Below, one piece after another: positions 1 through 64,000 of a stretch of DNA of 64,000 nucleotides. Both the position numbers and the translations under genes were made by a program. Position 1 is the first letter of the stretch. Each line of letters opens with the position of its first letter. This stretch comes from Ruminiclostridium herbifermentans (GTDB taxonomy: Bacteria > Bacillota > Clostridia > Acetivibrionales > DSM-1351). Where the stretch lies: positions 1,224,501 through 1,288,500 of the forward strand of contig NZ_CP061336.1 of NCBI RefSeq assembly GCF_005473905.2, in the 5' to 3' direction. The notes beneath the pieces were generated by a model. The model was given only the letters and a program-made list of their open reading frames with translations. It was not told where the DNA came from and ran no database searches.

Positions 1-252
1 AAGCATGGCAAAGAAATTTTATTGACGCCAAAAGAGTTCTTGTTATTAAAGCTGTTTCTTGAGAATCAAAATAAGGCATTTACACGTGATGAACTTTTAG
101 ACAAGGTATGGGGCTATGATTTTTCTGGAGATACAAAGATAGTTGATGTAAATATTCGAAGGCTTAGAAGTAAAATTGAGGATAAAAATTCGCAAACAAT
201 GTATATAGAGACTGTTTGGGGTACTGGGTACAGATGGAGAAAGGAAAAGTAA
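1..252 (+). CDS. OmpR/PhoB-family response regulator, C-terminal part (gene begins outside the window)
   Basis: The reading frame is open to base 1, so only the last 83 codons are visible and the phosphoacceptor receiver domain lies outside. What remains is a winged-helix DNA-binding domain of the OmpR/PhoB type: the domain opens with LTPKEFLLLKLF, the recognition-helix segment is VDVNIRRLRSKIE, and it ends with the wing IETVWGTGYRW. The stop codon is followed directly by the ATG of a sensor kinase, so the two form a co-transcribed two-component system. The signal and the target genes cannot be read from this sequence; the lipoprotein downstream is a possible target or partner by position only. 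Confidence 0.93.
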   Translation, partial: KHGKEILLTPKEFLLLKLFLENQNKAFTRDELLDKVWGYDFSGDTKIVDVNIRRLRSKIEDKNSQTMYIETVWGTGYRWRKEK

Positions 253-1677
253 ATGTTTTTTAAGACACATGGCAAAGACAATACTTCCCCCAAAAGCATA
301 AGAACCAGATTGCTTGCAAATTTTATAATTGTCATATTTATTAGTGTTTTAATATTTGAAGCACTACTTATTTATTTTACGCATTTTTATTTCTATAATA
401 ATGTAGAAAGTATTCTAACAAATCAAATCAAAACCACAGCAGATTTATATTCTCAATATTATTCAAATGTTCCTTTAGAAGTAAATATAGTTGATAATGC
501 AGAAATATTTTGGAAACAAACAAATGCTGAGGTTCAAATAGTGCTGTTTTCAGGAGAGGTTATACTTGACTCAAAGGGTATTATTTATAAGGATTTATTA
601 CAAAGCGAGGATTTTAAATCTGCATTAAAAAATGAAAAAGGCGTTTGGATAGGAAGAAATAACAGCGGAGAACGTATAATGGCTGTATCTTATCAATTAA
701 AGTCAGATAGTGGAGGCGTAGGTGTTTTACGATTTTTGACTTCACTAGATGAAATTGATGCAATCATTATGAATATTTCATTAATATTTATATGTATTGG
801 GATTTTTGTTATATTAATTGCCATTGTTATGAGTATTTTATTGGCCCTTAGTATTGTCAGACCCCTTAAGGTTGTAATGGAAGCCGCTGAATTAATGGCT
901 TCTGGCAATTTAGAGGTGAGAATAAAAAAGGACAAAAATGATGAAATAGGCAAGCTAGCAGATACATTAAACTATATGGCCATGGAAATTCAAAATAGAG
1001 ATAAGGTTAAAAATGACTTTATTTCTATGGTATCTCATGAACTAAGAACTCCGTTAACATCAATAAGAGGGTGGGCGGATACTATTATTGATGATGGTTT
1101 TAATGACAGAGAGATTCTTAATGATGGTATAAATATAATTACCAAAGAATGTGACAGACTTACTAAAATGGTTGAAGAACTATTGGACTTTTCTAGATTT
1201 ATTTCTAATAAGGATGAACTAAAAAAGGAAGAAACTGATATTACACTTATTGTTGATTATATAAGAAAGCAAATGAGCAAAAGGGCAATAAAGGAGAATA
1301 TTAGCTTTAGCGTTACTTGTGAGAAAGTACCTCCAATTTATTTGGATAGGAATAAAATTAAGCAGGTGCTAATTAATCTTATTGGCAATTCACTACAGTT
1401 TACTTCGTCAGGAGGAAGCATAGCGCTTAAAGTATTTGCCGAGAATGACTGGTTAGTTTTTAATGTTGAAGATTCTGGGTGTGGAATTAGCAGCGAAGAA
1501 CTTCCATTTGTAAAGGAAAAGTTTTTTAAAGGGAAAACAAGTAAGTCACAGACTGGGCTTGGCTTAACAATATGTGATGAAATTATAAAAATGCACAACG
1601 GAAGCCTTACTATAAACAGCCAATTAAATGTAGGAACTGTAGTAGAGGTAAGACTGCCCTACAAGCTCGAAAATTAA
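253..1677 (+). CDS. Membrane sensor histidine kinase with HAMP domain
   Basis: Class I sensor kinase of 474 aa, partner of the response regulator ending one base upstream. Visible parts: a first membrane segment at about residues 22-44, an extracytoplasmic sensor region of about 125 residues, a second membrane segment at about 173-199, a HAMP linker to about 255, the dimerisation/phosphoacceptor motif SMVSHELRTPLTS with the phosphorylated histidine at residue 262, then a HATPase domain with N box NLIGNSLQFT, G1 box DSGCGIS, F box FFKGK and G2 box TGLGLTI. All catalytic boxes look intact, so it should autophosphorylate and act as kinase and phosphatase. The ATG at 253 abuts the previous stop, consistent with translational coupling. 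The ligand is unknown; the sensor region is not a family I recognise. Confidence 0.95.
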   Translation: MFFKTHGKDNTSPKSIRTRLLANFIIVIFISVLIFEALLIYFTHFYFYNNVESILTNQIKTTADLYSQYYSNVPLEVNIVDNAEIFWKQTNAEVQIVLFSGEVILDSKGIIYKDLLQSEDFKSALKNEKGVWIGRNNSGERIMAVSYQLKSDSGGVGVLRFLTSLDEIDAIIMNISLIFICIGIFVILIAIVMSILLALSIVRPLKVVMEAAELMASGNLEVRIKKDKNDEIGKLADTLNYMAMEIQNRDKVKNDFISMVSHELRTPLTSIRGWADTIIDDGFNDREILNDGINIITKECDRLTKMVEELLDFSRFISNKDELKKEETDITLIVDYIRKQMSKRAIKENISFSVTCEKVPPIYLDRNKIKQVLINLIGNSLQFTSSGGSIALKVFAENDWLVFNVEDSGCGISSEELPFVKEKFFKGKTSKSQTGLGLTICDEIIKMHNGSLTINSQLNVGTVVEVRLPYKLEN

Positions 1678-1706
1678 GTTAGTGCAAACATGGTGAATTT
1701 TCGAGC
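1665..1706. repeat. Perfect 11-bp inverted repeat overlapping the sensor kinase stop codon
   Basis: GCTCGAAAATT at 1665-1675 is the exact reverse complement of AATTTTCGAGC at 1696-1706, with a 20-base loop. The left arm contains the last codons and stop of the kinase gene. There is no long T run after it, so a classic intrinsic terminator is doubtful. The same half-site (CTCGAAAAT / ATTTTCGAG) forms another inverted repeat at 46320-46367. Confidence 0.7.
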
Positions 1707-1846
1707 AGAAACAACCCCAAGTGTTTTTTGACTGTAAGTGCAAGTACAAATGATAGTGTGTTTTTGAACTGTAACCGCAAGGTTTTGGATATTTGGATAG
1801 TTACAAACAAAGTGCGTTTTCGATTCTTGTATGGGAGGCAATAATC

Positions 1847-3343
1847 TTGAGGAATAAATTAAAGCAAAAAGTGCGCTTTTTTAGGCAGCTAGCTACTTTT
1901 ATAATGGGTATACTTATATTGTCTTTCTCTTTATCAGGCTGTACAAGCATTGAGATTAATATTGAGGAAACTATAAAGCCGCCTGAGATTGGGAATTTAA
2001 TAATTCAGGGGACATGGAGGATTGAAAATTATATATCAATAGTAAAAGGACAGAGTGATTTAAATGAAGCCGAAGAAAGCAGCAGAAAAAAATATATAGG
2101 TAAGGAAGCGGTATTTGATAATGAAATATGTGCAATTGGAATAGAGGTATGCACAAATCCAGAATACAAGACAATTAGAACAGCAGCTGACACCTTTCTA
2201 AAAAGTACTTATCAAATTAATAATGATAGTATAGGAATCACAAAGGAAAAAGTTAATGTGGTAACTATCTCTACAGCAAATAAATTCTTTAATCAACTCA
2301 TTGTCACTGATGATATGACAGCATATGTATATATGGAAGATGGTTTTTTAGTATTAAAGAAAGTATCTGACTCAGTGGATGATAAAGTAAAGCAAAGCAG
2401 CATTGGAAAAGTTGCTGACAATAAAAGCAATGAGGAATTTGAAGAAGATCCACTATTGAGATCAGGTGTTTTAATTGGTGTTAGGTCGGCAGATAACACA
2501 TATTGTACAATTTGGATATACTCACAGAACAGGGAAATCAAAACAGTAAGCTATAGAGAACAGTTATTGGTGCCTAGAGCTTATGGTTTTTGGGAGGTAG
2601 GTGGTATCCATAAGGATCAAAAGATTTATGCTGTGCCATTTGCAAATTCAAAATTGCAGCTCATACCGAGAAATGATGGCATGAATAATATTCTTGCAGA
2701 TAAGCCGGGAGCCAAAATTCTATTTTTAGGTAACGATTATGTTGGCATTGAGCATGATCTCAAGCTTAGTGTTTTGCCTATAGATAGCTTAGGAACGGGA
2801 AGAACAGTTAAAATATCGGATATAATACTTGACAATACCTTTAATGTATCAAATGAATTTGAACAGGCTAGACAGGACATTATTTCAACCTTTGATAAGG
2901 ACAAGCTAAAGAACATTATAGGAGAATTCGATGAGGGTAATTTTACACTAAAAAGGCGTAATGGACACTGGATATTTAAAAGTAGATTACATTTCAAGGA
3001 AGACTATAATGGTCAAAAATACGAAGAATTTGATTTAAATTTAGTTGTTCCGTCCAATTTGATTTCCTATGATGAAATGGACATTCCATGGAATAATATT
3101 AAATCCAAGCTGCCGTGGACCATCGACGCATATATGTCACCAAATAAAGAAATTGCAATTCTTACTTCAAGAGATAGTTTAAATATATATCCTGTCCAGA
3201 AAAGGAATATAGTTAATAAACAACTGATGAAAATACCATTATCAGAGGGAGACACGATTATAATGGCAGAGTGGGCTACAGGCAAATACGCTGATATATG
3301 GGCAAGATTGGTTGACAGAATATTCACCGAGGTGAAGAACTAA
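1847..3343 (+). CDS. Lipoprotein of unknown function following a two-component system
   Basis: The frame is open from 1793, but the only good ribosome site is GGGAGG at 1833-1838, eight bases before a TTG at 1847, so I take TTG as the start (498 aa). This start gives a positively charged N-terminus, a hydrophobic stretch and a lipobox LSGC, i.e. an exported, lipid-anchored protein. The rest is mostly polar and looks globular with alternating short hydrophobic strands; I recognise no domain. It lies 169 bases after the sensor kinase on the same strand, so it may share the two-component system's signal, for example as a surface sensor or response protein. That role is inference from position. 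Confidence 0.75.
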   Translation: MRNKLKQKVRFFRQLATFIMGILILSFSLSGCTSIEINIEETIKPPEIGNLIIQGTWRIENYISIVKGQSDLNEAEESSRKKYIGKEAVFDNEICAIGIEVCTNPEYKTIRTAADTFLKSTYQINNDSIGITKEKVNVVTISTANKFFNQLIVTDDMTAYVYMEDGFLVLKKVSDSVDDKVKQSSIGKVADNKSNEEFEEDPLLRSGVLIGVRSADNTYCTIWIYSQNREIKTVSYREQLLVPRAYGFWEVGGIHKDQKIYAVPFANSKLQLIPRNDGMNNILADKPGAKILFLGNDYVGIEHDLKLSVLPIDSLGTGRTVKISDIILDNTFNVSNEFEQARQDIISTFDKDKLKNIIGEFDEGNFTLKRRNGHWIFKSRLHFKEDYNGQKYEEFDLNLVVPSNLISYDEMDIPWNNIKSKLPWTIDAYMSPNKEIAILTSRDSLNIYPVQKRNIVNKQLMKIPLSEGDTIIMAEWATGKYADIWARLVDRIFTEVKN

Positions 3344-3602
3344 AACACTCTAGAACTTAAACACTCTAATAGTAATATTTTTATTTTATATGCTCTTCTA
3401 ACCAATAATTGAACTAAGAGAGCGTGAATTTTTAATAAAATAATTGTAATAATAGTAATTATAGAATAATATTAACATAAGTATCCGTTTTATCGTATGA
3501 TGGCTTTAGTCAATTACGGTTTAGGTGGAGTTGATGCGTACAAGAAATTCTAGGCTCGAAAGTACACATTGATGAGTTAATATATTGAAAGGTAGATAAT
3601 AA

Positions 3603-6038
3603 ATGGTTGATTTAGAGGAAAGAAAAGAACGCATTGTTGGCTTTATGACTGAGGAAGCATATAAGCCTCTTTTACTAAAAGAACTTAGAATGATACTTGG
3701 AGTTCCTTCTAGTGATGTTGAGATTTTTAATCAAGTTATACAAGAACTTGAGAATGAAGGCAGAATATATAAAACAAATGGAAATAGATATGGAATTCCT
3801 TCAAGACTAAATTTAGTAATTGGAAGAATACAAGGCCATGAGAGAGGTTACGCATTTCTTATTCCTGACGATGAGATGATAGAGGACATATTTATTCCTG
3901 CCGATAGCCTTAACGGTGCTATGCACAATGACAGAGTTGCAGCTAGAGTAAATAGAAAAAGCACTTCTGAAAGAAGAATGGAAGGTGAAATAGTCCGAAT
4001 TCTTAAAAGGGCAAATGTCACATTGGTTGGAACTTTTGAAAAAAGTATGAACTTTGGATTTGTTGTACCCGACAATAAAAGGATATCAGGAGATATTTTT
4101 ATACCCAAGAGTGGATTTAATGGGGCAAAAAAGGGCCAAAAGGTAGTTGTTGAAATTGTAAAATATCCTGAGCAGAGAAGAAATGCAGAAGGAAAGGTTA
4201 TCGAAATACTTGGTCATAAAGATGATTTAGGGACTGATATATTATCTATTATTAAGTCTTATAATCTAGAAGAGGATTTTCCAGAAGAGGTAAACAAGCA
4301 GGTTGAAAATATTCCGGATACGGTTACTGAAGCTATGCTAAAGGGGCGAAGAGACCTTAGAAATTTGAGAATGGTAACAATTGATGGTGAGGATGCTAAG
4401 GATTTAGACGATGCCGTATCTGTAGAACTGCTTGAAAACGGAAATTATCGTCTAGGGGTTCATATTGCAGATGTTTCAAACTATGTAAAAGAGAATTCTC
4501 CCCTTGATATAGAAGCCTTGAAAAGAGGCACTAGTGTTTATTTAGTTGACAGGGTTATACCTATGCTGCCAAGAAAGCTGTCAAATGGGATATGCAGCTT
4601 GAATCCACAGGTGGACAGACTTAGTTTCACCGTTATGATGGATATTGATAAAACAGGTAAAGTAATAAACCATGATATATTTGAAAGTGTAATAAACATT
4701 GATGAAAGAATGACCTATACAAATATATATAAAATATTGGTAGATAAAGATGAGGAACTGATACAAAGATATAAAAAATTAGTGCCAGACTTTAACCTTA
4801 TGCATGAACTTGCGCTTATTCTAAGAAATAGAAGATTTAAAAGAGGTGCAATGGATTTTGATTTCCCTGAGTCTAAAGTCATTCTTGATGACCAAGGTAA
4901 GCCAATTGAGGTAAAGAAATATGAAATTACAATTGCAAATCAAATTATTGAGGAGTTCATGCTGATTTGTAATGAAACAGTGGCAGAACATTTTTATTGG
5001 ACTAATACACCATTTGTATATAGAATTCATGAAAACCCTGATGATGAAAAAATTATCGCATTAAATGAATTTGTATATAATTTAGGTTACAGTATTAAGG
5101 GTATCAACAAAATCCATCCTAGAGCGTTACAGGACTTGCTAGATAAGGTCAAAGGGACAAAGTATGAAAGGATTATTAGTTCGGTTATGCTAAGGTCCTT
5201 GCAAAAGGCAAAATATAGTGATGAAAGCGTAGGACATTTTGGGCTTGCTGCTAAATACTATTGCCATTTTACATCTCCTATTAGAAGATATCCTGATTTA
5301 ATTATTCATAGAATTATGAAACTATATTTAAAGGGCCAATTGAGTGAGCAAAAAATTGAGCAGCTTCATGGAATTCTGCCAGAGGTAGCAAAGCAGTGTT
5401 CTGAAAGAGAAAGAATGGCAGACGAGGCAGAAAGAGAAACTGAGGATCTCAAAAAAGTTGAATATATGAAAGACCATGAAGGTGAAATATTTGAGGGTAT
5501 TATTTCGAATGTAACTAATTTTGGTATGTTTATTGAATTAGATAACACAATTGAAGGGCTTGTCAGAATGAGCAGCATGGAAGATGATTATTACAATTAT
5601 GATGATCGCCACTATTGTTTAATAGGAGAACGTTCTAATAAAACCTATAGAGTTGGTGATACGGTAAAGGTTATACTTGCGAAAGCTGATATTTCTGCTA
5701 AGAAAATTGAATTCTTATTAGTTGACTCAGAAGAAGACGACTGGTTTGAGGATTTTGATGTTTATTCATCAGATGACTTTTCCACGCGCAGGAGAAAAGG
5801 AAGCGGATATTCAAAGAAACGGAAAACAGCCTCAAATGATATTAGAACTTCAGAATCTGAAAATATATTCAAGACACAAAATAGTAAGTCCAATTCAGGC
5901 AAGTCAAAGAAAGCAAAATCAAATTCTGAGTCCAATGGAACAACTAAACAAACTACGAAAAAGGGAAAAGCTATCGATAAAAAAGTATTAGACCAAATAA
6001 CTGGTAAGAAAAAAAGAAAAAGGAAAGCAATAAACTAA
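3603..6038 (+). CDS. rnr: Ribonuclease R (3'-5' exoribonuclease)
   Basis: RNase R/VacB of 811 aa degrades structured RNA processively from the 3' end in the cytoplasm and takes part in mRNA turnover and tmRNA/rRNA quality control. Order of domains: N-terminal helix-turn-helix-like segment (residues about 1-70), two cold-shock OB folds, the RNB catalytic domain with the metal-binding motif DGEDAKDLDDAVSVE, the conserved HFTSPIRRYPDL segment, then an S1 domain beginning at EGEIFEGIISNVTNFGMF. The C-terminus is a long, lysine- and serine-rich tail (about 100 residues), typical of RNase R and likely RNA-binding. In many Firmicutes smpB follows rnr; here it does not, and the gene is closed by a hairpin. 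ATG at 3603 follows a GAAAGG ribosome site. Confidence 0.96.
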   Translation: MVDLEERKERIVGFMTEEAYKPLLLKELRMILGVPSSDVEIFNQVIQELENEGRIYKTNGNRYGIPSRLNLVIGRIQGHERGYAFLIPDDEMIEDIFIPADSLNGAMHNDRVAARVNRKSTSERRMEGEIVRILKRANVTLVGTFEKSMNFGFVVPDNKRISGDIFIPKSGFNGAKKGQKVVVEIVKYPEQRRNAEGKVIEILGHKDDLGTDILSIIKSYNLEEDFPEEVNKQVENIPDTVTEAMLKGRRDLRNLRMVTIDGEDAKDLDDAVSVELLENGNYRLGVHIADVSNYVKENSPLDIEALKRGTSVYLVDRVIPMLPRKLSNGICSLNPQVDRLSFTVMMDIDKTGKVINHDIFESVINIDERMTYTNIYKILVDKDEELIQRYKKLVPDFNLMHELALILRNRRFKRGAMDFDFPESKVILDDQGKPIEVKKYEITIANQIIEEFMLICNETVAEHFYWTNTPFVYRIHENPDDEKIIALNEFVYNLGYSIKGINKIHPRALQDLLDKVKGTKYERIISSVMLRSLQKAKYSDESVGHFGLAAKYYCHFTSPIRRYPDLIIHRIMKLYLKGQLSEQKIEQLHGILPEVAKQCSERERMADEAERETEDLKKVEYMKDHEGEIFEGIISNVTNFGMFIELDNTIEGLVRMSSMEDDYYNYDDRHYCLIGERSNKTYRVGDTVKVILAKADISAKKIEFLLVDSEEDDWFEDFDVYSSDDFSTRRRKGSGYSKKRKTASNDIRTSESENIFKTQNSKSNSGKSKKAKSNSESNGTTKQTTKKGKAIDKKVLDQITGKKKRKRKAIN

Positions 6039-6043
6039 AACAA

Positions 6044-6072
6044 AAAGCGAGAAGGTATTAACCTCTCGCTTT
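6044..6072. terminator. Bidirectional intrinsic terminator between rnr and the HPr-like gene
   Basis: AAAGCGAGA at 6044-6052 pairs with TCTCGCTTT at 6064-6072, with extra GG/CC pairs inside around a short AT loop. It sits between two convergent genes and is flanked by A-rich and T-rich bases, so it can serve both strands. Confidence 0.8.
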
Positions 6073-6085
6073 ATTGTGTGCGTAA

Positions 6086-6313
6086 TTATATTATAAAACG
6101 CTTAATTTCTTCAATGAAGTTTCCGCAATCGTCAACTTGAGTTTCTAACTTAATAGGTTTGCTTAAATCAAGACTAAAGATACCCATGATTGACTTAGCG
6201 TCAACTATATAACGTCCTGATGATAAATCAACATCAAAGTCATATTTGTTAACAATATTTACGAAATCCTTTACATCATTGATAGATTTTAAAGAAATAT
6301 CAAAAGTTTTCAT
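6086..6313 (-). CDS. HPr-family protein lacking the phosphoacceptor histidine
   Basis: A 75-aa protein, slightly shorter than standard HPr (about 85-90 aa). The start is the ATG at 6313-6311, six bases after AGGAGG; the longer upstream reading frame has no ribosome site. The segment AKSIMGIFSLDL matches the region of HPr that holds the regulatory Ser46, the serine phosphorylated by HPr kinase, which supports family membership. The N-terminal region that should contain the catalytic His15 (HARPA-type motif) instead reads LKSINDVKDFVNI with no histidine at all in the protein's first half, so it cannot relay phosphate in the PTS. It is more likely a regulatory HPr paralogue (Crh-like), which is inference. 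It is a single gene with its own terminator. Confidence 0.75.
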   Translation of the reverse strand: MKTFDISLKSINDVKDFVNIVNKYDFDVDLSSGRYIVDAKSIMGIFSLDLSKPIKLETQVDDCGNFIEEIKRFII

Positions 6314-6489
6314 ATCCATCCTCCTAACAATAGTTAAAACATATACTTTTATATTAACTGCTTTTTGCAGTATAGTCAATTGGCAAAGCAGGTAAGTTAA
6401 TCCTGTTTTGAATCAAAAATAACTTGAAAGTACTGATTTTATAACGGTTATAGTGGATATTGTGCATATCTAACAAACTTTTACTTCTG

Positions 6490-6637
6490 TTTTCATTCAA
6501 TTATATTAAGCAGTAGCCTAGCTAATGCCTTGGCTACAAAATTTTGTAAGGTTTTCATTCAATAATACTAAGCTGTTACGAGGACAATAGCGTTTTAAAG
6601 AATATAGATATTAAGTTCTTATTCATTAATACTAAGC
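6490..6637. repeat. Three degenerate 22-bp direct repeats spaced 62-64 bases apart
   Basis: Copies at 6490-6511, 6552-6573 and 6616-6637 all match the pattern TTnTTCATTnAnTnnTACTAAGC in most positions (TTCATTCAAT...TAAGC in the first two). They lie in the 360-base non-coding stretch between the DUF1646 transporter and the HPr-like gene. Spacing is close to six helical turns. No reading frame runs through them. The function is unknown; degenerate CRISPR-like or iteron-like arrangements were considered, but three diverged copies are too few. Confidence 0.55.
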
Positions 6638-6673
6638 TTTGACCCTATTAGCAAGCTATATAATCAGTAATAC

Positions 6674-7747
6674 TTAAATGAAAAATATTACTAAAAAGTA
6701 TATTATTAATAGAGTGAAACCGAGAGGAACTCCTATTTTTGCCCATTCACGACTTTTTATTTGCAGTTTTCCAGCCGATATTATATTTGGTATATTACCA
6801 GGAATTAACATTCCACCGCTTAACAAAAGTCCCATTAAAATAGCCTGTATTTGCTGCAAGCTCATTTTAGGGCTTATTTCTGCAGCTGCAAGTGTAGCAT
6901 TGTCTAATACGGCTGAGCATATATTAATCCAATATAGTAATCTGCTGTCTAAATGGATAACGTAAGTATTAATAAGAGGTTTAAAACCTGCACCAAGTAG
7001 TTCTAGTGCTATAACAAACAAAAATATTTTTAGTGCACGTATAAAAACATCCTTTAAGCTTTCTGGTTCCTCTTTATTTTCAGTAATTTCAGCGTTACCT
7101 ACGTTTATTTCTGCATTTCCTTCAATGTTAGCAGTATTTTTATCTTTTTTATTTGTACGTCCGATATAAAATGCACCTAACAAACCTAGTACAACAATAC
7201 ATGGAATTACATAGATGCCAATGGCTCTTAATAAATAGAAGAAATCAGCTTTAAGTGCTGAAATTACTATAGTTGAAAGAGGTTCTCCAATAGGTGTTAA
7301 TGCTGCACCTAAGCCTATAGAAAAACAAGATATGATAGTAAGTGTTGTTTTTTGATTACGGTTAAGGGGTAAAACATGAATCATTTCTACTAATACTAGA
7401 GCTGCTATTATTGCAGTTATTAAGCTTGACACTAAACCTAAAATTACTACTAAAAGAAATATAAAAAATTCAATAGGCATTTTTACAGTGACAAAATTAA
7501 CAAACTGCTGTATCTTTTTTACAGATACTCTGAAAATTAATCCAGCTATTAATACTGCGGCAGTAATAAAGTATAAAAGATAATTTGTAAAGATATGAAG
7601 AAACAAATCCAAAGAAATTGTTTTCGATATAATTACTGCAGCAATTCCCATTACTAATAAAAAGTACTCCAAGTTGTGCTCGATGGTGCGGATGGCAAAT
7701 GGAAGTATAAATATTAGTGCTAATACAATTAAAAGACCTATAATCAT
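6674..7747 (-). CDS. DUF1646 family membrane transporter (probable Na+ transporter)
   Basis: A 357-aa integral membrane protein with about ten hydrophobic segments. Its opening (MIIGLLIVLALIFILPF), the LGAALTPIGEPLSTIVISAL motif near residues 145-165 and the closing PGNIPNIISAGKL segment are those of the DUF1646 family, related to NhaD/ArsB-type ion transporters and proposed to move cations, with Na+ favoured because the family is widely controlled by Na+-sensing leaders. The ATG follows GGAGGAG. A structured leader at 7981-8080 on the same strand resembles the Na+-I riboswitch that was named after this gene family. The next operon upstream is a sodium-pumping decarboxylase, so a shared role in Na+ balance is likely. 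Transport direction and coupling are not known from sequence. Confidence 0.88.
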   Translation of the reverse strand: MIIGLLIVLALIFILPFAIRTIEHNLEYFLLVMGIAAVIISKTISLDLFLHIFTNYLLYFITAAVLIAGLIFRVSVKKIQQFVNFVTVKMPIEFFIFLLVVILGLVSSLITAIIAALVLVEMIHVLPLNRNQKTTLTIISCFSIGLGAALTPIGEPLSTIVISALKADFFYLLRAIGIYVIPCIVVLGLLGAFYIGRTNKKDKNTANIEGNAEINVGNAEITENKEEPESLKDVFIRALKIFLFVIALELLGAGFKPLINTYVIHLDSRLLYWINICSAVLDNATLAAAEISPKMSLQQIQAILMGLLLSGGMLIPGNIPNIISAGKLQIKSREWAKIGVPLGFTLLIIYFLVIFFI

Positions 7748-7980
7748 TACTACTCCTCCAATGGTAAATATTTTTTATATAATTTGCTACTGAATAATAC
7801 TATTTCACATTAAAAAATGGAAAGCATTATTTTAAAACATTAAATCAGTATAAGCAATAAATCATGCTTTGAACACATTATGTGTACTTATTTATTATTA
7901 GATATGGAAAATAAAATATTATTTTCAGATATCATACAAATTAGTAAATACATAAACATAGTTCATTCATTTTAATATAC

Positions 7981-8080
7981 AAAAAGGGAAAGAAACTCAA
8001 AATTGAGCTTCCCTCCCCAGAAGACTTAAATTTTCTTGAAAGCGAAAACAATTTTGTAATTCCGCCCAACCGTATTCATA
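7981..8080 (-). promoter_or_regulatory. Candidate Na+-I (DUF1646 motif) riboswitch upstream of the DUF1646 transporter
   Basis: Read on the minus strand, this segment has a 5' GGTTG, a stem GCGGAA/TTTCGC, then conserved blocks AGAA, TTTAAGTCTT, GGGGAGGGAAGC, followed by a hairpin GGGAAG-CTCAA / TTGAG-CTTTCCC type fold and a TTTTT run at 7985-7981. The last aptamer bases overlap the terminator's left arm, the usual layout of a transcriptional switch. A second copy with the same blocks and a compensating stem lies before the oxaloacetate decarboxylase operon. The call rests on this shared structure plus the published association of the DUF1646 RNA motif with these two gene types; I have not matched it to a covariance model. 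Confidence 0.7.
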
Positions 8081-8330
8081 TATTCAATTGATAATAATTT
8101 TGTTCAATAATAATTTAGTTTCTTCATTTTCAATAATACTATTCGAATAATATACAATACAAAAACGTATATGCAAATCATATTTACTACAGTTATTAAA
8201 AATGAAAAACTTGTGGAATTTGCTTGCTTAATACAGATTCATTTACACTTTTTTAGCTAACATAACTTAATATAACATTTTCTTGGTAAATTTGCAATAA
8301 TCATAAACTATTACTGCAAAATTAAAACAA

Positions 8331-8372
8331 AAAACTATGGAACGTAGCTTTATATGCCCACTCCATAGTTTT
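8331..8372 (-). terminator. Intrinsic terminator of the oxaloacetate decarboxylase operon
   Basis: AAAACTATGGA at 8331-8341 pairs exactly with TCCATAGTTTT at 8362-8372; on the minus strand the hairpin is followed by a TTTTTTGTTTT tail. It lies just after the oadB stop. Confidence 0.88.
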
Positions 8373-8396
8373 GTTTTTCAAGAACTTATTTATTAT

Positions 8397-9536
8397 TTAT
8401 CCGAATAATGCCAGCAATATACCTGCTGCAACAGCAGAGCCTATTACACCAGCTACATTTGGTCCCATTGCATGCATCAGCAAGAAATTAGATGGATTTG
8501 CTTTCTGACCTTCTACCTGTGATAATCTTGCTGCCATAGGAACAGCTGATACACCTGCTGAACCAATAAGTGGATTGATTTTTCCTCCTGACATCCAGCA
8601 AAGAAGCTTTCCTAAGAGCAGACCGCCAATGGTACTAAACACAAAGCCTACCAACCCTAAGCCAATAACCATAAGTGTCTTAGGCGATAAAAAATTATCT
8701 GCTACTGCTGTGGCTCCTACTGTTACTCCAAGGAATATTGTTACTATGTTAATTAACGCATTTTGAGCTGTATTTGAAAGTCTTTCTACTACACCCGACT
8801 CTTTAAAGAGATTACCAAGCATGAGCATTCCTATTAATGGTGCAACTGATGGAAGCAACAATACACAGAAGATTGTAACAGCTATAGGGAAGCATACTTT
8901 TTCAAGCTTTGATACTTCTCTAAGCTGTTCCATTTTTATTTCACGTTCTTTTTGGGTTGTTAACAATCTCATAAGTGGAGGCTGTATCATTGGAATCAAT
9001 GCCATATATGAATAGGCCGCTATTGCTATGGCTGGTAAAAGTTCAGGAGCAAGCCTTGTGGTTAGATATATAGCAGTAGGTCCATCTGCACCAGCTATAA
9101 TGCCTATTGATGCAGCTTCTTGAGGAGTAAAAACAGTTGAAACTGCTATAATAAATACTATAAATATTCCGAGCTGAGCTGCAGCTCCTAAAAAGAGTCC
9201 TGACGGTCTTGCAATTAGTGGGCCAAAATCGGTCATTGCACCAACTCCAAGGAATATGAGTGACGGATAAATACCCAGTTTTACACCTTTATACAGATAA
9301 TACAATAATCCTCCAGGTTCAGTTGAACCTTCTACAGGTGCGCTCATAAGTCCAGTCAGAGGTAAATTTGCAAGCAATATACCAAAAGCAATAGGTAATA
9401 GGAGCATTGGCTCAAACTTTTTAACTATTGCAAAATATAGGAGTACACAGGCTATTCCAATCATAATACATTCTTGCCAAGTGATTGCGGCAAAACCGGA
9501 TGTCTCCCAGATAGTTTTTAATGCATCTAAAAACAT
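8397..9536 (-). CDS. oadB: Sodium-pumping oxaloacetate decarboxylase, beta subunit
   Basis: A 379-aa integral membrane protein of the OadB/MmdB/GcdB family, which decarboxylates the carboxybiotin carried by the biotin subunit and couples this to export of Na+. Hydrophobic segments fill most of its length; hallmarks are the GILLANLPL and PLIFLGVGAMTDFGPL segments and the GADGPTAIYLT motif (around residues 150-160), where the aspartate is a conserved Na+/proton-handling residue, and the C-terminal LMHAMGPNVAGVIGSAVAAG. Length is normal for the short form of the family. It is the last gene of a four-gene operon, 14 bases after the biotin carrier, and is followed by a strong terminator. Confidence 0.95.
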   Translation of the reverse strand: MFLDALKTIWETSGFAAITWQECIMIGIACVLLYFAIVKKFEPMLLLPIAFGILLANLPLTGLMSAPVEGSTEPGGLLYYLYKGVKLGIYPSLIFLGVGAMTDFGPLIARPSGLFLGAAAQLGIFIVFIIAVSTVFTPQEAASIGIIAGADGPTAIYLTTRLAPELLPAIAIAAYSYMALIPMIQPPLMRLLTTQKEREIKMEQLREVSKLEKVCFPIAVTIFCVLLLPSVAPLIGMLMLGNLFKESGVVERLSNTAQNALINIVTIFLGVTVGATAVADNFLSPKTLMVIGLGLVGFVFSTIGGLLLGKLLCWMSGGKINPLIGSAGVSAVPMAARLSQVEGQKANPSNFLLMHAMGPNVAGVIGSAVAAGILLALFG

Positions 9537-9550
9537 CTTTATTCACCTCT

Positions 9551-9943
9551 CTATTGAATGACGGCAAGGATTTCACCTGTTGATACTGATGAACCCTTGG
9601 CGGCAAGAATTTGAACAACTGTGCCATCGATAGGTGCGACTATTTCATTTTCCATTTTCATTGCTTCAAGTATAAAAAGCACATCGCCTCTTTTTACTTT
9701 TGAGCCAGGATTAACTTTACAGTTCAATATAAGCCCAGGCATTGGAGCTTTAATAGGCTCGCCGTTTACAGATGCAACGGCTGCTGCTGGTGCTGGTGAT
9801 GGTTGAGGAACTGGAGCAGATATAGCAGCAGAAGGAGCTGGAGTTACCGCTGGTGCTACTTCAGTTGTTTTTATTATATTTGCTTGTCCTCTTTCGACCT
9901 CTACTTCATAATTCTTATTGTTAATTGTAACAATATATCTCAT
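9551..9943 (-). CDS. Biotin carboxyl carrier protein of the oxaloacetate decarboxylase
   Basis: A 130-aa single-domain biotin carrier. The N-terminal 30 residues (MRYIVTINNKNYEVEVE) are the usual beta start, then an Ala/Pro-rich flexible linker at about 35-60, and a biotinyl domain with the biotin-attachment motif EAMKMEN, where the lysine carries biotin. It shuttles the carboxyl group from the carboxyltransferase (OadA) to the membrane beta subunit. In many bacteria this domain is fused to the C-terminus of OadA; here it is a separate gene, as in several Clostridia. It lies between oadG and oadB in the operon. Confidence 0.94.
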   Translation of the reverse strand: MRYIVTINNKNYEVEVERGQANIIKTTEVAPAVTPAPSAAISAPVPQPSPAPAAAVASVNGEPIKAPMPGLILNCKVNPGSKVKRGDVLFILEAMKMENEIVAPIDGTVVQILAAKGSSVSTGEILAVIQ

Positions 9944-9979
9944 TTTATAACCTCCATTTCAGATTATTTGCAAATCAAT

Positions 9980-10315
9980 TTAGTCTACTGCTTTTATAGA
10001 TTTGAATATAAGCTCTGAAAGAGGAATTTTAGTTTCGTCACTAACTATTGCCATAATCAGAGCAGCGGTTCTTTCATCTACATTTATAAGCTTTAGTTCT
10101 CCAGAGGAGCATTCAATAGAATTAGTAGACTCGTTAGTATCAGTATCCGGAGCACTGGTTTTATTACCTTGTGATTCAATTAACTTGGCATTTATAGAAC
10201 TTAATAGCTTAGTTAATATTTTTACTAGAAAATATAAGAATGCTAGGACAAAAAATACTAGTGCAATGGAGAATATTGATACCACTAAAGATTCAATTAT
10301 GTTCATTTGCACCAC
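9980..10315 (-). CDS. oadG: Oxaloacetate decarboxylase gamma-type subunit
   Basis: A 111-aa protein with one N-terminal membrane helix (residues about 8-33, VVSIFSIALVFFVLAFLYFLVKI without charge until the end), a polar linker and a short C-terminal region (DERTAALIMAIVSDETKIPLSELIFKSI) of the kind that anchors the alpha subunit to the membrane beta subunit in OadG/MmdD proteins. Sequence conservation in this family is low, so the call depends on size, topology and its place three bases after oadA and before the biotin carrier gene. Gamma subunits assemble and stabilise the complex and may bind a metal ion at the C-terminus. Confidence 0.85.
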   Translation of the reverse strand: MVQMNIIESLVVSIFSIALVFFVLAFLYFLVKILTKLLSSINAKLIESQGNKTSAPDTDTNESTNSIECSSGELKLINVDERTAALIMAIVSDETKIPLSELIFKSIKAVD

Positions 10316-10318
10316 CCT

Positions 10319-11695
10319 TTACTTTTTAATAATAGAATAAGAAACCTTAACAGCTGATGCTTCTTCTCTCTCTTTAAAGAACTTTTCAGCTACTTGAGGG
10401 AAGAGAATATATGAAAGAACATCCTCGTCATTCTTAGCTATGTTTTTAAGTTCATTTTTAACTTTGTCAAATTCTGGCTTAAGAGTATCAGCGTATCTAA
10501 TTGTAAGAGGTTTTTCATCACCTAATACTTTCTTTATGAGTTCTGCATCAATTTCACCTGGAGCTTGACCGTATTCACCTTTTAAGTACGATTTAACTTC
10601 TTTTGAAACATTTTTGTATCTTTCTCCAACTAGTACATTTGTAGCGGCCTGAACTCCAACCATCTGACTCATTGGTGTAACAAGAGGAGGGTATCCCAAA
10701 TCTTTTCTGACTTTTGGCGTTTCAGCTAAAACTTCATCCAGTCTATCTATTGCGTTTTGGGATTTTAACTGTGCAATAAGGTTAGATAACATTCCGCCTG
10801 GTACTTGATATACAAGAGCATCTGTTTCTGTTCCCATAACAAAAGCATCCATTTGTCCTGAAGAAACATATTTTGCTTTTAAAGGCTTAAAAAAGTCATT
10901 TATTTCTTTTAGCACTTTTTCATCAAGTCCGGTTTCATGACCAGATTGCTTTAATGCATAATTAAGGGTTTCGGTTGCAGGCTGAGAGGTACCGCCAGCA
11001 AATGAGGAAATGGCACAGTCTATACCATCGCAACCAGCCTCTATTGCTTTGAAATAAGTTATAGGACCTAGACCTGTTGTGGAGTGAGTATGCAAAAATA
11101 CTGGTATCTTTACACTTTCTTTGAGTGTTTTGACAAGATCATAGGCTTCTTGTGGTCCCATGATTCCGGCCATATCTTTAATACATATGGAGTTGACACC
11201 AAGATCTTCTAATTGCTTACCCATTTTTGAATATTTTTCTAGGTTATGAATAGGACTTGTCGTATAACATATACAACCTTGAGCGTGAGCTTTACGTTTT
11301 AAAACTTCATCAATGGCTACTTCGATATTTCTAAAATCGTTTAGAGCATCGAAAATTCTAAAAATATCCATTCCATTGTCTATGGAATGAGCAACAAATT
11401 TTCTTACCACATCATCAGGATAGTGCTTGTAACCCAGTATATTCTGACCTCTCAGAAGCATTTGCAAAGGTGTTTTTTTAACCTTAGACTTAATTTTTCT
11501 AAGTCTTTCCCAAGGATCTTCGTTTAAGTACCTGAGACATGAGTCGAAGGTAGCGCCACCCCAGCACTCAAGTGAGTAATAGCCTGCCTTGTCAAAAGTC
11601 TCCAAAATACCTTCAAAATCTGAGAAGGGCATTCGTGTTGCGATAAGAGACTGATTGGCATCTCGTAAGACGGTTTCGGTAAATTTTACTTTCAT
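10319..11695 (-). CDS. oadA: Oxaloacetate decarboxylase alpha subunit (carboxyltransferase)
   Basis: Biotin-dependent carboxyltransferase of the pyruvate carboxylase / OadA type, about 458 aa. It transfers the carboxyl group of oxaloacetate to biotin, releasing pyruvate. Visible: TETVLRDANQSLIATRM (metal/substrate loop with the catalytic aspartate), GGATFDSCLRYL, the metal-binding HTHSTTG, and the conserved C-terminal PYC/OADA domain. No biotinyl domain is fused; that function is the separate carrier gene. Two starts are close together: the ATG at 11707 touches AGGAG with no spacer, while the ATG at 11695 (MKVKFTET) has a 12-base spacer, so I prefer 11695. First gene of the operon with oadG, the biotin carrier and oadB; a Na+-I-like leader precedes it. 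A pyruvate carboxylase subunit reading is less likely given the beta and gamma partners. Confidence 0.93.
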   Translation of the reverse strand: MKVKFTETVLRDANQSLIATRMPFSDFEGILETFDKAGYYSLECWGGATFDSCLRYLNEDPWERLRKIKSKVKKTPLQMLLRGQNILGYKHYPDDVVRKFVAHSIDNGMDIFRIFDALNDFRNIEVAIDEVLKRKAHAQGCICYTTSPIHNLEKYSKMGKQLEDLGVNSICIKDMAGIMGPQEAYDLVKTLKESVKIPVFLHTHSTTGLGPITYFKAIEAGCDGIDCAISSFAGGTSQPATETLNYALKQSGHETGLDEKVLKEINDFFKPLKAKYVSSGQMDAFVMGTETDALVYQVPGGMLSNLIAQLKSQNAIDRLDEVLAETPKVRKDLGYPPLVTPMSQMVGVQAATNVLVGERYKNVSKEVKSYLKGEYGQAPGEIDAELIKKVLGDEKPLTIRYADTLKPEFDKVKNELKNIAKNDEDVLSYILFPQVAEKFFKEREEASAVKVSYSIIKK

Positions 11696-11803
11696 ATCTT
11701 TTATCATCTCCTTATAAATTATTTTGCTGTAAAACGAAAAAACTATAAGTGTAACTTATCAAAAGATATTGGGCTTTTTGTAAAAATTATTTTTCATATT
11801 TAT

Positions 11804-11910
11804 ACAAAAGGATGAAAAACTCGAAAAACACAAGCTTCCCACCCTAAAAGCCTTAAACATTCTCAAACGAATATACTACTTTTTATATTTCTTTATTCGT
11901 TCAACCGTAA
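11804..11910 (-). promoter_or_regulatory. Candidate Na+-I (DUF1646 motif) riboswitch upstream of the oxaloacetate decarboxylase operon
   Basis: Read on the minus strand: ACGGTTGA, stem ACGAATA / TATTCGT (7 bp), then AGAA, TTTAAGGCTT, GGGTGGGAAGC. These blocks match, in order and spacing, the leader of the DUF1646 gene at 7981-8080, while the stem sequence differs but still pairs (covariation). The RNA then runs into a T-rich stretch and a second pairing possibility before the oadA ribosome site. Control of a Na+-exporting decarboxylase by a Na+ sensor is biologically coherent. The rest of the 561-base gap to ktrB is AT-rich; I see no further element on this strand. Confidence 0.68.
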
Positions 11911-12212
11911 ACTACTATATTAAATTGTAATGTTAAGTTAATAAATCGGATATATCAGAAATTACTAACATTGTACCATTATTTATACATATCAACAAGA
12001 CATATATTATTAATATTACTTAGATTTGTTACAATAGTATAAATACGGTTAACATAAAAATAAATTTTATTAATAATTATGCATTTAATTATAAAAATAA
12101 TAATGATATACTATACTAATATTATTTTTTTTTGTAATATTAGTTTAATATATTCATTTATAATAATACCACATTATTTGGTTTTCAAACTTAGCATTTT
12201 AATATACTAAAT

Positions 12213-12235
12213 ATTATGTGCGGGGTTTAAGTTTG
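12213..12235 (+). repeat. Tail fragment of the dispersed leader element, upstream of ktrB
   Basis: The segment TGTGCGGGGTTTAAGTT matches the 3' tail of the dispersed element family (TGCGAAGTTTGAGT in other copies), again on the strand of the following gene and about 25 bases before its start. The body of the element is not recognisable here. Confidence 0.4.
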
Positions 12236-12256
12236 TTATTTTAAGAAGGTGAGAAA

Positions 12257-13648
12257 TTGATTTACTTAACATATAATAAAAAAGATAAACATAAAAAACG
12301 ATATTTTTTTAAAATTGCTCCAACAAAAATGCTTGTTCTTAGCTTTGTTGCGTTAACATTAATTGGTTCAATCCTTTTGTCTATGCCTTTTTCTTCTAGA
12401 ACAGGGGAATGGACACCATTTATTAATGCCCTGTTTACAGCTACTTCTGCATCCTGTATAACAGGTTTAGTTGTTTATGATACTTACACCTATTGGTCAA
12501 CTGCTGGGCAGATAATAATTTTGACGCTGGTTCAAATAGGTGCTTTAGGAATTATAACTTTAGCAGCCTTTTTTTCAATATTACTTAGAAAAAAGGTTGG
12601 AATAAAGGGGAGAATATTGGCACAAGAGTCAATAAACTTTTTTAGTTATTCTGATGTTCTCAAAATAATAAAGAAAATTGTAACAGTAACTCTTATAATT
12701 GAGTTGATTGGTGCTTTAATTTTTTCTATAAGATTTGCATCTCAATTTGGTGCTATTGGAATTTATATGGGGATTTTTAATTCTATTTCAGCCTTTTGCA
12801 ATGCAGGATTTGATATTACTAGTGCTGTTGTCAAAGGCGAATACCTAAATATGACACCTTTTTATAATGATCCAATCATCATATATACTTTAGCTGTAAT
12901 GATTATTATAGGAGGACTTGGATTTTCAGTTTGGAGAGATTTGTATGAGTACAGAAGAAATAAGCAATTGATGTTTCATACAAAGCTGGTACTTGCCATT
13001 TCTGCATTTTTGCTTATTTCAGGAACTTTGTTTTTCTTTGTAAATGAGTACAGTAACCCTATGACAATAGGACCAATGAGTTTGATTGAGAAAATTAATG
13101 TTTCCTTTTTTCAATCTACAGCAGCAAGAACTGCTGGTTTTAACTTAATAAATGTCGGAGAGATGAAGGAAATGTCAAAGGTATTCACACTTTTCCTAAT
13201 GTTTGTGGGAGCAGCTCCTGGCTCAACTGGAGGAGGTATAAAGATAACTACCTTTGGCGTACTTATTATGGCTATTTTTTCCCAAGTAAGGGGCTCGGAC
13301 AGTATTGTTTTGTTTAAAAATAGAATAAATCAGTATACTGTAAACAAAGCGCTGTCAATAACTGGTCTAAGCATGATTGTTGTAACTGTTATTGCAACAG
13401 CTATTGTTTCTATGCAACCCAATTTCTCTTTTCTTAATATATTATACGAAACGGTATCAGCATTTGGAACAACTGGATCAACATTAGGTTCTATTGCATT
13501 TATGAACAATATTAGTAAGTCACTAATAATTTTAACTATGTTTCTTGGCAGAGTTGGACCATTATCCTTTGCTATTGCGCTTACATTAAAGCAATCGAGA
13601 AGAACATCGGATATGGTATATCCAGAAGCCAAAATATTAATAGGATAA
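12257..13648 (+). CDS. ktrB: Potassium uptake protein KtrB (TrkH/Ktr family)
   Basis: Ion-translocating membrane subunit of a Ktr-type, Na+-dependent K+ uptake system, 463 aa. Four repeated membrane-pore-membrane units are visible, each with a pore-loop glycine: SASCITGLVVY (about residue 70), SAFCNAGFDI (about 182), STAARTAGFNLI (about 295) and SAFGTTGSTLG (about 405). The MFVGAAPGSTGGGIK segment is the characteristic intramembrane loop. The start is a TTG at 12257 after AAGGTGAG. The regulatory nucleotide-binding subunit KtrA is not adjacent, so it must be encoded elsewhere. It diverges from the Na+-pumping oad operon, and K+ uptake by this family is coupled to Na+, which fits a local theme of monovalent-cation genes. 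Confidence 0.94.
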   Translation: MIYLTYNKKDKHKKRYFFKIAPTKMLVLSFVALTLIGSILLSMPFSSRTGEWTPFINALFTATSASCITGLVVYDTYTYWSTAGQIIILTLVQIGALGIITLAAFFSILLRKKVGIKGRILAQESINFFSYSDVLKIIKKIVTVTLIIELIGALIFSIRFASQFGAIGIYMGIFNSISAFCNAGFDITSAVVKGEYLNMTPFYNDPIIIYTLAVMIIIGGLGFSVWRDLYEYRRNKQLMFHTKLVLAISAFLLISGTLFFFVNEYSNPMTIGPMSLIEKINVSFFQSTAARTAGFNLINVGEMKEMSKVFTLFLMFVGAAPGSTGGGIKITTFGVLIMAIFSQVRGSDSIVLFKNRINQYTVNKALSITGLSMIVVTVIATAIVSMQPNFSFLNILYETVSAFGTTGSTLGSIAFMNNISKSLIILTMFLGRVGPLSFAIALTLKQSRRTSDMVYPEAKILIG

Positions 13649-14042
13649 GAAGGATTTAATACAGGATGGATACATTTTGTTACAAAAGTTATTACGGTTA
13701 CTGCAGACAGATTTTATTTGATATTGAAGCATCACCTGAAGTTAATAAAGTCTCTAAGCGATATATAACAGTAAAGTTTGAGTTATATTCTTTTATTATA
13801 TAATGCCCGTATACAGCTTATACGCAAAATGTTATACTTTATAACGTCTGGATTTAAAATAAAATTTTTCGATTTTTTTGATTGCAGAAAATTTTAATGC
13901 ATAAGAGGTATTTCAGCGAGAAATATACTCTAATAATCTGGAAATATAAGTATTTCAAAAATTCATAAAAGTTATAGTGTTTTTTTTTGCTTCGCTAAAA
14001 AAATATAGTTTGTGTTAAAATATCGGAAGGAAAATAGTATCA
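13649..14042. other. Intergenic region between ktrB and mtaB, no gene recognised
   Basis: 394 AT-rich bases with stops in all frames. A short self-complementary patch around 13860-13895 (AATTTTTCGATT followed by GAAAATTTT) resembles one at 46120-46150. No terminator with a clear T run and no riboswitch were recognised. Confidence 0.5.
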
Positions 14043-15422
14043 ATGCAGAATTTAGATAATGAAAATATAGACTTATCACTTGATAATGAAGAGTTTTTAA
14101 AAATATATAAGCGTAAAAAAAGAATGTCAATATTTACTCTCGGTTGTAAGGTAAATCAATATGAATCGGAAGCCGTATCATCAATTTTTGAACAAAATGG
14201 GTATGAGGTTGTACCCTTTGAACAAAGTTCAGATGTTTATATAATTAATACATGTACAGTTACCAGCCTTAGTGATAGAAAATCAAGGCAATCAATCAGA
14301 AAGGCAAAAAAGAACAATCCTAATGCAATAGTTGTAGTAATGGGATGCTATGCTCAGACTTCTTCTAATGAAATTCTGAAGATACCAGAAGTTAATATGG
14401 TAATAGGCACTAAAGATAGGGACAAAATATTAGATTATATTAACAGAATAGAAGAAGGGGAATGTAAAATAAATGCAGTTGATAATATTATGTCTACTAG
14501 AGATTTTGAAGAACTAAAGGTAAGCTCATATAAAGAGAGAACCAGAGCTTGCTTGAAAATACAGGAGGGCTGCAGTCAATTTTGCTCATATTGCATAATA
14601 CCTTATGCCAGAGGCCCAATCAGGAGCAGAAAACCAGAGGCTATAATACAAGAGGTTAAAGAGTTATCTGAAAATGGTTTTACAGAAATTGTACTGACAG
14701 GTATTCATCTTGCTTCATATGGGAAAGATTTAAAAACAACAAGCTTGCTTGATATAATACAAAGAATAAATGTAATTGAAGGAATTAAAAGAATAAGAAT
14801 AGGTTCTTTAGAACCAACTACTATTACTGAGGAATTTGTGAAAGCCGCTAATAAGATGCCAAAGCTATGTCCTCATTATCACTTATCTTTGCAAAGTGGC
14901 TGTGATAACACACTTAAAGCAATGAACAGGAAGTACACCACCAATGAGTATAGATATTCTGTAGAGCTTCTTAAGAGGCATATTCCTGATGTTGCTATAA
15001 CAACAGATATAATGGTAGGATTTCCAGGAGAGACAGAAGAAGACTTTGAAGTATCCTTAAATTTTGCTAGAGAAATGGGATTTTCTAAGATACATGTTTT
15101 TAAGTTCTCGCCAAGGACTGGAACGCCTGCCGCAAGCTTTGATAATCAAGTAAGCCCCCAAGAAAAAGAAAGAAGAAGTCAGCTAATGCTGGAATTATCT
15201 AATAATCTTGAAAGAGAGTATTTAGATAACTATGTGAGAAGAGAGATGGAAGTACTTTACGAACAAGAGTTGCATGGCAAAAAAGGATTCATGGAAGGTC
15301 TTACAAAGAATTATATAAGGGTTATAGCAGAAGGTGGCAAAGAGTTAAAGGGTGTTTTAAAAAACACAAAGCTGGAAAAGGTTAATGGTGATTTCTTTGA
15401 AGGCATAATTTTGAAGGCATAA
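14043..15422 (+). CDS. mtaB: tRNA threonylcarbamoyladenosine methylthiotransferase MtaB
   Basis: Radical SAM methylthiotransferase that converts t6A37 to ms2t6A37 in tRNAs reading ANN codons. Domains in order: N-terminal UPF0004 domain with FTLGCKVNQYESEAV, the INTCTVT cysteine and GCYAQ cysteine that bind the auxiliary [4Fe-4S] cluster; the radical SAM domain with EGCSQFCSYCIIPYARG (cluster cysteines 177, 181, 184); and a C-terminal TRAM domain. The KVNQYE signature separates MtaB from MiaB and RimO. The start at 14043 gives a 27-residue acidic/basic extension before MSIFTLGC; an internal ATG at 14124 would give the usual family length, but the site GGAAGG at 14025-14030 favours the longer form, with a long spacer. 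It is followed by the ireB cluster. Confidence 0.94.
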   Translation: MQNLDNENIDLSLDNEEFLKIYKRKKRMSIFTLGCKVNQYESEAVSSIFEQNGYEVVPFEQSSDVYIINTCTVTSLSDRKSRQSIRKAKKNNPNAIVVVMGCYAQTSSNEILKIPEVNMVIGTKDRDKILDYINRIEEGECKINAVDNIMSTRDFEELKVSSYKERTRACLKIQEGCSQFCSYCIIPYARGPIRSRKPEAIIQEVKELSENGFTEIVLTGIHLASYGKDLKTTSLLDIIQRINVIEGIKRIRIGSLEPTTITEEFVKAANKMPKLCPHYHLSLQSGCDNTLKAMNRKYTTNEYRYSVELLKRHIPDVAITTDIMVGFPGETEEDFEVSLNFAREMGFSKIHVFKFSPRTGTPAASFDNQVSPQEKERRSQLMLELSNNLEREYLDNYVRREMEVLYEQELHGKKGFMEGLTKNYIRVIAEGGKELKGVLKNTKLEKVNGDFFEGIILKA

Positions 15423-15545
15423 TTATTTAAAGGCATTAAAGGACAATTTTTGGTTGCAAAAGGAAGCAGGATGTATTAGTATAGATATGTAGGATTATCC
15501 ATACTTAAGAATGGAGTTTTAAGTCAGTTGCGGTAGGAAGGTGAT

Positions 15546-15815
15546 ATGATGGGTATTAACGAAACAATGATGTTCAATGTAGATAATGACAAGGAGAACG
15601 AAGCAAAGGAAATACTGATTTCCGTGTATGGAGCGTTGAAAGAAAAAGGGTATAATCCTATTAATCAAATGGTAGGATATATATTATCAGGAGATCCTAC
15701 TTACATTACAAACTTTAAGAATGCAAGAAGTATTATTAGAAGACTAGAACGAGATGAACTTCTTGAAGAGGTTTTGAAATTTTATCTAGAGAGTAATAAT
15801 AATGCTGCTGAATAA
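15546..15815 (+). CDS. ireB: IreB family regulatory protein (UPF0297, YrzL)
   Basis: A small 89-aa protein of the IreB family. In Enterococcus IreB is phosphorylated by the Ser/Thr kinase IreK and influences intrinsic cephalosporin resistance. The family core is plain here: [20 protein letters not shown], then [22 protein letters not shown] and [22 protein letters not shown]. Two ATG codons follow AGGAAGGTGAT; the first (15546) or the second (15549) may be used. The order ireB, ruvX, DUF1292 is conserved across Firmicutes, usually next to alaS, which is not seen here. Confidence 0.93.
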
Positions 15816-15830
15816 ATAATTATGACACAT

Positions 15831-15859
15831 TAGGCATTCTCGCTATATGGGAATGCCTA
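15831..15859 (+). terminator. Hairpin between ireB and ruvX
   Basis: TAGGCATTC at 15831-15839 pairs perfectly with GAATGCCTA at 15851-15859 around an 11-base loop; a mixed TTAATTTGT follows. It may be a weak terminator or a processing/stability hairpin inside the cluster. Confidence 0.6.
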
Positions 15860-15926
15860 TTAATTTGTATATTAGACTATGCAAGTTATGCATATTGCTG
15901 GCATGTGTTGGTTATGGAGGAAATAG

Positions 15927-16352
15927 ATGCGGATATTAGGCATAGACTATGGAGATTCAAGGATAGGCATTGCTGTTAGTGACCCTATGGGTTGGACAGC
16001 TCAGGGTATTGAAACTGTAAAATGCAAGGATGGACTAAAGAAGGCATTATCTAGAATTCAAGAAATAATTACCCAATATGATATAAAAGATATTGTTATT
16101 GGATACCCTTTAAATATGAATGGTACTAAGGGTCCAAGGGCTGAGAGAACAGAAGAATTTATTAATAAGCTTCTATCCTTTGGAGAGTTTAACATTATTA
16201 AATGGGATGAGAGACTCACAACTGTTTCTGCTCACAGAACCATGAACGAACTTGGCATTAAGGCGACTAACAAGAAGAATATAGTAGATACGATGTCTGC
16301 AGTGTTTATACTACAAGGATATTTGGATAGACAAGCAAATAATAAAACTTAA
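15927..16352 (+). CDS. ruvX: Putative pre-16S rRNA nuclease / Holliday junction resolvase RuvX (YqgF)
   Basis: A 141-aa RNase H-fold protein of the YqgF family, implicated in maturation of the 16S rRNA 5' end and earlier proposed as a Holliday junction resolvase. The family's acidic metal-binding residues are visible in the opening motif RILGIDYGDSRIGIAVSDP, in VIGYPLNMNGTKGPRAERTEEF and in the WDERLTTVSA motif; a final DTMSAVFILQGYL carries the last conserved aspartate. Length is normal. ATG at 15927 after GGAGG. It is the middle gene of the ireB-ruvX-DUF1292 cluster. Confidence 0.95.
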   Translation: MRILGIDYGDSRIGIAVSDPMGWTAQGIETVKCKDGLKKALSRIQEIITQYDIKDIVIGYPLNMNGTKGPRAERTEEFINKLLSFGEFNIIKWDERLTTVSAHRTMNELGIKATNKKNIVDTMSAVFILQGYLDRQANNKT

Positions 16353-16475
16353 TGTTGGAAATAATGTACAAGTGTGTTATGATAGAACGGTATTTGAATA
16401 ATTCATGTAGTAATACTTAATAATATTTACACATGATTCTAAAATATAAACTCGGATATTTAGGAGGAAATAGAT

Positions 16476-16760
16476 ATGGGTGAAGATGAAAGAGATGATA
16501 TTGTAGTTTTAATTGGAGAAGATGGAGAAGAAGTTGAGTTCGAGCATCTTGATACAATTGAAATGAATGGAAATGAATACGTTATTCTGCTTCCATTAGA
16601 TGAGCAGGATGAGGAAGTTGATGAAGTTGTTATTCTAAAGGTAGACCACAATGAAGACGGTGAAGATGCCTTTATAACAGTTGATAATGAAGAAGAATTA
16701 AATGAGGTTTTTGAAGAGTTTAAAGAAAGAATGGAAGAAGAATACGACTTTGATGAATAA
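16476..16760 (+). CDS. DUF1292 family protein (UPF0473, YrzB)
   Basis: A 94-aa very acidic protein of the DUF1292 family, function unknown, found beside ireB and ruvX in most Firmicutes. The family core is DDIVVLIGEDGEEVEFEHLD, then EMNGNEYVILLPLDE, VVILKVDHNEDGE and a C-terminal EELNEVFEEFKERME helix. ATG at 16476 after AGGAGG. A strong terminator follows, closing the cluster. Confidence 0.93.
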   Translation: MGEDERDDIVVLIGEDGEEVEFEHLDTIEMNGNEYVILLPLDEQDEEVDEVVILKVDHNEDGEDAFITVDNEEELNEVFEEFKERMEEEYDFDE

Positions 16761-16770
16761 TTTGAATATT

Positions 16771-16805
16771 AAAAACTATAGGCTGAAAGGCTTATAGTTT
16801 TTTTT
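16771..16805 (+). terminator. Intrinsic terminator after the ireB-ruvX-DUF1292 cluster
   Basis: AAACTATAGGC pairs with GGCTTATAGTTT (one G-T wobble) around a TGAAA loop and is followed by a run of eight T residues ending at 16805. Confidence 0.92.
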
Positions 16806-16865
16806 GATGTGCAAAAACTCAAACTTGGCCTCGTAAATTAATTAATGCAATTATTTATAATCTAG

Positions 16866-17019
16866 CTATCGAATGAAAAGACAAGTTATTCTCAAGTTTA
16901 CCAGATTTGTTATTCAGTAAACTAACTTATTTTTATGAAATTATATGTCTTTTCATTTGATATTGCTGTCACACTTAATTGCTAGGCTTAAATATTATAT
17001 TCAACTGCGAATCGAGTAC
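16866..17019 (+). repeat. Dispersed leader element, copy A (upstream of the hydrogenase operon)
   Basis: A foldable element: outer stem ATCGAATGAAAAGACA (16868-16883) pairs over all 16 positions (one G-T) with TGTCTTTTCATTTGAT (16946-16961), and inside it AGTTTAC (16895-16901) pairs with GTAAACT (16917-16923). A conserved tail follows with CACA, TAGGCTTAA, TATATTCAA and TGCGAA. Copies with the same order of blocks lie at 33741-33870, 52258-52415 and, on the minus strand, 59755-59845. The predicted hydrogenase promoter lies downstream of this copy. Confidence 0.7.
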
Positions 17020-17072
17020 AAATATAAAATCTTCAAAAAATTTAAATTTCTTTCAAGTTTTATAACAAGTTG

Positions 17073-17101
17073 TTGTATATGTAATAATAATTTGTTATAA
17101 T
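17073..17101 (+). promoter_or_regulatory. hndA: Predicted sigma-A promoter of the hydrogenase operon
   Basis: A -35 box TTGTAT at 17073-17078 and a perfect -10 box TATAAT at 17096-17101 are separated by 17 bases. The predicted transcript starts about 45 bases before the hndA start codon. Confidence 0.6.
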
Positions 17102-17151
17102 ATTAACGATATTGTGAATATATTAACATGCTGTTAAGGGAGGTCTAATTA

Positions 17152-17646
17152 ATGAGTGAAAACAAGTGTTGCTGCGGATGCGTAGATCAAAATGACTTGA
17201 AGCTCAAAGAAATTATTGAAAAATACAAGGACACAAGGGGTGCTTTGATTCCTGTGCTGCATGAAGCGCAAGAAGCATATGGCTATTTACCTGTTGATGT
17301 TCTTAAAAAGATTTCAGAGGGACTTAATGTTTCATTGGCTGAAATCTATGGCGTTGTTACATTTTATACCCAGTTCTCACTAAATCCAAAAGGTCGTTTT
17401 AGTATTAATATTTGTTTAGGTACTGCTTGTTATGTAAAGGGTGCCGGGGAAATACTCGAAAAATTTAAAGAATTATTGGGTATTGATGTTGGACAGTGTA
17501 CTCCAGATGGAAAATTTTCACTTGATGCATGCAGATGTATAGGTGCATGTGGTCTTGCTCCAGTACTTACAATAAATGAAGATGTTCATGGAAGACTAGT
17601 AGCTGATGATGTTGCTGGTATTCTAGAAAAATATAAAGACCTATAA
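17152..17646 (+). CDS. hndA: NuoE-like [2Fe-2S] subunit of NAD(P)-linked [FeFe] hydrogenase
   Basis: A 164-aa thioredoxin-fold [2Fe-2S] subunit of the NuoE/HndA/HydC family. The cluster cysteines are seen in CLGTACYVKGAG and CRCIGACGLAP. In multi-subunit hydrogenases this subunit passes electrons between the NADH/FMN subunit and the hydrogenase subunit; in electron-bifurcating forms the complex oxidises NADH and ferredoxin together to make H2. It has an unusual cysteine-rich N-terminus (ENKCCCGCVDQ) that could bind metal, though this is speculation. GGGAGG precedes the ATG. First gene of a five-gene operon. Confidence 0.92.
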   Translation: MSENKCCCGCVDQNDLKLKEIIEKYKDTRGALIPVLHEAQEAYGYLPVDVLKKISEGLNVSLAEIYGVVTFYTQFSLNPKGRFSINICLGTACYVKGAGEILEKFKELLGIDVGQCTPDGKFSLDACRCIGACGLAPVLTINEDVHGRLVADDVAGILEKYKDL

Positions 17647-17764
17647 TGAGGCGAGAAAATGTCCTCCGCTTTTATAAGTGGGGAGGTTACTGCTTTGAAT
17701 TTTAGACGGTGAGAATGATTCCTGCCTCTATTATACGCCGCTGATGTTAATGAAGTTTTTTAAG

Positions 17765-17845
17765 ATTGAATTTTTTCTGTTGAATTTTTCGATTAAATTT
17801 ATTCGATTGGATTTTTTTCGATTAGATTTTTTCGATCGAATTTTA
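17765..17845. repeat. Degenerate 14-15 bp tandem repeat in the hydrogenase operon
   Basis: About five or six copies of a unit close to GATTTTTTCGATTA lie head to tail in the 329-base gap between hndA and the ATPase gene. The same gap holds a hairpin near 17661-17687 (CCTCCGCTT / AAGTGGGGAGG) shortly after the hndA stop. No reading frame crosses the repeats. Confidence 0.65.
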
Positions 17846-17975
17846 AGAACGAGGTTTTAAGGAACGAAAAACTTTAAGATAATAGTTATTTAAAATCGAT
17901 AAATTTCATTTTGAATCTAGGCGTTATAAAAAGAACTCAAATATTAATTTAATGAACGGATTACGGAGTATTTTT

Positions 17976-18572
17976 ATGAGGGATTTGTCACTTCACATTC
18001 TTGATATAGTTCAAAATTCTTTAAAAGCAAATTCAACAATTGTTAAATTACATATTTTCGAAAAGGCTGAGTGCAATAAACTTGGATTAATAATTGAAGA
18101 TAACGGTATCGGTATGGACAGTGATTTTTTAAAAAAAGTTGATGATCCATTTACAACTACAAGGACCACTAGGAAAATTGGGTTGGGAATACCTATGCTT
18201 AAAGAATCTGCACTTAAATGTGAAGGCGAATTCAATATTTGCTCTGAAAAAAATATAGGAACAAAAGTATTTGCTACTTTTTCAATTGACCATATTGACC
18301 GACTTCCTATAGGTGACGTTGGAAGCACAATGACTGCATTAATAACTGCAAGTCCGGATACCCATTTTATTTTGCTGGCAGAGAGCGTGAAGGGAACATT
18401 TATACTTGATACGGAAGAAATAAAGAAAACCCTTAACGGTGAAGATGGCGGAAGTGAAATGCAAAATTTGATTAGTATAAATGAATTCGCAGTTATACAG
18501 TGGTTGAAAGAGTATATTAATGAAGGTTTAAAAAATATTTTTGGAGGTGTACTTAATGAAATCGATAGCTGA
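17976..18572 (+). CDS. GHKL-type ATP-binding protein in the hydrogenase operon
   Basis: A 198-aa protein with a histidine-kinase-like ATPase fold but no membrane segment and no phosphoacceptor histidine domain. Motifs: N box HILDIVQNSLKAN (about residues 6-18), G1 IEDNGIGMD, then DDPFTTTR and G2 KIGLGIPML. I choose the ATG at 17976, seven bases after ACGGAG, over the one at 17952. Related ATP-binding proteins occur inside NADH-dependent hydrogenase operons of Clostridia and Thermotogae, where their role is unclear; regulation or assembly by phosphorylation is possible but unproven. Its 3' end overlaps the start of hndB by 17 bases, so the two are translationally linked. Confidence 0.8.
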   Translation: MRDLSLHILDIVQNSLKANSTIVKLHIFEKAECNKLGLIIEDNGIGMDSDFLKKVDDPFTTTRTTRKIGLGIPMLKESALKCEGEFNICSEKNIGTKVFATFSIDHIDRLPIGDVGSTMTALITASPDTHFILLAESVKGTFILDTEEIKKTLNGEDGGSEMQNLISINEFAVIQWLKEYINEGLKNIFGGVLNEIDS

Positions 18573-18924
18573 ATTAGAGGAGATAAGAAAGAAGACTCTT
18601 GAAAAAATTTCTCTGAGAACAAATGCTGATGGAATCAGAGTTGTTGTAGGAATGGCTACATGTGGTATTGCGGCAGGTGCTAGACCAGTTATGAATGCAT
18701 TTGTTGAAGAAATAAATAAAAGAAGTTTAAATAACGTTTCCGTATCTATGACAGGCTGTATTGGTGTATGTAAGCTTGAGCCAGTTGTAGAGGTTATTGA
18801 CAAAGACGGAAATAAAACTACCTATGTTAAAATGACTGCTGAAAAAGCGGCGAGAGTGGTTGTTGAACATATAGTTAACGGCCAAGTGTGCCTTGACTTG
18901 ACTATTGGAGCGGTAGAGAAGTAA
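18556..18924 (+). CDS. hndB: Thioredoxin-like [2Fe-2S] subunit (HndB-like) of the hydrogenase
   Basis: A 122-aa thioredoxin-like [2Fe-2S] ferredoxin-type subunit. The cluster ligands are probably the cysteines in VVVGMATCGIAAGA and SMTGCIGVCKLEP. Proteins of this family accompany HndA, HndC and HndD in NAD(P)-reducing hydrogenases. The ATG at 18556 follows GGAGGTG that is itself within the end of the upstream ATPase gene; stops of the two frames overlap by 17 bases. It is followed 46 bases later by hndC. Confidence 0.88.
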   Translation: MKSIAELEEIRKKTLEKISLRTNADGIRVVVGMATCGIAAGARPVMNAFVEEINKRSLNNVSVSMTGCIGVCKLEPVVEVIDKDGNKTTYVKMTAEKAARVVVEHIVNGQVCLDLTIGAVEK

Positions 18925-18970
18925 TAAATATATTGTTTATTCCTAAATAATTGTGAGGAGGTTTTAAAAA

Positions 18971-20764
18971 ATGCATTTATATAGAGCACATGTGCTGGTT
19001 TGTGCAGGTACTGGTTGTACATCTTCCAACTCAGTAAAAGTAATGGAAGAAATGAACACTTTACTTTTAGCAAACAAATTGGACAAGGAAGTTCAAATAG
19101 TTAAAACAGGATGTTTTGGTCTTTGTGCAGAGGGTCCTATTGTTGTAGTGTACCCAGAAGGTGCAATGTATACTAGAGTAGAGGTTTCTGATGTAAAAGA
19201 GATAGTAGAAGAGCATTTGCTTAAAGGAAGAATAGTAAAGAGGCTGCTTGCTGGTGAAAAGGAAGCTGAGGATATATCAAAATCACTAGAGGGTGTTGAT
19301 TTCTTTAAAAGACAAACTCGAATTGCATTAAGAAACTGCGGACTTATTAATCCTGAAAACATAGATGAATATATAGCATTTGACGGTTATAAAGCACTTG
19401 AGAAAGTATTAACTGAAATGAAGCCTGAAGAGGTTATTGACGTAATGAAACAATCAGGCTTAAGAGGAAGAGGTGGCGCAGGATTCCCTACAGGCTTAAA
19501 ATGGAGTTTTGCTGCACAGCAGGTAAATGATGTTAAATATGTATGTTGTAATGCCGATGAAGGTGACCCAGGAGCATTCATGGATAGAAGTGTTCTTGAA
19601 GGAGACCCACATTCACTTATTGAAGCGATGGCAATAGCAGGATATGCAATTGGTTCATCACAAGGTTTTGTATATGTAAGAGCAGAGTACCCTATAGCAG
19701 TTAAGAGATTACAAATTGCTATTGAGCAAGCTAAAGAATATGGATTACTTGGTGACAATATTCTCGGTACTGGCTTCAAATTTGATTTAGAAATTAGACT
19801 TGGTGCGGGAGCATTTGTTTGCGGTGAAGAAACTGCGCTAATGACATCAATTGAAGGTCACAGAGGTGAGCCAAGACCAAGACCTCCATTCCCAGCAGTT
19901 AAGGGTCTATGGCAGAAGCCTTCAATATTAAATAACGTTGAAACTTATGCTAATATACCAGTTATTATATTAAAGGGTGCTGAGTGGTTCTCAAGCATCG
20001 GAACTGAAAAGAGTAAAGGAACAAAGGTTTTCGCAATTGGTGGTAAGATTAATAATACTGGTCTTGTTGAAGTACCAATGGGTACAACTCTAAGAGAAGT
20101 TGTTTATGACATAGGCGGAGGAATTCCAAAGGGTAAGAAATTTAAAGCTGCTCAAATGGGAGGACCTTCAGGCGGATGTGTTCCTGCAGAGCATTTGGAT
20201 ATACCTATTGATTACGATTCATTGCTTTCAATCGGTGCTATGATGGGTTCTGGCGGACTTATTGTTATGGACGAAGATACCTGTATGGTTGATATAGCTA
20301 AATTCTTCTTGGAATTTACAGTTGATGAGTCCTGTGGTAAATGTCCTCCATGTAGAATTGGAACTAAGCGTATGCTTGAGATATTGACAAGAATCACTGA
20401 AGGAAAAGGTGAAGAAGGAGATATTGAAAAGCTTGAGGAATTAGCAAAGAATATCAAAACTGCTGCATTGTGTGGATTGGGTCAAACAGCTCCAAACCCT
20501 ATTCTTAGTACAATAAGATACTTTAGAGACGAATATGAGGCACATATTAAAGATAAGAAATGTACAGCAGGTGTTTGTACAGCTATGCTTCAATACACTA
20601 TTGATGCTGCTAAGTGTAAGAGCTGCGGATTGTGTGCAAAAGTTTGTCCTATGAACTGTATCAGTGGAGAAAAGAAAGTTCCTTACGTTATAGATCAGGC
20701 TAAATGTGCAAAATGCGGTGCTTGTGTGGAAAAATGTCCATTCAAAGCTATTTCAAAAATATAA
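18971..20764 (+). CDS. hndC: NADH-binding flavoprotein subunit (NuoF/HndC) of the hydrogenase
   Basis: A 597-aa subunit that binds NAD(H), FMN and Fe-S clusters. Order: N-terminal thioredoxin-like [2Fe-2S] domain (CAGTGCTSSNS, KTGCFGLCAEGP), then the NuoF core with the NADH/FMN loop GRGGAGFPTGLKW, NADEGDPGAF and the GEETALMTSIEG segment, SLBB domain, the [4Fe-4S] motif ESCGKCPPCRIGTKR, and a C-terminal two-cluster ferredoxin (CKSCGLCAKVCPMNC and CAKCGACVEKCPFKA). This full set is that of the flavin subunit of bifurcating or NAD(P)-dependent hydrogenases, where the flavin is the proposed bifurcation site. The ATG follows GAGGAGG. The next gene starts 17 bases after the stop. Confidence 0.95.
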   Translation: MHLYRAHVLVCAGTGCTSSNSVKVMEEMNTLLLANKLDKEVQIVKTGCFGLCAEGPIVVVYPEGAMYTRVEVSDVKEIVEEHLLKGRIVKRLLAGEKEAEDISKSLEGVDFFKRQTRIALRNCGLINPENIDEYIAFDGYKALEKVLTEMKPEEVIDVMKQSGLRGRGGAGFPTGLKWSFAAQQVNDVKYVCCNADEGDPGAFMDRSVLEGDPHSLIEAMAIAGYAIGSSQGFVYVRAEYPIAVKRLQIAIEQAKEYGLLGDNILGTGFKFDLEIRLGAGAFVCGEETALMTSIEGHRGEPRPRPPFPAVKGLWQKPSILNNVETYANIPVIILKGAEWFSSIGTEKSKGTKVFAIGGKINNTGLVEVPMGTTLREVVYDIGGGIPKGKKFKAAQMGGPSGGCVPAEHLDIPIDYDSLLSIGAMMGSGGLIVMDEDTCMVDIAKFFLEFTVDESCGKCPPCRIGTKRMLEILTRITEGKGEEGDIEKLEELAKNIKTAALCGLGQTAPNPILSTIRYFRDEYEAHIKDKKCTAGVCTAMLQYTIDAAKCKSCGLCAKVCPMNCISGEKKVPYVIDQAKCAKCGACVEKCPFKAISKI

Positions 20765-20781
20765 GGGAGGAGAGTGTAAAA

Positions 20782-22527
20782 ATGGCAACAGTAAATATTA
20801 CAATAGATAGCAAAAAACTTCAAGTTGAACAAGGTTTAACTATTTTAGAGGCAGCTAGACAGGCTAATATAAAAATACCAACACTTTGCTTCCTAAAAGA
20901 TATAAACGAAGTAGGCGCTTGCAGAATGTGCCTTGTTGAGATAAAGGGAGCAAGAACTCTTCAAGCTTCATGTGTATATCCTGTATCAGAAGGCTTAGAA
21001 ATATATACTCAAAGTCCAAGCGTTAGAGAAGCAAGGAAGGTTACTTTAGAACTTATTTTATCAAATCATGATAAAAAGTGCTTAACATGTGTTAGAAGCA
21101 AAAATTGTGAATTACAAACTCTTGCTGAAGAGTTAAACATTAAAGAACTCAGATTTGAGGGTGAAACAAATAACTATCCATTAGATGATTTCTCACCTTC
21201 AATTGTAAGAGATCAGAATAAATGTATTCTTTGCAGACGCTGTGTAAGTGTATGTAAAGATGTGCAGACTGTTAATGTTATAAGTGCTACTGAAAGAGGT
21301 TTCAAATCAGCTATAGGCTGTGCATTTGATTTATCCTTGGCAGATGTTCCATGTACTAATTGCGGACAGTGTATAAGTGTTTGTCCTGTTGGAGCATTAA
21401 GAGAAAAGGACGATACAGATAAGGTTTGGAAGGCTTTAGCAAATCCAGAACTTCATGTAGTAGTTCAGACTGCTCCTGCTGTTAGAGTTGCAATTGGTGA
21501 AGAATTTGGCTTACCAATAGGAACTAGATGCACAGGAAAAATGGTTGCAGCATTAAGTAAATTAGGTTTTGCTAAGGTATTTGACACAGATACTGCTGCT
21601 GACTTAACAATAATGGAAGAGGGAACAGAACTCCTCAATAGAATTCAAAATGGCGGAAAGCTTCCTGTTATAACATCATGTAGTCCAGGATGGATTAAAT
21701 TCTGTGAGCACAACTACCCAGAATTCCTAGACAATCTTTCTTCATGTAAGTCACCTCATGAAATGTTTGGTGCTGTATTAAAATCATATTATGCTGAGAA
21801 GATGGGAATTGATCCAGCAAAAATATTTGTTGTTTCAATAATGCCATGTACTGCTAAGAAATATGAGGCTGCAAGACCTGAATTATCTGCTAATGGCTTA
21901 GCTGATGTTGATGTTGTTCTTACAACTAGAGAAGCTGCTAAAATGATAAAAGAGGCTGGTATTGACTTTAATAATCTTGAAGATAGAGAATTTGACGATC
22001 CTATGGGTGAAGCAACTGGTGCAGCTGTAATATTCGGTGCAACTGGTGGTGTTATGGAAGCCGCTCTTAGAACTGTTGCTGAGATTTTAGAGGGTAAATC
22101 TCTAGACAATATTGAATATACTGCTGTTAGAGGTACAGAAGGAATCAAGGAAGCCACAGTTGAGTTTGGCGGGAAGAAAATTAAGGCTGCAGTTGCAAAT
22201 GGTTTAGGTAATGCTAGAAAGCTTCTTGATAGCATGAAGGATGGAGCAGAATATGATTTCGTTGAAATTATGGCTTGCCCAGGTGGATGTGTAAATGGTG
22301 GCGGACAGCCTATACAGCCATCTTCTGTTAGAAGCTGGACTGATTTGAGAGCTGAGAGAGCAAAGGCTATATATGAAGAAGATGCAAGCTTACCAATCAG
22401 AAAGTCCCATGAAAATCCAATTGTAAAGAAGATGTATGAAGAGTATTTTGAGAAACCAGGAAGCCACAAGGCACATGAGTTATTGCATACTCATTATACA
22501 GCTAGAGCCAATTATCCAGAAAAATAG
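20782..22527 (+). CDS. hndD: [FeFe] hydrogenase catalytic subunit (HndD/HydA)
   Basis: A 581-aa [FeFe] hydrogenase. Domains in order: N-terminal [2Fe-2S] ferredoxin (CFLKDINEVGACRMC), His-Cys [4Fe-4S] cluster (HDKKCLTCVRSKNC), two [4Fe-4S] clusters (CILCRRCVSVC and CTNCGQCISVC), then the H-cluster domain with L1 TSCSPGWIKFCE, L2 MPCTAKKYE and L3 MACPGGCVNGGGQP, and the small C-terminal domain. All H-cluster cysteines are present, so the enzyme should be active. I start at the ATG at 20782, just after GGGAGGAGAG; the frame is open further upstream but has no ribosome site. Last gene of the operon; a terminator follows. Maturases HydEFG are not in the window. Confidence 0.96.
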   Translation: MATVNITIDSKKLQVEQGLTILEAARQANIKIPTLCFLKDINEVGACRMCLVEIKGARTLQASCVYPVSEGLEIYTQSPSVREARKVTLELILSNHDKKCLTCVRSKNCELQTLAEELNIKELRFEGETNNYPLDDFSPSIVRDQNKCILCRRCVSVCKDVQTVNVISATERGFKSAIGCAFDLSLADVPCTNCGQCISVCPVGALREKDDTDKVWKALANPELHVVVQTAPAVRVAIGEEFGLPIGTRCTGKMVAALSKLGFAKVFDTDTAADLTIMEEGTELLNRIQNGGKLPVITSCSPGWIKFCEHNYPEFLDNLSSCKSPHEMFGAVLKSYYAEKMGIDPAKIFVVSIMPCTAKKYEAARPELSANGLADVDVVLTTREAAKMIKEAGIDFNNLEDREFDDPMGEATGAAVIFGATGGVMEAALRTVAEILEGKSLDNIEYTAVRGTEGIKEATVEFGGKKIKAAVANGLGNARKLLDSMKDGAEYDFVEIMACPGGCVNGGGQPIQPSSVRSWTDLRAERAKAIYEEDASLPIRKSHENPIVKKMYEEYFEKPGSHKAHELLHTHYTARANYPEK

Positions 22528-22551
22528 TCTTTTTGGTTAGTATTATAATAC

Positions 22552-22606
22552 AAAGGTTCTAAGATTCAAGTAAAGCTTTTGCTGTATTTGGATTTTAGAA
22601 CCTTTT
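22552..22606 (+). terminator. hndD: Intrinsic terminator of the hydrogenase operon
   Basis: AAAGGTTCTAA at 22552-22562 pairs with TTAGAACCTTT near 22595-22605, followed by TATTGTTTT. The rest of the 390-base gap before the GH9 gene is AT-rich and holds no recognised feature. Confidence 0.82.
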
Positions 22607-22917
22607 ATTGTTTTGATACTTTTCCAAAACCATTTTGCTTTAAAAAACTTAATTTGCATAATGCCAATAACTTGTGGGGTAAAGGTTTTAAAGCGTAAAT
22701 GACGTAAGTAAAGGAAAATAGTTAGTTAAAATTTGCTTTAAAGTACTATGTAAGAAAAATAGAATTATATATTTAGAGTGTTTTTTATGTGTTTATTATA
22801 TTTTGCTGCAAAATCAAAAACACACTTATCTATATACTTTCCTACTAAAAATCTATATAATATACTTAGCATTTATAAAAATGCAATATAACTATTATTT
22901 AAGAGGGTATATGTACT

Positions 22918-24696
22918 ATGTATGGAATAAAAAATGCAATAGTTCTTTCATTGTCTGTTAGCTTGATTTTATCAATGACCTCATGTGCTTTGCAAAAATC
23001 AGAAACTGATTCTCAAGCAACAGCAACACAAAGTACAAGTGCTGCTACAACGGGGGTTAATCAAACTGTGGAACAACTTGTTAGTGAAAATATTCATGTT
23101 AATCAAATAGGTTATTTTAGTTCAGACAAAAAAATCGCTGTTATTAATGGACAGTATAGTTCGTTCAATGTGGTTGATGCTACTAATAATAAAGTAGTTT
23201 TGACGAAAAATCTTGATGGAAAGGTTAAGGATGACTCCAGTGGAGATACGGTATGTTATGCTGATTTTTCGGAAATTACCAGTGCAGGACAATACTACAT
23301 ATCAATACCAGAGTTAGGTAAGTCCTACACTTTTAAAATAGGTGATAAGAGTATATACACGGGAATTGCCGATGGAATGTTAAAGGCATTATATTTGCAG
23401 CGCTGTGGGATTGAGTTAGATAGCAATCATGCAGGTGAATATACACATGGAGCCTGTCACAAATCTATGGCCAAAATATATGGTAGTGACGATAAAGAAA
23501 TAGATGTTAGCGGAGGCTGGCATGATGCTGGTGATTATGGACGATATGTCGTTCCAGCAGCAGTTACAGCGGCTGATTTGTTGATGGCATATGAGTTTTA
23601 TCCAAATAGCTTTACTGATAATACAAATATTCCTGAAAGTTCAAACAACATACCAGATATACTTGATGAAGCTAAGTATGGTATTGATTGGATGTTAAAA
23701 ATGCAGGATAAATTATCAGGAGGCGTTTATCACAAGGTAACGGCGATGGGGTTTCCCGATATGACCTTAATGCCAGATATTGATGTGGATGATATGTATG
23801 TAATGCCTATATCTACGACTGCAACAGCTGACTTTGCTGCAGTAACTGCTATGGCTGCAAGAATATATAAGGATATAAATTCTGGATTTTCCAATAGCTG
23901 CTTAAATGCATCACTGAAGGCATGGACATGGCTTGAGAATAATTCTAAATTTGTTGAGTTTAAAAATCCTTCTGATATATTAACTGGTGAATATGGTGAT
24001 AATTCAGGCTCAGATGAAATAGCTTGGGCTGCTGCAGAACTTTTTAGAACTACAGGAGAAAAAAAGTATGGTGATTATTTTGTTAAAAATTTTCACTCAA
24101 ATGGATTTGGACTTGGCTGGCAGAATGTTAGTGGTTATGCCGCAATAGCATATATGTTTTGTGATTCAGATAAGATTGATTTAAAGAAATCTGAAGAAAT
24201 AAGAAAGAGTTGGATAGAAAAAGCTGATATGTTTGTAGATACTGCAAAAAAAGACGGGTATTTTCTTGCAATGCACAAGCTGGAGTATACATGGGGAAGC
24301 AATATGAATGTTGCCAACCATGCTAAACATTTGCTGGTGGCTGATAGGCTCAGCAATAATGAAGAATATACTGAAACAGCGAAAAATGCGGCACACTATT
24401 TAATGGGCAGAAATACGCTCAGCCAATGTTATATAACAGGCTTTGGTTCTAAGCAAGTTATGCAGCCTCATCACAGACCTTCTTTAGGTGATACAGTAAA
24501 ACAGCCTGTACCTGGTTTAGTTGTTGGCGGCCCTAATTCTACATTAGATGATAGTGTATCAAAATCTAAGCTATCAGGACTTGCTCCTGCAAAATGCTAT
24601 ATTGATGATATGTCATCCTATGGAACCAATGAGGTTGCAACATATTGGAATTCGCCAGCAATATTCGTTTTTGGATATTTAAATCAGCAAAGGTAA
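22918..24696 (+). CDS. GH9 family cellulase, lipid-anchored
   Basis: A 592-aa glycoside hydrolase family 9 enzyme (inverting endo- or exo-acting beta-1,4-glucanase). A lipoprotein signal (SLILSMTSC, cysteine at about 22) is followed by a Ser/Thr/Ala linker, an N-terminal Ig-like domain (HVNQIGYFSSDKKIAVI, about 58-140) and the (alpha/alpha)6 catalytic domain. The catalytic base pair is in GGWHDAGDYGRY (Asp203, Asp206), the substrate-binding histidine region is MQPHHRPS, and the acid Glu572 is in TNEVATYWN. There is no dockerin and no carbohydrate-binding module, so the enzyme is held on the cell surface and probably trims cellodextrins or other soluble glucans released by the cellulosome. The next gene is 16 bases away but unrelated. 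Confidence 0.93.
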   Translation: MYGIKNAIVLSLSVSLILSMTSCALQKSETDSQATATQSTSAATTGVNQTVEQLVSENIHVNQIGYFSSDKKIAVINGQYSSFNVVDATNNKVVLTKNLDGKVKDDSSGDTVCYADFSEITSAGQYYISIPELGKSYTFKIGDKSIYTGIADGMLKALYLQRCGIELDSNHAGEYTHGACHKSMAKIYGSDDKEIDVSGGWHDAGDYGRYVVPAAVTAADLLMAYEFYPNSFTDNTNIPESSNNIPDILDEAKYGIDWMLKMQDKLSGGVYHKVTAMGFPDMTLMPDIDVDDMYVMPISTTATADFAAVTAMAARIYKDINSGFSNSCLNASLKAWTWLENNSKFVEFKNPSDILTGEYGDNSGSDEIAWAAAELFRTTGEKKYGDYFVKNFHSNGFGLGWQNVSGYAAIAYMFCDSDKIDLKKSEEIRKSWIEKADMFVDTAKKDGYFLAMHKLEYTWGSNMNVANHAKHLLVADRLSNNEEYTETAKNAAHYLMGRNTLSQCYITGFGSKQVMQPHHRPSLGDTVKQPVPGLVVGGPNSTLDDSVSKSKLSGLAPAKCYIDDMSSYGTNEVATYWNSPAIFVFGYLNQQR

Positions 24697-24712
24697 TATA
24701 GGAGGTATTAAT

Positions 24713-25330
24713 TTGGCAAAGCAAGTTTGGAAACCATCTACCATGTTAAATCCTGTACCTGCTGTAATGGTATCTTGTGCAGATAAAAATGGTAAACCCA
24801 ATATAATTACATTAGCATGGGCAGGTACAATAAATTCTAATCCTCCTATGGTATCAATATCAATAAGAAAAGAACGTTATTCTCACGCACTAATAAAAGA
24901 GACAGGCCAATTTGTAATTAATTTAACCACAAAAGAACTTGCCTTTGCTACAGATTTTTGTGGTGTGAAATCAGGCAGAGATCTTGATAAATTTGAAGCC
25001 ATGAAGCTGACACCTGAAAAGGCTTCTATTGTAAGTGCTCCTATGATAAAAGAAAGCCCTTCAAATTTGGAATGTATTGTAAAGCAGGTCATAGAACTTG
25101 GTTCTCATGATATGTTTATTGCTGAAGTTGTTGCAACCAATGTGAAGGAAGAACTGCTTGACGATAAGGGAAAGCTAGATTTGAAAAAAGCTGACTTGAT
25201 TTGTTATTCTCATGGTGAATATTTTTCTCTTTCAAAGCCGTTAGGTTTTTTCGGATATTCGGTTACAAAGAGGAAGAATTTAAAGAGGACAGACTTGGTG
25301 AGGAAGAGTAGGGGTAGAAAGAGGAAGTAG
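24713..25330 (+). CDS. Flavin reductase-like protein (FMN-binding split barrel)
   Basis: A 205-aa cytoplasmic protein of the flavin reductase / FMN-binding split-barrel family. It opens with WKPSTMLNPVPAVMVSCAD, followed by NIITLAWAGTINSNPPMVSISI and the YSHALIKETGQFVINL segment that shape the flavin site. Substrate is unknown; such proteins reduce flavin or act as electron carriers in anaerobes. It begins with TTG at 24713, seven bases after AGGAGG, and lies 16 bases behind the GH9 cellulase. The C-terminus is a short basic tail (KRKNLKRTDLVRKSRGRKRK). Confidence 0.88.
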   Translation: MAKQVWKPSTMLNPVPAVMVSCADKNGKPNIITLAWAGTINSNPPMVSISIRKERYSHALIKETGQFVINLTTKELAFATDFCGVKSGRDLDKFEAMKLTPEKASIVSAPMIKESPSNLECIVKQVIELGSHDMFIAEVVATNVKEELLDDKGKLDLKKADLICYSHGEYFSLSKPLGFFGYSVTKRKNLKRTDLVRKSRGRKRK

Positions 25331-25357
25331 AAAGAGGAGTGCTTTTGGGAGGTTGGC

Positions 25358-26308
25358 ATGTTTAATAAGATAATAAGTTTTTTGTTGCTATTAATTATGT
25401 CAGTTTTAGGTACATCCAGTTCTGTAGATTATAGTAGCTATAGGGAGGCTAGTAGCATGGAAACTGAAATAGATTTAGTGAAGAAGTTCGAAGAGATAGC
25501 TAAGACATCAATAAAAATTGATTTTGATGCGGTTAATAATCTTGAGTTGCCAATAGGAGCCTCAAAGTTTGGAGGAAAGCCTGATTTACCTAAGGGATTT
25601 GATTGGTACTATTATACAGGAGAAAATTATGAGGGTATTACTGAAGAAAGACCTCTAAGCTTCTTAGCTCAAATTAATTGTGAAGAAGTTAAAAAATATG
25701 ATAAGGATAATTTATTACCAGAAAAGGGTATCATTTATTTCTTCTATGAATTATCAACTATGACTTGGGGATTTGATCCCAAGGATAAAGGAAGCGCAAG
25801 AGTTTATTATTTTAACAGAAATTTATCAGAGTTGTCAAGAACAGATTTTCCAGTTGATATGGAAGCTGAATTTAGGCTGCCTGAAATTAAATTGAATTTT
25901 TCTGAGAAGTATGATTTGCCAGATTATGAGGAGTTTTCAGAGTTATATAATTATAGCAATTGGGATGTATATGATGAAGAAAGAGTTTTGTCAGGCTATG
26001 AACCGGAGGAGACAATAAGTAAATTGTTAGGTTATGCTGACATTATTCAAAACTCAATGCTTCTAGAATGTGAAAAGGTTACGAATGGCATTTATTGTGG
26101 TAGTAGCACAGATGTTGAATCCCAAAAATTAAAGGAGATGCATGAAAATAGTGAACAGTGGCAGCTGCTTTTTCAACTGGATACTGTTACAAAGGGTAGT
26201 TTTGAATTAATGTTTGGAGATTGCGGTCGTATATATTTCTACATAAAGAAAGATGATTTGAAAAATTGTAATTTTGATAACTGTTGGCTGATTTTGCAGT
26301 GTTATTAG
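25358..26308 (+). CDS. DUF1963 (YwqG-like) protein with a signal peptide
   Basis: A 316-aa protein. Residues 4-18 are hydrophobic (KIISFLLLLIMSVLG), suggesting export or a membrane anchor. The body matches the DUF1963/YwqG pattern: SKFGGKPDLPKGFDW, then PLSFLAQINCEEV, an IIYFFYEL strand, and near the end WQLLFQLDTV, the MFGDCGRIYFYIKKDDL strand pair and CWLILQCY. YwqG-type proteins are usually cytoplasmic and of unknown role, sometimes linked to polymorphic toxin immunity, so the signal peptide is odd. Follows the flavin reductase by 27 bases. Confidence 0.82.
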   Translation: MFNKIISFLLLLIMSVLGTSSSVDYSSYREASSMETEIDLVKKFEEIAKTSIKIDFDAVNNLELPIGASKFGGKPDLPKGFDWYYYTGENYEGITEERPLSFLAQINCEEVKKYDKDNLLPEKGIIYFFYELSTMTWGFDPKDKGSARVYYFNRNLSELSRTDFPVDMEAEFRLPEIKLNFSEKYDLPDYEEFSELYNYSNWDVYDEERVLSGYEPEETISKLLGYADIIQNSMLLECEKVTNGIYCGSSTDVESQKLKEMHENSEQWQLLFQLDTVTKGSFELMFGDCGRIYFYIKKDDLKNCNFDNCWLILQCY

Positions 26309-26434
26309 ATATTTAAGCTGAATTATTTGAGATTCATAATAGGCACTTTTGATGGGTAATACTTACAACTAAGTTATCTAATGGATGGTAGAATTGTATT
26401 TATTCAGTAAGCTTGTTCCATGCTACCTTATAAA

Positions 26435-26475
26435 ATTATTTAAGGAGTATTTTCAACTGCGGAGTTTGAGTCAAT
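26435..26475 (+). repeat. Partial copy of the dispersed leader element, upstream of the metallo-hydrolase gene
   Basis: The 3' tail of the element is recognisable: ATTTAAGGAGTATTTTCAAC then TGCGGAGTTTGAGT, matching the tails of copies A, B and D. It ends about 30 bases before the next gene's start on the same strand. The 5' stem of the element is not clear here. Confidence 0.5.
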
Positions 26476-26505
26476 AGCATATATGATAAATACGAGGATT
26501 TTCTT

Positions 26506-27213
26506 ATGAAGAATATAATAGTTTTAAATGTAAAGTTTAAGTTTGGTGAAATAGAAGATGTGATACATCCTATTATTTTAATGGATGATACTGAAATGAT
26601 ACTTGTGGATTGTGGATATACAGGGGCTTTATCTGCTATTGAAGAGGCTATAAAAGCAGAAAATCTAGATTGTAATAGGCTTACAAAAATATTAATTACA
26701 CATCATGACCATGACCATATGGGTGCTTTGGCAGATTTCAAAGCTAAATATCCCAATATAAAGGTTGTTGCAAGTAAATTGGAGGCACCATATATTTCAG
26801 GAGAAAAGGTATCATTAAGGCTAAAACAGGCAGAAGCTTTGCAAGAAACCTTAAGCGATGAGCAGAAGCCGTTTGGGCTGGCTTTTTGCAAGGTCTTGAA
26901 GGCTGTTAAGCCAGCTAAAGTAGATATAATTGTAAATGATGGTGACACTATGGACTGGTGCGGGGGCTGTGAAATAGTCGGCACACCGGGTCACACTCCA
27001 GGGCATATATCATTGTATTTAAGGAAGCATAGAACAATAATAACTGGTGATGCTGCTGCATTAGAGAATAATCAGTTAGTTATAGCAAATCCTCAATTTA
27101 CACTGGATATAGAAAATTCAAACAAATCTATTTCAAAAATATTAGGCTATGAGGCAAATACATATATTTGTTATCATGGTGGGGTATATAGAAAAGTTGA
27201 GGAGAGGGCTTAA
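26506..27213 (+). CDS. MBL-fold metallo-hydrolase
   Basis: A 235-aa metallo-beta-lactamase-fold hydrolase. The zinc motif is THHDHDHMGA (about residues 65-74); further ligands are in GTPGHTPGHISL and ITGDAA, with a final histidine in CYHGG. No signal peptide, so cytoplasmic. This subgroup resembles glyoxalase II-like and lactonase-like enzymes; the substrate cannot be fixed. It is followed 16 bases later by a lipoprotein gene. Confidence 0.88.
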   Translation: MKNIIVLNVKFKFGEIEDVIHPIILMDDTEMILVDCGYTGALSAIEEAIKAENLDCNRLTKILITHHDHDHMGALADFKAKYPNIKVVASKLEAPYISGEKVSLRLKQAEALQETLSDEQKPFGLAFCKVLKAVKPAKVDIIVNDGDTMDWCGGCEIVGTPGHTPGHISLYLRKHRTIITGDAAALENNQLVIANPQFTLDIENSNKSISKILGYEANTYICYHGGVYRKVEERA

Positions 27214-27229
27214 AGAAAGGGCTTGAGAT

Positions 27230-28156
27230 ATGTTATTTAAGTCGAAAACAAAGATATTGGCTAGTATGTATTTATTAGTGATAGTCTTGTTTGTTGCTTC
27301 ATGTGATAATAGCAATAACATATTAGTTCAAGCGGGGATGAATACCCAGAAAGAGAGCTCTTCAAGTTCTTCACATTCGATAGAGGAACAATTAGAGTTA
27401 TCCCATAAGGATATTTTAGAAAGTGATATCGAAAAAGAGTTTAATGACAAGAATAAAAAGGTTATTACTACACCTGAGGAATACGAGGCGTCAAAGCTGC
27501 CATTATTAGCAGCTATACCAGAGAAGGAAATATATCTATATGACACGAAAGATGGTCAAGTAATATTAAGCATTGGTGGAAATAAAAGTTATTATGATTG
27601 GATATGCTTAACACCAAGGTTTATCCTTCCACAAATGCAGCTGGGAGATTTTGATAAAGATGGGCTTGATGAACTTTCCGTTATTTTATATACTGACTCA
27701 GGTACAGGCGTTTCAATACAGGAATTACATATTATCGAATTGTCCAATGTTAACATATCTTTAGAGAACCAATCAGAAAATAAAAAGACAGAAGACTATA
27801 AAGACCATATGTTTAGCGCTGACGATTATATAAGTCAGTTAAAGGATAAAATTTCTTTTAAAACTTATCTTGATTCAGGTCAATTGATGGGAAAAATCAG
27901 TATTGACACTAAATCATATACTGTAAGCCTTAAGGAATTTCAAACCGATGAGTATGGAAAAATCAGTTCAGAATTGTATTTTGCAAGTATAGTCTCATTT
28001 ACATGTGAAAATAACAAATTAAAATCTGAATTTGGTGTGGGTATCATTTGCGAAAACGTACCACAAGCTTGCTACATAGGTAAAATCAGTGCTGATGTGG
28101 AATATAACGAAGGAAAATTTGAACTAATGAATTTTAGTTTTACAGAAGAGTGGTAG
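27230..28156 (+). CDS. Lipoprotein of unknown function
   Basis: A 308-aa exported lipoprotein: signal segment MYLLVIVLFVASC with the lipobox cysteine near residue 26, followed by a Ser-rich linker. A stretch LGDFDKDGLDELSVILY (about residues 138-154) resembles a single FG-GAP/VCBS-like calcium-binding repeat. No enzymatic domain is recognised. It may be co-transcribed with the metallo-hydrolase. Confidence 0.75.
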   Translation: MLFKSKTKILASMYLLVIVLFVASCDNSNNILVQAGMNTQKESSSSSSHSIEEQLELSHKDILESDIEKEFNDKNKKVITTPEEYEASKLPLLAAIPEKEIYLYDTKDGQVILSIGGNKSYYDWICLTPRFILPQMQLGDFDKDGLDELSVILYTDSGTGVSIQELHIIELSNVNISLENQSENKKTEDYKDHMFSADDYISQLKDKISFKTYLDSGQLMGKISIDTKSYTVSLKEFQTDEYGKISSELYFASIVSFTCENNKLKSEFGVGIICENVPQACYIGKISADVEYNEGKFELMNFSFTEEW

Positions 28157-28433
28157 TGGTGATGTTGCTAGAATTGGATATATTGAAACGCAAAAGTTAT
28201 TATTATAGAAATCATTTAAACGAAACGTTTGCGGTATAAATTGTTTGTAAAATATTTTTATTAATTTGATATGGTATAAGTGAAACATATGAGATGCTGT
28301 TGTGGAAATGGCGTCTTTTTTGTTGCTTTCAAATAAAAGGTTATTTGTAAATATATGTAAAATAGGTTGGGTGTAAACTATACAATTGGGAAAAATGATA
28401 TATATTGGGAGGGATTTTGGGTTTGGTGTAGAA

Positions 28434-28950
28434 TAGTTACATTGCAGATTGTGCCGAATTTGAGATTCCGACCATGGTGGTACATCTGCCAAATGATGAT
28501 AAACCATACAATGTATAGGACTGGATAGAATCAAGAAAATGGCTGAAAAGGCTGAACAGCTTGGAGTCAATGTAGCACAAGAAAATTTAAAGAATTTTAA
28601 TAATTTGTCTTTTATGTTACAGCAAGTAGATTCCCAACGTATTGGATTTTGCTATGACTGTTGCCATCACTATAAATATTATCCGAGCTTTGATCTTTTA
28701 TCCATGTACGGCTCACGTTTGGTGGCATTACATTTACATGATTATAATGGAAACACCTTACATCAGTTACCTTTTGACGGTACAATTGACTGGCCTGCTG
28801 CAATGAAAAAGCTCGCAGATACGGGTTATTCAGGTGCAACTGCAATAGAGGCTATGAATTGGAGTTATAAGGAACTGGAAGATGAGGAATTTTTTATACA
28901 AAGCATTTGAAAGAGCTAAAAGGCTTGAAGCATTAAGATTCACCAAATAA
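28434..28950 (+). pseudogene. Broken sugar phosphate isomerase/epimerase (TIM-barrel) gene
   Basis: Three pieces in different frames add up to the C-terminal two thirds of a xylose isomerase-like TIM-barrel protein. Piece 1 (from about 28434) reads IADCAEFEIPTMVVHLPNDD and is cut by a frameshift and stop near 28515. Piece 2 runs from there to 28910 and reads GLDRIKKMAEKAEQLGVNV, YDCCHHYKYYPSFD and LHLHDYNGNTLH, which carry the family's metal-binding Glu/Asp/His residues. Piece 3, reached by removing one T from the T run at about 28892-28897, reads EFLYKAFERAKRLEALR to a stop at 28950. The N-terminal third is missing and a stop precedes piece 1. The second frameshift in a homopolymer could be a sequencing error, but the first and the missing N-terminus indicate real decay. 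Confidence 0.8.
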
Positions 28951-29001
28951 TAAAAAACAGACAAACCTCAACTACTATCCATATTTCAGGAGCTAGATAT
29001 A

Positions 29002-29859
29002 ATGCGAACAGAACAAGAAATGTTTGATTTGATACTTAATATTGCAAAAGCCGACGAGCGCATTCGAGCAGTTTATATGAATGGTTCTCGAGTTAATCCT
29101 AATGTAAAAAAGGATAAATATCAGGATTTTGATATTGTTTATGTTGTAACTGAAACAGCACCTTTCTTAAAAGACAAGAGTTGGATATTGAATTTTGGGG
29201 ATATTGCAATGGTACAGGAGCCAGATTCAAATGATTTAGGCTGGGGGCAAAGTGCAGACTATAGCCGTTCTTATTGTTGGCTAATGCTATTCAAGGATGG
29301 CAATCGTATTGATTTACATATACAAATCATAGAAGCCATGTATGAGAAGTATCTAGCAGATAGTTTAACTATTCCTCTTTTAGATAAGGATAATATTTTG
29401 CCCACTATTCCATCACCAAACGATACAGGGTATTGGATAAAGAAACCAACCAAGACCCAATATGACTCTTGCTGCAATGAGTTTTGGTGGTGTCTAAATA
29501 ATGTTGCGAAAGGTATTGTACGTGACCAGCTTCCTTATGCAATGCGAATGTATCATGAAACTGTTCATGCAGAACTTGATAAAATGCTTGAGTGGTATAT
29601 TGGCATAAATACAAATTTCACAGTTACAACAGGCATGTGGGGCAAATATTTTAAAGAATATCTGCCTTATGAGTTATATGAATTATATACAAAAACATAT
29701 ACAAATTTTGAAAATTTATGGTCAGCAATTTTCGCATCATGTGAACTTTTCCGCACAACTGCATCTTTTGTGGGCAATTACTTTGAATATGAGTATAATC
29801 AAAGTGATGATGACAATATGATGGAATATTTGCTTAAGATGAAAAATAATGAATTATAA
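29002..29859 (+). CDS. Aminoglycoside 6-adenylyltransferase (ANT(6)-like, AadK type)
   Basis: A 285-aa nucleotidyltransferase of the streptomycin adenylyltransferase family. The nucleotidyltransferase motif is AVYMNGSRVNPNVKKDKYQDFDIVYVV split as GSR then DxD (DFDIVY), with WILNFGDIAMVQEPD and FKDGNRIDLHIQ carrying the third acidic residue; the C-terminal helical domain is complete. It would transfer AMP to the 6-OH of streptomycin. Chromosomal homologues are common in Bacilli and Clostridia, and nothing mobile borders it except the decayed gene upstream. Resistance is inference from family. Confidence 0.9.
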   Translation: MRTEQEMFDLILNIAKADERIRAVYMNGSRVNPNVKKDKYQDFDIVYVVTETAPFLKDKSWILNFGDIAMVQEPDSNDLGWGQSADYSRSYCWLMLFKDGNRIDLHIQIIEAMYEKYLADSLTIPLLDKDNILPTIPSPNDTGYWIKKPTKTQYDSCCNEFWWCLNNVAKGIVRDQLPYAMRMYHETVHAELDKMLEWYIGINTNFTVTTGMWGKYFKEYLPYELYELYTKTYTNFENLWSAIFASCELFRTTASFVGNYFEYEYNQSDDDNMMEYLLKMKNNEL

Positions 29860-30281
29860 CAGAAAGAGCATTCTGCGTAATAGAAAAACGAATAAGAGAG
29901 AATAGTAATTTAAGAAGAAAAAAGATATTATTTTTTTGATATATTTAATCAAAACTTTAAGGCAAGACTTTAAGGCAAAACTTAAAAGCAAAACAAATCC
30001 ATAATGGCAAGGAGTTAAATATAATGAGAGTTGCAGCAAGTTGAAGCAGGAAAGCTAAATACTTAGTTTGCTAACTTAGTAAGATAAGCAGTATGGGCAT
30101 TCTTTATCTTTATTTCACTAAAACAAAAAGTATTAGAAATTCATTATTAATAAATAAATGAGTAGTAATTAGATTATCAATAGATTCTTATGATAATGAT
30201 ATGATTTGATGGGTTTGATATAGTAATATTGGAATTAAGGAATTGGTAAACTGATTTACATACATTTTAAGGAGGTCTAAC
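29860..30281. other. Intergenic region, no gene recognised
   Basis: 422 AT-rich bases between the adenylyltransferase and the VOC gene. It holds short direct repeats of the type AAGGCAAGACTTTAAGGCAAAACTT (about 29950-29985, here broken in words: AAGGCAAGACTT then AAGGCAAAACTT). No terminator with a T run and no RNA element were recognised. Confidence 0.45.
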
Positions 30282-30695
30282 ATGAAATTTATACAGAAAT
30301 TATGTTTTTCCGGTGAGGCAAAGGAAGCAATAGAGCTATATAAGAGGGCTTTTGGCTGTACGGTAAGGAGTTTATTATATTATTCTGATGCTGTGAAAAA
30401 TGGCTGGGAACAACCAAATGCGGAAAAAGAACCACTCATTTATCATTCAGAGATTATGTTTGGTGAGCAAGAGGTTAGAATTAATGATTTGTCCGACCAA
30501 GAGGAAGTGATTCTAACCAAAAAAGTGTTTTATGCTGTTGGGTTTGATACAGCAGAAGAGGTTGAAAAGGCTTTTTCTGTACTTAGCGAGGGAGGAGAAG
30601 TAATAAAACCGCTGGAAAGGCCACCTTACATGGTGATAATTGGTACTGTGAAGGATCGTTTCGGGGTTCACTGGGAACTAATGTGTGACTTTTAA
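30282..30695 (+). CDS. VOC superfamily (PhnB-like) protein
   Basis: A 137-aa protein of the vicinal oxygen chelate fold, PhnB / 3-demethylubiquinone methyltransferase-like subgroup. Signs: FSGEAKEAIELYKRAFGCTV, the strand HSEIMFGEQEVRINDLSD, and the ending GTVKDRFGVHWELMCDF. Such proteins have no settled enzymatic role; many act on electrophiles or antibiotics. AAGGAGG precedes the ATG closely. Monocistronic. Confidence 0.88.
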   Translation: MKFIQKLCFSGEAKEAIELYKRAFGCTVRSLLYYSDAVKNGWEQPNAEKEPLIYHSEIMFGEQEVRINDLSDQEEVILTKKVFYAVGFDTAEEVEKAFSVLSEGGEVIKPLERPPYMVIIGTVKDRFGVHWELMCDF

Positions 30696-31021
30696 ATTAA
30701 TTTTAGAGAATAAGCAACAAATTCTAAGTTATAGGGTTGGAAACCTTGGATCATTCTTAGCAGGCTATTTTTTGTTTTGAAGGATTTATAAGGTGAGAAG
30801 TCTTTAAAATAGGGTCGTAAGTAAAGATGAGGATGAGAAAAAATCTATTAGTTTAGAATAAGTTTACTACATATTTTTAGTCGAAGTAAAGTTATAGGTA
30901 TGCATAATAATGAATTCTAAGCGAATGAAAAATATTAATATAATTGAGGATAGGCTGCTATTAATATGGCTAAGACTAGAAAAAAACATAAAATAAGACT
31001 ACAAAAATAATACATAAAAAT

Positions 31022-31246
31022 AAGACATTAAGGATTTTGAAGTCAATTTTATATGCTGGTGCTACATGTGGAATAATTTTATTATATCCAGTTAAGGAGT
31101 ATAGTCCCGATTATAGTGAAGTTAAAAAGGTTTTTTTGTATTAGCAGCTAGCGAGCGATCCGGATAATGTTGTTGCTTATATAGCGGCATTTATAGTAGG
31201 TGTTGCATTATTTATTTCTATTAGTTTCATAAGACAGCAAAAGTAA
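31022..31246 (+). pseudogene. Small membrane-protein ORF interrupted by an in-frame TAG
   Basis: The frame reads KTLRILKSILYAGATCGIIL, LYPVKEYSPDYSEVKKVFLY, then TAG at 31142-31144, then QLASDPDNVVAYIAAFIVGV, ALFISISFIRQQK and TAA. The two halves read as one short protein with two membrane helices and no other disturbance, so a single amber mutation is the simplest reading. There is no ATG; a TTG at about 31036 near AAGG could start it. I know no matching family. Amber readthrough is possible but unsupported. Confidence 0.45.
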
Positions 31247-31325
31247 TTTTATCTTTAAACTCGAAGAATTTTCCATTATAATATACTATGCTACTGGTAA
31301 AAATGTGGTTAATAGTACATTGATT

Positions 31326-31475
31326 GCCGATATAATCAGTTAAATAAAGCCCTAAGCCGATAGAATTTTATTAATTTGACAATAAAATTTTTTGATAAGT
31401 CCCTGCGCCGATAGACTTTTATGTGCAATAATTGATTAATTTGTCAATAAACTATTTATAAATTTCTGTACCGAT
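31326..31475. repeat. Degenerate GCCGAT-containing repeats upstream of a lipoprotein gene
   Basis: The word CCGAT recurs at 31326, 31356, 31407 and 31470 (third bases vary), and the stretch between is similar in the second and third units: GCCGATAGA, then TTTTAT, then TTAATTTG, CAATAAA and a T run. The non-coding gap is 838 bases long, partly filled by the interrupted ORF at 31022-31246. The function is unknown. Confidence 0.5.
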
Positions 31476-31533
31476 GACTTTTGCGCAATTGGCTAAATAG
31501 TAAGGATGAAATTATAGGAGTGAATAATATATT

Positions 31534-32049
31534 ATGAAAAATATTATGAAGCATTGTATTTTGGTGGTTACTTTATTGTATTTATCACTTTTTTTAGTTA
31601 GCTGTAGTACTGCTAATGAGGCTGGCTCAGAGCCTAGTAAAAGCGGGGCAAGTATGTCCAGTCAAACAGCAACTCAAAAAAAGTCTACAGTTACTATAAA
31701 TTGCTACTATGAAGAGCCTGCAGGCTTTAGTGATAAAAATGCTATAAAAATAGAACGTGAATTAAAAAATGACTTTGTTGAAGTAATTATTCAAGGTAAG
31801 GTTAAGGAATTTGAATATATTGAGGTAGAATTTGACGCTGATAAAAATGAGTTTTTAGAAAAGGGATTAAAAGCTAAATATAGCAGTCTGGATAATAAAA
31901 CTGTATATATACAAACAAACTTGCCTGAGGGAATACCTTCTGAAATGATAAGGTGGAAGAGTGAAAAAGGCAAAGAATACGAATATATAATTAGGGACTA
32001 TGGCTTGGTTGACAAAGAAAACATGCAGCAGATATTTACTATGGAATAA
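31534..32049 (+). CDS. Small lipoprotein of unknown function
   Basis: A 171-aa lipoprotein: signal LVVTLLYLSLFLVSC with the cysteine at about 24, a Ser/Thr/Gln-rich linker, then about 110 residues that look like a small beta-rich domain (VTINCYYEEPAGFSDKNAI, FVEVIIQGKVKEFEYIEVEF). No domain is recognised. The ATG at 31534 follows AGGAGTG. Neighbouring lipoproteins of similar build (27230, 32260) suggest that this stretch is rich in surface proteins. Confidence 0.75.
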   Translation: MKNIMKHCILVVTLLYLSLFLVSCSTANEAGSEPSKSGASMSSQTATQKKSTVTINCYYEEPAGFSDKNAIKIERELKNDFVEVIIQGKVKEFEYIEVEFDADKNEFLEKGLKAKYSSLDNKTVYIQTNLPEGIPSEMIRWKSEKGKEYEYIIRDYGLVDKENMQQIFTME

Positions 32050-32259
32050 TAAGTCGAACAAGGGCTAGATTTGACATGCTAACCTAATGTATAATATTGA
32101 TGAAAATATTTGTACTAATAACATTTTTATATCACTTTAGAGGCATGCACAATACACTAAAGCTTATAATGTTAAAATTCAAATATTAATATTCAAATAA
32201 TAAAAAATCATTAGAAGCTTAACAATGGACTTGCCTTTATTTTGAAAAGGGGGAGCTAA

Positions 32260-33087
32260 ATGTTAACATGTTCAAAAAAAAGCAGTAATTTGTTGAGAAA
32301 AGTGGGGGTTTTTGTTTCAATTATTTCAGTTTTTATGCTATCTTTAACAGCATGTGTTGGAGATAATGGAAAAGCAAAAAGTTCTGAGTTGGTTATTGGA
32401 ACAACTACACCTATAGATGATTCGGGGTTATTGGACTACTTGTCTCCAATCATTAAAGAAGAAACTGGACTAAGCATAAAAGTCATATCTAATGATGCTG
32501 AACAGACAATAAAATCAGGTGAAGCTGGAGAGGCAGATGTACTTCTGATAAATGATAAAAATTTAGAAGAGAAATTTGTATCTGATGGCTATGGCTTAAA
32601 TAGAATCGAACTTCCAAGTAACTACTTTGTTATTTTAGGGCCTGCAAATGATCCTGCGGGAATATCAAGCCTTAAAGGTAGTGCTGCGGAAGCTTTCAAG
32701 AAGATTGCAGACAGCAAGTCACTATTTTATTCGGCAGAAAAAGATTCTATAGTTAATAAAAAGGAAATGAAGCTTTGGCAGGCAAATAATATAACACCAG
32801 AAGGAGACTGGTACAGTTCAAAGGATAAAGACCTTGAAACAGTAATTTATTTAGCTAATAATGAGAATGCATATACACTTGCAAATAGGACTACATACTC
32901 GTCAGTTAAAGACTATATAGACTTACAGATTGTAATGGACACTGCTGATGATTTAAATAGTAAATATACTATTTTAACTATAAATCCTGACAAAGTAAAA
33001 GGTGTTAATAAAGTAGCGGCTGATCAATTTGTAGGCTGGATGACATCACAAAGAGCTTATAAATTGATTGGTGAGTATGTTGAATAA
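32260..33087 (+). CDS. TupA-like extracytoplasmic binding lipoprotein, orphan
   Basis: A 275-aa binding protein with lipoprotein signal (SVFMLSLTAC). The core matches tungstate/molybdate-binding proteins of the TupA type: VIGTTTPIDDSGLLDYLSPI, IKEETGLSIKVI, a GEAGEADVLLIND segment and EEKFVSDGYG, then ILGPANDPAGI. In TupA the oxyanion is held partly by a SRGD(N/D)SGT-type loop; here the same place reads SAEKDSIVNKKE, so ligand residues are lost. No permease or ATPase genes (tupB, tupC) are adjacent. It is therefore either an orphan that serves a distant transporter or a sensor, or a paralogue that binds something else. Confidence 0.8.
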   Translation: MLTCSKKSSNLLRKVGVFVSIISVFMLSLTACVGDNGKAKSSELVIGTTTPIDDSGLLDYLSPIIKEETGLSIKVISNDAEQTIKSGEAGEADVLLINDKNLEEKFVSDGYGLNRIELPSNYFVILGPANDPAGISSLKGSAAEAFKKIADSKSLFYSAEKDSIVNKKEMKLWQANNITPEGDWYSSKDKDLETVIYLANNENAYTLANRTTYSSVKDYIDLQIVMDTADDLNSKYTILTINPDKVKGVNKVAADQFVGWMTSQRAYKLIGEYVE

Positions 33088-33164
33088 AAGTTGAAGCACT
33101 CAAGATGGCTTATTAAACAGTGTTGGGATATAAAATTTCTTAAAGGTGATATGGAGTGTAAAAT

Positions 33165-33200
33165 GGCTCATAATATTTATATAATATTATGGGCTTTTTA
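33165..33200 (+). terminator. Intrinsic terminator downstream of the TupA-like gene
   Basis: GGCTCATAATATT pairs with AATATTATGGGC (one G-T) and is followed by TTTTTATTT. Confidence 0.75.
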
Positions 33201-33280
33201 TTTACGTAAAAACATTGGCTTAGCAGTTTGTGATGTAAAAATCTATAGCTGATTTTTAACAGTGTTGGTGTGAGTAACCT

Positions 33281-33372
33281 TCAAACTTAACTATTGTCTC
33301 ATATCACCTTGCGCTTTCGAGGATTATTCTTACGGAGGTGAAAGCTTCAAACCCATCTATTGGCCAATATTA
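33281..33372. repeat. Two diverged direct repeats in the gap before the nitroreductase gene
   Basis: CCTTCAAACTTAACTATTG (33280-33298) and GCTTCAAACCCATCTATTG (33344-33362) are similar over about 30 bases and lie about 64 bases apart; between them CACCT / AGGTG can pair. Two further similar patches, CTTTTAGTTAAA...AATAATTATAAAAG near 33474 and 33539, follow, and the second forms a hairpin with AAACTCTTTC / AGAGAGTTTT at about 33527-33577. No gene is seen in this 916-base gap. Confidence 0.5.
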
Positions 33373-33645
33373 CTGGATAATTAGCTTGATGGTAATTTAC
33401 TCAATTAATTTATTAGTTCTCCTTGCATTTTGTACATTCAATTATACGATTTAATATTGTAAAAACCGTTAGGCTTTTAGTTAAACAAAAATAATTATAA
33501 AAGGCGTTTACTGTTATTTTCACATCAAAAACTCTTTCTTTTAGTTGAAAAGAAATAATTATAAAAGAGAGTTTTATTTATCTAAAATAGGGTAAATTAT
33601 ATATTATAATGAAAAAACTTATAATGGAGAAACTAGAATACTATA

Positions 33646-33732
33646 AGTTAGTAATTCAACTTTCACAGTTGAAAAATCGTAGGTGTTAAACTTATCAGTT
33701 AAACTTATCAATGGAAAGTTGAATTACTAACT
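33646..33732. repeat. Perfect 19-bp inverted repeat enclosing a 13-bp tandem duplication
   Basis: AGTTAGTAATTCAACTTTC at 33646-33664 is the exact reverse complement of GAAAGTTGAATTACTAACT at 33714-33732. The 49-base loop contains GTTAAACTTATCA twice in direct succession (33685-33697, 33698-33710). No T run follows, so it is not an ordinary terminator. Confidence 0.8.
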
Positions 33733-33740
33733 CAAATTTC

Positions 33741-33870
33741 AGATGAAAAGTAAGCTATGCTCAAGATAATGGCTAGTTGTATAGCAATCAATTTATTATA
33801 TGAAAAAATTACTTTTATATGATAATGCTTCCACATATGATATTAGGCTTAAGAAGTATATTCAATTTTA
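33741..33870 (+). repeat. Dispersed leader element, copy C (upstream of the nitroreductase gene)
   Basis: The 3' half matches copy A closely: GATAATGCTTCCACA, then TATTAGGCTTAAG, then TATATTCAA (copy A has GATATTGCTGTCACA, GCTAGGCTTAA, TATATTCAA). In the 5' half AAAAGTAA (33746-33753) pairs with TTACTTTT (33809-33816), and GGCTA/TAGC forms an inner hairpin. It ends about 130 bases before the next gene, on the same strand. Confidence 0.6.
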
Positions 33871-34003
33871 GATAATGTTCGAAAGAATTTATTATATATT
33901 AGATTTGATTTTATAAGTTGCATAAACTATAAATCCTTTGGAGTTTTTAGGGGAATATTAATAGCATAAAATGATACTATAGTTTAAAGAAGGAGACGAG
34001 ATT

Positions 34004-34576
34004 ATGAAAATTTTGGATTCATTAAAGGAAAGAAGAACTTATTACAATATTAATAAACAATTACCTGTAGATGAAATAAAGGTATTTGACCTAGTTAAAC
34101 AGGCTACCGAATTAGTTCCCGATTCATTTAATATGAAGAGTTCAAGAGTTATTGTTGTAACAGGGGAAAAGCAAGATAAGCTATGGGATAATATTTATGA
34201 TACATTCGAAGGGATGGTTGCAAGAGAAAAAATAGATAGTTTTAAAAATGGTTACGGAACAATACTTTATTTTTACGACCAAAATGTTGTCAAAGGCTTG
34301 CAGGAGCAATATTCGATATATGCAGACAGGTTTCCAGAGTGGGCTTCTCAATCCTCTGGAATGCTTCAAATAAGCATATGGAGTGGTTTGAGAGAATTAG
34401 GGATTGGTGCTTCACTTCAGCACTATAATCCAGTAATTGATGAAATGGTTAAAAAAATGTTTGATTTACCAGACAGCTATATACTAAATGCACAGATGCC
34501 TTTTGGTGGAATTGGGGCACAGCCTGAACCAAAGCCAGCAGAAGATATTTCAAAGAGAGTAAAGATAGTAAAATAA
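34004..34576 (+). CDS. Nitroreductase family protein (Frm2-like)
   Basis: A 190-aa FMN-dependent oxidoreductase of the nitroreductase family, subgroup near Frm2/YdgI. Visible: LKERRTYYNINKQLPVDEI (N-terminal FMN phosphate-binding arginines), ATELVPDSFNMKSSRVIVVTG, then SGLRELGIGASLQHYNPVI and the closing AQMPFGGIGAQPEPKPAED. Members reduce nitro groups, quinones or fatty acid-related signals; substrate unknown. AAGGAGACGAG precedes the ATG. The gene ends in a bidirectional terminator shared with pflB. Confidence 0.9.
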   Translation: MKILDSLKERRTYYNINKQLPVDEIKVFDLVKQATELVPDSFNMKSSRVIVVTGEKQDKLWDNIYDTFEGMVAREKIDSFKNGYGTILYFYDQNVVKGLQEQYSIYADRFPEWASQSSGMLQISIWSGLRELGIGASLQHYNPVIDEMVKKMFDLPDSYILNAQMPFGGIGAQPEPKPAEDISKRVKIVK

Positions 34577-34620
34577 ATACTAAAATAGATGTATTAAAAT
34601 AAATTATTCGATAATGCTTG

Positions 34621-34666
34621 AAAACTCCTTTTGGTTAATATTAAATTCTTAACCAGAAGGAGTTTT
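34621..34666. terminator. Bidirectional terminator between the nitroreductase gene and pflB
   Basis: AAAACTCCTT and TGGTTAA on the left pair with TTAACCA and AAGGAGTTTT on the right with a single bulge and a 10-base loop; flanking A and T runs suit both convergent genes. Confidence 0.88.
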
Positions 34667-34716
34667 ACTATATTTTAGATAATGAATTAAAATTGTTTTA
34701 ATGTTAGGCTGGCTTA

Positions 34717-36942
34717 TCACATTGCTTCGTGGAAAGTCCTAGAAATTACTTCTAGCTGCTGTTCACGGGTCAATTTGATAAAGTGTACTGCGTAGCCTGA
34801 TACTCTTACAGTAAGCGAACTATATTTAAGCGGCTCTGCCATAGCATTTTCTAGTGTTGCTTTGTCAAGAACATTTACATTTATGTGGTGGCCGCTGCTC
34901 ATCATATAACCATCAATTATTGCTGCCAAATTTCTGATTTTTGTATCTTCATCTTTGCCTAATGCAGCAGGTATAATTGAGGCTGTTAGCGAAATACCAT
35001 CACGGCAGCTGTTGTAAGGTATTTTTGCAACAGAACTAAGCAGGGCCAATATTCCTGATTTATCTCTGTTGTGCATAGGATTGGCTCCTGGTGCAAATGG
35101 CTCACCTTTTTTTCTGCCGTCTGGTGTAGCACCAGTCTTTTTTCCATATACAACATTTGAGGTTATTGTTAATACTGACAGCGTATGTGTTGCATTACGG
35201 TAAGTAGGATGTGACTTTAAACTGTTATAAAAGCTTTCAACAACTTCTTTTGCAATGCTGTCAACTCTATCATCATTATTGCCAAACTGAGGATATGGAA
35301 GTTCAGTTTCAAAGTCTGTAATAATGCCTCTTTCATCTCTAATTACTTTCACTCTTGAATGCTTTATTGCACTAAGAGAATCAACAAATACAGAAAGACC
35401 AGAAATACCAAAGGCCATTAGCCTGTTTACATCAGTATCGTGCAAAGCCATCATAAGGCGTTCATATGCGTATTTGTCATGCATATAATGAATTACGTTC
35501 ATTGTATTTACATACAGGCCTGTAAGCCAATCCTGCATCTTTAGAAAATTGCTCATTACTTTGTCGTATTCAAGGTATTCTCCTTCATAAGGTTCAATTT
35601 CAGGTGCAACCTGTGTACCCGATATTTCGTCTTTTCCGCCGTTCAGAGATAATAGCAGAAGCTTAGCAAGATTACATCTTGCACCAAAAAACTGCATATC
35701 CTTTCCTAATCGCATTGCAGATACACAGCAGGCAATACCGTAGTCATCACCATATAAAGGCTGCATTAAATCATCATTTTCATATTGAATTGCACTTGTT
35801 TTTATAGACATTTTTGAACAGAACTGCTTAAATGGCTCAGGCAGCTTTGTTGACCATAAAATAGTAAGGTTTGGCTCTGGAGCAGCACCAAGATTATTTA
35901 GAGTCTGCAAGAACCTATAGGAAGTCTTTGTAACCATATGCCTTCCATCAGAACTCATTCCGCCTATTGACTCAGTTAGCCATACTGGATCGCCTGCAAA
36001 AAGTTCATTATATGATTTTGTCCTTAAATGCCTTATTAATCTAAGCTTTATAACAAACTGGTCAATTAATTCCTGAGCATCTAGTTCAGTTAAAATATTA
36101 TTTTTAATATCTTTTTCTATATAAATATCAAAAAATGTATTGAGTCTGCCTAAAGAATTTGCTGCACCATTAGTTTCTTTCATAGCACCCAAAAATGCAA
36201 GGTAAGTCCATTGAATAGCTTCAAAAGCATTAGCAGCTGGACGTCTCAAATCAAAGCCGTAGGAACTTCCCATTACTGCGAGATCATTCAATGAAGCTAT
36301 TTGGTCGCTGACTTCTTGTCTAAGTCTTATTATTTCTTCACTCATTTCAGTTGAGATAGCAGCTAGATCCTTTTTCTTTTCTTCTATTAATATGTCAATG
36401 CCATATAAAGCAACTCTTCTGTAGTCACCAATTATTCTGCCTCTTCCGTAAGCATCGGGCAAGCCAGTGATAATTCCGCTTTTTCTAGCTTTGCGCATTT
36501 CTTCTGAGTATGCACTAAAAACGCCATCGTTATGGGTTTTAATATTTTTAAAAGCATTGTCAATTTCAGGAGCAGGTGAAACACCAAACTCTTGACAAGC
36601 TTGCTTGGTCATTCTATATCCTGTATTTGGAACTAAGGCCCTTTTTAAAGGTGCATCAGTTTGTAAACCTTTTATTACTTCATAAGCTTCATCTATATAT
36701 CCTGGCTTATGGCTTGTTATACCAGATACAGTTGAAGTATCTATATCTAGAATACCGCCTTTTAAATGTTCTTCTACCAAGAGGCTTTTGCAAGAGTTCC
36801 AAAGATATTTTGTTTTAAAACTTGAACCAACAAGAAAGCTAGCATCTCCATCATAGGGTGAATAATTTGTCTGAATAAAGTCTTGAACATCAATAGAATT
36901 TTGCCATTTTCCTGGCTTAAAATCAGTGATATTTAGATTCAT
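34717..36942 (-). CDS. pflB: Formate C-acetyltransferase (pyruvate formate-lyase)
   Basis: A 741-aa glycyl radical enzyme that splits pyruvate with CoA into acetyl-CoA and formate. The catalytic cysteine pair is C405-C406 in IACCVSAM, and the radical glycine is Gly716 in [11 protein letters not shown] near the C-terminus. Other hallmarks: [11 protein letters not shown] near the N-terminus, [14 protein letters not shown] and the long [20 protein letters not shown] segment. The RVSGYAVHF ending differs from the usual RVSGYAVRF by one residue. The activating enzyme PflA is not adjacent. Expression is predicted to be under a ZTP riboswitch at 37005-37101, coupling formate production to one-carbon/folate and purine status. 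GGGAGG precedes the ATG. Confidence 0.97.
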
Positions 36943-37004
36943 GTTTTTTGCCTCCCTAAAAAGATATTATTTCATTTGCCAAGGGAATTTATTTTGTAAC
37001 ATGC

Positions 37005-37101
37005 AAAATAAAAGCCACCTGGGCAATATTGGTGCCCAGGCGGCCGGCTTTTAAAAGTTATACTCCCATGTGGTAATCTCCACTTCCGCCAGTTGTATAA
37101 C
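37005..37101 (-). promoter_or_regulatory. ZTP riboswitch (pfl motif) with terminator, upstream of pflB
   Basis: On the minus strand: P1 strand GTTATAC (37101-37095) and its partner GTATAAC (37063-37057); between them ACTGGCGG, a hairpin GTGG-AGATTA-CCAC and ATGGGAG; then the second domain GCCGCCTGGGCA (37043-37033), whose CCGCC can pair with GGCGG as the known pseudoknot. The CCGCCTGGGCA strand also pairs with TGCCCAGGTGGC to form a strong terminator followed by TTTTATTTT, so ligand binding should block termination. ZTP (ZMP) builds up when 10-formyl-THF is short. The motif was named after its link to pfl genes, so both structure and context agree. Confidence 0.93.
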
Positions 37102-37204
37102 AGTTTTTTTATCAAGTTATTATAGTATTAGTATAAAAATAAAAATTGAATAAGTCAATGGTAAAAAATTATATATTTTTTAAACAAGTAAAACATGATT
37201 TTTT

Positions 37205-37247
37205 ATTAAAAAGTCACTAGACAAGTTAGAAACCTATCTAGTGACTT
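37205..37247 (-). terminator. Intrinsic terminator after the phosphofructokinase gene
   Basis: AAGTCACTAGA (37211-37221) pairs with TCTAGTGACTT (37237-37247); read on the minus strand the hairpin is followed by TTTAATAAAA. Confidence 0.8.
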
Positions 37248-37294
37248 ATAAATTTATCGATTAACTCAAAATTCGGAGTTTAGATTACTGCTTA

Positions 37295-38542
37295 TTATTT
37301 TGTTGCTAAAACTTTCTTTAGCTTAGCAAATCTTGGTAAGCCATTTTCCATTGGAGGAGCAGATTCACCTTGAATTAATGGTAATGCATAATCAATAAAT
37401 TGTTGATTTAGACCGTTACCAGCTTCGTTAATCCATTCTCTTGGAACTTTCTTCTCTGTGTTTGCAACATCAGTTAGGTTTAAGAGTGCTATTTCACACT
37501 TATATTCTGAACCTTCTGCTCTCTTGAAGCCAACCATCTTGTCAGTCATACCTTCAACAGCATATCTAACTGCCATCTGTCCTGACATATAGGATTCATT
37601 AACATCGTTTAAAGAACCACAGTGAGCAGCACATCTCTGAAGTAAGCTGAACTCTATTCCACGAACCTTAGCGCCAGTCTTTTCCTTAACGATATTAGCT
37701 AAAGTAGCAGCAAGACCACCTAATTGAGCATGTCCGAAGGAGTCTTTTTGCTTAGCTAAATCTGAACCGTATTCAGAAATATACTTGCCATTTTTGTCTT
37801 TGATACCTTCTGATACAGCAACGATACAGTTACCGTTCTTCTTGTATATAGCTGTGCAATCTGCCAAGAATTGATCCATATCAAACTCAACTTCTGGTAG
37901 ATAGATTAGGTCAGGACCTTGTCCCTTATATGAAGCTAATGCAGTAGCAGCAGTTAACCAACCAGCATTTCTACCCATACATTCTAGTATTGTTATCATA
38001 CCAGTGTTATAAACTCTTGCATCATGGTATACTTCCATAGTTGAAGTAGCGATATATTTAGCAGCACTTGCGAAACCAGGGCAGTGATCTGTTCCAAAAA
38101 GATCGTTGTCTATAGTCTTTGGAACTCCCATTACTCTACATTCATAGCCAACCTTTTGCATGTACTTGCTAACTTTGTTACAAGTATCCATTGAGTCATT
38201 TCCGCCGTTGTAGAAGAAATATCTGATGTTATATTTCTTGAATACTTCAACAATTCTCTTATAATCAGTTTCGTCTTCTTCTGCTGATTTTAGCTTGTAA
38301 CGAACTGAACCAAGAGCAGAAGAAGGAGTAGTCTTTAATAACTCAAGTTCATAAGGATCTTCTTTGCTCATGTCATAGAATTGTTCATCAAGGATACCCT
38401 TGATACCGTGAGCTGCACCATATACTGCTGTTATAGCTTCTTGCTTTAATGCTTCTTGGAATACTCCAGCAGCACTAGCGTTAATTACTGAAGTTGGTCC
38501 ACCTGACTGCCCAAAAATAGCAGCACCTTTTAAAACTGTCAT
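37295..38542 (-). CDS. pfp: 6-phosphofructokinase, probably pyrophosphate-dependent
   Basis: A 415-aa phosphofructokinase; makes fructose 1,6-bisphosphate. It opens with GAAIFGQSGGPTSVINASAAG, has YNGGNDSMDTCNKV at the phosphoryl-donor site, VPKTIDNDLFGTDH around the catalytic aspartates and MGRNAGWLTAATAL. The GGND plus PKTIDND combination and the length above 400 aa are features of the PPi-using group rather than short ATP-PFKs (about 320 aa, GGDGS with PGTIDND), as found in cellulolytic Clostridia with PPi-linked glycolysis. Donor preference is inferred, not proven. Start ATG after GGAGG. Divergent from fba, the next step of glycolysis. Confidence 0.88.
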   Translation of the reverse strand: MTVLKGAAIFGQSGGPTSVINASAAGVFQEALKQEAITAVYGAAHGIKGILDEQFYDMSKEDPYELELLKTTPSSALGSVRYKLKSAEEDETDYKRIVEVFKKYNIRYFFYNGGNDSMDTCNKVSKYMQKVGYECRVMGVPKTIDNDLFGTDHCPGFASAAKYIATSTMEVYHDARVYNTGMITILECMGRNAGWLTAATALASYKGQGPDLIYLPEVEFDMDQFLADCTAIYKKNGNCIVAVSEGIKDKNGKYISEYGSDLAKQKDSFGHAQLGGLAATLANIVKEKTGAKVRGIEFSLLQRCAAHCGSLNDVNESYMSGQMAVRYAVEGMTDKMVGFKRAEGSEYKCEIALLNLTDVANTEKKVPREWINEAGNGLNQQFIDYALPLIQGESAPPMENGLPRFAKLKKVLATK

Positions 38543-38710
38543 TATAATAGCCTCCTATATATATATTAATTTTTAACTTATACGTTGTTTTATCAATCCC
38601 CAAATTAGAGATTAATATTATCATACGCAACCAAACTAAAATATATCATAAGCAGTAATAAAAATCAATTATGCTTTCTAATGTTTGACAAAAATATATC
38701 AAAATTTTCC

Positions 38711-38739
38711 TTGATTTTAAGCCTAATTTTGCATAAAAT
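38711..38739 (+). promoter_or_regulatory. fba: Predicted sigma-A promoter of fba
   Basis: TTGATT at 38711-38716 and TAAAAT at 38734-38739 with a 17-base spacer, about 100 bases before the fba start in the 301-base divergent region between pfp and fba. No operator could be recognised in the rest of that region. Confidence 0.5.
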
Positions 38740-38843
38740 AGTAGTAGCAAATTTTGAATTACCTTATTGCTGTTAAATTAATAATAATGACAAGCAGTAA
38801 ATTTTTATAAAAAGGTAAAATAATATTTAAAGGAGCGCTTAAA

Positions 38844-39779
38844 ATGGCATTAGTTACTTCAACAGAAATGTTTAAAAAGGCTTATGAAGGCGGATACGCT
38901 ATCGGAGCTTTCAATGTTAATAACATGGAGATAGTACAAGGTATTACTGAAGCAGCAAAAGAAGTTAATGCACCACTTATTCTTCAAGTTTCTTCAGGAG
39001 CTAGAAAGTATGCAAATCACACTTATTTAATGAAATTGGTAGAAGCAGCAATCATCGAAACTAACCTTCCTATCTGCTTACACTTAGACCATGGTGATAC
39101 TTTTGAGTTATGTAAGTCATGTATTGATGGTGGATTTACTTCAGTAATGATAGATGGTTCACACCATTCATTCGAAGACAATATAGCGCTAACAAAGAAG
39201 GTTGTTGATTACGCTCATGAAAGAGGCGTAGTTGTAGAAGGTGAGTTGGGAAGACTTGCTGGTATCGAAGATGATGTAAATGTATCAGATGCTGATGCTG
39301 CTTACACTGACCCTGCACAGGTTGAGGAATTCGTTACTAAGACTGGTGTTGATTCACTTGCTATTGCAATTGGTACAAGCCATGGTGCATATAAGTTTAA
39401 GCCAGGACAAAAACCACAGTTAAGATTTGATATCTTGGAAAAGATTGAACAAAGACTTCCAAACTTCCCAATAGTTCTTCACGGAGCTTCATCAGTTATT
39501 CCTGAGTTTGTTGAAATGATTAACAACAATGGCGGGAAAATGCCAGACGCTATTGGTATTCCAGAAGATATGCTCAGAAAAGCTGCTTCAATGGCTGTAT
39601 GTAAAATCAACATTGACTCAGACTTAAGACTTGCTATGACTGGTTCAATCAGAAAGTACTTTGCTGAAAATCCAAGTCACTTTGACCCAAGACAATACCT
39701 TTCACCAGCTAGAGCAGCTATTAAAGAACTTGTTAAGAATAAGATTGTTAATGTTCTTGGCTGCGATGGTAAGGCTTAA
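38844..39779 (+). CDS. fba: Class II fructose-1,6-bisphosphate aldolase
   Basis: A 311-aa zinc-dependent aldolase that splits fructose 1,6-bisphosphate into two triose phosphates. It starts MALVTSTEMFKKAYEGGYAIG, has the metal and catalytic motif CLHLDHGDTFELCKSCID (Asp and His ligands), SVMIDGSHHSFEDN, the glutamate motif VEGELGRLAGIED, the second zinc histidine in IGTSHGAYKF and VLHGASSV, and NIDSDLRLAMT at the phosphate site. AAGGAGCG precedes the ATG. The gene stands alone between a promoter and a strong terminator; a different class II aldolase substrate (tagatose) is less likely given the divergent phosphofructokinase gene. Confidence 0.95.
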   Translation: MALVTSTEMFKKAYEGGYAIGAFNVNNMEIVQGITEAAKEVNAPLILQVSSGARKYANHTYLMKLVEAAIIETNLPICLHLDHGDTFELCKSCIDGGFTSVMIDGSHHSFEDNIALTKKVVDYAHERGVVVEGELGRLAGIEDDVNVSDADAAYTDPAQVEEFVTKTGVDSLAIAIGTSHGAYKFKPGQKPQLRFDILEKIEQRLPNFPIVLHGASSVIPEFVEMINNNGGKMPDAIGIPEDMLRKAASMAVCKINIDSDLRLAMTGSIRKYFAENPSHFDPRQYLSPARAAIKELVKNKIVNVLGCDGKA

Positions 39780-39801
39780 TAAATAAACAATATTTGATTA
39801 A

Positions 39802-39839
39802 AAACAGCTTCTGAGCAGTAATGTCAGAAGCTGTTTTTT
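39802..39839 (+). terminator. fba: Intrinsic terminator of fba
   Basis: AAACAGCTTCTGA pairs with TCAGAAGCTGTTTT around an 11-base loop and is followed by TTTT. Confidence 0.92.
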
Positions 39840-39841
39840 GC

Positions 39842-40062
39842 TTCTATGTCAATAGTTGGTGCTGAATTGTAAACTGAAATTTTGGTTCAATGTCAAAAGT
39901 TGAGGCAGAACAGCAGATTGAAATTTTACTTCTATGCCAATAGTTGGGGTAGAACTGAAAGCTGAAAATTTGGTTTCTATGTCAAAAGTTGAGGCAGAAC
40001 AGCAGATTGAAATTTTGGTTCAATGTCAAAAGTTGAGATAGAATTGTAAACTGAAATTTTTT
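39842..40062. repeat. Five-unit tandem repeat with a 44-bp period
   Basis: Units at 39842-39885, 39886-39929, 39930-39973, 39974-40018 and 40019-40062. Each follows the pattern TTC(T/A)ATGTCAA(T/A)AGTTG, then G-rich AG/GCAGAA, then GA(T/A)TGAAATTTTGG. Two variants alternate: units 2 and 4 carry GAGGCAGAACAGCAGATTG, units 1 and 5 carry GAATTGTAAACTG. The period is not a multiple of three and stops occur in all frames, so it is not coding. It fills most of the gap between fba and the next gene. Confidence 0.9.
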
Positions 40063-40211
40063 GTGGTTAGCGAGCGTTAGACTTATATAAATTTAACTGA
40101 TATTATCTAATATTAATATACTACGTTATAGTACGTTTCATAATGGTTGATTGAATAGATTAATAATGCTACAATTAATACAAACGTCCGAATTAATACT
40201 TAAGGGGGTTA

Positions 40212-40937
40212 ATGATGAATACTTATTTGGATTTACTATTGTATTTTATAATTTACTCTTTTTTAGGATGGATTATGGAAACTGTATTTGCTAGCTTTAA
40301 AGAAAAAAAGTTTGTAAACAGGGGCTTTTTATCAGGCTTTTTCTGTCCTATTTACGGCTTTGGAGCTATACTGATAATTCAATCATCAAAATGGCTTAGT
40401 GTTGCTATTGAGAATCATGCTGCATCATTATTTGTAAATATATTGTTATCAATTTTTTTAGTTACAGTGTTAGAATATATTACAGGAGCTTTATTAGAGA
40501 AGATATTCAACTGCAAATGGTGGGATTACAGCGATAATGCTGCACATATTAAGGGATATATCTGCATCAAATATTCTATATTATGGGGTCTGCTTGCAAT
40601 TTTATTAGTACAGATTGTGCATCCTGTTGTTACCCAAATAGTTTATTTAATACCAGTAACAACAAAAGGAACTATGGCTTTGCTATTTCTTATCTATGTG
40701 ATGATAGATACAAGAAAATCAGTAATAGATGCATTAAGTTTAAGAAAGGTTATTTTAAATTACTCTAGTATATCAATTAATAAATATTATCAATATATTT
40801 TGAAATATAAAAGATTTTTTATAGCCTTTCCTAACTTGCTGATTTTAAATGCTGGTCTTGTTAACCATAATATAAGGAGTATCATAAATGATAGAATTGT
40901 TAAAATCAAAACTGAACTTAGAAGTAGATTCCAGTAG
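40212..40937 (+). CDS. Membrane protein of the PF06541 (putative ABC transporter permease, CmpB-like) family
   Basis: A 241-aa integral membrane protein. Hydrophobic segments at about 6-25, 42-60, 70-98, 128-150 and 155-172 precede a basic cytoplasmic tail. The SFLGWIMETVFASFKEKKFVNRGFL motif (given here as SFLGWIMETVFA, then KKFVNRGFLSGF), CPIYGFGA and EYITGALLEKIFNCKWWDY, with DYS after, are the family signature. No ABC ATPase is adjacent, so the permease name is historical. The gene overlaps the following HD-domain gene by 50 bases in another frame, which suggests coupled translation; PF06541 and HD proteins are often paired in Clostridia. GGGGG precedes the ATG. Confidence 0.85.
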   Translation: MMNTYLDLLLYFIIYSFLGWIMETVFASFKEKKFVNRGFLSGFFCPIYGFGAILIIQSSKWLSVAIENHAASLFVNILLSIFLVTVLEYITGALLEKIFNCKWWDYSDNAAHIKGYICIKYSILWGLLAILLVQIVHPVVTQIVYLIPVTTKGTMALLFLIYVMIDTRKSVIDALSLRKVILNYSSISINKYYQYILKYKRFFIAFPNLLILNAGLVNHNIRSIINDRIVKIKTELRSRFQ

Positions 40938-41400
40938 TTTTGAAGAATATAAAAGCTGCATTTGCGAACTGACAGAGAATACAAAAATAAATCTTATGGA
41001 TAATTTTATACAACATAGTAATGTAACGTGTTTAGAACATAGTATTTACGTGTCATATATAAGTTTTTTAGTTTGCAAAAGGTTGAAACTTGATTATTCT
41101 TCGGCAGCAAGGGGAGGCTTACTCCATGATTTTTTCTTATATGATTGGCATAAAGCAAAGCAGGAGAGAGGATTACATGGATTTACTCACCCATATACAG
41201 CATTAAAAAATGCAAATGAAAACTTTAATTTAAATGATTTGGAAAAAGATATTATTGTTAAGCACATGTGGCCTTTAACAATAAGACTGCCTAAATATAA
41301 GGAATCATTTGTTGTTGCATTTGTAGATAAATATTGTGCATTAATGGAAATTTTGAAAATTGGGTTTAGTACTAACGTTTTGAAATTACTGGTAAAGTAG
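40888..41400 (+). CDS. HD-domain phosphohydrolase-like protein
   Basis: A 170-aa HD-family protein. The metal-binding motif is CLEHSIYVSYISF (first His) followed by GGLLHDFFLYDW (the HD pair), then GLHGFTHPYTALKNA with further histidines and DIIVKHMWPLTIR; FVVAFVDKYCALME carries the last aspartate. HD proteins hydrolyse phosphoesters of nucleotides or signalling molecules; substrate unknown. The start ATG at 40888 lies inside the upstream membrane protein gene behind AAGGAG, so both may act together, for example in processing a membrane-derived signal. That is inference. Confidence 0.86.
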   Translation: MIELLKSKLNLEVDSSSFEEYKSCICELTENTKINLMDNFIQHSNVTCLEHSIYVSYISFLVCKRLKLDYSSAARGGLLHDFFLYDWHKAKQERGLHGFTHPYTALKNANENFNLNDLEKDIIVKHMWPLTIRLPKYKESFVVAFVDKYCALMEILKIGFSTNVLKLLVK

Positions 41401-41514
41401 GCTTAATTCTCAAGCTATTATTTTGATAAAAAACATTAATAGTTCTACCGCACAATATTTTTTGTGTGATAAGTTTCAGTTGTTAATTATTATTTTATAA
41501 ACTTGGAGGAAAAT

Positions 41515-42114
41515 ATGGATAAAGAAGTTCAAAGCATGGACCAAACTGAAAATTTGAACCAATCTAAAAAAATTCTTAATGCTGCATTTAAATGCATATC
41601 TTCAAAAGGTTATGCAAATGTATCCTTACGCAATATTGCAGATGAAGCAGGTGTAGTATTAAGTCAGCTAAACTATTATTATAAAAATAAAGAAGGATTA
41701 TTCGTAGAAGTAGTAAAAACGCTAGCTCAAAAGTATATTAATGAAATTGAAGATACCTTAGCAAAAGGCAAATCAGAAAAGGAAAGGATAATGTCATTAA
41801 TAGGGTATTTTCAAAAAACAATGAGGAAAGACTCTGGATTATTTAGAATTCTTTTTGATTTAACAAGTATGTCTCTTTGGTCTGCTCCATTAAAAGAACT
41901 TCTTAACAATCTTGTCAATAATATAACTGCTTTAATTGAAAAATATATATTTATTGGCTTTGAACAAAAAGATAAAGATAAAAGCTATTCTACTGAGACA
42001 TTGTCAAGAATAGTATTCGGCGCACTGTTTGGTACTTCAGCTCAGGTGATGCTTGCTAATGGGGATAATGACATAATTGATTCATTATCTGCAATAGAAG
42101 TGTTTTTTAATTAG
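41515..42114 (+). CDS. TetR/AcrR family transcriptional regulator
   Basis: A 199-aa regulator. N-terminal helix-turn-helix: ILNAAFKCISSKGYANVSLR, then NIADEAGVVLSQLNYYYKNK and EGLFVEVVKTLAQKY, the standard TetR arrangement. The C-terminal ligand domain is variable and gives no ligand. The start is the ATG at 41515, seven bases after TTGGAGG, rather than the TTG at 41503. It is isolated, with no divergent gene, and the next gene is a cellulosomal enzyme 291 bases downstream. Confidence 0.9.
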   Translation: MDKEVQSMDQTENLNQSKKILNAAFKCISSKGYANVSLRNIADEAGVVLSQLNYYYKNKEGLFVEVVKTLAQKYINEIEDTLAKGKSEKERIMSLIGYFQKTMRKDSGLFRILFDLTSMSLWSAPLKELLNNLVNNITALIEKYIFIGFEQKDKDKSYSTETLSRIVFGALFGTSAQVMLANGDNDIIDSLSAIEVFFN

Positions 42115-42405
42115 AATAATTAATCAACTTTAGCACATATATTGTCTATTGTTACAGGATAATTAATTAATGCTTTATATTTTCATTCGTCAAACTGTTA
42201 TTTGCTTTAGTGAGAAATTTGCGCATACTCATTTGCAATAAATGACAAAAAGAGTGTATCTGCTTGGAATTAATACAATAAATTGACTATAAATGTTTTT
42301 AGATTTATAATAAAAATGTATTAATTTGCAGTAAAAGAGATTTTGTTGAAACTTTGTTTACTGCAGGGGGTAAATTAATAAATTAATAAAAAAGGAGATG
42401 CGCAA

Positions 42406-45000
42406 ATGATTATGAACAGAAGGAAAATTGGAGCATTAATTATTAGCTCAGCTTTGGTTTTAACATCAATGCTCCCAAATGGTATCAGTTTTGCTGCTTC
42501 GGTCAGCCAAGTAAATGTTACAATTGATACTAACGCAGAAAGAGCAGCAATTAGTCCGTACATTTATGGGGGAAATTGGGAATTCAACAATGCAAAGCTA
42601 ACAGCAAAAAGACTTGGAGGTAACAGACAAACAGGGTACAATTGGGAAAACAACTTCTCAAATGCGGGAAGTGATTGGCAGCACTCAAGTGATACTTATT
42701 TGTTGGAAAATGGAAACATACCTAAAGCAAAGTGGAACGAACCTGGTATAGTTGCAAGTGATTTCCATGAAAAGAATCTAGCTGCTGGTGAAGATTATTC
42801 TCTTGTTACTTTACAGGCAGCAGGATATGTTTCAGCAGACAAAAATGGTACAGTTTCACCAGCGGATGTTGCACCATCAGCTAGGTGGAAAGAGGTTAAG
42901 TTTACTAAGGGTGCTCCTCTATCGACTACACCTGACTTAACTGATGACTACGTTTATATGGATGAATACGTAAACTTCTTAGTAAACAAGTTTGGAAATG
43001 CTTCTACAGCAACAGGAATAAAAGGTTATGCACTTGACAATGAACCTGCATTGTGGTCTAGTACACATGCTAGAATTCATCCTAATGCAGCAACATGTGA
43101 AGAAATTGTAGATAAAAATATAAATCTTGCTAAAGCAGTAAAAAGTGTTGATCCATATGCAGAGACATTTGGACTTGTAGCTTATGGATTTGCAGCATAT
43201 AATACATTCCAAGATGCAGTTGACTGGGAATCAGTTAAGAATGGCTATAATTGGTTTTTAGATTATTATCTTGATAGCGTGAAAAAGGCATCAGATACAG
43301 AAGGTAAGAGACTAGTTGATGTACTTGACTTACACTGGTATCCAGAAGCTAGAGGCGGCGGAGATAGAATATGCTTTGGCGAGAATATTGCCAATACTGA
43401 CTGTAACAAAGCACGTCTTCAAGCTCCAAGAACATTGTGGGATTCTACATATTTGGAAGATAGCTGGATAGCAACATGGTGCAGTGACAAACTTCCTTTA
43501 TTACCAAATGTTCAAAATTCAATTGATAGATATAACCCTGGAACTAAGCTTGCATTCACTGAGTATTCATTTGGTGGAGATGAGCATATAACAGGTGGTA
43601 TTGCTCAGGCAGATGTTTTAGGTATATTTGGTAAATATGGTGTATACCTTGCTACAGTTTGGGGTGGCGGAAGCTATACTGCTGCAGGCTTTAACATCTA
43701 TACAAATTATGATGGAAAAGGCTCAACTTATGGTGATACAAAAGTTAAGGCTGAGACATCAGATGTTGAAAACACTTCTGTATACGCATCAGTTGATGCA
43801 GATGACGATTCAAAGCTACATGTAATTATGATAAACAAGAATTATAATGAATCAGTAGATGTTAACTTTAATATAGCTAGTGATGAAAGCTATAAGTCAG
43901 CAAAAGTATATGCTTTTGACAGAGGCAGCTCAAATATCTATGAAAGAGCTCCTATAACTAATATTTCTAATAACAAATTAACATACACTGTTCCTGCATT
44001 AACAGTATGTCATATTGTTCTTGATACAAATGGCAGTGGCAGTACAATCAAATATGGAGATATTAACGGAGATGGAGATATTGATTCAATAGACTTTGCT
44101 CGTTTGAAGATCTCTTTACTTGATCCAGAAGCACCTTATAATAAAGTAGCAGACTTAAATGGTGATAATGCAGTTGATGCTATTGACTTTGCAATATTAA
44201 AGCAATATTTGCTTAGAATTATAACTGTTATTGGACCTGAAGAACCTGTAGAGCAGGAGGAAAACAATGCTCCAGTAGCTGCATTTACAGTATCACCTAA
44301 AGAAGCATTTACTGGTGATGATGTAACATGTGATGGTTCCGCATCTAGTGATCCTGATGGAAAGGTTTACATTTATTCATGGGATTTCGGTGACAAAACA
44401 GAAGGTAGTGGAAAGATTGTTTCACATAAATATAAAGCTCCAGGAACATATACTATTAAGTTGACTGTTACTGATGAATATGGACTATCTAATAGTACAA
44501 CTGATACAGTTATTATAACAACAGCAACAGGAGATAATTCTGATATTAACTTCGAAGATGGAACGTTACAAGGAATAACAACTAATGACGCTTCTATATC
44601 ACAAATGTCAGTTACTTCTGAAAAAGCATTTAAAGGTGCGCATTCATTAAAATGGGATGTTACTTGTGCACCAACAGGAAAAGCAGATATAGTTGTAAAT
44701 AGCGATACACCAGTTTTGACTCCTGGTAAATCAATGACATTCAGAATTTGGGTACCTGAAAATGCTCCAATTAAATCTATTCAGCCTTATGTAATGCCTC
44801 ATGATCCTACATGGGATACTATCGAATGGAATTCATCATGGGCAGGATACGATCAAATGAAGAAGGGTGATTGGAACGAATTTACTGTAACACTTTCTCC
44901 TACATCAAGTCCTGACTTAGTACAGCAGCAGTTTGGTATTCAGATTGAGACTTTAGAAGAAGGTAGCTTTACAGTTTATGTTGATTCTATTGATTGGTAG
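42406..45000 (+). CDS. Cellulosomal GH44 endoglucanase/xyloglucanase with internal dockerin, PKD and C-terminal CBM
   Basis: An 864-aa secreted glycoside hydrolase. Signal peptide at residues about 1-31 ([14 protein letters not shown]...FAAS). GH44 catalytic domain about 32-535, with the acid/base Glu213 in ALDNEPALW and the nucleophile Glu386 in [11 protein letters not shown] type I dockerin at about 550-606 has two calcium-binding repeats, [19 protein letters not shown] and [20 protein letters not shown], each with the F-helix that binds cohesin. A PKD domain follows at about 620-705 ([19 protein letters not shown]) and a carbohydrate-binding domain, probably CBM44, at about 712-864. This order is that of the C-terminal half of CelJ of Clostridium thermocellum. 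An internal dockerin is unusual. Acts outside the cell as part of a cellulosome. AAGGAG precedes the ATG. Confidence 0.95.
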
Positions 45001-45048
45001 AATTTACAAATGAAAGAAATTGATTATTAATTAAACACAGTTATTAAT

Positions 45049-45090
45049 AAAAAGCTGTTTCAAAGCATAAGTTTTGAAGCAGCTTTTTTG
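45049..45090 (+). terminator. Intrinsic terminator of the GH44 gene
   Basis: AAAAAGCTG and TTTCAAA on the left pair with TTTTGAA and CAGCTTTTTT on the right, with a T run at the end. The other 270 bases before the next gene hold nothing recognised. Confidence 0.88.
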
Positions 45091-45363
45091 TATTATAGGG
45101 GTTGCAAATTTCGGTTTGATGTACTACCTAAACTCTTTACATGGAACCGAAATAAAACTAAACAAAACATATATGGATATGGTATTTATTTTCGCTATAT
45201 GATAAAATTGCTAAGTAATGAAATAAGTAATACTATTTCCTATATAAAATAGGGTAACTTTATAATCACTTTCTATCTTATTTAGTATTCTAATAAATAA
45301 CATTTATTTACCTGACAACAATTGATTTTTTACAAAACTATATATTAAGGAGAGTGGTACAGT

Positions 45364-46107
45364 GTGAATACGAAAAAGATATTGAAATTAACATTATTAA
45401 ATATTGGTATAGCTTTATTAAACATTGCGCTTTTTTCTCCTGGTCTTTTAAATATACAAATGGGAGGGTCAAATCCTCTGCACGCTGCAATAGGCGGTAC
45501 AGCAATATTTATGAGTGTTGTAATATTTTTTTATGGGAACTACATGCTGATTACGCAAAAAAACAGAATAATTCAAATAAAAGAAATTACAAACTCTGAG
45601 GACTGTATACTCGCGCTAAAACAGGCAAGTGGCAAGAGAATTTTTGCAAATGATATTTCTATAATGCTCGAACAGGCTGAAAGTATTTCTAAGAAGAAAG
45701 AAAAAATACGGAATGTACTTTTACAAAAGTTTAATGTAATAGACACTGTTTTTGAAAGATTTAATGGGACTATTAACGATGTTGAATACGTTTTTTTTAC
45801 TAATATCAAAAGTATACTAAACAAAATATATGCTTTTGATGAAGAAGATTACGAAAGAATAAGCAGCAGCGAAAACAGAAAGAAATTTTCATCAAAATAT
45901 ATTGAATCTAAATTAAGCATTTACAATGAATATATCACTTACATAAAGAATGCTATGTCAGATAACGAAGAAATACTGCTTAAGCTAGATGCGCTTCTAC
46001 TTGAAATTTCAAATTTTGATTGTTTGGAAATTGGTGAAATAGATAATATGAATGAGATTAGGGCAATAGATGAACTAATAAAAAAATCAAAGTACTACAA
46101 TGTCTAA
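45364..46107 (+). CDS. Membrane-anchored coiled-coil protein of unknown function
   Basis: A 247-aa protein starting at GTG (45364) behind AAGGAGAG. Two membrane helices at about residues 8-28 and 39-60 are followed by a 185-residue charged, helical cytoplasmic domain (for example ISIMLEQAESISKKKEKIRN, LQKFNVIDTVFERFNG). I do not recognise a family; the layout (two N-terminal helices plus a helical domain) recalls XpaC-type proteins that accompany TelA and VWA proteins, but the resemblance is only in architecture. The next gene, on the same strand, is a VWA protein with a membrane anchor, so the two may act together. Orientation and unknown status are what can be said. Confidence 0.65.
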   Translation: MNTKKILKLTLLNIGIALLNIALFSPGLLNIQMGGSNPLHAAIGGTAIFMSVVIFFYGNYMLITQKNRIIQIKEITNSEDCILALKQASGKRIFANDISIMLEQAESISKKKEKIRNVLLQKFNVIDTVFERFNGTINDVEYVFFTNIKSILNKIYAFDEEDYERISSSENRKKFSSKYIESKLSIYNEYITYIKNAMSDNEEILLKLDALLLEISNFDCLEIGEIDNMNEIRAIDELIKKSKYYNV

Positions 46108-46158
46108 GTTCAAATATAATTTTTCGATTGTAGAAAAATTTTATAACATAGTCGGAAT

Positions 46159-46406
46159 GTAAGCAAGGCAAGAGATATTTTGACCAACTGAAAATCAAAG
46201 AGATGTTCGCCATTTATAGAAGTGGAGGAAATTATCTGGACTCGTTATAATGCCTAGATTCATAGTAAATTTATTCGATGAATCGTGCATAGTCAAAAAA
46301 CCACTTGCGGTTTTTGTGGCTCGAAAATGCACATTGTTAGATTGTTAGTACATACTTTATTTTCGAGTTTGTAAGCGAAGCAGGGGACATATTCACCGCT
46401 TGAAAG
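46159..46406. repeat. Two diverged direct repeats plus hairpins in the gap before the VWA gene
   Basis: TGTAAGCAAGGCAAG...GAGATATTTTGACC (46159-46190) and TGTAAGCGAAGCAGG...GGACATATTCACCG (46370-46399) share about 37 bases with changes mostly A/G. Between them are a hairpin GATTCAT/ATGAATC (46257-46284), a hairpin AAAAACC/GGTTTTT (46296-46316) and the inverted repeat CTCGAAAAT/ATTTTCGAG (46320-46367). This 421-base gap has no gene. Confidence 0.55.
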
Positions 46407-46528
46407 CTATATTGATAATTGTTTTTCTAGACATATGAGACATATTATCGTTTCGTTGTAAATATAAGATTTTAGTGTGGGAATGAAGAGTAATTAATTT
46501 AAATTATATAAAGGAGAGGATTTAATTT

Positions 46529-48226
46529 ATGGGAGGAAATAAAAAGTCCATAAAGGTTTTTGGAGTTTTAGTTGTAATATCTGCATTAGTTTTTGGAATT
46601 ATTTATGGGGGAATTTCATTAACAAAGAACATGGGTAAAAGTGCTAAAGTTGTTTCAACTGAAAACGCAATGGAAACCCTAAATAAACTATACGAAGACA
46701 TTACGGTTAATACTATTACACCTAGAAAGGCGCAGGTGAATCTTGAACCTGTAGATGTAAAAGAGTCTTTACCTGATATATCAAAGTATCCTCCTCAGGT
46801 TGACAATACAACAAACAAATATATCGAAATATTTTCTTCTACAGAAAAAGCAGGAGAGAAAAAGGATGGTTGGCTAGTTGAAACAGCAAAGGCTTTTAAT
46901 GATGCTAACATAGAAATAAATGGGGAGCCAGTTTCGGTAAGAATAAGAGGAATTGCTTCAGGGCAGGGAATGGATTATATTGTTTCAGGCAAATATCTTC
47001 CTGATGCATTTACTCCTTCTAATGAACTATGGGGCGAAATGATGAAGGCAAAAGGAACAAAGGTAACGCTGGTTGAAAAAAGACTTGCTGGGAATGTTGC
47101 AGGTGTTTTGCTTTCAAGAGACAAGTCTGATGAAATGATAAAGAAATATGGAGCAGTAAACCTAAAAACTATTACCGATGCAGTTGCAGCAAATGAAATT
47201 GCTATGGGGTATACCAACCCTTTTGCAAGTTCTACTGGCTTGAATTTCTTGATTTCGACCTTAAGTACATTTGACAGCAAGGAGTTATTAAGTGTTAAGG
47301 CTATTCAAGGTTTTGAAAAGTTTCAGACAAATATTCCTTTTGTTGCTTATACAACCTTACAAATGAGGGAGTCAGCACAGTCTGGAGTACTTGATGGATT
47401 CATACTGGAATACCAAACCTTTATGAATACTCCAGAATTAAATTCTGATTACATATTTACTCCATTTGGAGTAAGACATGACAGCCCTATGTATATTATT
47501 GGAGATATATCGGCTGAGAAAAAAGAAATACTGAATAAGTTTATAGAATTCTGTAAGTCAGAAAAATCCCAAAAGCTTGCTGCAGAGTATGGATTTAATC
47601 AGTTAGATGATTACATACCTGAAATAAATACGGCTACAGGAGATGTTATTTCAAAGGCACAGAGCCTATGGAAGGAAAAAAAGGATGTTAATAATGATAT
47701 TGCAGCTGTTTTTGTAGCAGATATATCAGGCAGCATGAATGGAGTTCCATTAAATAATTTGAAGAAATCTCTTTTAAGCGGTTCTCAGTATATACTTAAG
47801 GATACTTCAATCGGGCTTGTATCGTTTTCTACAGATGTAAATATCAATCTGCCAATTGCTAAGTTTGACCTGAATCAGAGATCCTTATTTACAGGAGCAG
47901 TAACTGATTTGACTGCAAATGGAAGTACTGCTATGTTTGATGCTATTGTTGTAGCTTCAAAAATGCTAATTGAGGAAAAAGCAAAGAACCCTAATGCAAA
48001 ATTAATGCTTTTTGTTTTAAGTGATGGAGAAACAAATTATGGCCATTCTCTAGATGATGTTATTGACATACTCAAAGCTTTTAAAATTCCAATTTACACA
48101 ATAGGCTATAATGCAAATATAAAAGCATTGGAAACTCTTTCACAAATTAATGAAGCGGCAAATATTAATGCTGACTCTGAGGATGTTGTCTATAAACTTG
48201 GTAGTTTGTTTAATGCACAGATGTAA
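46529..48226 (+). CDS. Membrane-anchored fusion of a substrate-binding-type domain and a VWA domain
   Basis: A 565-aa protein. One N-terminal membrane helix (about 9-31) puts the rest outside the cell. Residues about 85-380 resemble a periplasmic binding protein of the molybdate/ABC-solute type (YIEIFSSTEKAGEKKDGWLV, FTPSNELWGEMMKAKG, AMGYTNPFASSTGLNFL). Residues about 392-565 are a von Willebrand factor A domain with a complete MIDAS: DISGSMNGV (Asp398), a threonine in ANGSTAMFDA and the aspartate in FVLSDGETNYG. The VWA part would bind a protein through a divalent ion; the binding-protein part may bind a small ligand. No transporter genes are adjacent. I know of such SBP-VWA fusions only as uncharacterised proteins. 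Confidence 0.82.
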   Translation: MGGNKKSIKVFGVLVVISALVFGIIYGGISLTKNMGKSAKVVSTENAMETLNKLYEDITVNTITPRKAQVNLEPVDVKESLPDISKYPPQVDNTTNKYIEIFSSTEKAGEKKDGWLVETAKAFNDANIEINGEPVSVRIRGIASGQGMDYIVSGKYLPDAFTPSNELWGEMMKAKGTKVTLVEKRLAGNVAGVLLSRDKSDEMIKKYGAVNLKTITDAVAANEIAMGYTNPFASSTGLNFLISTLSTFDSKELLSVKAIQGFEKFQTNIPFVAYTTLQMRESAQSGVLDGFILEYQTFMNTPELNSDYIFTPFGVRHDSPMYIIGDISAEKKEILNKFIEFCKSEKSQKLAAEYGFNQLDDYIPEINTATGDVISKAQSLWKEKKDVNNDIAAVFVADISGSMNGVPLNNLKKSLLSGSQYILKDTSIGLVSFSTDVNINLPIAKFDLNQRSLFTGAVTDLTANGSTAMFDAIVVASKMLIEEKAKNPNAKLMLFVLSDGETNYGHSLDDVIDILKAFKIPIYTIGYNANIKALETLSQINEAANINADSEDVVYKLGSLFNAQM

Positions 48227-48258
48227 AAACTCGAAGGTATAATTTGTGCTTACTTGGT

Positions 48259-48281
48259 GCACTTTTGAGACTCAAAAGTGC
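48259..48281 (+). repeat. Palindromic hairpin downstream of the VWA gene
   Basis: GCACTTTTGA (48259-48268) and TCAAAAGTGC (48272-48281) pair perfectly around a three-base loop. No T run follows, so it may stabilise the mRNA end, or be a protein-binding palindrome. Confidence 0.6.
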
Positions 48282-48447
48282 AAGAGTTATTTATAGATAT
48301 TAGTGATGTGTATAAATCAGAAAAAGCAGATTTGGTGATAGTGATAATTATGCGGACTGTTTTTGAGTTAAGAATTAACTTGTTGTTTTTTGGGTTACAA
48401 TATAATATACTTAATTAACAAATGTACTTCTTTTGGAGGAATATAAA

Positions 48448-49512
48448 ATGCTGGAAAGTTTTCATATAGGTCTGTATAGAGGGTTACAGGATATTAATTT
48501 TAACGACCTAAAAGATATTAATGTTTTTGTTGGGCAAAACAATAGTGGGAAAACATCTGTACTTGAAGCTATAATTTTATCAGGTTTATTTGATGATGTA
48601 GATTTATTAGTTGATACATTAGTTTCGAGATATCAAATTTTTTCTGTAGATTTATTTAAAAGAATGTTTACTCTTGGGAAAGAAGCCATAATTTGTCTTG
48701 AATCTAAACTACGAAATAATGGTAATAAAATTCATACACATGTACAATATGAATCAGCAAAACGAATAAAGAATTATAAAGATTCGACTCAGGTTTTTGA
48801 AGATTTCACTTTGAAATTTTTATATAATGCTTGTAATGACAAAGAAATAAAAGATAAAGATGATTTAAATGAAAGCTTTTTTATCAGGTTTGAAGAAGGA
48901 GAGGATGGCTATCAAGTTATTCTTGGAAGTCCAAAAGAGTGTAAGCTAGATTATAAAATTCCTTGTCAATTTGTCTCCTTTTCGAGATTTGACAGATCAA
49001 AACGATTGTTACAGACGGTAGATGAAGTACTTGATAGTAATAGAAGAGCTGAACTTATTGATGTTTTAAGAATATTTGATAGGGATGTAGATAATTTTGA
49101 GGTTATTAGCAAGAACAGAGTAATCAAGATTTTTAAAAAAGGATATAATGAGCCACTTTCGCTAAATGATTATGGAAATGGAATGTATAAAGCTTTTTTT
49201 ATTGCTACTTCTGCACTTTTATGTAAAAACGGTATATTTTTAATAGATGAGATTGAGGCTGGAATTCATAGCGAAGCTTTGAGTCAGTTTATTACAAGAT
49301 TATTGCAAGTATGCAAAAATAACAACGTGCAGTTGTTTTTGACAACACACAGTTTAGAGGCAATAGATGTTATTTTAAATAATTGCCAAGATAGTTTGAA
49401 TGATACAGCTTTCTATCATCTAATGTCAAATAAAAAAGATACAAAATTGAAAAGATATAGTGGTGAAAAACTAATCCAATTAAGGAATGAAATTGGTTTT
49501 GATGTGAGGTAA
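48448..49512 (+). CDS. OLD-like AAA/ABC-type ATPase, candidate defence module
   Basis: A 354-aa ATPase of the RecF/OLD/AAA_15-21 type. Walker A is GQNNSGKT at 29-36, the Q-loop region includes CQFVSFSRFDR, the signature is SLNDYGNGMYKAFFI, Walker B is GIFLIDEIEAGIH (about 263-275) and the switch histidine is in FLTTHSLEAID. Between Walker A and the signature lies a variable helical insertion typical of OLD ATPases. The start is the ATG at 48448, seven bases after GGAGGA. It is followed, three bases after the stop, by a TOPRIM-like protein gene, the same partnership as in OLD-family and PARIS phage-defence systems, where ATPase and nuclease or effector are split. This ATPase itself carries no fused TOPRIM domain. 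Confidence 0.87.
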   Translation: MLESFHIGLYRGLQDINFNDLKDINVFVGQNNSGKTSVLEAIILSGLFDDVDLLVDTLVSRYQIFSVDLFKRMFTLGKEAIICLESKLRNNGNKIHTHVQYESAKRIKNYKDSTQVFEDFTLKFLYNACNDKEIKDKDDLNESFFIRFEEGEDGYQVILGSPKECKLDYKIPCQFVSFSRFDRSKRLLQTVDEVLDSNRRAELIDVLRIFDRDVDNFEVISKNRVIKIFKKGYNEPLSLNDYGNGMYKAFFIATSALLCKNGIFLIDEIEAGIHSEALSQFITRLLQVCKNNNVQLFLTTHSLEAIDVILNNCQDSLNDTAFYHLMSNKKDTKLKRYSGEKLIQLRNEIGFDVR

Positions 49513-49515
49513 ATA

Positions 49516-50307
49516 ATGAAATACTATATAATTGTGACAGAAGGTTTTACGGATTGTGCTACTGTAGAAAGTATTTTAGAGAAATTTTTAGGATATACTT
49601 TATATTTTAAGTATAATGATTTACCAAACATATTTCAAAGAATGGTAGGAAAATATCCAAATGAAATTGGTGAATTACAGAAGAAAGATTCACCTAGTTT
49701 CTATTATAAAAATAATATTAATTTAGCAGTTAAGCAAGCCAATGGATGTTCAAAAATAGCAAAGACTGTTAGTAATTTATTAGAAATATTATCGATATCC
49801 GAAATACTTCAAGACTTTAAAGGTTTTATAATTATTACTGATACTGACACAAAGAACAAAAGTGAATTAATAAGTTATTTTCGTAAAGAATTTGCAAATA
49901 ATAATATTAGTTTAAATGGTGAAACAATTACATATGAAAATAATGAAGTACAATGCTATATGAACTTCATTCCTCAAGAAGGACAGGGTGCAATAGAGAA
50001 GTTATTATTAGATTGTTCTAAAATTAATTTTTCTAGTCTTTTTGATTTGACGAATACATTTAGAGAACAATTATTAGCTGAAGGCTATTCAGATATAAGA
50101 AAAAAATATTGGGCTACAAACGATGAGGTTCAATCTTTTTATGCGGATAAAGTTCAGTTTGGTTTTATATCTTCTGTTTTAAAACCAGATAGACCAATGA
50201 GATATACCATAAAAGACGAAATAATAAGTTCTAAATTTGAAAAAGAATTATTAGAGATACCCGAGTACTATAATTTGTATAATTTTATTAAAAGTAAACT
50301 TACATAA
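49516..50307 (+). CDS. TOPRIM-like protein, partner of the OLD-like ATPase
   Basis: A 263-aa protein. It begins YYIIVTEGFTDCATVESIL, where the glutamate (Glu9) sits as in the first TOPRIM motif, and has a hydrophobic strand with a DxD pair, FIIITDTDTKN (about residues 112-122), as in the second. Further conserved-looking features are the QGAIEKLLLDCS helix. This is the metal-binding core used by OLD nucleases, PARIS AriB (DUF4435) and topoisomerases; I cannot name the exact family. The gene is coupled to the ATPase (GAGG before the ATG inside the upstream stop region) and the pair ends in a terminator. A nuclease or toxin-release role in phage defence is inferred. Confidence 0.72.
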   Translation: MKYYIIVTEGFTDCATVESILEKFLGYTLYFKYNDLPNIFQRMVGKYPNEIGELQKKDSPSFYYKNNINLAVKQANGCSKIAKTVSNLLEILSISEILQDFKGFIIITDTDTKNKSELISYFRKEFANNNISLNGETITYENNEVQCYMNFIPQEGQGAIEKLLLDCSKINFSSLFDLTNTFREQLLAEGYSDIRKKYWATNDEVQSFYADKVQFGFISSVLKPDRPMRYTIKDEIISSKFEKELLEIPEYYNLYNFIKSKLT

Positions 50308-50330
50308 ATAAGTTATTGGTATAAACTTTT

Positions 50331-50373
50331 ATGCTCTTTAGAATAGATTAACTTCTATTTTATAGAGCATTTT
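50331..50373 (+). terminator. Terminator of the ATPase/TOPRIM module
   Basis: ATGCTCT and AGAATAGA on the left pair with TCTATT and AGAGCAT on the right, followed by TTTTCAT. The remaining bases to the IS66 element (to 50557) hold nothing I recognise. Confidence 0.72.
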
Positions 50374-50632
50374 CATATCTAATCAAAGAAAGACTCATAT
50401 CACATAAATTCTATAAAATTATAGTTTACAAGCTGCTGAAACCTAGTATGCTTAAATTCTTTTAAATAGCCCTACTTTCCCAGTTGATTTTCATGTCTTT
50501 AAGCTTATCAATAGGAAGCTGAGTACTTTTCTATTGGTAAATATCCAGCACATATAGGTAAGCGTCAAACCAATGGACACCTACACATGATAGTATTGGG
50601 ATGATAAACTGAGCCCAAGGGGGTATGAGTAT

Positions 50633-50968
50633 ATGGGCTCAGTTAAACGAACTAATGAGGAATGGATTAAATTATATGAACAGCAACGCATGAGTGGTCA
50701 AACACTGAAAGCGTGGTGTGCAGAGAATAATATTAATCTTTCTACAATGTCAGATAAGATTAGTAGGTTAAAGAAAGCTGGTCTTCTTTCTGAGCAAAAT
50801 TCTCGTCGGAATAGAAAAACAAAGGTTGAAACTAAATGGGCAGAAGTGACATCCTTAGCAACAGATACTGAAATACAAGTAGAAATTAACGGCTTTACAG
50901 TTATTGTACCTGTAGACTTTAATGAAGCGGCATTTATACGTGTCTGCAAGGTGTTGAAACTATGTTAA
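50633..50968 (+). CDS. tnpA: IS66 accessory protein TnpA
   Basis: A 111-aa protein of the IS66 OrfA type, with an N-terminal helix-turn-helix (TNEEWIKLYEQQRMSGQTLK then AWCAENNINLSTMSDKISRL) and the typical C-terminal VEINGFTVIVPVDFNEAAFIRVCKVL. The following tnpB starts inside its last codons (ATGTTAA overlap), the usual IS66 arrangement. Needed for transposition with TnpB and TnpC, but the latter is broken here. Confidence 0.88.
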   Translation: MGSVKRTNEEWIKLYEQQRMSGQTLKAWCAENNINLSTMSDKISRLKKAGLLSEQNSRRNRKTKVETKWAEVTSLATDTEIQVEINGFTVIVPVDFNEAAFIRVCKVLKLC

Positions 50969-51315
50969 ATACAAGAGACAAACGAATATATCTTGCCTGT
51001 GGATATACAGATATGCGTAAGTCAATAAACGGACTAGCGGCAATAGTCGAAGGTAGTTTTAGACTTGATCCGTTTGGTAGGGCGCTATTTGTATTTTGTA
51101 ATCGTAATCGAGATAGATTAAAAATTTTAGAATGGGATGGGGATGGCTTTTGGCTGCACTTTAAGCGATTGGAAAAAGGGCATTTCAAATGGCCATTAGC
51201 AGGAGATGAGCAAACTATGATGCTTACATCTGAAGAAATGGAATACTTGTTAGGAAGTCCACGTCTCACACAAAAGTTAAAGCGACAGGAAATAAGAGCA
51301 AACACCGCTATATAA
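50962..51315 (+). CDS. tnpB: IS66 accessory protein TnpB
   Basis: A 117-aa IS66 Orf2 protein (not the CRISPR-related TnpB). It has the family core RIYLACGYTDMRKSINGLAA, LDPFGRALFVFCNRNRDRLK, ILEWDGDGFWLHFKRLEKG and a closing LTQKLKR. Length is complete. It overlaps tnpA by seven bases. Role: accessory protein of IS66 transposition. Confidence 0.92.
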   Translation: MLNTRDKRIYLACGYTDMRKSINGLAAIVEGSFRLDPFGRALFVFCNRNRDRLKILEWDGDGFWLHFKRLEKGHFKWPLAGDEQTMMLTSEEMEYLLGSPRLTQKLKRQEIRANTAI

Positions 51316-51378
51316 AAACAGAGTAAAACAGCTGAAACTATGGATTTTCATGGATTTTCATGATATAATAGGAACTGG

Positions 51379-51788
51379 CAAAGCCTTTGATTGACGAATT
51401 TTTTGCGTGGCTAAAATCTTTAAATCCTGCACCCAAAACCAGTTTGGGACAGGCAGTTCATTATATGATTAAACAACGTAGATATCTGGAGCGTTATCTT
51501 CTTGACGGCAGACTAGAAATTAGCAACAACCGTGCTGAGCGTTCCATCAAGCCGTTTGTGATAGACAGAAAAAACTTCCTTTTTGCAAATACACCTCGTG
51601 GGGCCAAGGCAAGTGCTGTAATTTTCAGTATCATAGAGACCGCAAAAGAGAACGGCTTAAATCCTTATGCTTATCTTGTGTATATTTTCAAAAATGCTCC
51701 CAATTGGGATATTCACAATAATATTAATGCACTTGAACTTTTACTTCCATCTAACGTGCCAGAATCATGTAATAGTGCTGCTCGATAG
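51379..51788 (+). pseudogene. tnpC: IS66 transposase TnpC, C-terminal fragment
   Basis: About 135 codons of the C-terminal end of the IS66 DDE transposase: KPLIDEFFAWLKSLNPAPKT, then LGQAVHYMIKQRRYLERYLL, DGRLEISNNRAERSIKPFVI (the part with the final catalytic glutamate, in SNNRAERSIKP) and FLFANTPRGAKASA. The first 350 or so codons, with the catalytic aspartates, are missing; upstream bases 51316-51378 are short repeated words (ATGGATTTTCATGGATTTTC) at the deletion junction. Not functional. Confidence 0.9.
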
Positions 51789-51899
51789 GTTTTGTCAAGG
51801 TGCTTTTCTATTTGACGCTTACGTAATTACAGCAGACTGAATAAAAGTCAGCAAGAAAATTAACAATTATTAAAATAGGTGGTAGCTGATTGCTGCCGC

Positions 51900-52124
51900 T
51901 TATTTAACCATGTCTTTTTTATTCTCAAAATCAAAGGCATTTAAATTGTCAATATCATTGATGCCGTCAAAATGGTTTATATCATCCACATCATCAATAT
52001 CATCAATATCATCTACTTCATCGAAGTCCTCAATTTCATCTATGTCATCAAGAAAGTCTTCAATGCTTTCAAAAATGTATCCAAAGTCACTCCCTAATAT
52101 TGAGATTTCTAGATTGTTTTTCAT
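51900..52124 (-). CDS. Small, extremely acidic Asp/Ile-repeat protein
   Basis: A 74-aa protein on the minus strand with a strong ribosome site (GGGAGG, eight bases before the ATG). It reads MKNNLEISILGSDFGYIFES, then a run IEDFLDDIDEIEDFDEVDDI and DDIDDVDDINHFDGINDI of repeated (D/E)-D-I/V/F steps; about 27 of the residues are Asp or Glu and basic residues are almost absent until the KK near the end. It could be a DNA mimic, a metal-binding or a low-complexity peptide. There is no homologue I know. It lies beside the IS66 element and near the ATPase module, on the other strand. Confidence 0.55.
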   Translation of the reverse strand: MKNNLEISILGSDFGYIFESIEDFLDDIDEIEDFDEVDDIDDIDDVDDINHFDGINDIDNLNAFDFENKKDMVK

Positions 52125-52257
52125 AATAAAACCTCCCGAGTGCTATATTTTATAGATTTTAACACACTGTAAAAGCACTTTGCGCTTTTACACAATAAAA
52201 TTTTTTATTTAAGCAAGCTTTTCTCAGCAGTAAATCGATACAATTATTTTTAATCCA

Positions 52258-52415
52258 ACTATCGAATGAATAGCCGGGCTATGCTCAGGTTTACCAAATG
52301 GGTTATTGTTCGGTAAACTCATCTATCAAATAATTAGACTTTTCATTTGATATTGATACTATACATTATACTAATAGGCTTTATACAGTATATTTTTTAT
52401 TGCGAAGTTTGTATA
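52258..52415 (+). repeat. Dispersed leader element, copy B (upstream of the metallo-hydrolase gene)
   Basis: Same block order as copy A: ATCGAATGAATAG (52261-52273) pairs with CTTTTCATTTGAT (52339-52351) with one mismatch and one G-T; GTTTACC (52289-52295) pairs with GGTAAAC (52312-52318). The tail has ATAGGCTT, CAGTATATTTTTT and TGCGAAGTTTG. The inner stem differs in sequence length from copy A but still pairs, which argues for selection on folding. It lies in the 507-base gap before the gene at 52632; a second tail (TGCGAAGTTTGAGTTAAT, 52557-52574) is closer to that gene. Confidence 0.7.
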
Positions 52416-52631
52416 CTAATATTTACTATTGTAATTGTTCAACATTAAGGATACAGCATTATAATGTTAAGTTTTTGTTATAAATATACTTACTCAATCA
52501 AAAGATTTTTATTAATAGCAATTATATTGGCAATAGACCATTGATAATTCTATGAGTGCGAAGTTTGAGTTAATTTTTTAGATTTATTTATGCTATAATA
52601 TAAAAAAAGATATGGGATAAAGGTTTTAAAT

Positions 52632-53309
52632 ATGGAGCTTAGCTACAGTACTTTTAAAGTAAAAACACATTTTTTAAATATGATAAATTACTCCTACATA
52701 GTTGTGGATAATGAGAGTAAGAAAGCAATAGTTGTGGATCCTGCTTGGGAAATTGATAAAATTATAAACAAGCTGAATGAAGAAAATGCCATGTTAACAA
52801 CTATTTTGCTTACTCATTCCCATGAAGATCACACAAATTTAGCTAATGCATTAGTAAAAAGATATAATGCAAATGTATATATGTCAGAAAAAGAGATTAA
52901 TTATTATGGTTTTAGGTGCGGGAATTTGCATGGTTTGAATGATTTTGATGAGATTTATGTTAATAAGACAAAAGTATCTTGTATACTAACGGCTGGACAT
53001 ACTGCAGGAGGAATGTGCTATTTGTTAGAAAATTGCATATTTACTGGAGATACTCTGTTTTCAGAGGGCTGTGGGCTTTGCTATGGAAATGGGGCATCTG
53101 CAGAAAATATGTATGATAGTATTCAAAAATTAAAAAGTTTATTAGCGGGGGATATTCTTATATTTCCGGGACATTCATATGGTGTTGAACCAGGTAAGCC
53201 ATTTGGGTATTTGGGGTTTATAAATGCATATTTAAGTTTTGATAATAAAAAAAAGTTTGTTGAATTTAGAAACAGAAAAAATATTAGAGGTATATTTAAT
53301 TTTAAATAG
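52632..53309 (+). CDS. MBL-fold metallo-hydrolase (glyoxalase II-like)
   Basis: A 225-aa cytoplasmic metallo-beta-lactamase-fold hydrolase. Zinc ligands: TILLTHSHEDHTNLA (about residues 52-66), LTAGHTAGGMCYL, FTGDTLFSEGCG and the last histidine in IFPGHSYG. The FTGDTLFSEGCG motif is common in glyoxalase II-like and sulfur dioxygenase-like enzymes. It ends shortly after the last zinc ligand and a helix (about 40 residues), so no C-terminal substrate domain. ATG at 52632 after AAAGG. Substrate unknown. Confidence 0.9.
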   Translation: MELSYSTFKVKTHFLNMINYSYIVVDNESKKAIVVDPAWEIDKIINKLNEENAMLTTILLTHSHEDHTNLANALVKRYNANVYMSEKEINYYGFRCGNLHGLNDFDEIYVNKTKVSCILTAGHTAGGMCYLLENCIFTGDTLFSEGCGLCYGNGASAENMYDSIQKLKSLLAGDILIFPGHSYGVEPGKPFGYLGFINAYLSFDNKKKFVEFRNRKNIRGIFNFK

Positions 53310-53368
53310 CTGTAATAGATATTATGTTTTGTTTATTTCTATAATTATCGAAACAATACAATTGATTG

Positions 53369-53410
53369 AGGCTTCAGAAGGAGAAAAGAATCCAACTGAA
53401 GCTTTCCTTT
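53369..53410 (+). terminator. Likely terminator after the metallo-hydrolase gene
   Basis: GGCTTCAG (53370-53377) pairs with CTGAAGC (53396-53402), followed by TTTCCTTTATT. Confidence 0.6.
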
Positions 53411-53518
53411 ATTCTACAAATATATTAAATATTACGGTTTGATATTTGCCGTATAAATGGTTAGAATAGAACGTATATAATATAGATACGTGGTAAATTA
53501 TAGCAAAAGGTGGGCGGG

Positions 53519-54352
53519 ATGTATATGACCATTTACGAAAAACTAGAAAAGTTAAAAAGTAATATAAAATCTTTTCAAAGAGTAGCTATTGCCTTTTCAG
53601 GAGGTGTAGATTCCTGTTTTCTTTTAAAGGTTGCAGCTGATGTGTTAGGTAATGATGTGGTTGCTATAACGGCACATTCTTCAACGTATCCTGAAAGAGA
53701 ACTTAATGAGGCTATAGAGTTTGCAAAAAGCTACTCAATTAAACATAGGATTATTGTTTCAGAAGAACTGGAGGTAGAAGGCTTTTCAGACAATCCTGTC
53801 AATAGGTGCTACCTTTGTAAAAATGAACTCTATGAAAAAATAAAGGAAATTGCTAAAGAAGAAGGTGTACATTACATTTTAGAAGGTTCAAATGTTGACG
53901 ATTTAGGTGACTTCAGACCTGGTATGAAGGCAGTAAGCGAACATGGTGTGTTGAGTCCATTGAAGGATGCAGAGTTGACTAAGGAAGAAATTAGACTGCT
54001 ATCAAAGGAGTTGGGGCTTAAATCATGGAATAAACAAGCCTTTGCATGCCTGTCTTCAAGGTTCCCTTATGGAGAAAAAATTACCCATGAGAGACTTAGA
54101 ATGATTGATAGGGCGGAGCAGCTTTTACTTGATTTAGGATTTAAACAAGTAAGAGTTAGATTTCATAAAGATATTGCTAGAATTGAAATCAGTCAAGACC
54201 AGTTTGAAAAAATAATAGCTTCTGAAATAAGAGAAAAAATATATGAAGAGTTTAAAAATATTGGATTTATGTATACAACACTGGATTTAAAGGGATATAG
54301 AACTGGGAGCCTTAATGAAGGACTGACAGAGGATAAAAAAATCAATAACTAG
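53519..54352 (+). CDS. larE: LarE-type sacrificial sulfur transferase
   Basis: A 277-aa PP-loop ATP pyrophosphatase-like enzyme of the LarE family. It activates the carboxylates of the nickel-pincer cofactor precursor and donates sulfur from its own cysteine. Motifs: VAIAFSGGVDSCFLLK (PP-loop, about 22-37), TYPERELNEAIEFAK, NRCYLCKNELYEKI, EGSNVDDLGDFRPGM, and NKQAFACLSSRFPYGEK with the cysteine corresponding to the sulfur donor. The start is taken as ATG 53519 behind AAAGGTGG. LarA, LarB and LarC, which complete the nickel-pincer system, are not in the window, so the cofactor genes are scattered or this is an orphan that supplies sulfur for something else. Confidence 0.9.
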   Translation: MYMTIYEKLEKLKSNIKSFQRVAIAFSGGVDSCFLLKVAADVLGNDVVAITAHSSTYPERELNEAIEFAKSYSIKHRIIVSEELEVEGFSDNPVNRCYLCKNELYEKIKEIAKEEGVHYILEGSNVDDLGDFRPGMKAVSEHGVLSPLKDAELTKEEIRLLSKELGLKSWNKQAFACLSSRFPYGEKITHERLRMIDRAEQLLLDLGFKQVRVRFHKDIARIEISQDQFEKIIASEIREKIYEEFKNIGFMYTTLDLKGYRTGSLNEGLTEDKKINN

Positions 54353-54396
54353 TCAAATAAAAATTGCATATAGAAGTATGTAAATGCATTGAAAGG

Positions 54397-54440
54397 GACG
54401 GCTTTAAATATTCACATATTTGGGCTGTCTTGTTTTTAAT
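54397..54440 (+). terminator. larE: Likely terminator of larE
   Basis: GACGGC and TTTAAATAT on the left pair with ATATTTGGGCTGTC on the right; the hairpin is followed by TTGTTTTTAATTT. Confidence 0.7.
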
Positions 54441-54489
54441 TTATAGTTACATTTATTGGTAATTAAAATGGTAAGATTAATTAAATGTA

Positions 54490-54518
54490 TTGACAATGGA
54501 TATTTGGTGTATTATACT
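54490..54518 (+). promoter_or_regulatory. metN: Sigma-A promoter of the metNIQ operon
   Basis: A consensus -35 TTGACA (54490-54495) and -10 TATACT (54513-54518) are 17 bases apart. The transcript would carry a leader of about 160 bases before the metN start; no S-box or T-box signature was recognised in it. Confidence 0.82.
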
Positions 54519-54681
54519 ATAAAAAACAATGAAATCCATACAATTCATATATGAATTATATGATACATAACTTAATTGAAAACTCGATATAATTATTTAT
54601 ATATACTGATATAACAAATATTTGTTTTAAATGAGCCAAATACCGTCGTTAATATGGTGTTGAGAACTTATGGAGGTCATT

Positions 54682-55701
54682 ATGGAAAATTCCAAGCCAA
54701 TAATTGAAATAAAAGGCTTAACAAAAATATTTTATACTAAAGACAAACAAGTAGAGGCTCTACGGAATATTGAACTCTCAATTGATAAAGGCGATATTTT
54801 TGGAATTATTGGAATGAGCGGAGCCGGAAAAAGTACTTTAGTACGCTGTATTAATTATATTGAAAAGCCTACAAGTGGTAGCATAATTGTTGATGGAAAA
54901 GATTTATCAAAACTAAATGAGAAAGAACTTCGAAAAGTCAGACAATCAATGGGAATGATTTTTCAGCAGTTTAATTTACTCATGCAGAGAACAGCGGAAG
55001 AAAATATAACTTTTCCACTTGAAATAGCTGGTGTTAAGAAAAAAGATGCCAAGAAGCGTGCAAAGGAATTACTTGAAATTGTAGGTCTTGCAGATAAGGC
55101 AGGTTCTTATCCCTCTCAATTATCTGGCGGGCAAAAGCAACGAATAGCAATAGCTAGGGCATTAGCTACTAATCCAAAGGTTTTATTATGTGATGAGGCC
55201 ACTTCAGCACTAGATCCGACAACTACAAGATCTATATTAGAGTTGCTTAAGGATATTAATAGAAGGCTTGGAATTACAATTGTGATAATTACCCATGAAA
55301 TGAGTGTTATTGAACAAATATGCTCACATGTTGCAATTATTGACGATAGTGTCATAGCTGAACAGGGAAGAGTTTCAGAGGTTTTTGCCCATCCTAAAAC
55401 ATTATCTGCTCAAAGACTGGTGTATCCAGAAGGAAAGAAGAATGAACACTTTTTGGGAAAGCGATGTTGCAGAATTGTTTTTGAAGGAAGTTCTTCATTT
55501 GATCCAGTAATATCTAGAATGATTTTAGAATGTAAAGCACAAGTAAATATTCTTTTTGCCGATATGAAGGATATTGATGGGAAGGCATTTGGGCAGCTAG
55601 TTCTCCAATTACCACAAGATGACGTTGCATCAGAGCAAATAATACGATATCTAAAATCTCAGAATTTATCTGTAGAGGAGGTAATTGAATATGTGGGATA
55701 G
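54682..55701 (+). CDS. metN: Methionine ABC transporter ATPase MetN
   Basis: A 339-aa ABC ATPase. Walker A GMSGAGKST (about 38-46), Q-loop IFQQFNLLMQRTAEE, signature LSGGQKQR, Walker B VLLCDEATSALDPTTT and switch histidine IVIITHEMS. After residue 240 there is a C-terminal NIL domain (the ferredoxin-like methionine-sensing domain), seen in MetN but not most other ATPases; it allows feedback inhibition by methionine. The ATG at 54682 lies five bases after GGAGG. Its stop overlaps the start of metI. Together with MetI and MetQ it forms a complete importer of methionine (D- or L-). Confidence 0.94.
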   Translation: MENSKPIIEIKGLTKIFYTKDKQVEALRNIELSIDKGDIFGIIGMSGAGKSTLVRCINYIEKPTSGSIIVDGKDLSKLNEKELRKVRQSMGMIFQQFNLLMQRTAEENITFPLEIAGVKKKDAKKRAKELLEIVGLADKAGSYPSQLSGGQKQRIAIARALATNPKVLLCDEATSALDPTTTRSILELLKDINRRLGITIVIITHEMSVIEQICSHVAIIDDSVIAEQGRVSEVFAHPKTLSAQRLVYPEGKKNEHFLGKRCCRIVFEGSSSFDPVISRMILECKAQVNILFADMKDIDGKAFGQLVLQLPQDDVASEQIIRYLKSQNLSVEEVIEYVG

Positions 55702-56350
55702 CGGGACAATAACTATGATTTTAATGGGTTTACTTGAAACAATTTATATGACTTTTGTTTCAACGTTTTTTGCATATATAATAGGCCTCCCATTAGGAGT
55801 ATTGCTGGTTACAAGCCAAAGTAACGGAATTTCTCCATTACCTAAGCTTAATAAGGTTTTAAATTTTATTGTAAATATAGTTCGTTCAGTACCGTTTCTA
55901 ATATTATTAGTTGCAGTAATACCATTTACCAGATTTATTATAGGAACATCGATAGGGTCTACAGCAACAGTGGTTCCATTGGTTATTGCTTCTGCACCAT
56001 TTATTGCTAGGCTAGTTGAGTCTTCTATTCAGGAGGTTGAAAAGGGAGTTATAGAGGCAGCTGTTTCAATGGGTTGCAGTCCTTTTCAGATAATTACAAA
56101 GGTAATGATACCAGAAGCAGTTCCATCGTTAATAATGGGAGCAGCTATTGCTACTACTACAATATTGAGTTATAGTGCAATGGCTGGTTTTGTAGGTGGC
56201 GGTGGACTAGGAGATATTGCTATACGCTATGGATATCACAGATATGAATATGGCATTATGATCGTAACGGTAGCAATACTTGTAATAATTGTTCAAGTAT
56301 CGCAGGATATTGGTACTAAAATTGCTAAGAAGAAGGATAAAAGAAAGTAA
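55691..56350 (+). CDS. metI: Methionine ABC transporter permease MetI
   Basis: A 219-aa permease with five membrane segments. Signature features: the N-terminal YMTFVSTFFAYIIGLPLGVLL, the conserved NIVRSVPFLILLVAVIPFTR, the EAA-like loop EAAVSMGCSPFQIITKVMIP that contacts the ATPase, and SYSAMAGFVGGGGLGDIAIR near the C-terminus. The start overlaps the last codons of metN (ATG at 55691, metN stop at 55699-55701), so translation is coupled. Confidence 0.94.
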   Translation: MWDSGTITMILMGLLETIYMTFVSTFFAYIIGLPLGVLLVTSQSNGISPLPKLNKVLNFIVNIVRSVPFLILLVAVIPFTRFIIGTSIGSTATVVPLVIASAPFIARLVESSIQEVEKGVIEAAVSMGCSPFQIITKVMIPEAVPSLIMGAAIATTTILSYSAMAGFVGGGGLGDIAIRYGYHRYEYGIMIVTVAILVIIVQVSQDIGTKIAKKKDKRK

Positions 56351-56407
56351 AGTTAAAAAATTTTTAATATAAATAACCAAAATAAAACAATAAAGGGGGA
56401 CATAAAA

Positions 56408-57226
56408 ATGAGTAAAAAAGTATTAGTATTATCACTTGCTTTAATATTTGCAGTGTCAGGAGTTTTGGCAGGCTGCGGAGCAAAATCCGAAAAAGATAAC
56501 AAACTAGTAATAGGGGCAACAGCGTCACCACATGCTGAGATATTAAGAGAAGTTCAAAATGATCTTAAAGATAAGGGAATTGAACTGGATATTAAGGAGT
56601 TTTCAGATTATGCTCAACTTAACCCAGCTTTAGTAGATAAGAGTTTAGATGCAAACTTCTTTCAACATCAGCCTTATTTAGATAATTACAATACTGAAAA
56701 TAAAACAGATCTTGTAGCAGCAGCACAAGTACACTATGAGCCGCTTGGAGTATATCCAGGTAAAACAAAAGCGTTAGATGCTTTAGCTGATGGCGCAACT
56801 ATTGCAGTACCAAATGATACAACAAATGAAGCTAGAGCACTTTTATTGCTTGAATCAATTGGACTAATAAAAGTTAATTCAAATGCAGGCTTAAATGCAA
56901 CTGTTAAAGACATTACTGAGAATCCTAAAAATATTAAAATCAAGGAATTAGCGGCAGAACAGCTTGCAAGAGCTTTGGCAGATGTTGATTTGGCTGTAAT
57001 CAATGGAAATTATGCGTTGCAAGCAGGATATAATGCAGCTAAGGATGCATTGGCAAAGGAAGAAGCTGAATCGGTTGCAGCACAGACTTATGCAAATATC
57101 ATAGCTGTACGCAAGGGTGATGAAAATAAAGAGGAAATTAAAGCATTAGTTGAGGCATTAAAGAGTGAAAAAGTTAAGAAATTTATTGAAGAGAAATATA
57201 GTGGTTCTGTTGTTCCATTGTTCTAA
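56408..57226 (+). CDS. metQ: Methionine-binding lipoprotein MetQ
   Basis: A 272-aa substrate-binding lipoprotein of the NlpA/MetQ family. Signal peptide with lipobox LAGC (cysteine about 22), then the family core VIGATASPHAEILREVQNDL, ELDIKEFSDYAQLNPALVDK, and SLDANFFQHQPYLDNYNT; the substrate pocket includes the VAAAQVHYEPLGVYPGKTKA strand and NGNYALQAGYNAAKDAL. The YANIIAVRKGDENKEEIKAL ending is typical. It ends the metNIQ operon. GGGGG precedes the ATG. Confidence 0.94.
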   Translation: MSKKVLVLSLALIFAVSGVLAGCGAKSEKDNKLVIGATASPHAEILREVQNDLKDKGIELDIKEFSDYAQLNPALVDKSLDANFFQHQPYLDNYNTENKTDLVAAAQVHYEPLGVYPGKTKALDALADGATIAVPNDTTNEARALLLLESIGLIKVNSNAGLNATVKDITENPKNIKIKELAAEQLARALADVDLAVINGNYALQAGYNAAKDALAKEEAESVAAQTYANIIAVRKGDENKEEIKALVEALKSEKVKKFIEEKYSGSVVPLF

Positions 57227-57374
57227 AAGCTGAAATTACTTCAACAGCAATCTATAGTGGGTTTTTTACGGGAGCATTATTTTAAGCAGTTAGCTATTAT
57301 TATTTCTTGATTTGAGACACTCCCTTTAGTAACAAAAATAGTAATAAAAAATTAGTATGTGTGCAAAGTTAACG

Positions 57375-57404
57375 GCAGGCTAGAACTCAAATGTACTAGC
57401 CTGC
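57375..57404. terminator. Bidirectional terminator between metQ and the GNAT gene
   Basis: GCAGGCTAG (57375-57383) pairs with CTAGCCTGC (57396-57404); a TTTTAT stretch follows on the plus strand, and the opposite gene ends just beyond. Confidence 0.8.
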
Positions 57405-57412
57405 TAATAATT

Positions 57413-57886
57413 TTATCTTTCTTTTAAATATAGCATGTTTCTTTGGTCATAGACAAAACCATTACTTAAAAGAGTATTACAAGAAGCTTTGTTTTCATCT
57501 TCTGGTTTTACGATTATTCTTTTAGCATTGCTTATATAGAATATTTTTTGAGTAAGTAAATAAACTATTGATTTTCCAAAGCCCTTACCTAGATATTCTT
57601 CTTCTCCAATTAAGTAATCAATGCTGTAGGTGCCATCAAGCGGAATATCTCCATACCAATCTTCGCCCGCATCTAAACAGGTGTAGTATTGGCAAAAACC
57701 GATAGGTTTATCATTTAGAGTCACTATGTAATGACTTACAAAACTAAATTCATTAAAGCGTTCTTTCACTTCGTAAAGCCAAGCTTCAGGTTCCTCATAC
57801 CATTTGATTATATAATCTTTATTTAGCCATTTTTCTAATATAGGAATATCTTTATCTTCAATTCTGCTCAATTTTAAATTATTCAT
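57413..57886 (-). CDS. GNAT family acetyltransferase, AAC(6')-like
   Basis: A 157-aa GNAT acetyltransferase. The acetyl-CoA P-loop is EEEYLGKGFGKSIVYLLTQK (V/Q-x-x-R/K-G-x-G/A core as LGKGFGK), preceded by TYSIDYLIG and followed by RIIVKPEDENKASCNTLLSN, GFVYDQRNMLYLK. This pattern and the opening LSRIEDKDIPILEKWLNKDY match the AAC(6')-Ib / Acetyltransf_8 subgroup, which includes aminoglycoside 6'-N-acetyltransferases but also many housekeeping enzymes. Resistance is only a possibility. Convergent with metNIQ; a PQ-loop protein gene lies 20 bases upstream on the same strand. Confidence 0.85.
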   Translation of the reverse strand: MNNLKLSRIEDKDIPILEKWLNKDYIIKWYEEPEAWLYEVKERFNEFSFVSHYIVTLNDKPIGFCQYYTCLDAGEDWYGDIPLDGTYSIDYLIGEEEYLGKGFGKSIVYLLTQKIFYISNAKRIIVKPEDENKASCNTLLSNGFVYDQRNMLYLKER

Positions 57887-57905
57887 TGGTTACTCCAGAT
57901 TAAAT

Positions 57906-58232
57906 TTAAGCTGTTTTTGATTTTATTTCTTCTGATTTTATTTCTTCATTTGCTTTTATTGCTTCAATTTGTTCAAAGCGCTTATTTCTATAATATAAAC
58001 CCATATCAATTGAAACCATAATAAGGTTTAGAATGTATAAGCCCAATACAATATCCCTGCTATAAAGTATCTTATGTGTAATTCCTGCCAAATAACCAAA
58101 TATAACTACATATGAAAAAACTACACTTTTTCCTGCTGTTCTTCTTGATGTATAAGACTTATATAGCTGTATTGGCCACGCAGCTCCAAAGCAAATAAGC
58201 ATTAGTGCTTCAAATATGCTCATAAAATTCAT
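57906..58232 (-). CDS. PQ-loop repeat (SWEET/MtN3-like) membrane protein
   Basis: A 108-aa membrane protein with three hydrophobic segments (about 5-20, 36-55, 62-82), a single PQ-loop unit: FGAAWPIQLYKSYTSRRTAG KSVVF (proline-glutamine as PIQ near the end of helix 1). Bacterial SemiSWEETs form dimers of three-helix units that transport sugars; this sequence fits in size (about 90-110 aa), but the substrate cannot be given. A charged tail (about residues 88-108, rich in Lys and Glu) is cytoplasmic. ATG after AGGAGATG. Followed by a GNAT gene. Confidence 0.78.
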   Translation of the reverse strand: MNFMSIFEALMLICFGAAWPIQLYKSYTSRRTAGKSVVFSYVVIFGYLAGITHKILYSRDIVLGLYILNLIMVSIDMGLYYRNKRFEQIEAIKANEEIKSEEIKSKTA

Positions 58233-58298
58233 CTCCTAATATATTATAATTTATTTTTTCTATTACAGCCAATCACTGACAAGAAGGACTGCTGAAAA

Positions 58299-58663
58299 AC
58301 AATATTTTATGTATAGCGATGTCTCGCTATATAAAATAGTAAACGGTAATATATATCTAATAACAAAGTTTATTAGAAAATAATGCTAGAAATAATCAGC
58401 GAATAACACATATTGTAAGCCGATACATCAAAACTAAGCAATTGAGTATTATATCAAGACAAAATATCTTGTGTTATAAGGTCGGCGTAAGTACTTGTTC
58501 TTCACTATAATTGATTACGCATCAATTACGGAATCAGCTATAGATTAGACTGCACGAGACTACAATATTAAGCAGTTTACTATTGACTATACTATTTATT
58601 GTTTTGCAATAGCCTCTTTTGTTGTTTGAAAAAGCAACTGGTTCATACGAAGTTGCTTTCAAA
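58299..58663. repeat. Group of perfect or near-perfect hairpins in a 526-base non-coding gap
   Basis: Three stems stand out: TATTTTATGTATAGCGA / TCGCTATATAAAATA (58303-58337, one bulge), CTAATAA / TTTATTAG near 58358-58375 and TTTGAAAAAGCAACT / AGTTGCTTTCAAA (58625-58663, two extra A). The gap between the deacetylase and the PQ-loop gene (58233-58758) contains no gene; these hairpins have no long T run on either strand. Confidence 0.55.
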
Positions 58664-58758
58664 CTAGTATATAAACTCAAACTAACAAATAGCATTAGAC
58701 TTTATGCTGATAGTAATTGACTTCAACTATTATACACCTATTATTAAAAAAGTGGTAT

Positions 58759-59670
58759 CTATGGACAGATATTTTTAAAAAAACTTTCAGAAGATTTTCC
58801 GTGAGGACGGTTATTTCGCTTTAGTCTGAAGAGGACGTCTTCTTTATTTTTATTTATTATGTTAACTCCTCCGGCACAGGATAGCGTAGCCTTAAATCCT
58901 AATTTTTTTAAAATATCCGTAGATTCTTTGCTTATACTTCCAAATGGATAGGTAAAAGTATTAGGTCTGATACCTGTAACCTCAGCAAGCTTATCCTGAA
59001 GCATACCAATATCTGAGGTTAAAACATTTGTATAAACCTCTAAAGGTTCACCTTTTAAACGTTGGGCACCCTTTCTTTTTTCAGTTGAGTGAAGATTATA
59101 AGTATGATTTTGTATTTCAAAATAACCAGAATTACTCATTTCCTTAATTTGATCCCATGATGCATAAGCATAATCAGGATTGCTTGTTGGAGGTGGAGTT
59201 GAAGCATATGTACTTGAAAATTGATCGCTATATATACCAACTATGGATATTACTGCTTTCATTTGATATTTTTCTAGAAGAGGCTTACCATAAATGTAGT
59301 TGTTCAGATTTCCATCGTCAAAAGTTATTATTACAGGCTTTGCAGGAAGTTCTCCATCATTATGTACATAGTTAATTAAATCTGTCATATTTATTGTACT
59401 ATAGCCGTGATTTTTTAGATAAATAAGGTCGTTTTCAAATTCGGCAGGCGTTATAACATATTTACCTAACTCAGGTGATTTTTTCATAATACTATGGTAC
59501 ATAATTATAGGAACACGTATGCCATCTTCAGTGATGGATTCTGCTTCCGTTTCATTAAAAACAGTTTTTGACATTGAAAAATATACTCCAAAAGAAGAAA
59601 GAACGACTATTAGACTAATAAAAGCTAAAGAAATATAAAGTCGTGCTTTTTTGTTTATAATTACAATCAT
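58759..59670 (-). CDS. Membrane-anchored polysaccharide deacetylase (NodB domain)
   Basis: A 303-aa protein with one N-terminal membrane helix (about 10-28) and an extracytoplasmic NodB deacetylase domain. Motifs: IMYHSIMK (about 52-59), the metal-binding Asp-Asp motif ITFDDGNLNNYIY, the His motif IQNHTYNLH, and TYPFGSIS, followed by KATLSCAGG. It removes N-acetyl groups from peptidoglycan or a related surface polysaccharide. I use the ATG at 59670 because GAGGTG precedes it; an upstream ATG has no ribosome site. A dispersed leader copy lies about 100 bases upstream on this strand. Next to it upstream lies an M23 peptidase gene, so a cell-wall role is likely. Confidence 0.9.
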   Translation of the reverse strand: MIVIINKKARLYISLAFISLIVVLSSFGVYFSMSKTVFNETEAESITEDGIRVPIIMYHSIMKKSPELGKYVITPAEFENDLIYLKNHGYSTINMTDLINYVHNDGELPAKPVIITFDDGNLNNYIYGKPLLEKYQMKAVISIVGIYSDQFSSTYASTPPPTSNPDYAYASWDQIKEMSNSGYFEIQNHTYNLHSTEKRKGAQRLKGEPLEVYTNVLTSDIGMLQDKLAEVTGIRPNTFTYPFGSISKESTDILKKLGFKATLSCAGGVNIINKNKEDVLFRLKRNNRPHGKSSESFFKNICP

Positions 59671-59754
59671 TGACTCACACCTCACAATAGTTCAATATAA
59701 CTGAGCCTCAAAATAACAAACCATAAATACTTGTTTTTAGTTTAAATATAAATA

Positions 59755-59845
59755 CATTACTCAAACTTCGCAGAAAAATATACTGCTTAAGTTTAGTAAT
59801 ATCAAATGTGGCAGCAGTATACGATGAAAGTTAAATAAATTATTA
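59755..59845 (-). repeat. Dispersed leader element, copy D, upstream of the deacetylase gene
   Basis: Read on the minus strand: ATACTGCTGCCACATTTGAT, then CTAAACTTAAG, CAGTATATTTTTC and TGCGAAGTTTGAGT, the same order as the tails of copies A and B. It ends about 90 bases before the deacetylase start on the same strand. The 5' stem part is degenerate. Confidence 0.55.
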
Positions 59846-59907
59846 TATGTGAATATTGAGTATGTAAACGAAAATGTGGGTAAGTAATGTTAAATTTAAA
59901 CAGTTAA

Positions 59908-60984
59908 CTAAAAATCATATCCGCTATTTGGCTCAATAATGTCATATACTCTGTAGTAATCTCTGGTTTCATCGTCTTTAATAACAGCGGAACGATTTTT
60001 TTGCAGAAGATTAACTATATTATAAACATCAATCCATATTTCGTTGACACCCTCTTTTTGGGATTCATCAAAAATAATTTGCATACCAAAATGTAAATGA
60101 GGTGTTGTGATATTGTTTACATTTTCACGAGTGCTGTAGCCTGTCATTCCAAGATAGCCGATAACATCACCGGCTCTAACTATTTTTCCTTCATACATAT
60201 CAGAGTGAAAGGGTCTATCTTTTCTTAAATGGGCATAATAATAGTATCTCTTTTGATCAAAGCTTCGAATTCCTATTCTCCAGCCACCATACATATTCCA
60301 ACCCATTACTTCTACAATTCCTGATTCAACTGCTATTATAGGAGTTCCAATAGAACCCATTAAGTCATTACCAAGATGCTTTCGCTTATACCCAAAAGTA
60401 CGACCGGTACCAAAGTCATCATAATGACTGAAGCTATATCCTTTTGCAATTGGAGAGAAACTCTTGAGACCATATTTTTTTACCCATTGCTTATTCTCGC
60501 TGTTATTTGGGTCCTTTACCTGGATATCATACTCACCTACAAAGTTTCCAAGAATTGCATCATATGCTTCATAATAGTAATTGTAATATTTCATTTTAGA
60601 AGTTAATTGTTCTATTGTTTCACCATTGTTCAGCTTTTCAACCAATTCATCCATGTCTTTTGCTTTATATTTCTTAAAATCCCCGCCATACTTAGTAGCT
60701 AGATATGCTAAAAGTTCAACCCAGTGTAATTGAACAGGTTTATCATGGGATTTGACATCCAAGCTTAAGGCTTTTTCCATAGCAGCGTAGGAGGCATTGA
60801 ATTCTACCCATTTAATAAACTTTTTATCAGTATTTGGATTAGTTGCTACTTTAATAGCTTGTGATGTTTGAAATTTGTAAAAAGTAGCAGCTGAGACTGT
60901 AATTAGAGAGATTATCAACACAAATGCAATTAAAATCTTAAATATACGTTTATTAATATTTATCGGTTTGAACAATTTTTTCAC
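59908..60984 (-). CDS. M23 family metallopeptidase (LytM-like), membrane-anchored
   Basis: A 358-aa protein: one N-terminal membrane helix (about 12-34, ILIAFVLIISLITVSAATFY), a 140-residue helical extracytoplasmic region, and a C-terminal LytM domain. Zinc ligands appear as HLGNDLMGS (HxxxD), and HLHFGMQI (HxH), with the catalytic histidine in YYYYAHLRKD; a conserved GDVIGYLGMTG precedes. Such enzymes cut peptidoglycan cross-bridges or act as scaffolds. All ligands are present, so it is likely active. ATG after GAGGTG. Divergent from the amino acid transporter; a probable cell-wall partner of the deacetylase. Confidence 0.9.
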   Translation of the reverse strand: MKKLFKPININKRIFKILIAFVLIISLITVSAATFYKFQTSQAIKVATNPNTDKKFIKWVEFNASYAAMEKALSLDVKSHDKPVQLHWVELLAYLATKYGGDFKKYKAKDMDELVEKLNNGETIEQLTSKMKYYNYYYEAYDAILGNFVGEYDIQVKDPNNSENKQWVKKYGLKSFSPIAKGYSFSHYDDFGTGRTFGYKRKHLGNDLMGSIGTPIIAVESGIVEVMGWNMYGGWRIGIRSFDQKRYYYYAHLRKDRPFHSDMYEGKIVRAGDVIGYLGMTGYSTRENVNNITTPHLHFGMQIIFDESQKEGVNEIWIDVYNIVNLLQKNRSAVIKDDETRDYYRVYDIIEPNSGYDF

Positions 60985-61261
60985 CTCTCAATATGTATGA
61001 AACAAAAACCAAGACACTATAAAATCTATGCTGAAAAAACTTAATATATCCTAGAAAGTAGTAAATTGAAATGGAAAATAATTTATTTGTTGAATTTGTA
61101 TTGGTTCTTTATAGTTGATCGATTTAAAATATTATTAAATTAACGATTTACTTTAATAAAGTTATGAAGTAAAATACATATAGACAGAATAAACGACAAT
61201 GTATATTGAATGTGGGCATAATTTGACAAATAATATTTATTTTTGAAGGGATGGATATAGT

Positions 61262-62089
61262 GTGAAAAAGAGTTTATTAGTAAAGGTTTTATCAGGGGTA
61301 ATGGCGGTAGCATTTTTATTTGCAGGTTGCGGAAATACAGATAAGGCAGGTTCAAATGGTGCAGACAAGTCTTGGGATGAAATAAAGGAAAAAGGTGAGC
61401 TTGTACTTGGTTTGGACGACAGCTTCCCTCCTATGGGTTACAGAGACGATAATAATGAAATTGTAGGATATGATATTGACCTTGCAAAGGAAGTAGCTTC
61501 TCGTTTAGGTATAGAATTGAAGCTTCAGCCAATTAACTGGGATACAAAGGATCAAGAACTTAACACAGGCAATATTGATTGTATTTGGAATGGTATGACG
61601 ATAACAGACACTTTAAAGAAAGTAGTATTGTTTTCTGATCCATATATGAATAACCAGCAAGTACTTGTGGTAATGGCAGACTCAAGCTATCAAACAAAAG
61701 AAGACTTAGCAGGAAAGTCTATTGCTCTACAGGCAGGGTCAAGTGCTAAAATTGCATTAGAAAGCAAAGAGGATTTCAAGGCCTCACTTAAGGAGGTTGT
61801 GGAGTTAAAAGATAACACTTTATGTATGATGGATTTACAGACTGGAAATGTTGATGCTGTACTAATGGATGAAATAGTAGCAAGATACTTTATACAAATG
61901 AAAGGCGAAAAATATAGGGTCTTAGATGAAGGCTTGGCAGCTGAGGAATATGGAATAGGATTCAGAAAAAATGATGTACAGCTTATGACTAAAATTAACG
62001 ATACTCTTAAGGAAATGGCAGCAGACGGTACTATTACTAAGATATCAGAGAAATGGTTTGGTAAAGACATTTCAACAATCGGTAAGTAA
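61262..62089 (+). CDS. Polar amino acid ABC transporter, substrate-binding lipoprotein
   Basis: A 275-aa family 3 solute-binding protein. Lipobox FAGC (cysteine about 22), then SWDEIKEKGELVLGLDDSFP and PMGYRDDNNEIVGYDIDLAK, EVASRLGIELKLQPINWD with GNIDCIWNGMTIT (the conserved Ile-Asp pair that binds the amino acid alpha group), and DLAGKSIALQAGSSAKIAL. Starts with GTG after AAGGGATGG. Cystine, glutamine or arginine are typical ligands; the exact one is not decided. First of a three-gene transporter; a structured 248-base spacer separates it from the permease gene. Confidence 0.93.
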   Translation: MKKSLLVKVLSGVMAVAFLFAGCGNTDKAGSNGADKSWDEIKEKGELVLGLDDSFPPMGYRDDNNEIVGYDIDLAKEVASRLGIELKLQPINWDTKDQELNTGNIDCIWNGMTITDTLKKVVLFSDPYMNNQQVLVVMADSSYQTKEDLAGKSIALQAGSSAKIALESKEDFKASLKEVVELKDNTLCMMDLQTGNVDAVLMDEIVARYFIQMKGEKYRVLDEGLAAEEYGIGFRKNDVQLMTKINDTLKEMAADGTITKISEKWFGKDISTIGK

Positions 62090-62197
62090 TTTATAGAAAA
62101 TATACTAATTAAGCTTTCCAGTATAATTTATTTAGGTTAGACTGAATACAATAAGAGTTAAGAATATGTTAAAATTAATTAACTAAGAGTTCTTGTT

Positions 62198-62300
62198 AAG
62201 AGGTTGTTGACGATAGCATTTTACTCCATTATATTTACTAGGTAAGAATAACCAAGTACGAGATATTGTGGCGAAGAAGTGCTACTGTAACAGCCTCTTT
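62198..62300 (+). promoter_or_regulatory. Long stem-loop between the binding-protein and permease genes
   Basis: AAGAGGTTGTT (62198-62208) pairs with AACAGCCTCTT (62289-62299, one wobble) around an 80-base interior in which TAGCA pairs with TGCTA. The right arm is followed by TTTAAAATG. It may act as a partial terminator or as an mRNA stabiliser, giving more binding protein than membrane subunits. Confidence 0.55.
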
Positions 62301-62337
62301 AAAATGAGAACTTGTATTTATGAGAGGGGATTTGTGT

Positions 62338-62970
62338 GTGAAGCTGTTTTGGCTTTTATTTGAGGGAATGCTTGTTTCTATAGAACTTTTTGTTCTAACT
62401 TTAATTTTTGCACTTCCTTTAGGTCTCATTATTTCTTTGGGCAGAAGATCTAAAAACATAATAGTTAGTGGAATTACCAGCATATATATTTCCATTATGA
62501 GAGGCACGCCTCTAATGCTCCAATTGGTTGTAGTGTACTTTGGTCCATATTATATTTTTAATAGAACGTTTGACAGATTTTCAGCAGCGGTACTTGCATT
62601 AGTTCTCAACTATGCAGCATACTTTGCTGAAATATATAGAGGCGGAATTGATTCTATACCAAAGGGACAATATGAAGCAGGAGAGGTTTTAGGCTTTACC
62701 AAGATGCAGGTGTTTTTTAAAATAATACTTCCACAGGTAGTGAAGAGAATTTTGCCTGCAATTAGTAATGAGGTAATAACTTTAGTTAAGGATACTGCTT
62801 TAGTAACTGTAATAGGCATTGCTGAAATGTTTAAAGCTGCACAGACTGAAGCTAGTAGAATACTATCTGTTAGGCCTTTGTTTATAGCAGGAGCTTTCTA
62901 TTATGTAATGAATTTAATTGTAGCTAAGCTTTTTGCATTTGCAGAGAAAAAGCTAAATTATTATAGATAG
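62338..62970 (+). CDS. Polar amino acid ABC transporter permease
   Basis: A 210-aa permease of the HisMQ/GlnP family. The start is taken as GTG 62338 (MKLFWLLFEG) behind AGAGGGG; the ATG at 62320 lies before this site. The family pattern is plain: FEGMLVSIELFVLTLIFALP, SIMRGTPLMLQLVVVYFGPY, a NYAAYFAEIYRGGIDSIPKG and GQYEAGEVLGFTKMQVFFKI loop that contacts the ATPase, and IVAKLFAFAEKKL at the end. Partner of the neighbouring binding protein and ATPase. Confidence 0.93.
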   Translation: MKLFWLLFEGMLVSIELFVLTLIFALPLGLIISLGRRSKNIIVSGITSIYISIMRGTPLMLQLVVVYFGPYYIFNRTFDRFSAAVLALVLNYAAYFAEIYRGGIDSIPKGQYEAGEVLGFTKMQVFFKIILPQVVKRILPAISNEVITLVKDTALVTVIGIAEMFKAAQTEASRILSVRPLFIAGAFYYVMNLIVAKLFAFAEKKLNYYR

Positions 62971-63028
62971 GCTTTCAAGATAATTTATTAGACCATTTTC
63001 GTACTGAAAATTGGTATGGAGGTTAACT

Positions 63029-63790
63029 ATGAAAATGATAGAAGCATCAGATATATGTAAGAGTTTTGATGGAAATAAAGTTTTGAAGGGAATATCCTTT
63101 GAAGTAAAAAAGGGAGAAGTAGTTGCCATAATTGGCCCATCTGGCTCTGGAAAAAGTACGCTTCTAAGATGTATAAATCTGCTTGAAAAGATTGATTCGG
63201 GTAAAATAACAGTTGAAGATGAAATAATGGTTTCAACAAATGAAGCAGGGAGAGCAATTTATGCCGATAGGAAAAGTTTAAGAAAAATACGCCTGAAAAT
63301 AGGACTGGTTTTTCAAAACTTTAATTTGTTTCCCCATTATAGTGTTTTAAAGAATATAACTGAGGCACCTGTAAGTGTTGCGGGTATTAACAAAGAAGAA
63401 GCCAATAAAATTGCACATGAACTTTTGGTAAAGATGGGTCTTGAAGATAAAGCAAATGCATATCCCTGTAATCTGTCAGGCGGGCAATGCCAAAGGGTTG
63501 CTATAGCAAGGGCGCTTGCGCTGAATCCAGATGTTTTGTTCTTTGATGAGCCTACCTCTGCGCTAGATCCTGAGTTAACCTTAGAGGTTTTAAAGGTAAT
63601 AAGAAAGCTGGCTCAAGAACACATGACTATGGTAGTAGTAACTCACGAAATGAACTTTGCTAGAGAAGTGGCAGACAGAGTTATCTTTATGGATAATGGT
63701 GTTATCGTGGAAGAAGGAACACCAGAGGAGGTTTTTTCTAATCCCGTTAACGAGAGAACGAAGCTGTTTATAAAGGGATTTGAAAAATGA
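63029..63790 (+). CDS. Polar amino acid ABC transporter ATPase (GlnQ type)
   Basis: A 253-aa ABC ATPase. Walker [11 protein letters not shown]-loop [15 protein letters not shown], signature LSGGQCQR, Walker [17 protein letters not shown], switch histidine [10 protein letters not shown]. The order and motifs match the GlnQ/HisP group, which energises amino acid uptake with the HisMQ-type permease. Start ATG at 63029, five bases after GGAGG. A conserved substitution in the signature (GGQCQR with Cys) is a minor oddity. Last gene of the transporter; the remaining 210 bases of the window hold no recognised feature. Confidence 0.94.
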
Positions 63791-64000
63791 TTTATACCAA
63801 CAACTAATTATTAATTATTTTAACCAATCTAAATAATAAGTTTAGGCACCTGCAATATGACTATTCAACTGAAAAGGTTGGTAAATTGTTGATATATTTT
63901 AGACAATTATTATATAAGTTGTATTAATATCCGTATTATGGGCAAAATAATCCATATGATTTTTGTATTTACTGATTGTTGGTGGATGCCAAGTCCTTAC

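Follow-up and report, generated by a model that had tools for sequence, protein, structure and literature searches.

Na+-I riboswitches, formerly called the DUF1646 motif, form a known Na+-sensing class and are represented in Rfam by RF03071 (gathering score, 40.5 bits). The published layout of Na+-I is that of an ON switch in which P2 overlaps a terminator (PMC9337991). White et al. (2022) listed oxaloacetate decarboxylase (OAD) among Na+-I genes, and three Na+-I riboswitches were given for Acetivibrio cellulolyticus, at pycB, DUF1646 and dapB (PMC9337991, Extended Data Fig. 6 legend). By this list and legend, the linkage of Na+-I to DUF1646 and to OAD is already published, both in A. cellulolyticus. 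Among the titles and abstracts listed from the open-access literature, Na+-I or DUF1646 appeared together with OAD in this paper only. The same paper describes a double mutant of the P1 base, M1 (A32U, A33U), in which Na+ binding and the Na+-dependent change were abolished, and its authors allowed for members with altered specificity. Na+ sensing is shared by the Na+-II (variant nhaA-I) riboswitches, which are described there as a Na+-sensing RNA class.

Here, we analyzed a 64,000-nucleotide stretch of Ruminiclostridium herbifermentans DNA (the window). Two leaders on its minus strand precede a DUF1646 gene and an OAD (oad) operon. They share with RF03071 the P1 and P2 stems, GGUUG, a GGGNGG P2 loop, a P2-overlapping terminator and Na+-related genes. 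In contrast to RF03071, the oad leader lacks CAA and scored below gathering, and the DUF1646 leader has an A in its P2 loop. As in A. cellulolyticus, Na+-I-type leaders accompany both DUF1646 and an OAD gene in this genome. However, RF03071 and R1 (see below) genome searches gave no dapB member, unlike the set in that legend.

Family matches of the two leaders

An earlier sequence-only reading had taken both leaders as covarying members of the Na+-I class, and the Rfam covariance model was run on both sites. The DUF1646 leader (8006-8071, minus strand) scored 41.6 bits, which was above gathering, whereas the oad leader (11833-11906, minus strand) scored 25.8 bits, which was below it. In the 4.8-Mb genome, the two leaders ranked at the top with E-values of 5.7e-7 and 0.006, and the third match reached only 1.7 (150 of 1389 first-look candidates scored). 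RF03071 was the sole family at E ≤ 1 at both sites in Rfam 15, which is informative on Na+-II only if Rfam 15 models Na+-II. A match to IS009 at 10493-10625 was rejected (19.8 bits against a gathering score of 117).

A second covariance model, R1, was made from 41 other Na+-I RNAs, and both window leaders were kept out of it. R1 gave 51.7 bits for the DUF1646 leader and 35.9 bits for the oad leader, and the next match in the window was 9.6 bits. The corresponding E-values, which are rough for this model, were 2.5e-12 and 4.9e-8 in the window, and 1.9e-10 and 3.7e-6 in the genome (150 of 3538 candidates scored). The third R1 match in the genome (E = 0.003) was taken as chance because it was antisense to an ORF that by eye resembled a recombinase gene and had no leader-like context.

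Judged from these scores and from their sequences, both leaders are homologous to Na+-I and carry the terminator platform of the class, and the window thus adds two homologues to it. The proposed class membership stood for both as homology. However, the oad leader is called a Na+-I homologue with unconfirmed membership, since it lacks CAA at the base of P1; its Rfam score was also below gathering. Covariation cannot be shown by two sequences, but the P1 and P2 stems covary across the 41 relatives.

Shared blocks and folding

The ordered minus-strand blocks GGTTG, a stem, an AGAA-like segment, TTTAAGnCTT and GGGnGGGAAGC were present in both leaders, as had been noticed. The stems differ in sequence (GCGGAA/TTTCGC and ACGAATA/TATTCGT), and both paired on folding. 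The AGAA block was less certain. It is AGAA-like in both leaders, but its homology is uncertain because the Rfam alignment placed two gaps in the oad leader in this region and the R1 alignment placed substitutions there. Folding gave a divided result. The oad aptamer alone was more stable than most of its shuffles, 5 of 200 of which did as well (z = −2.21), but the DUF1646 aptamer alone was not (z = −0.20). Longer stretches of both leaders folded as terminators.

In both leaders, P2 overlaps an intrinsic terminator of 15 pairs that shares the P2 loop and the P2 3' arm, so that P2 and the terminator are mutually exclusive. The terminator lies at 7985-8018 (minus strand) in the DUF1646 leader, with −21.7 kcal/mol versus −4.4 kcal/mol for P2 alone. 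It lies at 11809-11845 (minus strand) in the oad leader, with −17.6 versus −5.3 kcal/mol. The terminator scan gave 7 terminator-like sites versus 3.5 (SD 2.0) in shuffles, and the two at the leaders were the longest. Terminators were flagged in L056 and L062; one scan overlooked known terminators such as these and was hence excluded from the counts. The promoter scan gave 31 promoter-like sites, which hardly differed from the 29.5 in shuffles, and therefore no promoter was located or claimed.

Genes downstream of the leaders

As the sequence-only reading had stated, both leaders precede genes that handle Na+. The DUF1646 transporter gene is located at 6674-7747 (PF07854, E = 3.5e-131). The oad operon consists of an oadA/pycB-type carboxyltransferase subunit (10319-11707; PF02436, PF00682), the gamma chain oadG (9980-10315; PF04277), a biotin carboxyl carrier protein (9551-9943; PF00364) and the Na+-transporting beta subunit oadB (8397-9536; PF03977, E = 4.5e-156). 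All of them are on the minus strand. The OadA of the window showed 87% identity over 457 columns to that of L154.

One block, at approximately 6507-14035 between an HPr-like gene and MtaB, unites the Na+ pump, the transporter and a TrkH gene with the Na+-I-type leaders. In blastn and tblastn searches, none of three congeners (L215, L216 and L217) showed this block of about 7.5 kb behind the HPr gene. MtaB directly followed HPr in L216, but not in L217.

Altered bases in the two aptamers

The rows compared here were 64 other distinct matches at E ≤ 0.001, a set that takes in the R1 training set and omits matches with E > 0.001. The DUF1646 leader has GGUUG and the UUUCAAG core at the base of P1. 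Its P2 loop, GGGAGG, departs from GGG(U/C)GG, a rule read off the compared rows and not a published definition, by one base, the A at 8014. The equivalent position was U or C in 63 of the 63 readable rows among the 64 (L181 is gapped there). This A may weaken the DUF1646 leader.

The oad leader keeps the GGUUG 5' block and the P2 loop GGGUGG. However, it reads UUUGAG at 11862-11867 (minus strand) instead of the UUUCAAG of the class. All 64 rows retain CAA at the P1 base, but this leader does not, and its P1 folded into 11 continuous base pairs that lack the UU bulge. The two alignments place the change differently, with two gaps in Rfam versus substitutions in R1. The same change was in no other leader among those inspected and the 64 rows, a part of the whole collection. 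Outside these rows, the weaker oad leaders L067 and L069 have UUUCAGG, that is, CAG at the CAA site, and L076, which was missed by R1, reads UUUCAAAA there. The demand for CAA(G) may be relaxed in front of oad genes, or these three leaders may have decayed too.

Mapped from the published text, in which positions 27-28 precede the P1 bulge, the M1 positions would correspond to this CAA. Since the oad leader lacks CAA and the M1 mutant lost Na+ binding (PMC9337991), the response of the oad leader to Na+ is doubtful on sequence grounds.

Distribution among relatives

The DUF1646 gene was present in 10 of 11 genomes of the genus, and the same 10 carried an over-threshold Na+-I. In the nine other than that of the window, Na+-I preceded DUF1646 by no more than about 400 bases. 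Just upstream of oadA, an R1 match at E < 0.05 was found at 8 of 80 OadA loci, as well as in L154 and L181. The oad leader of L154 reads CTTTCAAG. R. cellobioparum had no aptamer before oadA. L067, L069 and L071 kept a P2-like hairpin and the terminator arm, and their 5' half was altered.

A single origin of the oad-linked Na+-I was considered on an OadA tree of 43 rows (41 of the 80 loci, L154 and the window), in which 20 of 40 inner branches had support below 80. The Na+-I label was not clearly clustered, with 8 changes versus a shuffled mean of 9.2 (101 of 500 as low); L055, L057, L061, L071, L072 and L076 were labeled 'none' here, though several keep a P2-like hairpin by eye.

Proposed mechanism and alternatives

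The explanation that we favor, with some reserve, is that the DUF1646 leader is a Na+ ON switch and that the oad leader responds weakly or not at all. The homology, the stem covariation in relatives, the P2-terminator overlaps, the gene context and the altered bases are observed. We infer that the DUF1646 leader functions as a working switch; the ligand, the switching direction and the effect of the P1 alteration at these leaders are putative. The low Rfam score of the oad site, the alignment-dependent placing of its change, and the P2-loop A and unremarkable fold of the DUF1646 aptamer speak against the favored explanation. At low cell Na+, the strong terminator of the DUF1646 leader would form and transcription would stop. 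With rising Na+, P1 and the P2 loop would close around Na+. The left arm of the terminator would then be held by P2, and the transporter would be made. In the oad leader, P2 and the terminator are intact, and the Na+ site at the P1 base is altered. Because of this alteration, its response would most likely be weak or none, and transcription of oad would mostly terminate or read through at a fixed level.

In a stronger form of this explanation, the riboswitch before oad is dead or decaying, and only its terminator is retained, with read-through at a fixed level. This form agrees with the altered P1 base, and loss seems recurrent before oadA, as in R. cellobioparum and in L067, L069 and L071. 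However, the stability of the oad aptamer over its shuffles exceeds what is expected after long neutral decay, and we consider this form somewhat less probable than its opposite.

The sequence-only reading had proposed that one signal controls both operons. The homologues, their platform and the DUF1646/OAD context upheld that interpretation, but the single signal was not secured, because the oad aptamer lacks CAA and the P1-base double mutant lost Na+ binding. It would require that both leaders are fully working Na+-I, with the altered P1 base tolerated, and that Na+ raises both operons. The retained 11-bp P1, the intact GGGUGG loop and terminator, the CAAG departures in a few other oad leaders and the same gene pairing given for A. 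cellulolyticus (PMC9337991) argue for it. Against these points, CAA is kept in 64 of 64 other rows and the reported double mutation abolished binding (PMC9337991), which makes this reading unlikely.

It is less likely still that the aptamer before oad is a variant whose ligand or affinity has changed. The clear changes sit at the binding core with the platform retained, and White et al. allowed for members with altered specificity (PMC9337991). However, there is one such sequence only, with its P1 change in no other inspected leader. If this reading were true, the transporter would follow another signal or Na+ range than the Na+ pump in the same block; that this came about because the P1 bulge and CAA were lost is just as improbable. 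Chance resemblance at the oad site agrees with the Rfam score below gathering but is very improbable given the genome-wide R1 E-value of 3.7e-6, the overlapping 15-pair terminator and the position upstream of a gene that bears Na+-I in relatives.

Since one genome carries a near-canonical and a P1-altered aptamer with platforms of the same kind, the two leaders offer a natural experiment on the aptamer bases that are required. Another genome, G011, matched the pattern in the A. cellulolyticus legend, with all three Na+-I (pycB, DUF1646 and dapB) within 12.3 kb. In contrast to the altered P1 base of the window genome, the oad aptamer of G011 reads CTTTCAAG.

Homology of the two leaders to Na+-I

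The ordered sequence blocks described by the sequence-only reading were present in both minus-strand segments. The Rfam model RF03071 was used to examine whether they belonged to the Na+-I class, as that reading proposed. In the full-window scan, the DUF1646 leader (8006-8071, minus strand) scored 41.6 bits, above the gathering score of 40.5. The oad leader (11833-11906, minus strand) was found at 25.8 bits in a permissive scan of 7600-12300, so only the first site passed the family threshold. The two sites ranked top in the whole genome (E 5.7e-7 and 0.006) and the third match had E 1.7, with 150 of 1389 first-look candidates scored. R1, a model built from 41 other Na+-I RNAs, gave 51.7 bits for the DUF1646 leader and 35.9 bits for the oad leader in the window, and the next match was 9.6 bits. 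Their genome-wide E-values, which are rough for R1 throughout, were 1.9e-10 and 3.7e-6 (150 of 3538 candidates scored). A third match in the same search (E 0.003) was rejected because of its position antisense to an ORF. Since R1 was built without either site, these scores indicated by sequence that both leaders are homologous to the Na+-I class, including the sub-threshold oad site. The proposed class assignment was thus upheld as homology. The interpretation as a whole gained only partial support: the base of P1 is altered in the oad leader and its Na+ response is doubtful.

The R1 alignment used 41 of 46 non-window matches from other genomes of the same order; L010 and four weak matches (in L173, L181, L182 and L185) were left out. 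P1 and P2 covaried in this alignment, with 96.3% of cells paired. Both-side changes occurred in 75 cells versus a shuffled mean of 20.8 (0/500 shuffles), and pairs with both-side change numbered 8 versus 5.4 (13/500). Slid controls gave 0.090-0.166 versus 0.415 for the real P1/P2. The only other gathering-level match in the full-window scan was a ZMP/ZTP (pfl) riboswitch (RF01750, 37027-37106, minus strand, 59.9 bits).

Altered cores and terminators

The cores were compared using 67 R1 matches (E up to 0.001) from 63 chosen sources. CAA was present at the P1 base in all 64 distinct non-window rows, which included most of R1's own sequences, and UUCAAG in 63 of them. The window's oad leader carried UUUGAG. 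Its P1 was predicted to fold as an unbroken 11-bp helix via G-U and U-G pairs; this region had two gaps in the Rfam alignment and only substitutions in the R1 alignment. In White et al. 2022 (PMC9337991), mutant M1 (A32U, A33U, base of P1) lost its Na+ response. From that paper's text, which sets 27-28 immediately 5' of the P1 bulge, we take the two mutated bases to correspond to AA within the CAA. Weaker oad leaders, outside the 64 rows by the E limit or missed by R1, carried UUUCAGG (L067 and L069) or UUUCAAAA (L076). The DUF1646 leader had GGGAGG in the P2 loop, where U or C stood at that base in 63/63 lettered rows (L181 was gapped). P2-loop departures were also read by eye in L055, L057, L071 and L072, outside the 64 rows.

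Both leaders contained a 15-pair terminator that shares bases with P2, drawing on its loop and its 3' arm. The terminator hairpins were -21.7 (DUF1646) and -17.6 (oad) kcal/mol versus -4.4 and -5.3 for P2 alone, and longer leader stretches folded as terminators (z -3.4 and -4.4). On these predictions, the unbound leaders should terminate. The aptamers folded alone were less telling (z -2.21 for oad and -0.20 for DUF1646), and outer P1 pairs were missing from the predicted DUF1646 fold. The kefB RNA, of the same layout, is reported to show read-through that rises with Na+ (White et al. 2022, PMC9337991). By homology with it, Na+ would raise read-through at the window leaders.

Na+-I upstream of oad genes in other genomes

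R1 was searched against 80 OadA loci, of which L090 had only 35 bases upstream. At E<0.05, eight of these loci (L054, L056, L058, L060, L062, L070, L077 and L094) had an RNA directly upstream of oadA. L054 was not independent evidence because it is the same stretch as L155, both RNAs of which were used to build R1. Weaker matches at the same place were found in L066, L067 and L069 (E 0.27-0.82), and the remaining matches at E up to 1 sat elsewhere (L080, L081, L095, L104 and L106). Na+-I also preceded oadA in L154 (genome G011) and L181 (G039), and an oadG gene in L180 and L159. In G011, three Na+-I RNAs lay at oad, dapB and DUF1646 within 12.3 kb (L154 2595-14895); genes of the Na/Ca exchanger and CLC channel types are interspersed among them. 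This arrangement fits the Na+-I set published for Acetivibrio cellulolyticus (PMC9337991).

Several leaders differed in form. In L181 (2469-2544), a CAAG-bearing P1 half was followed by an extra hairpin, perhaps an insertion, and then by a GGGTGG hairpin. L067, L069, L071 and L072 (the last by eye) kept a P2-like hairpin and terminator arm upstream of oadA with an altered 5' half, and are possibly diverged or decayed Na+-I. In L155, a Na+-I (3760-3816) upstream of c-di-AMP receptor and CitMHS-type transporter genes adjoined an oad operon bearing its own Na+-I.

Gene context and proposed origin of the block

The DUF1646 gene (6674-7747) was downstream of the first leader, and the oad operon (oadA, oadG, biotin carrier and oadB) downstream of the second, with TrkH (12257-13648) divergent from it. 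A terminator-like inverted repeat, ACAAAACTATGGA / TCCATAGTTTTTTGT (8327-8374, minus strand), was read by eye; a terminator scan limited to loops of 3-8 did not list it. Because it comes after oadB, it suggests that DUF1646 is a transcript separate from the oad operon.

Among 11 genomes of the genus, DUF1646 was found in 10, and the same 10 had over-threshold Na+-I; in the nine besides the window's, the RNA lay within ~400 bases upstream of DUF1646. An OadA relative was present in all 11, with oadB beside it (flanks of ~1.5 kb) only in the window's genome and G001. The G001 oadA leader (L064) had no aptamer by eye or by R1 at E up to 1.

The window's DUF1646, oad and TrkH genes together spanned ~7.5 kb (approximately 6507-14035), which separated an HPr-like gene from MtaB. 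The region after HPr was compared in three congeners. MtaB followed the HPr-like gene by ~0.3 kb in L216, and by ~2.4 kb in L217 with no DUF1646, OadA, OadB or TrkH match between. L215, the closest of the three by RNase R, showed none of these genes or MtaB in ~10.8 kb after HPr. The simplest reading is that the block was assembled or acquired in this lineage, and we infer that the oad leader was altered afterwards. In a poorly resolved tree, the window OadA was nearest by path to L154 (87% identity) and L054, both of whose leaders carry CAAG. The window DUF1646 was 69-73% identical to genus members and 66% to L154.
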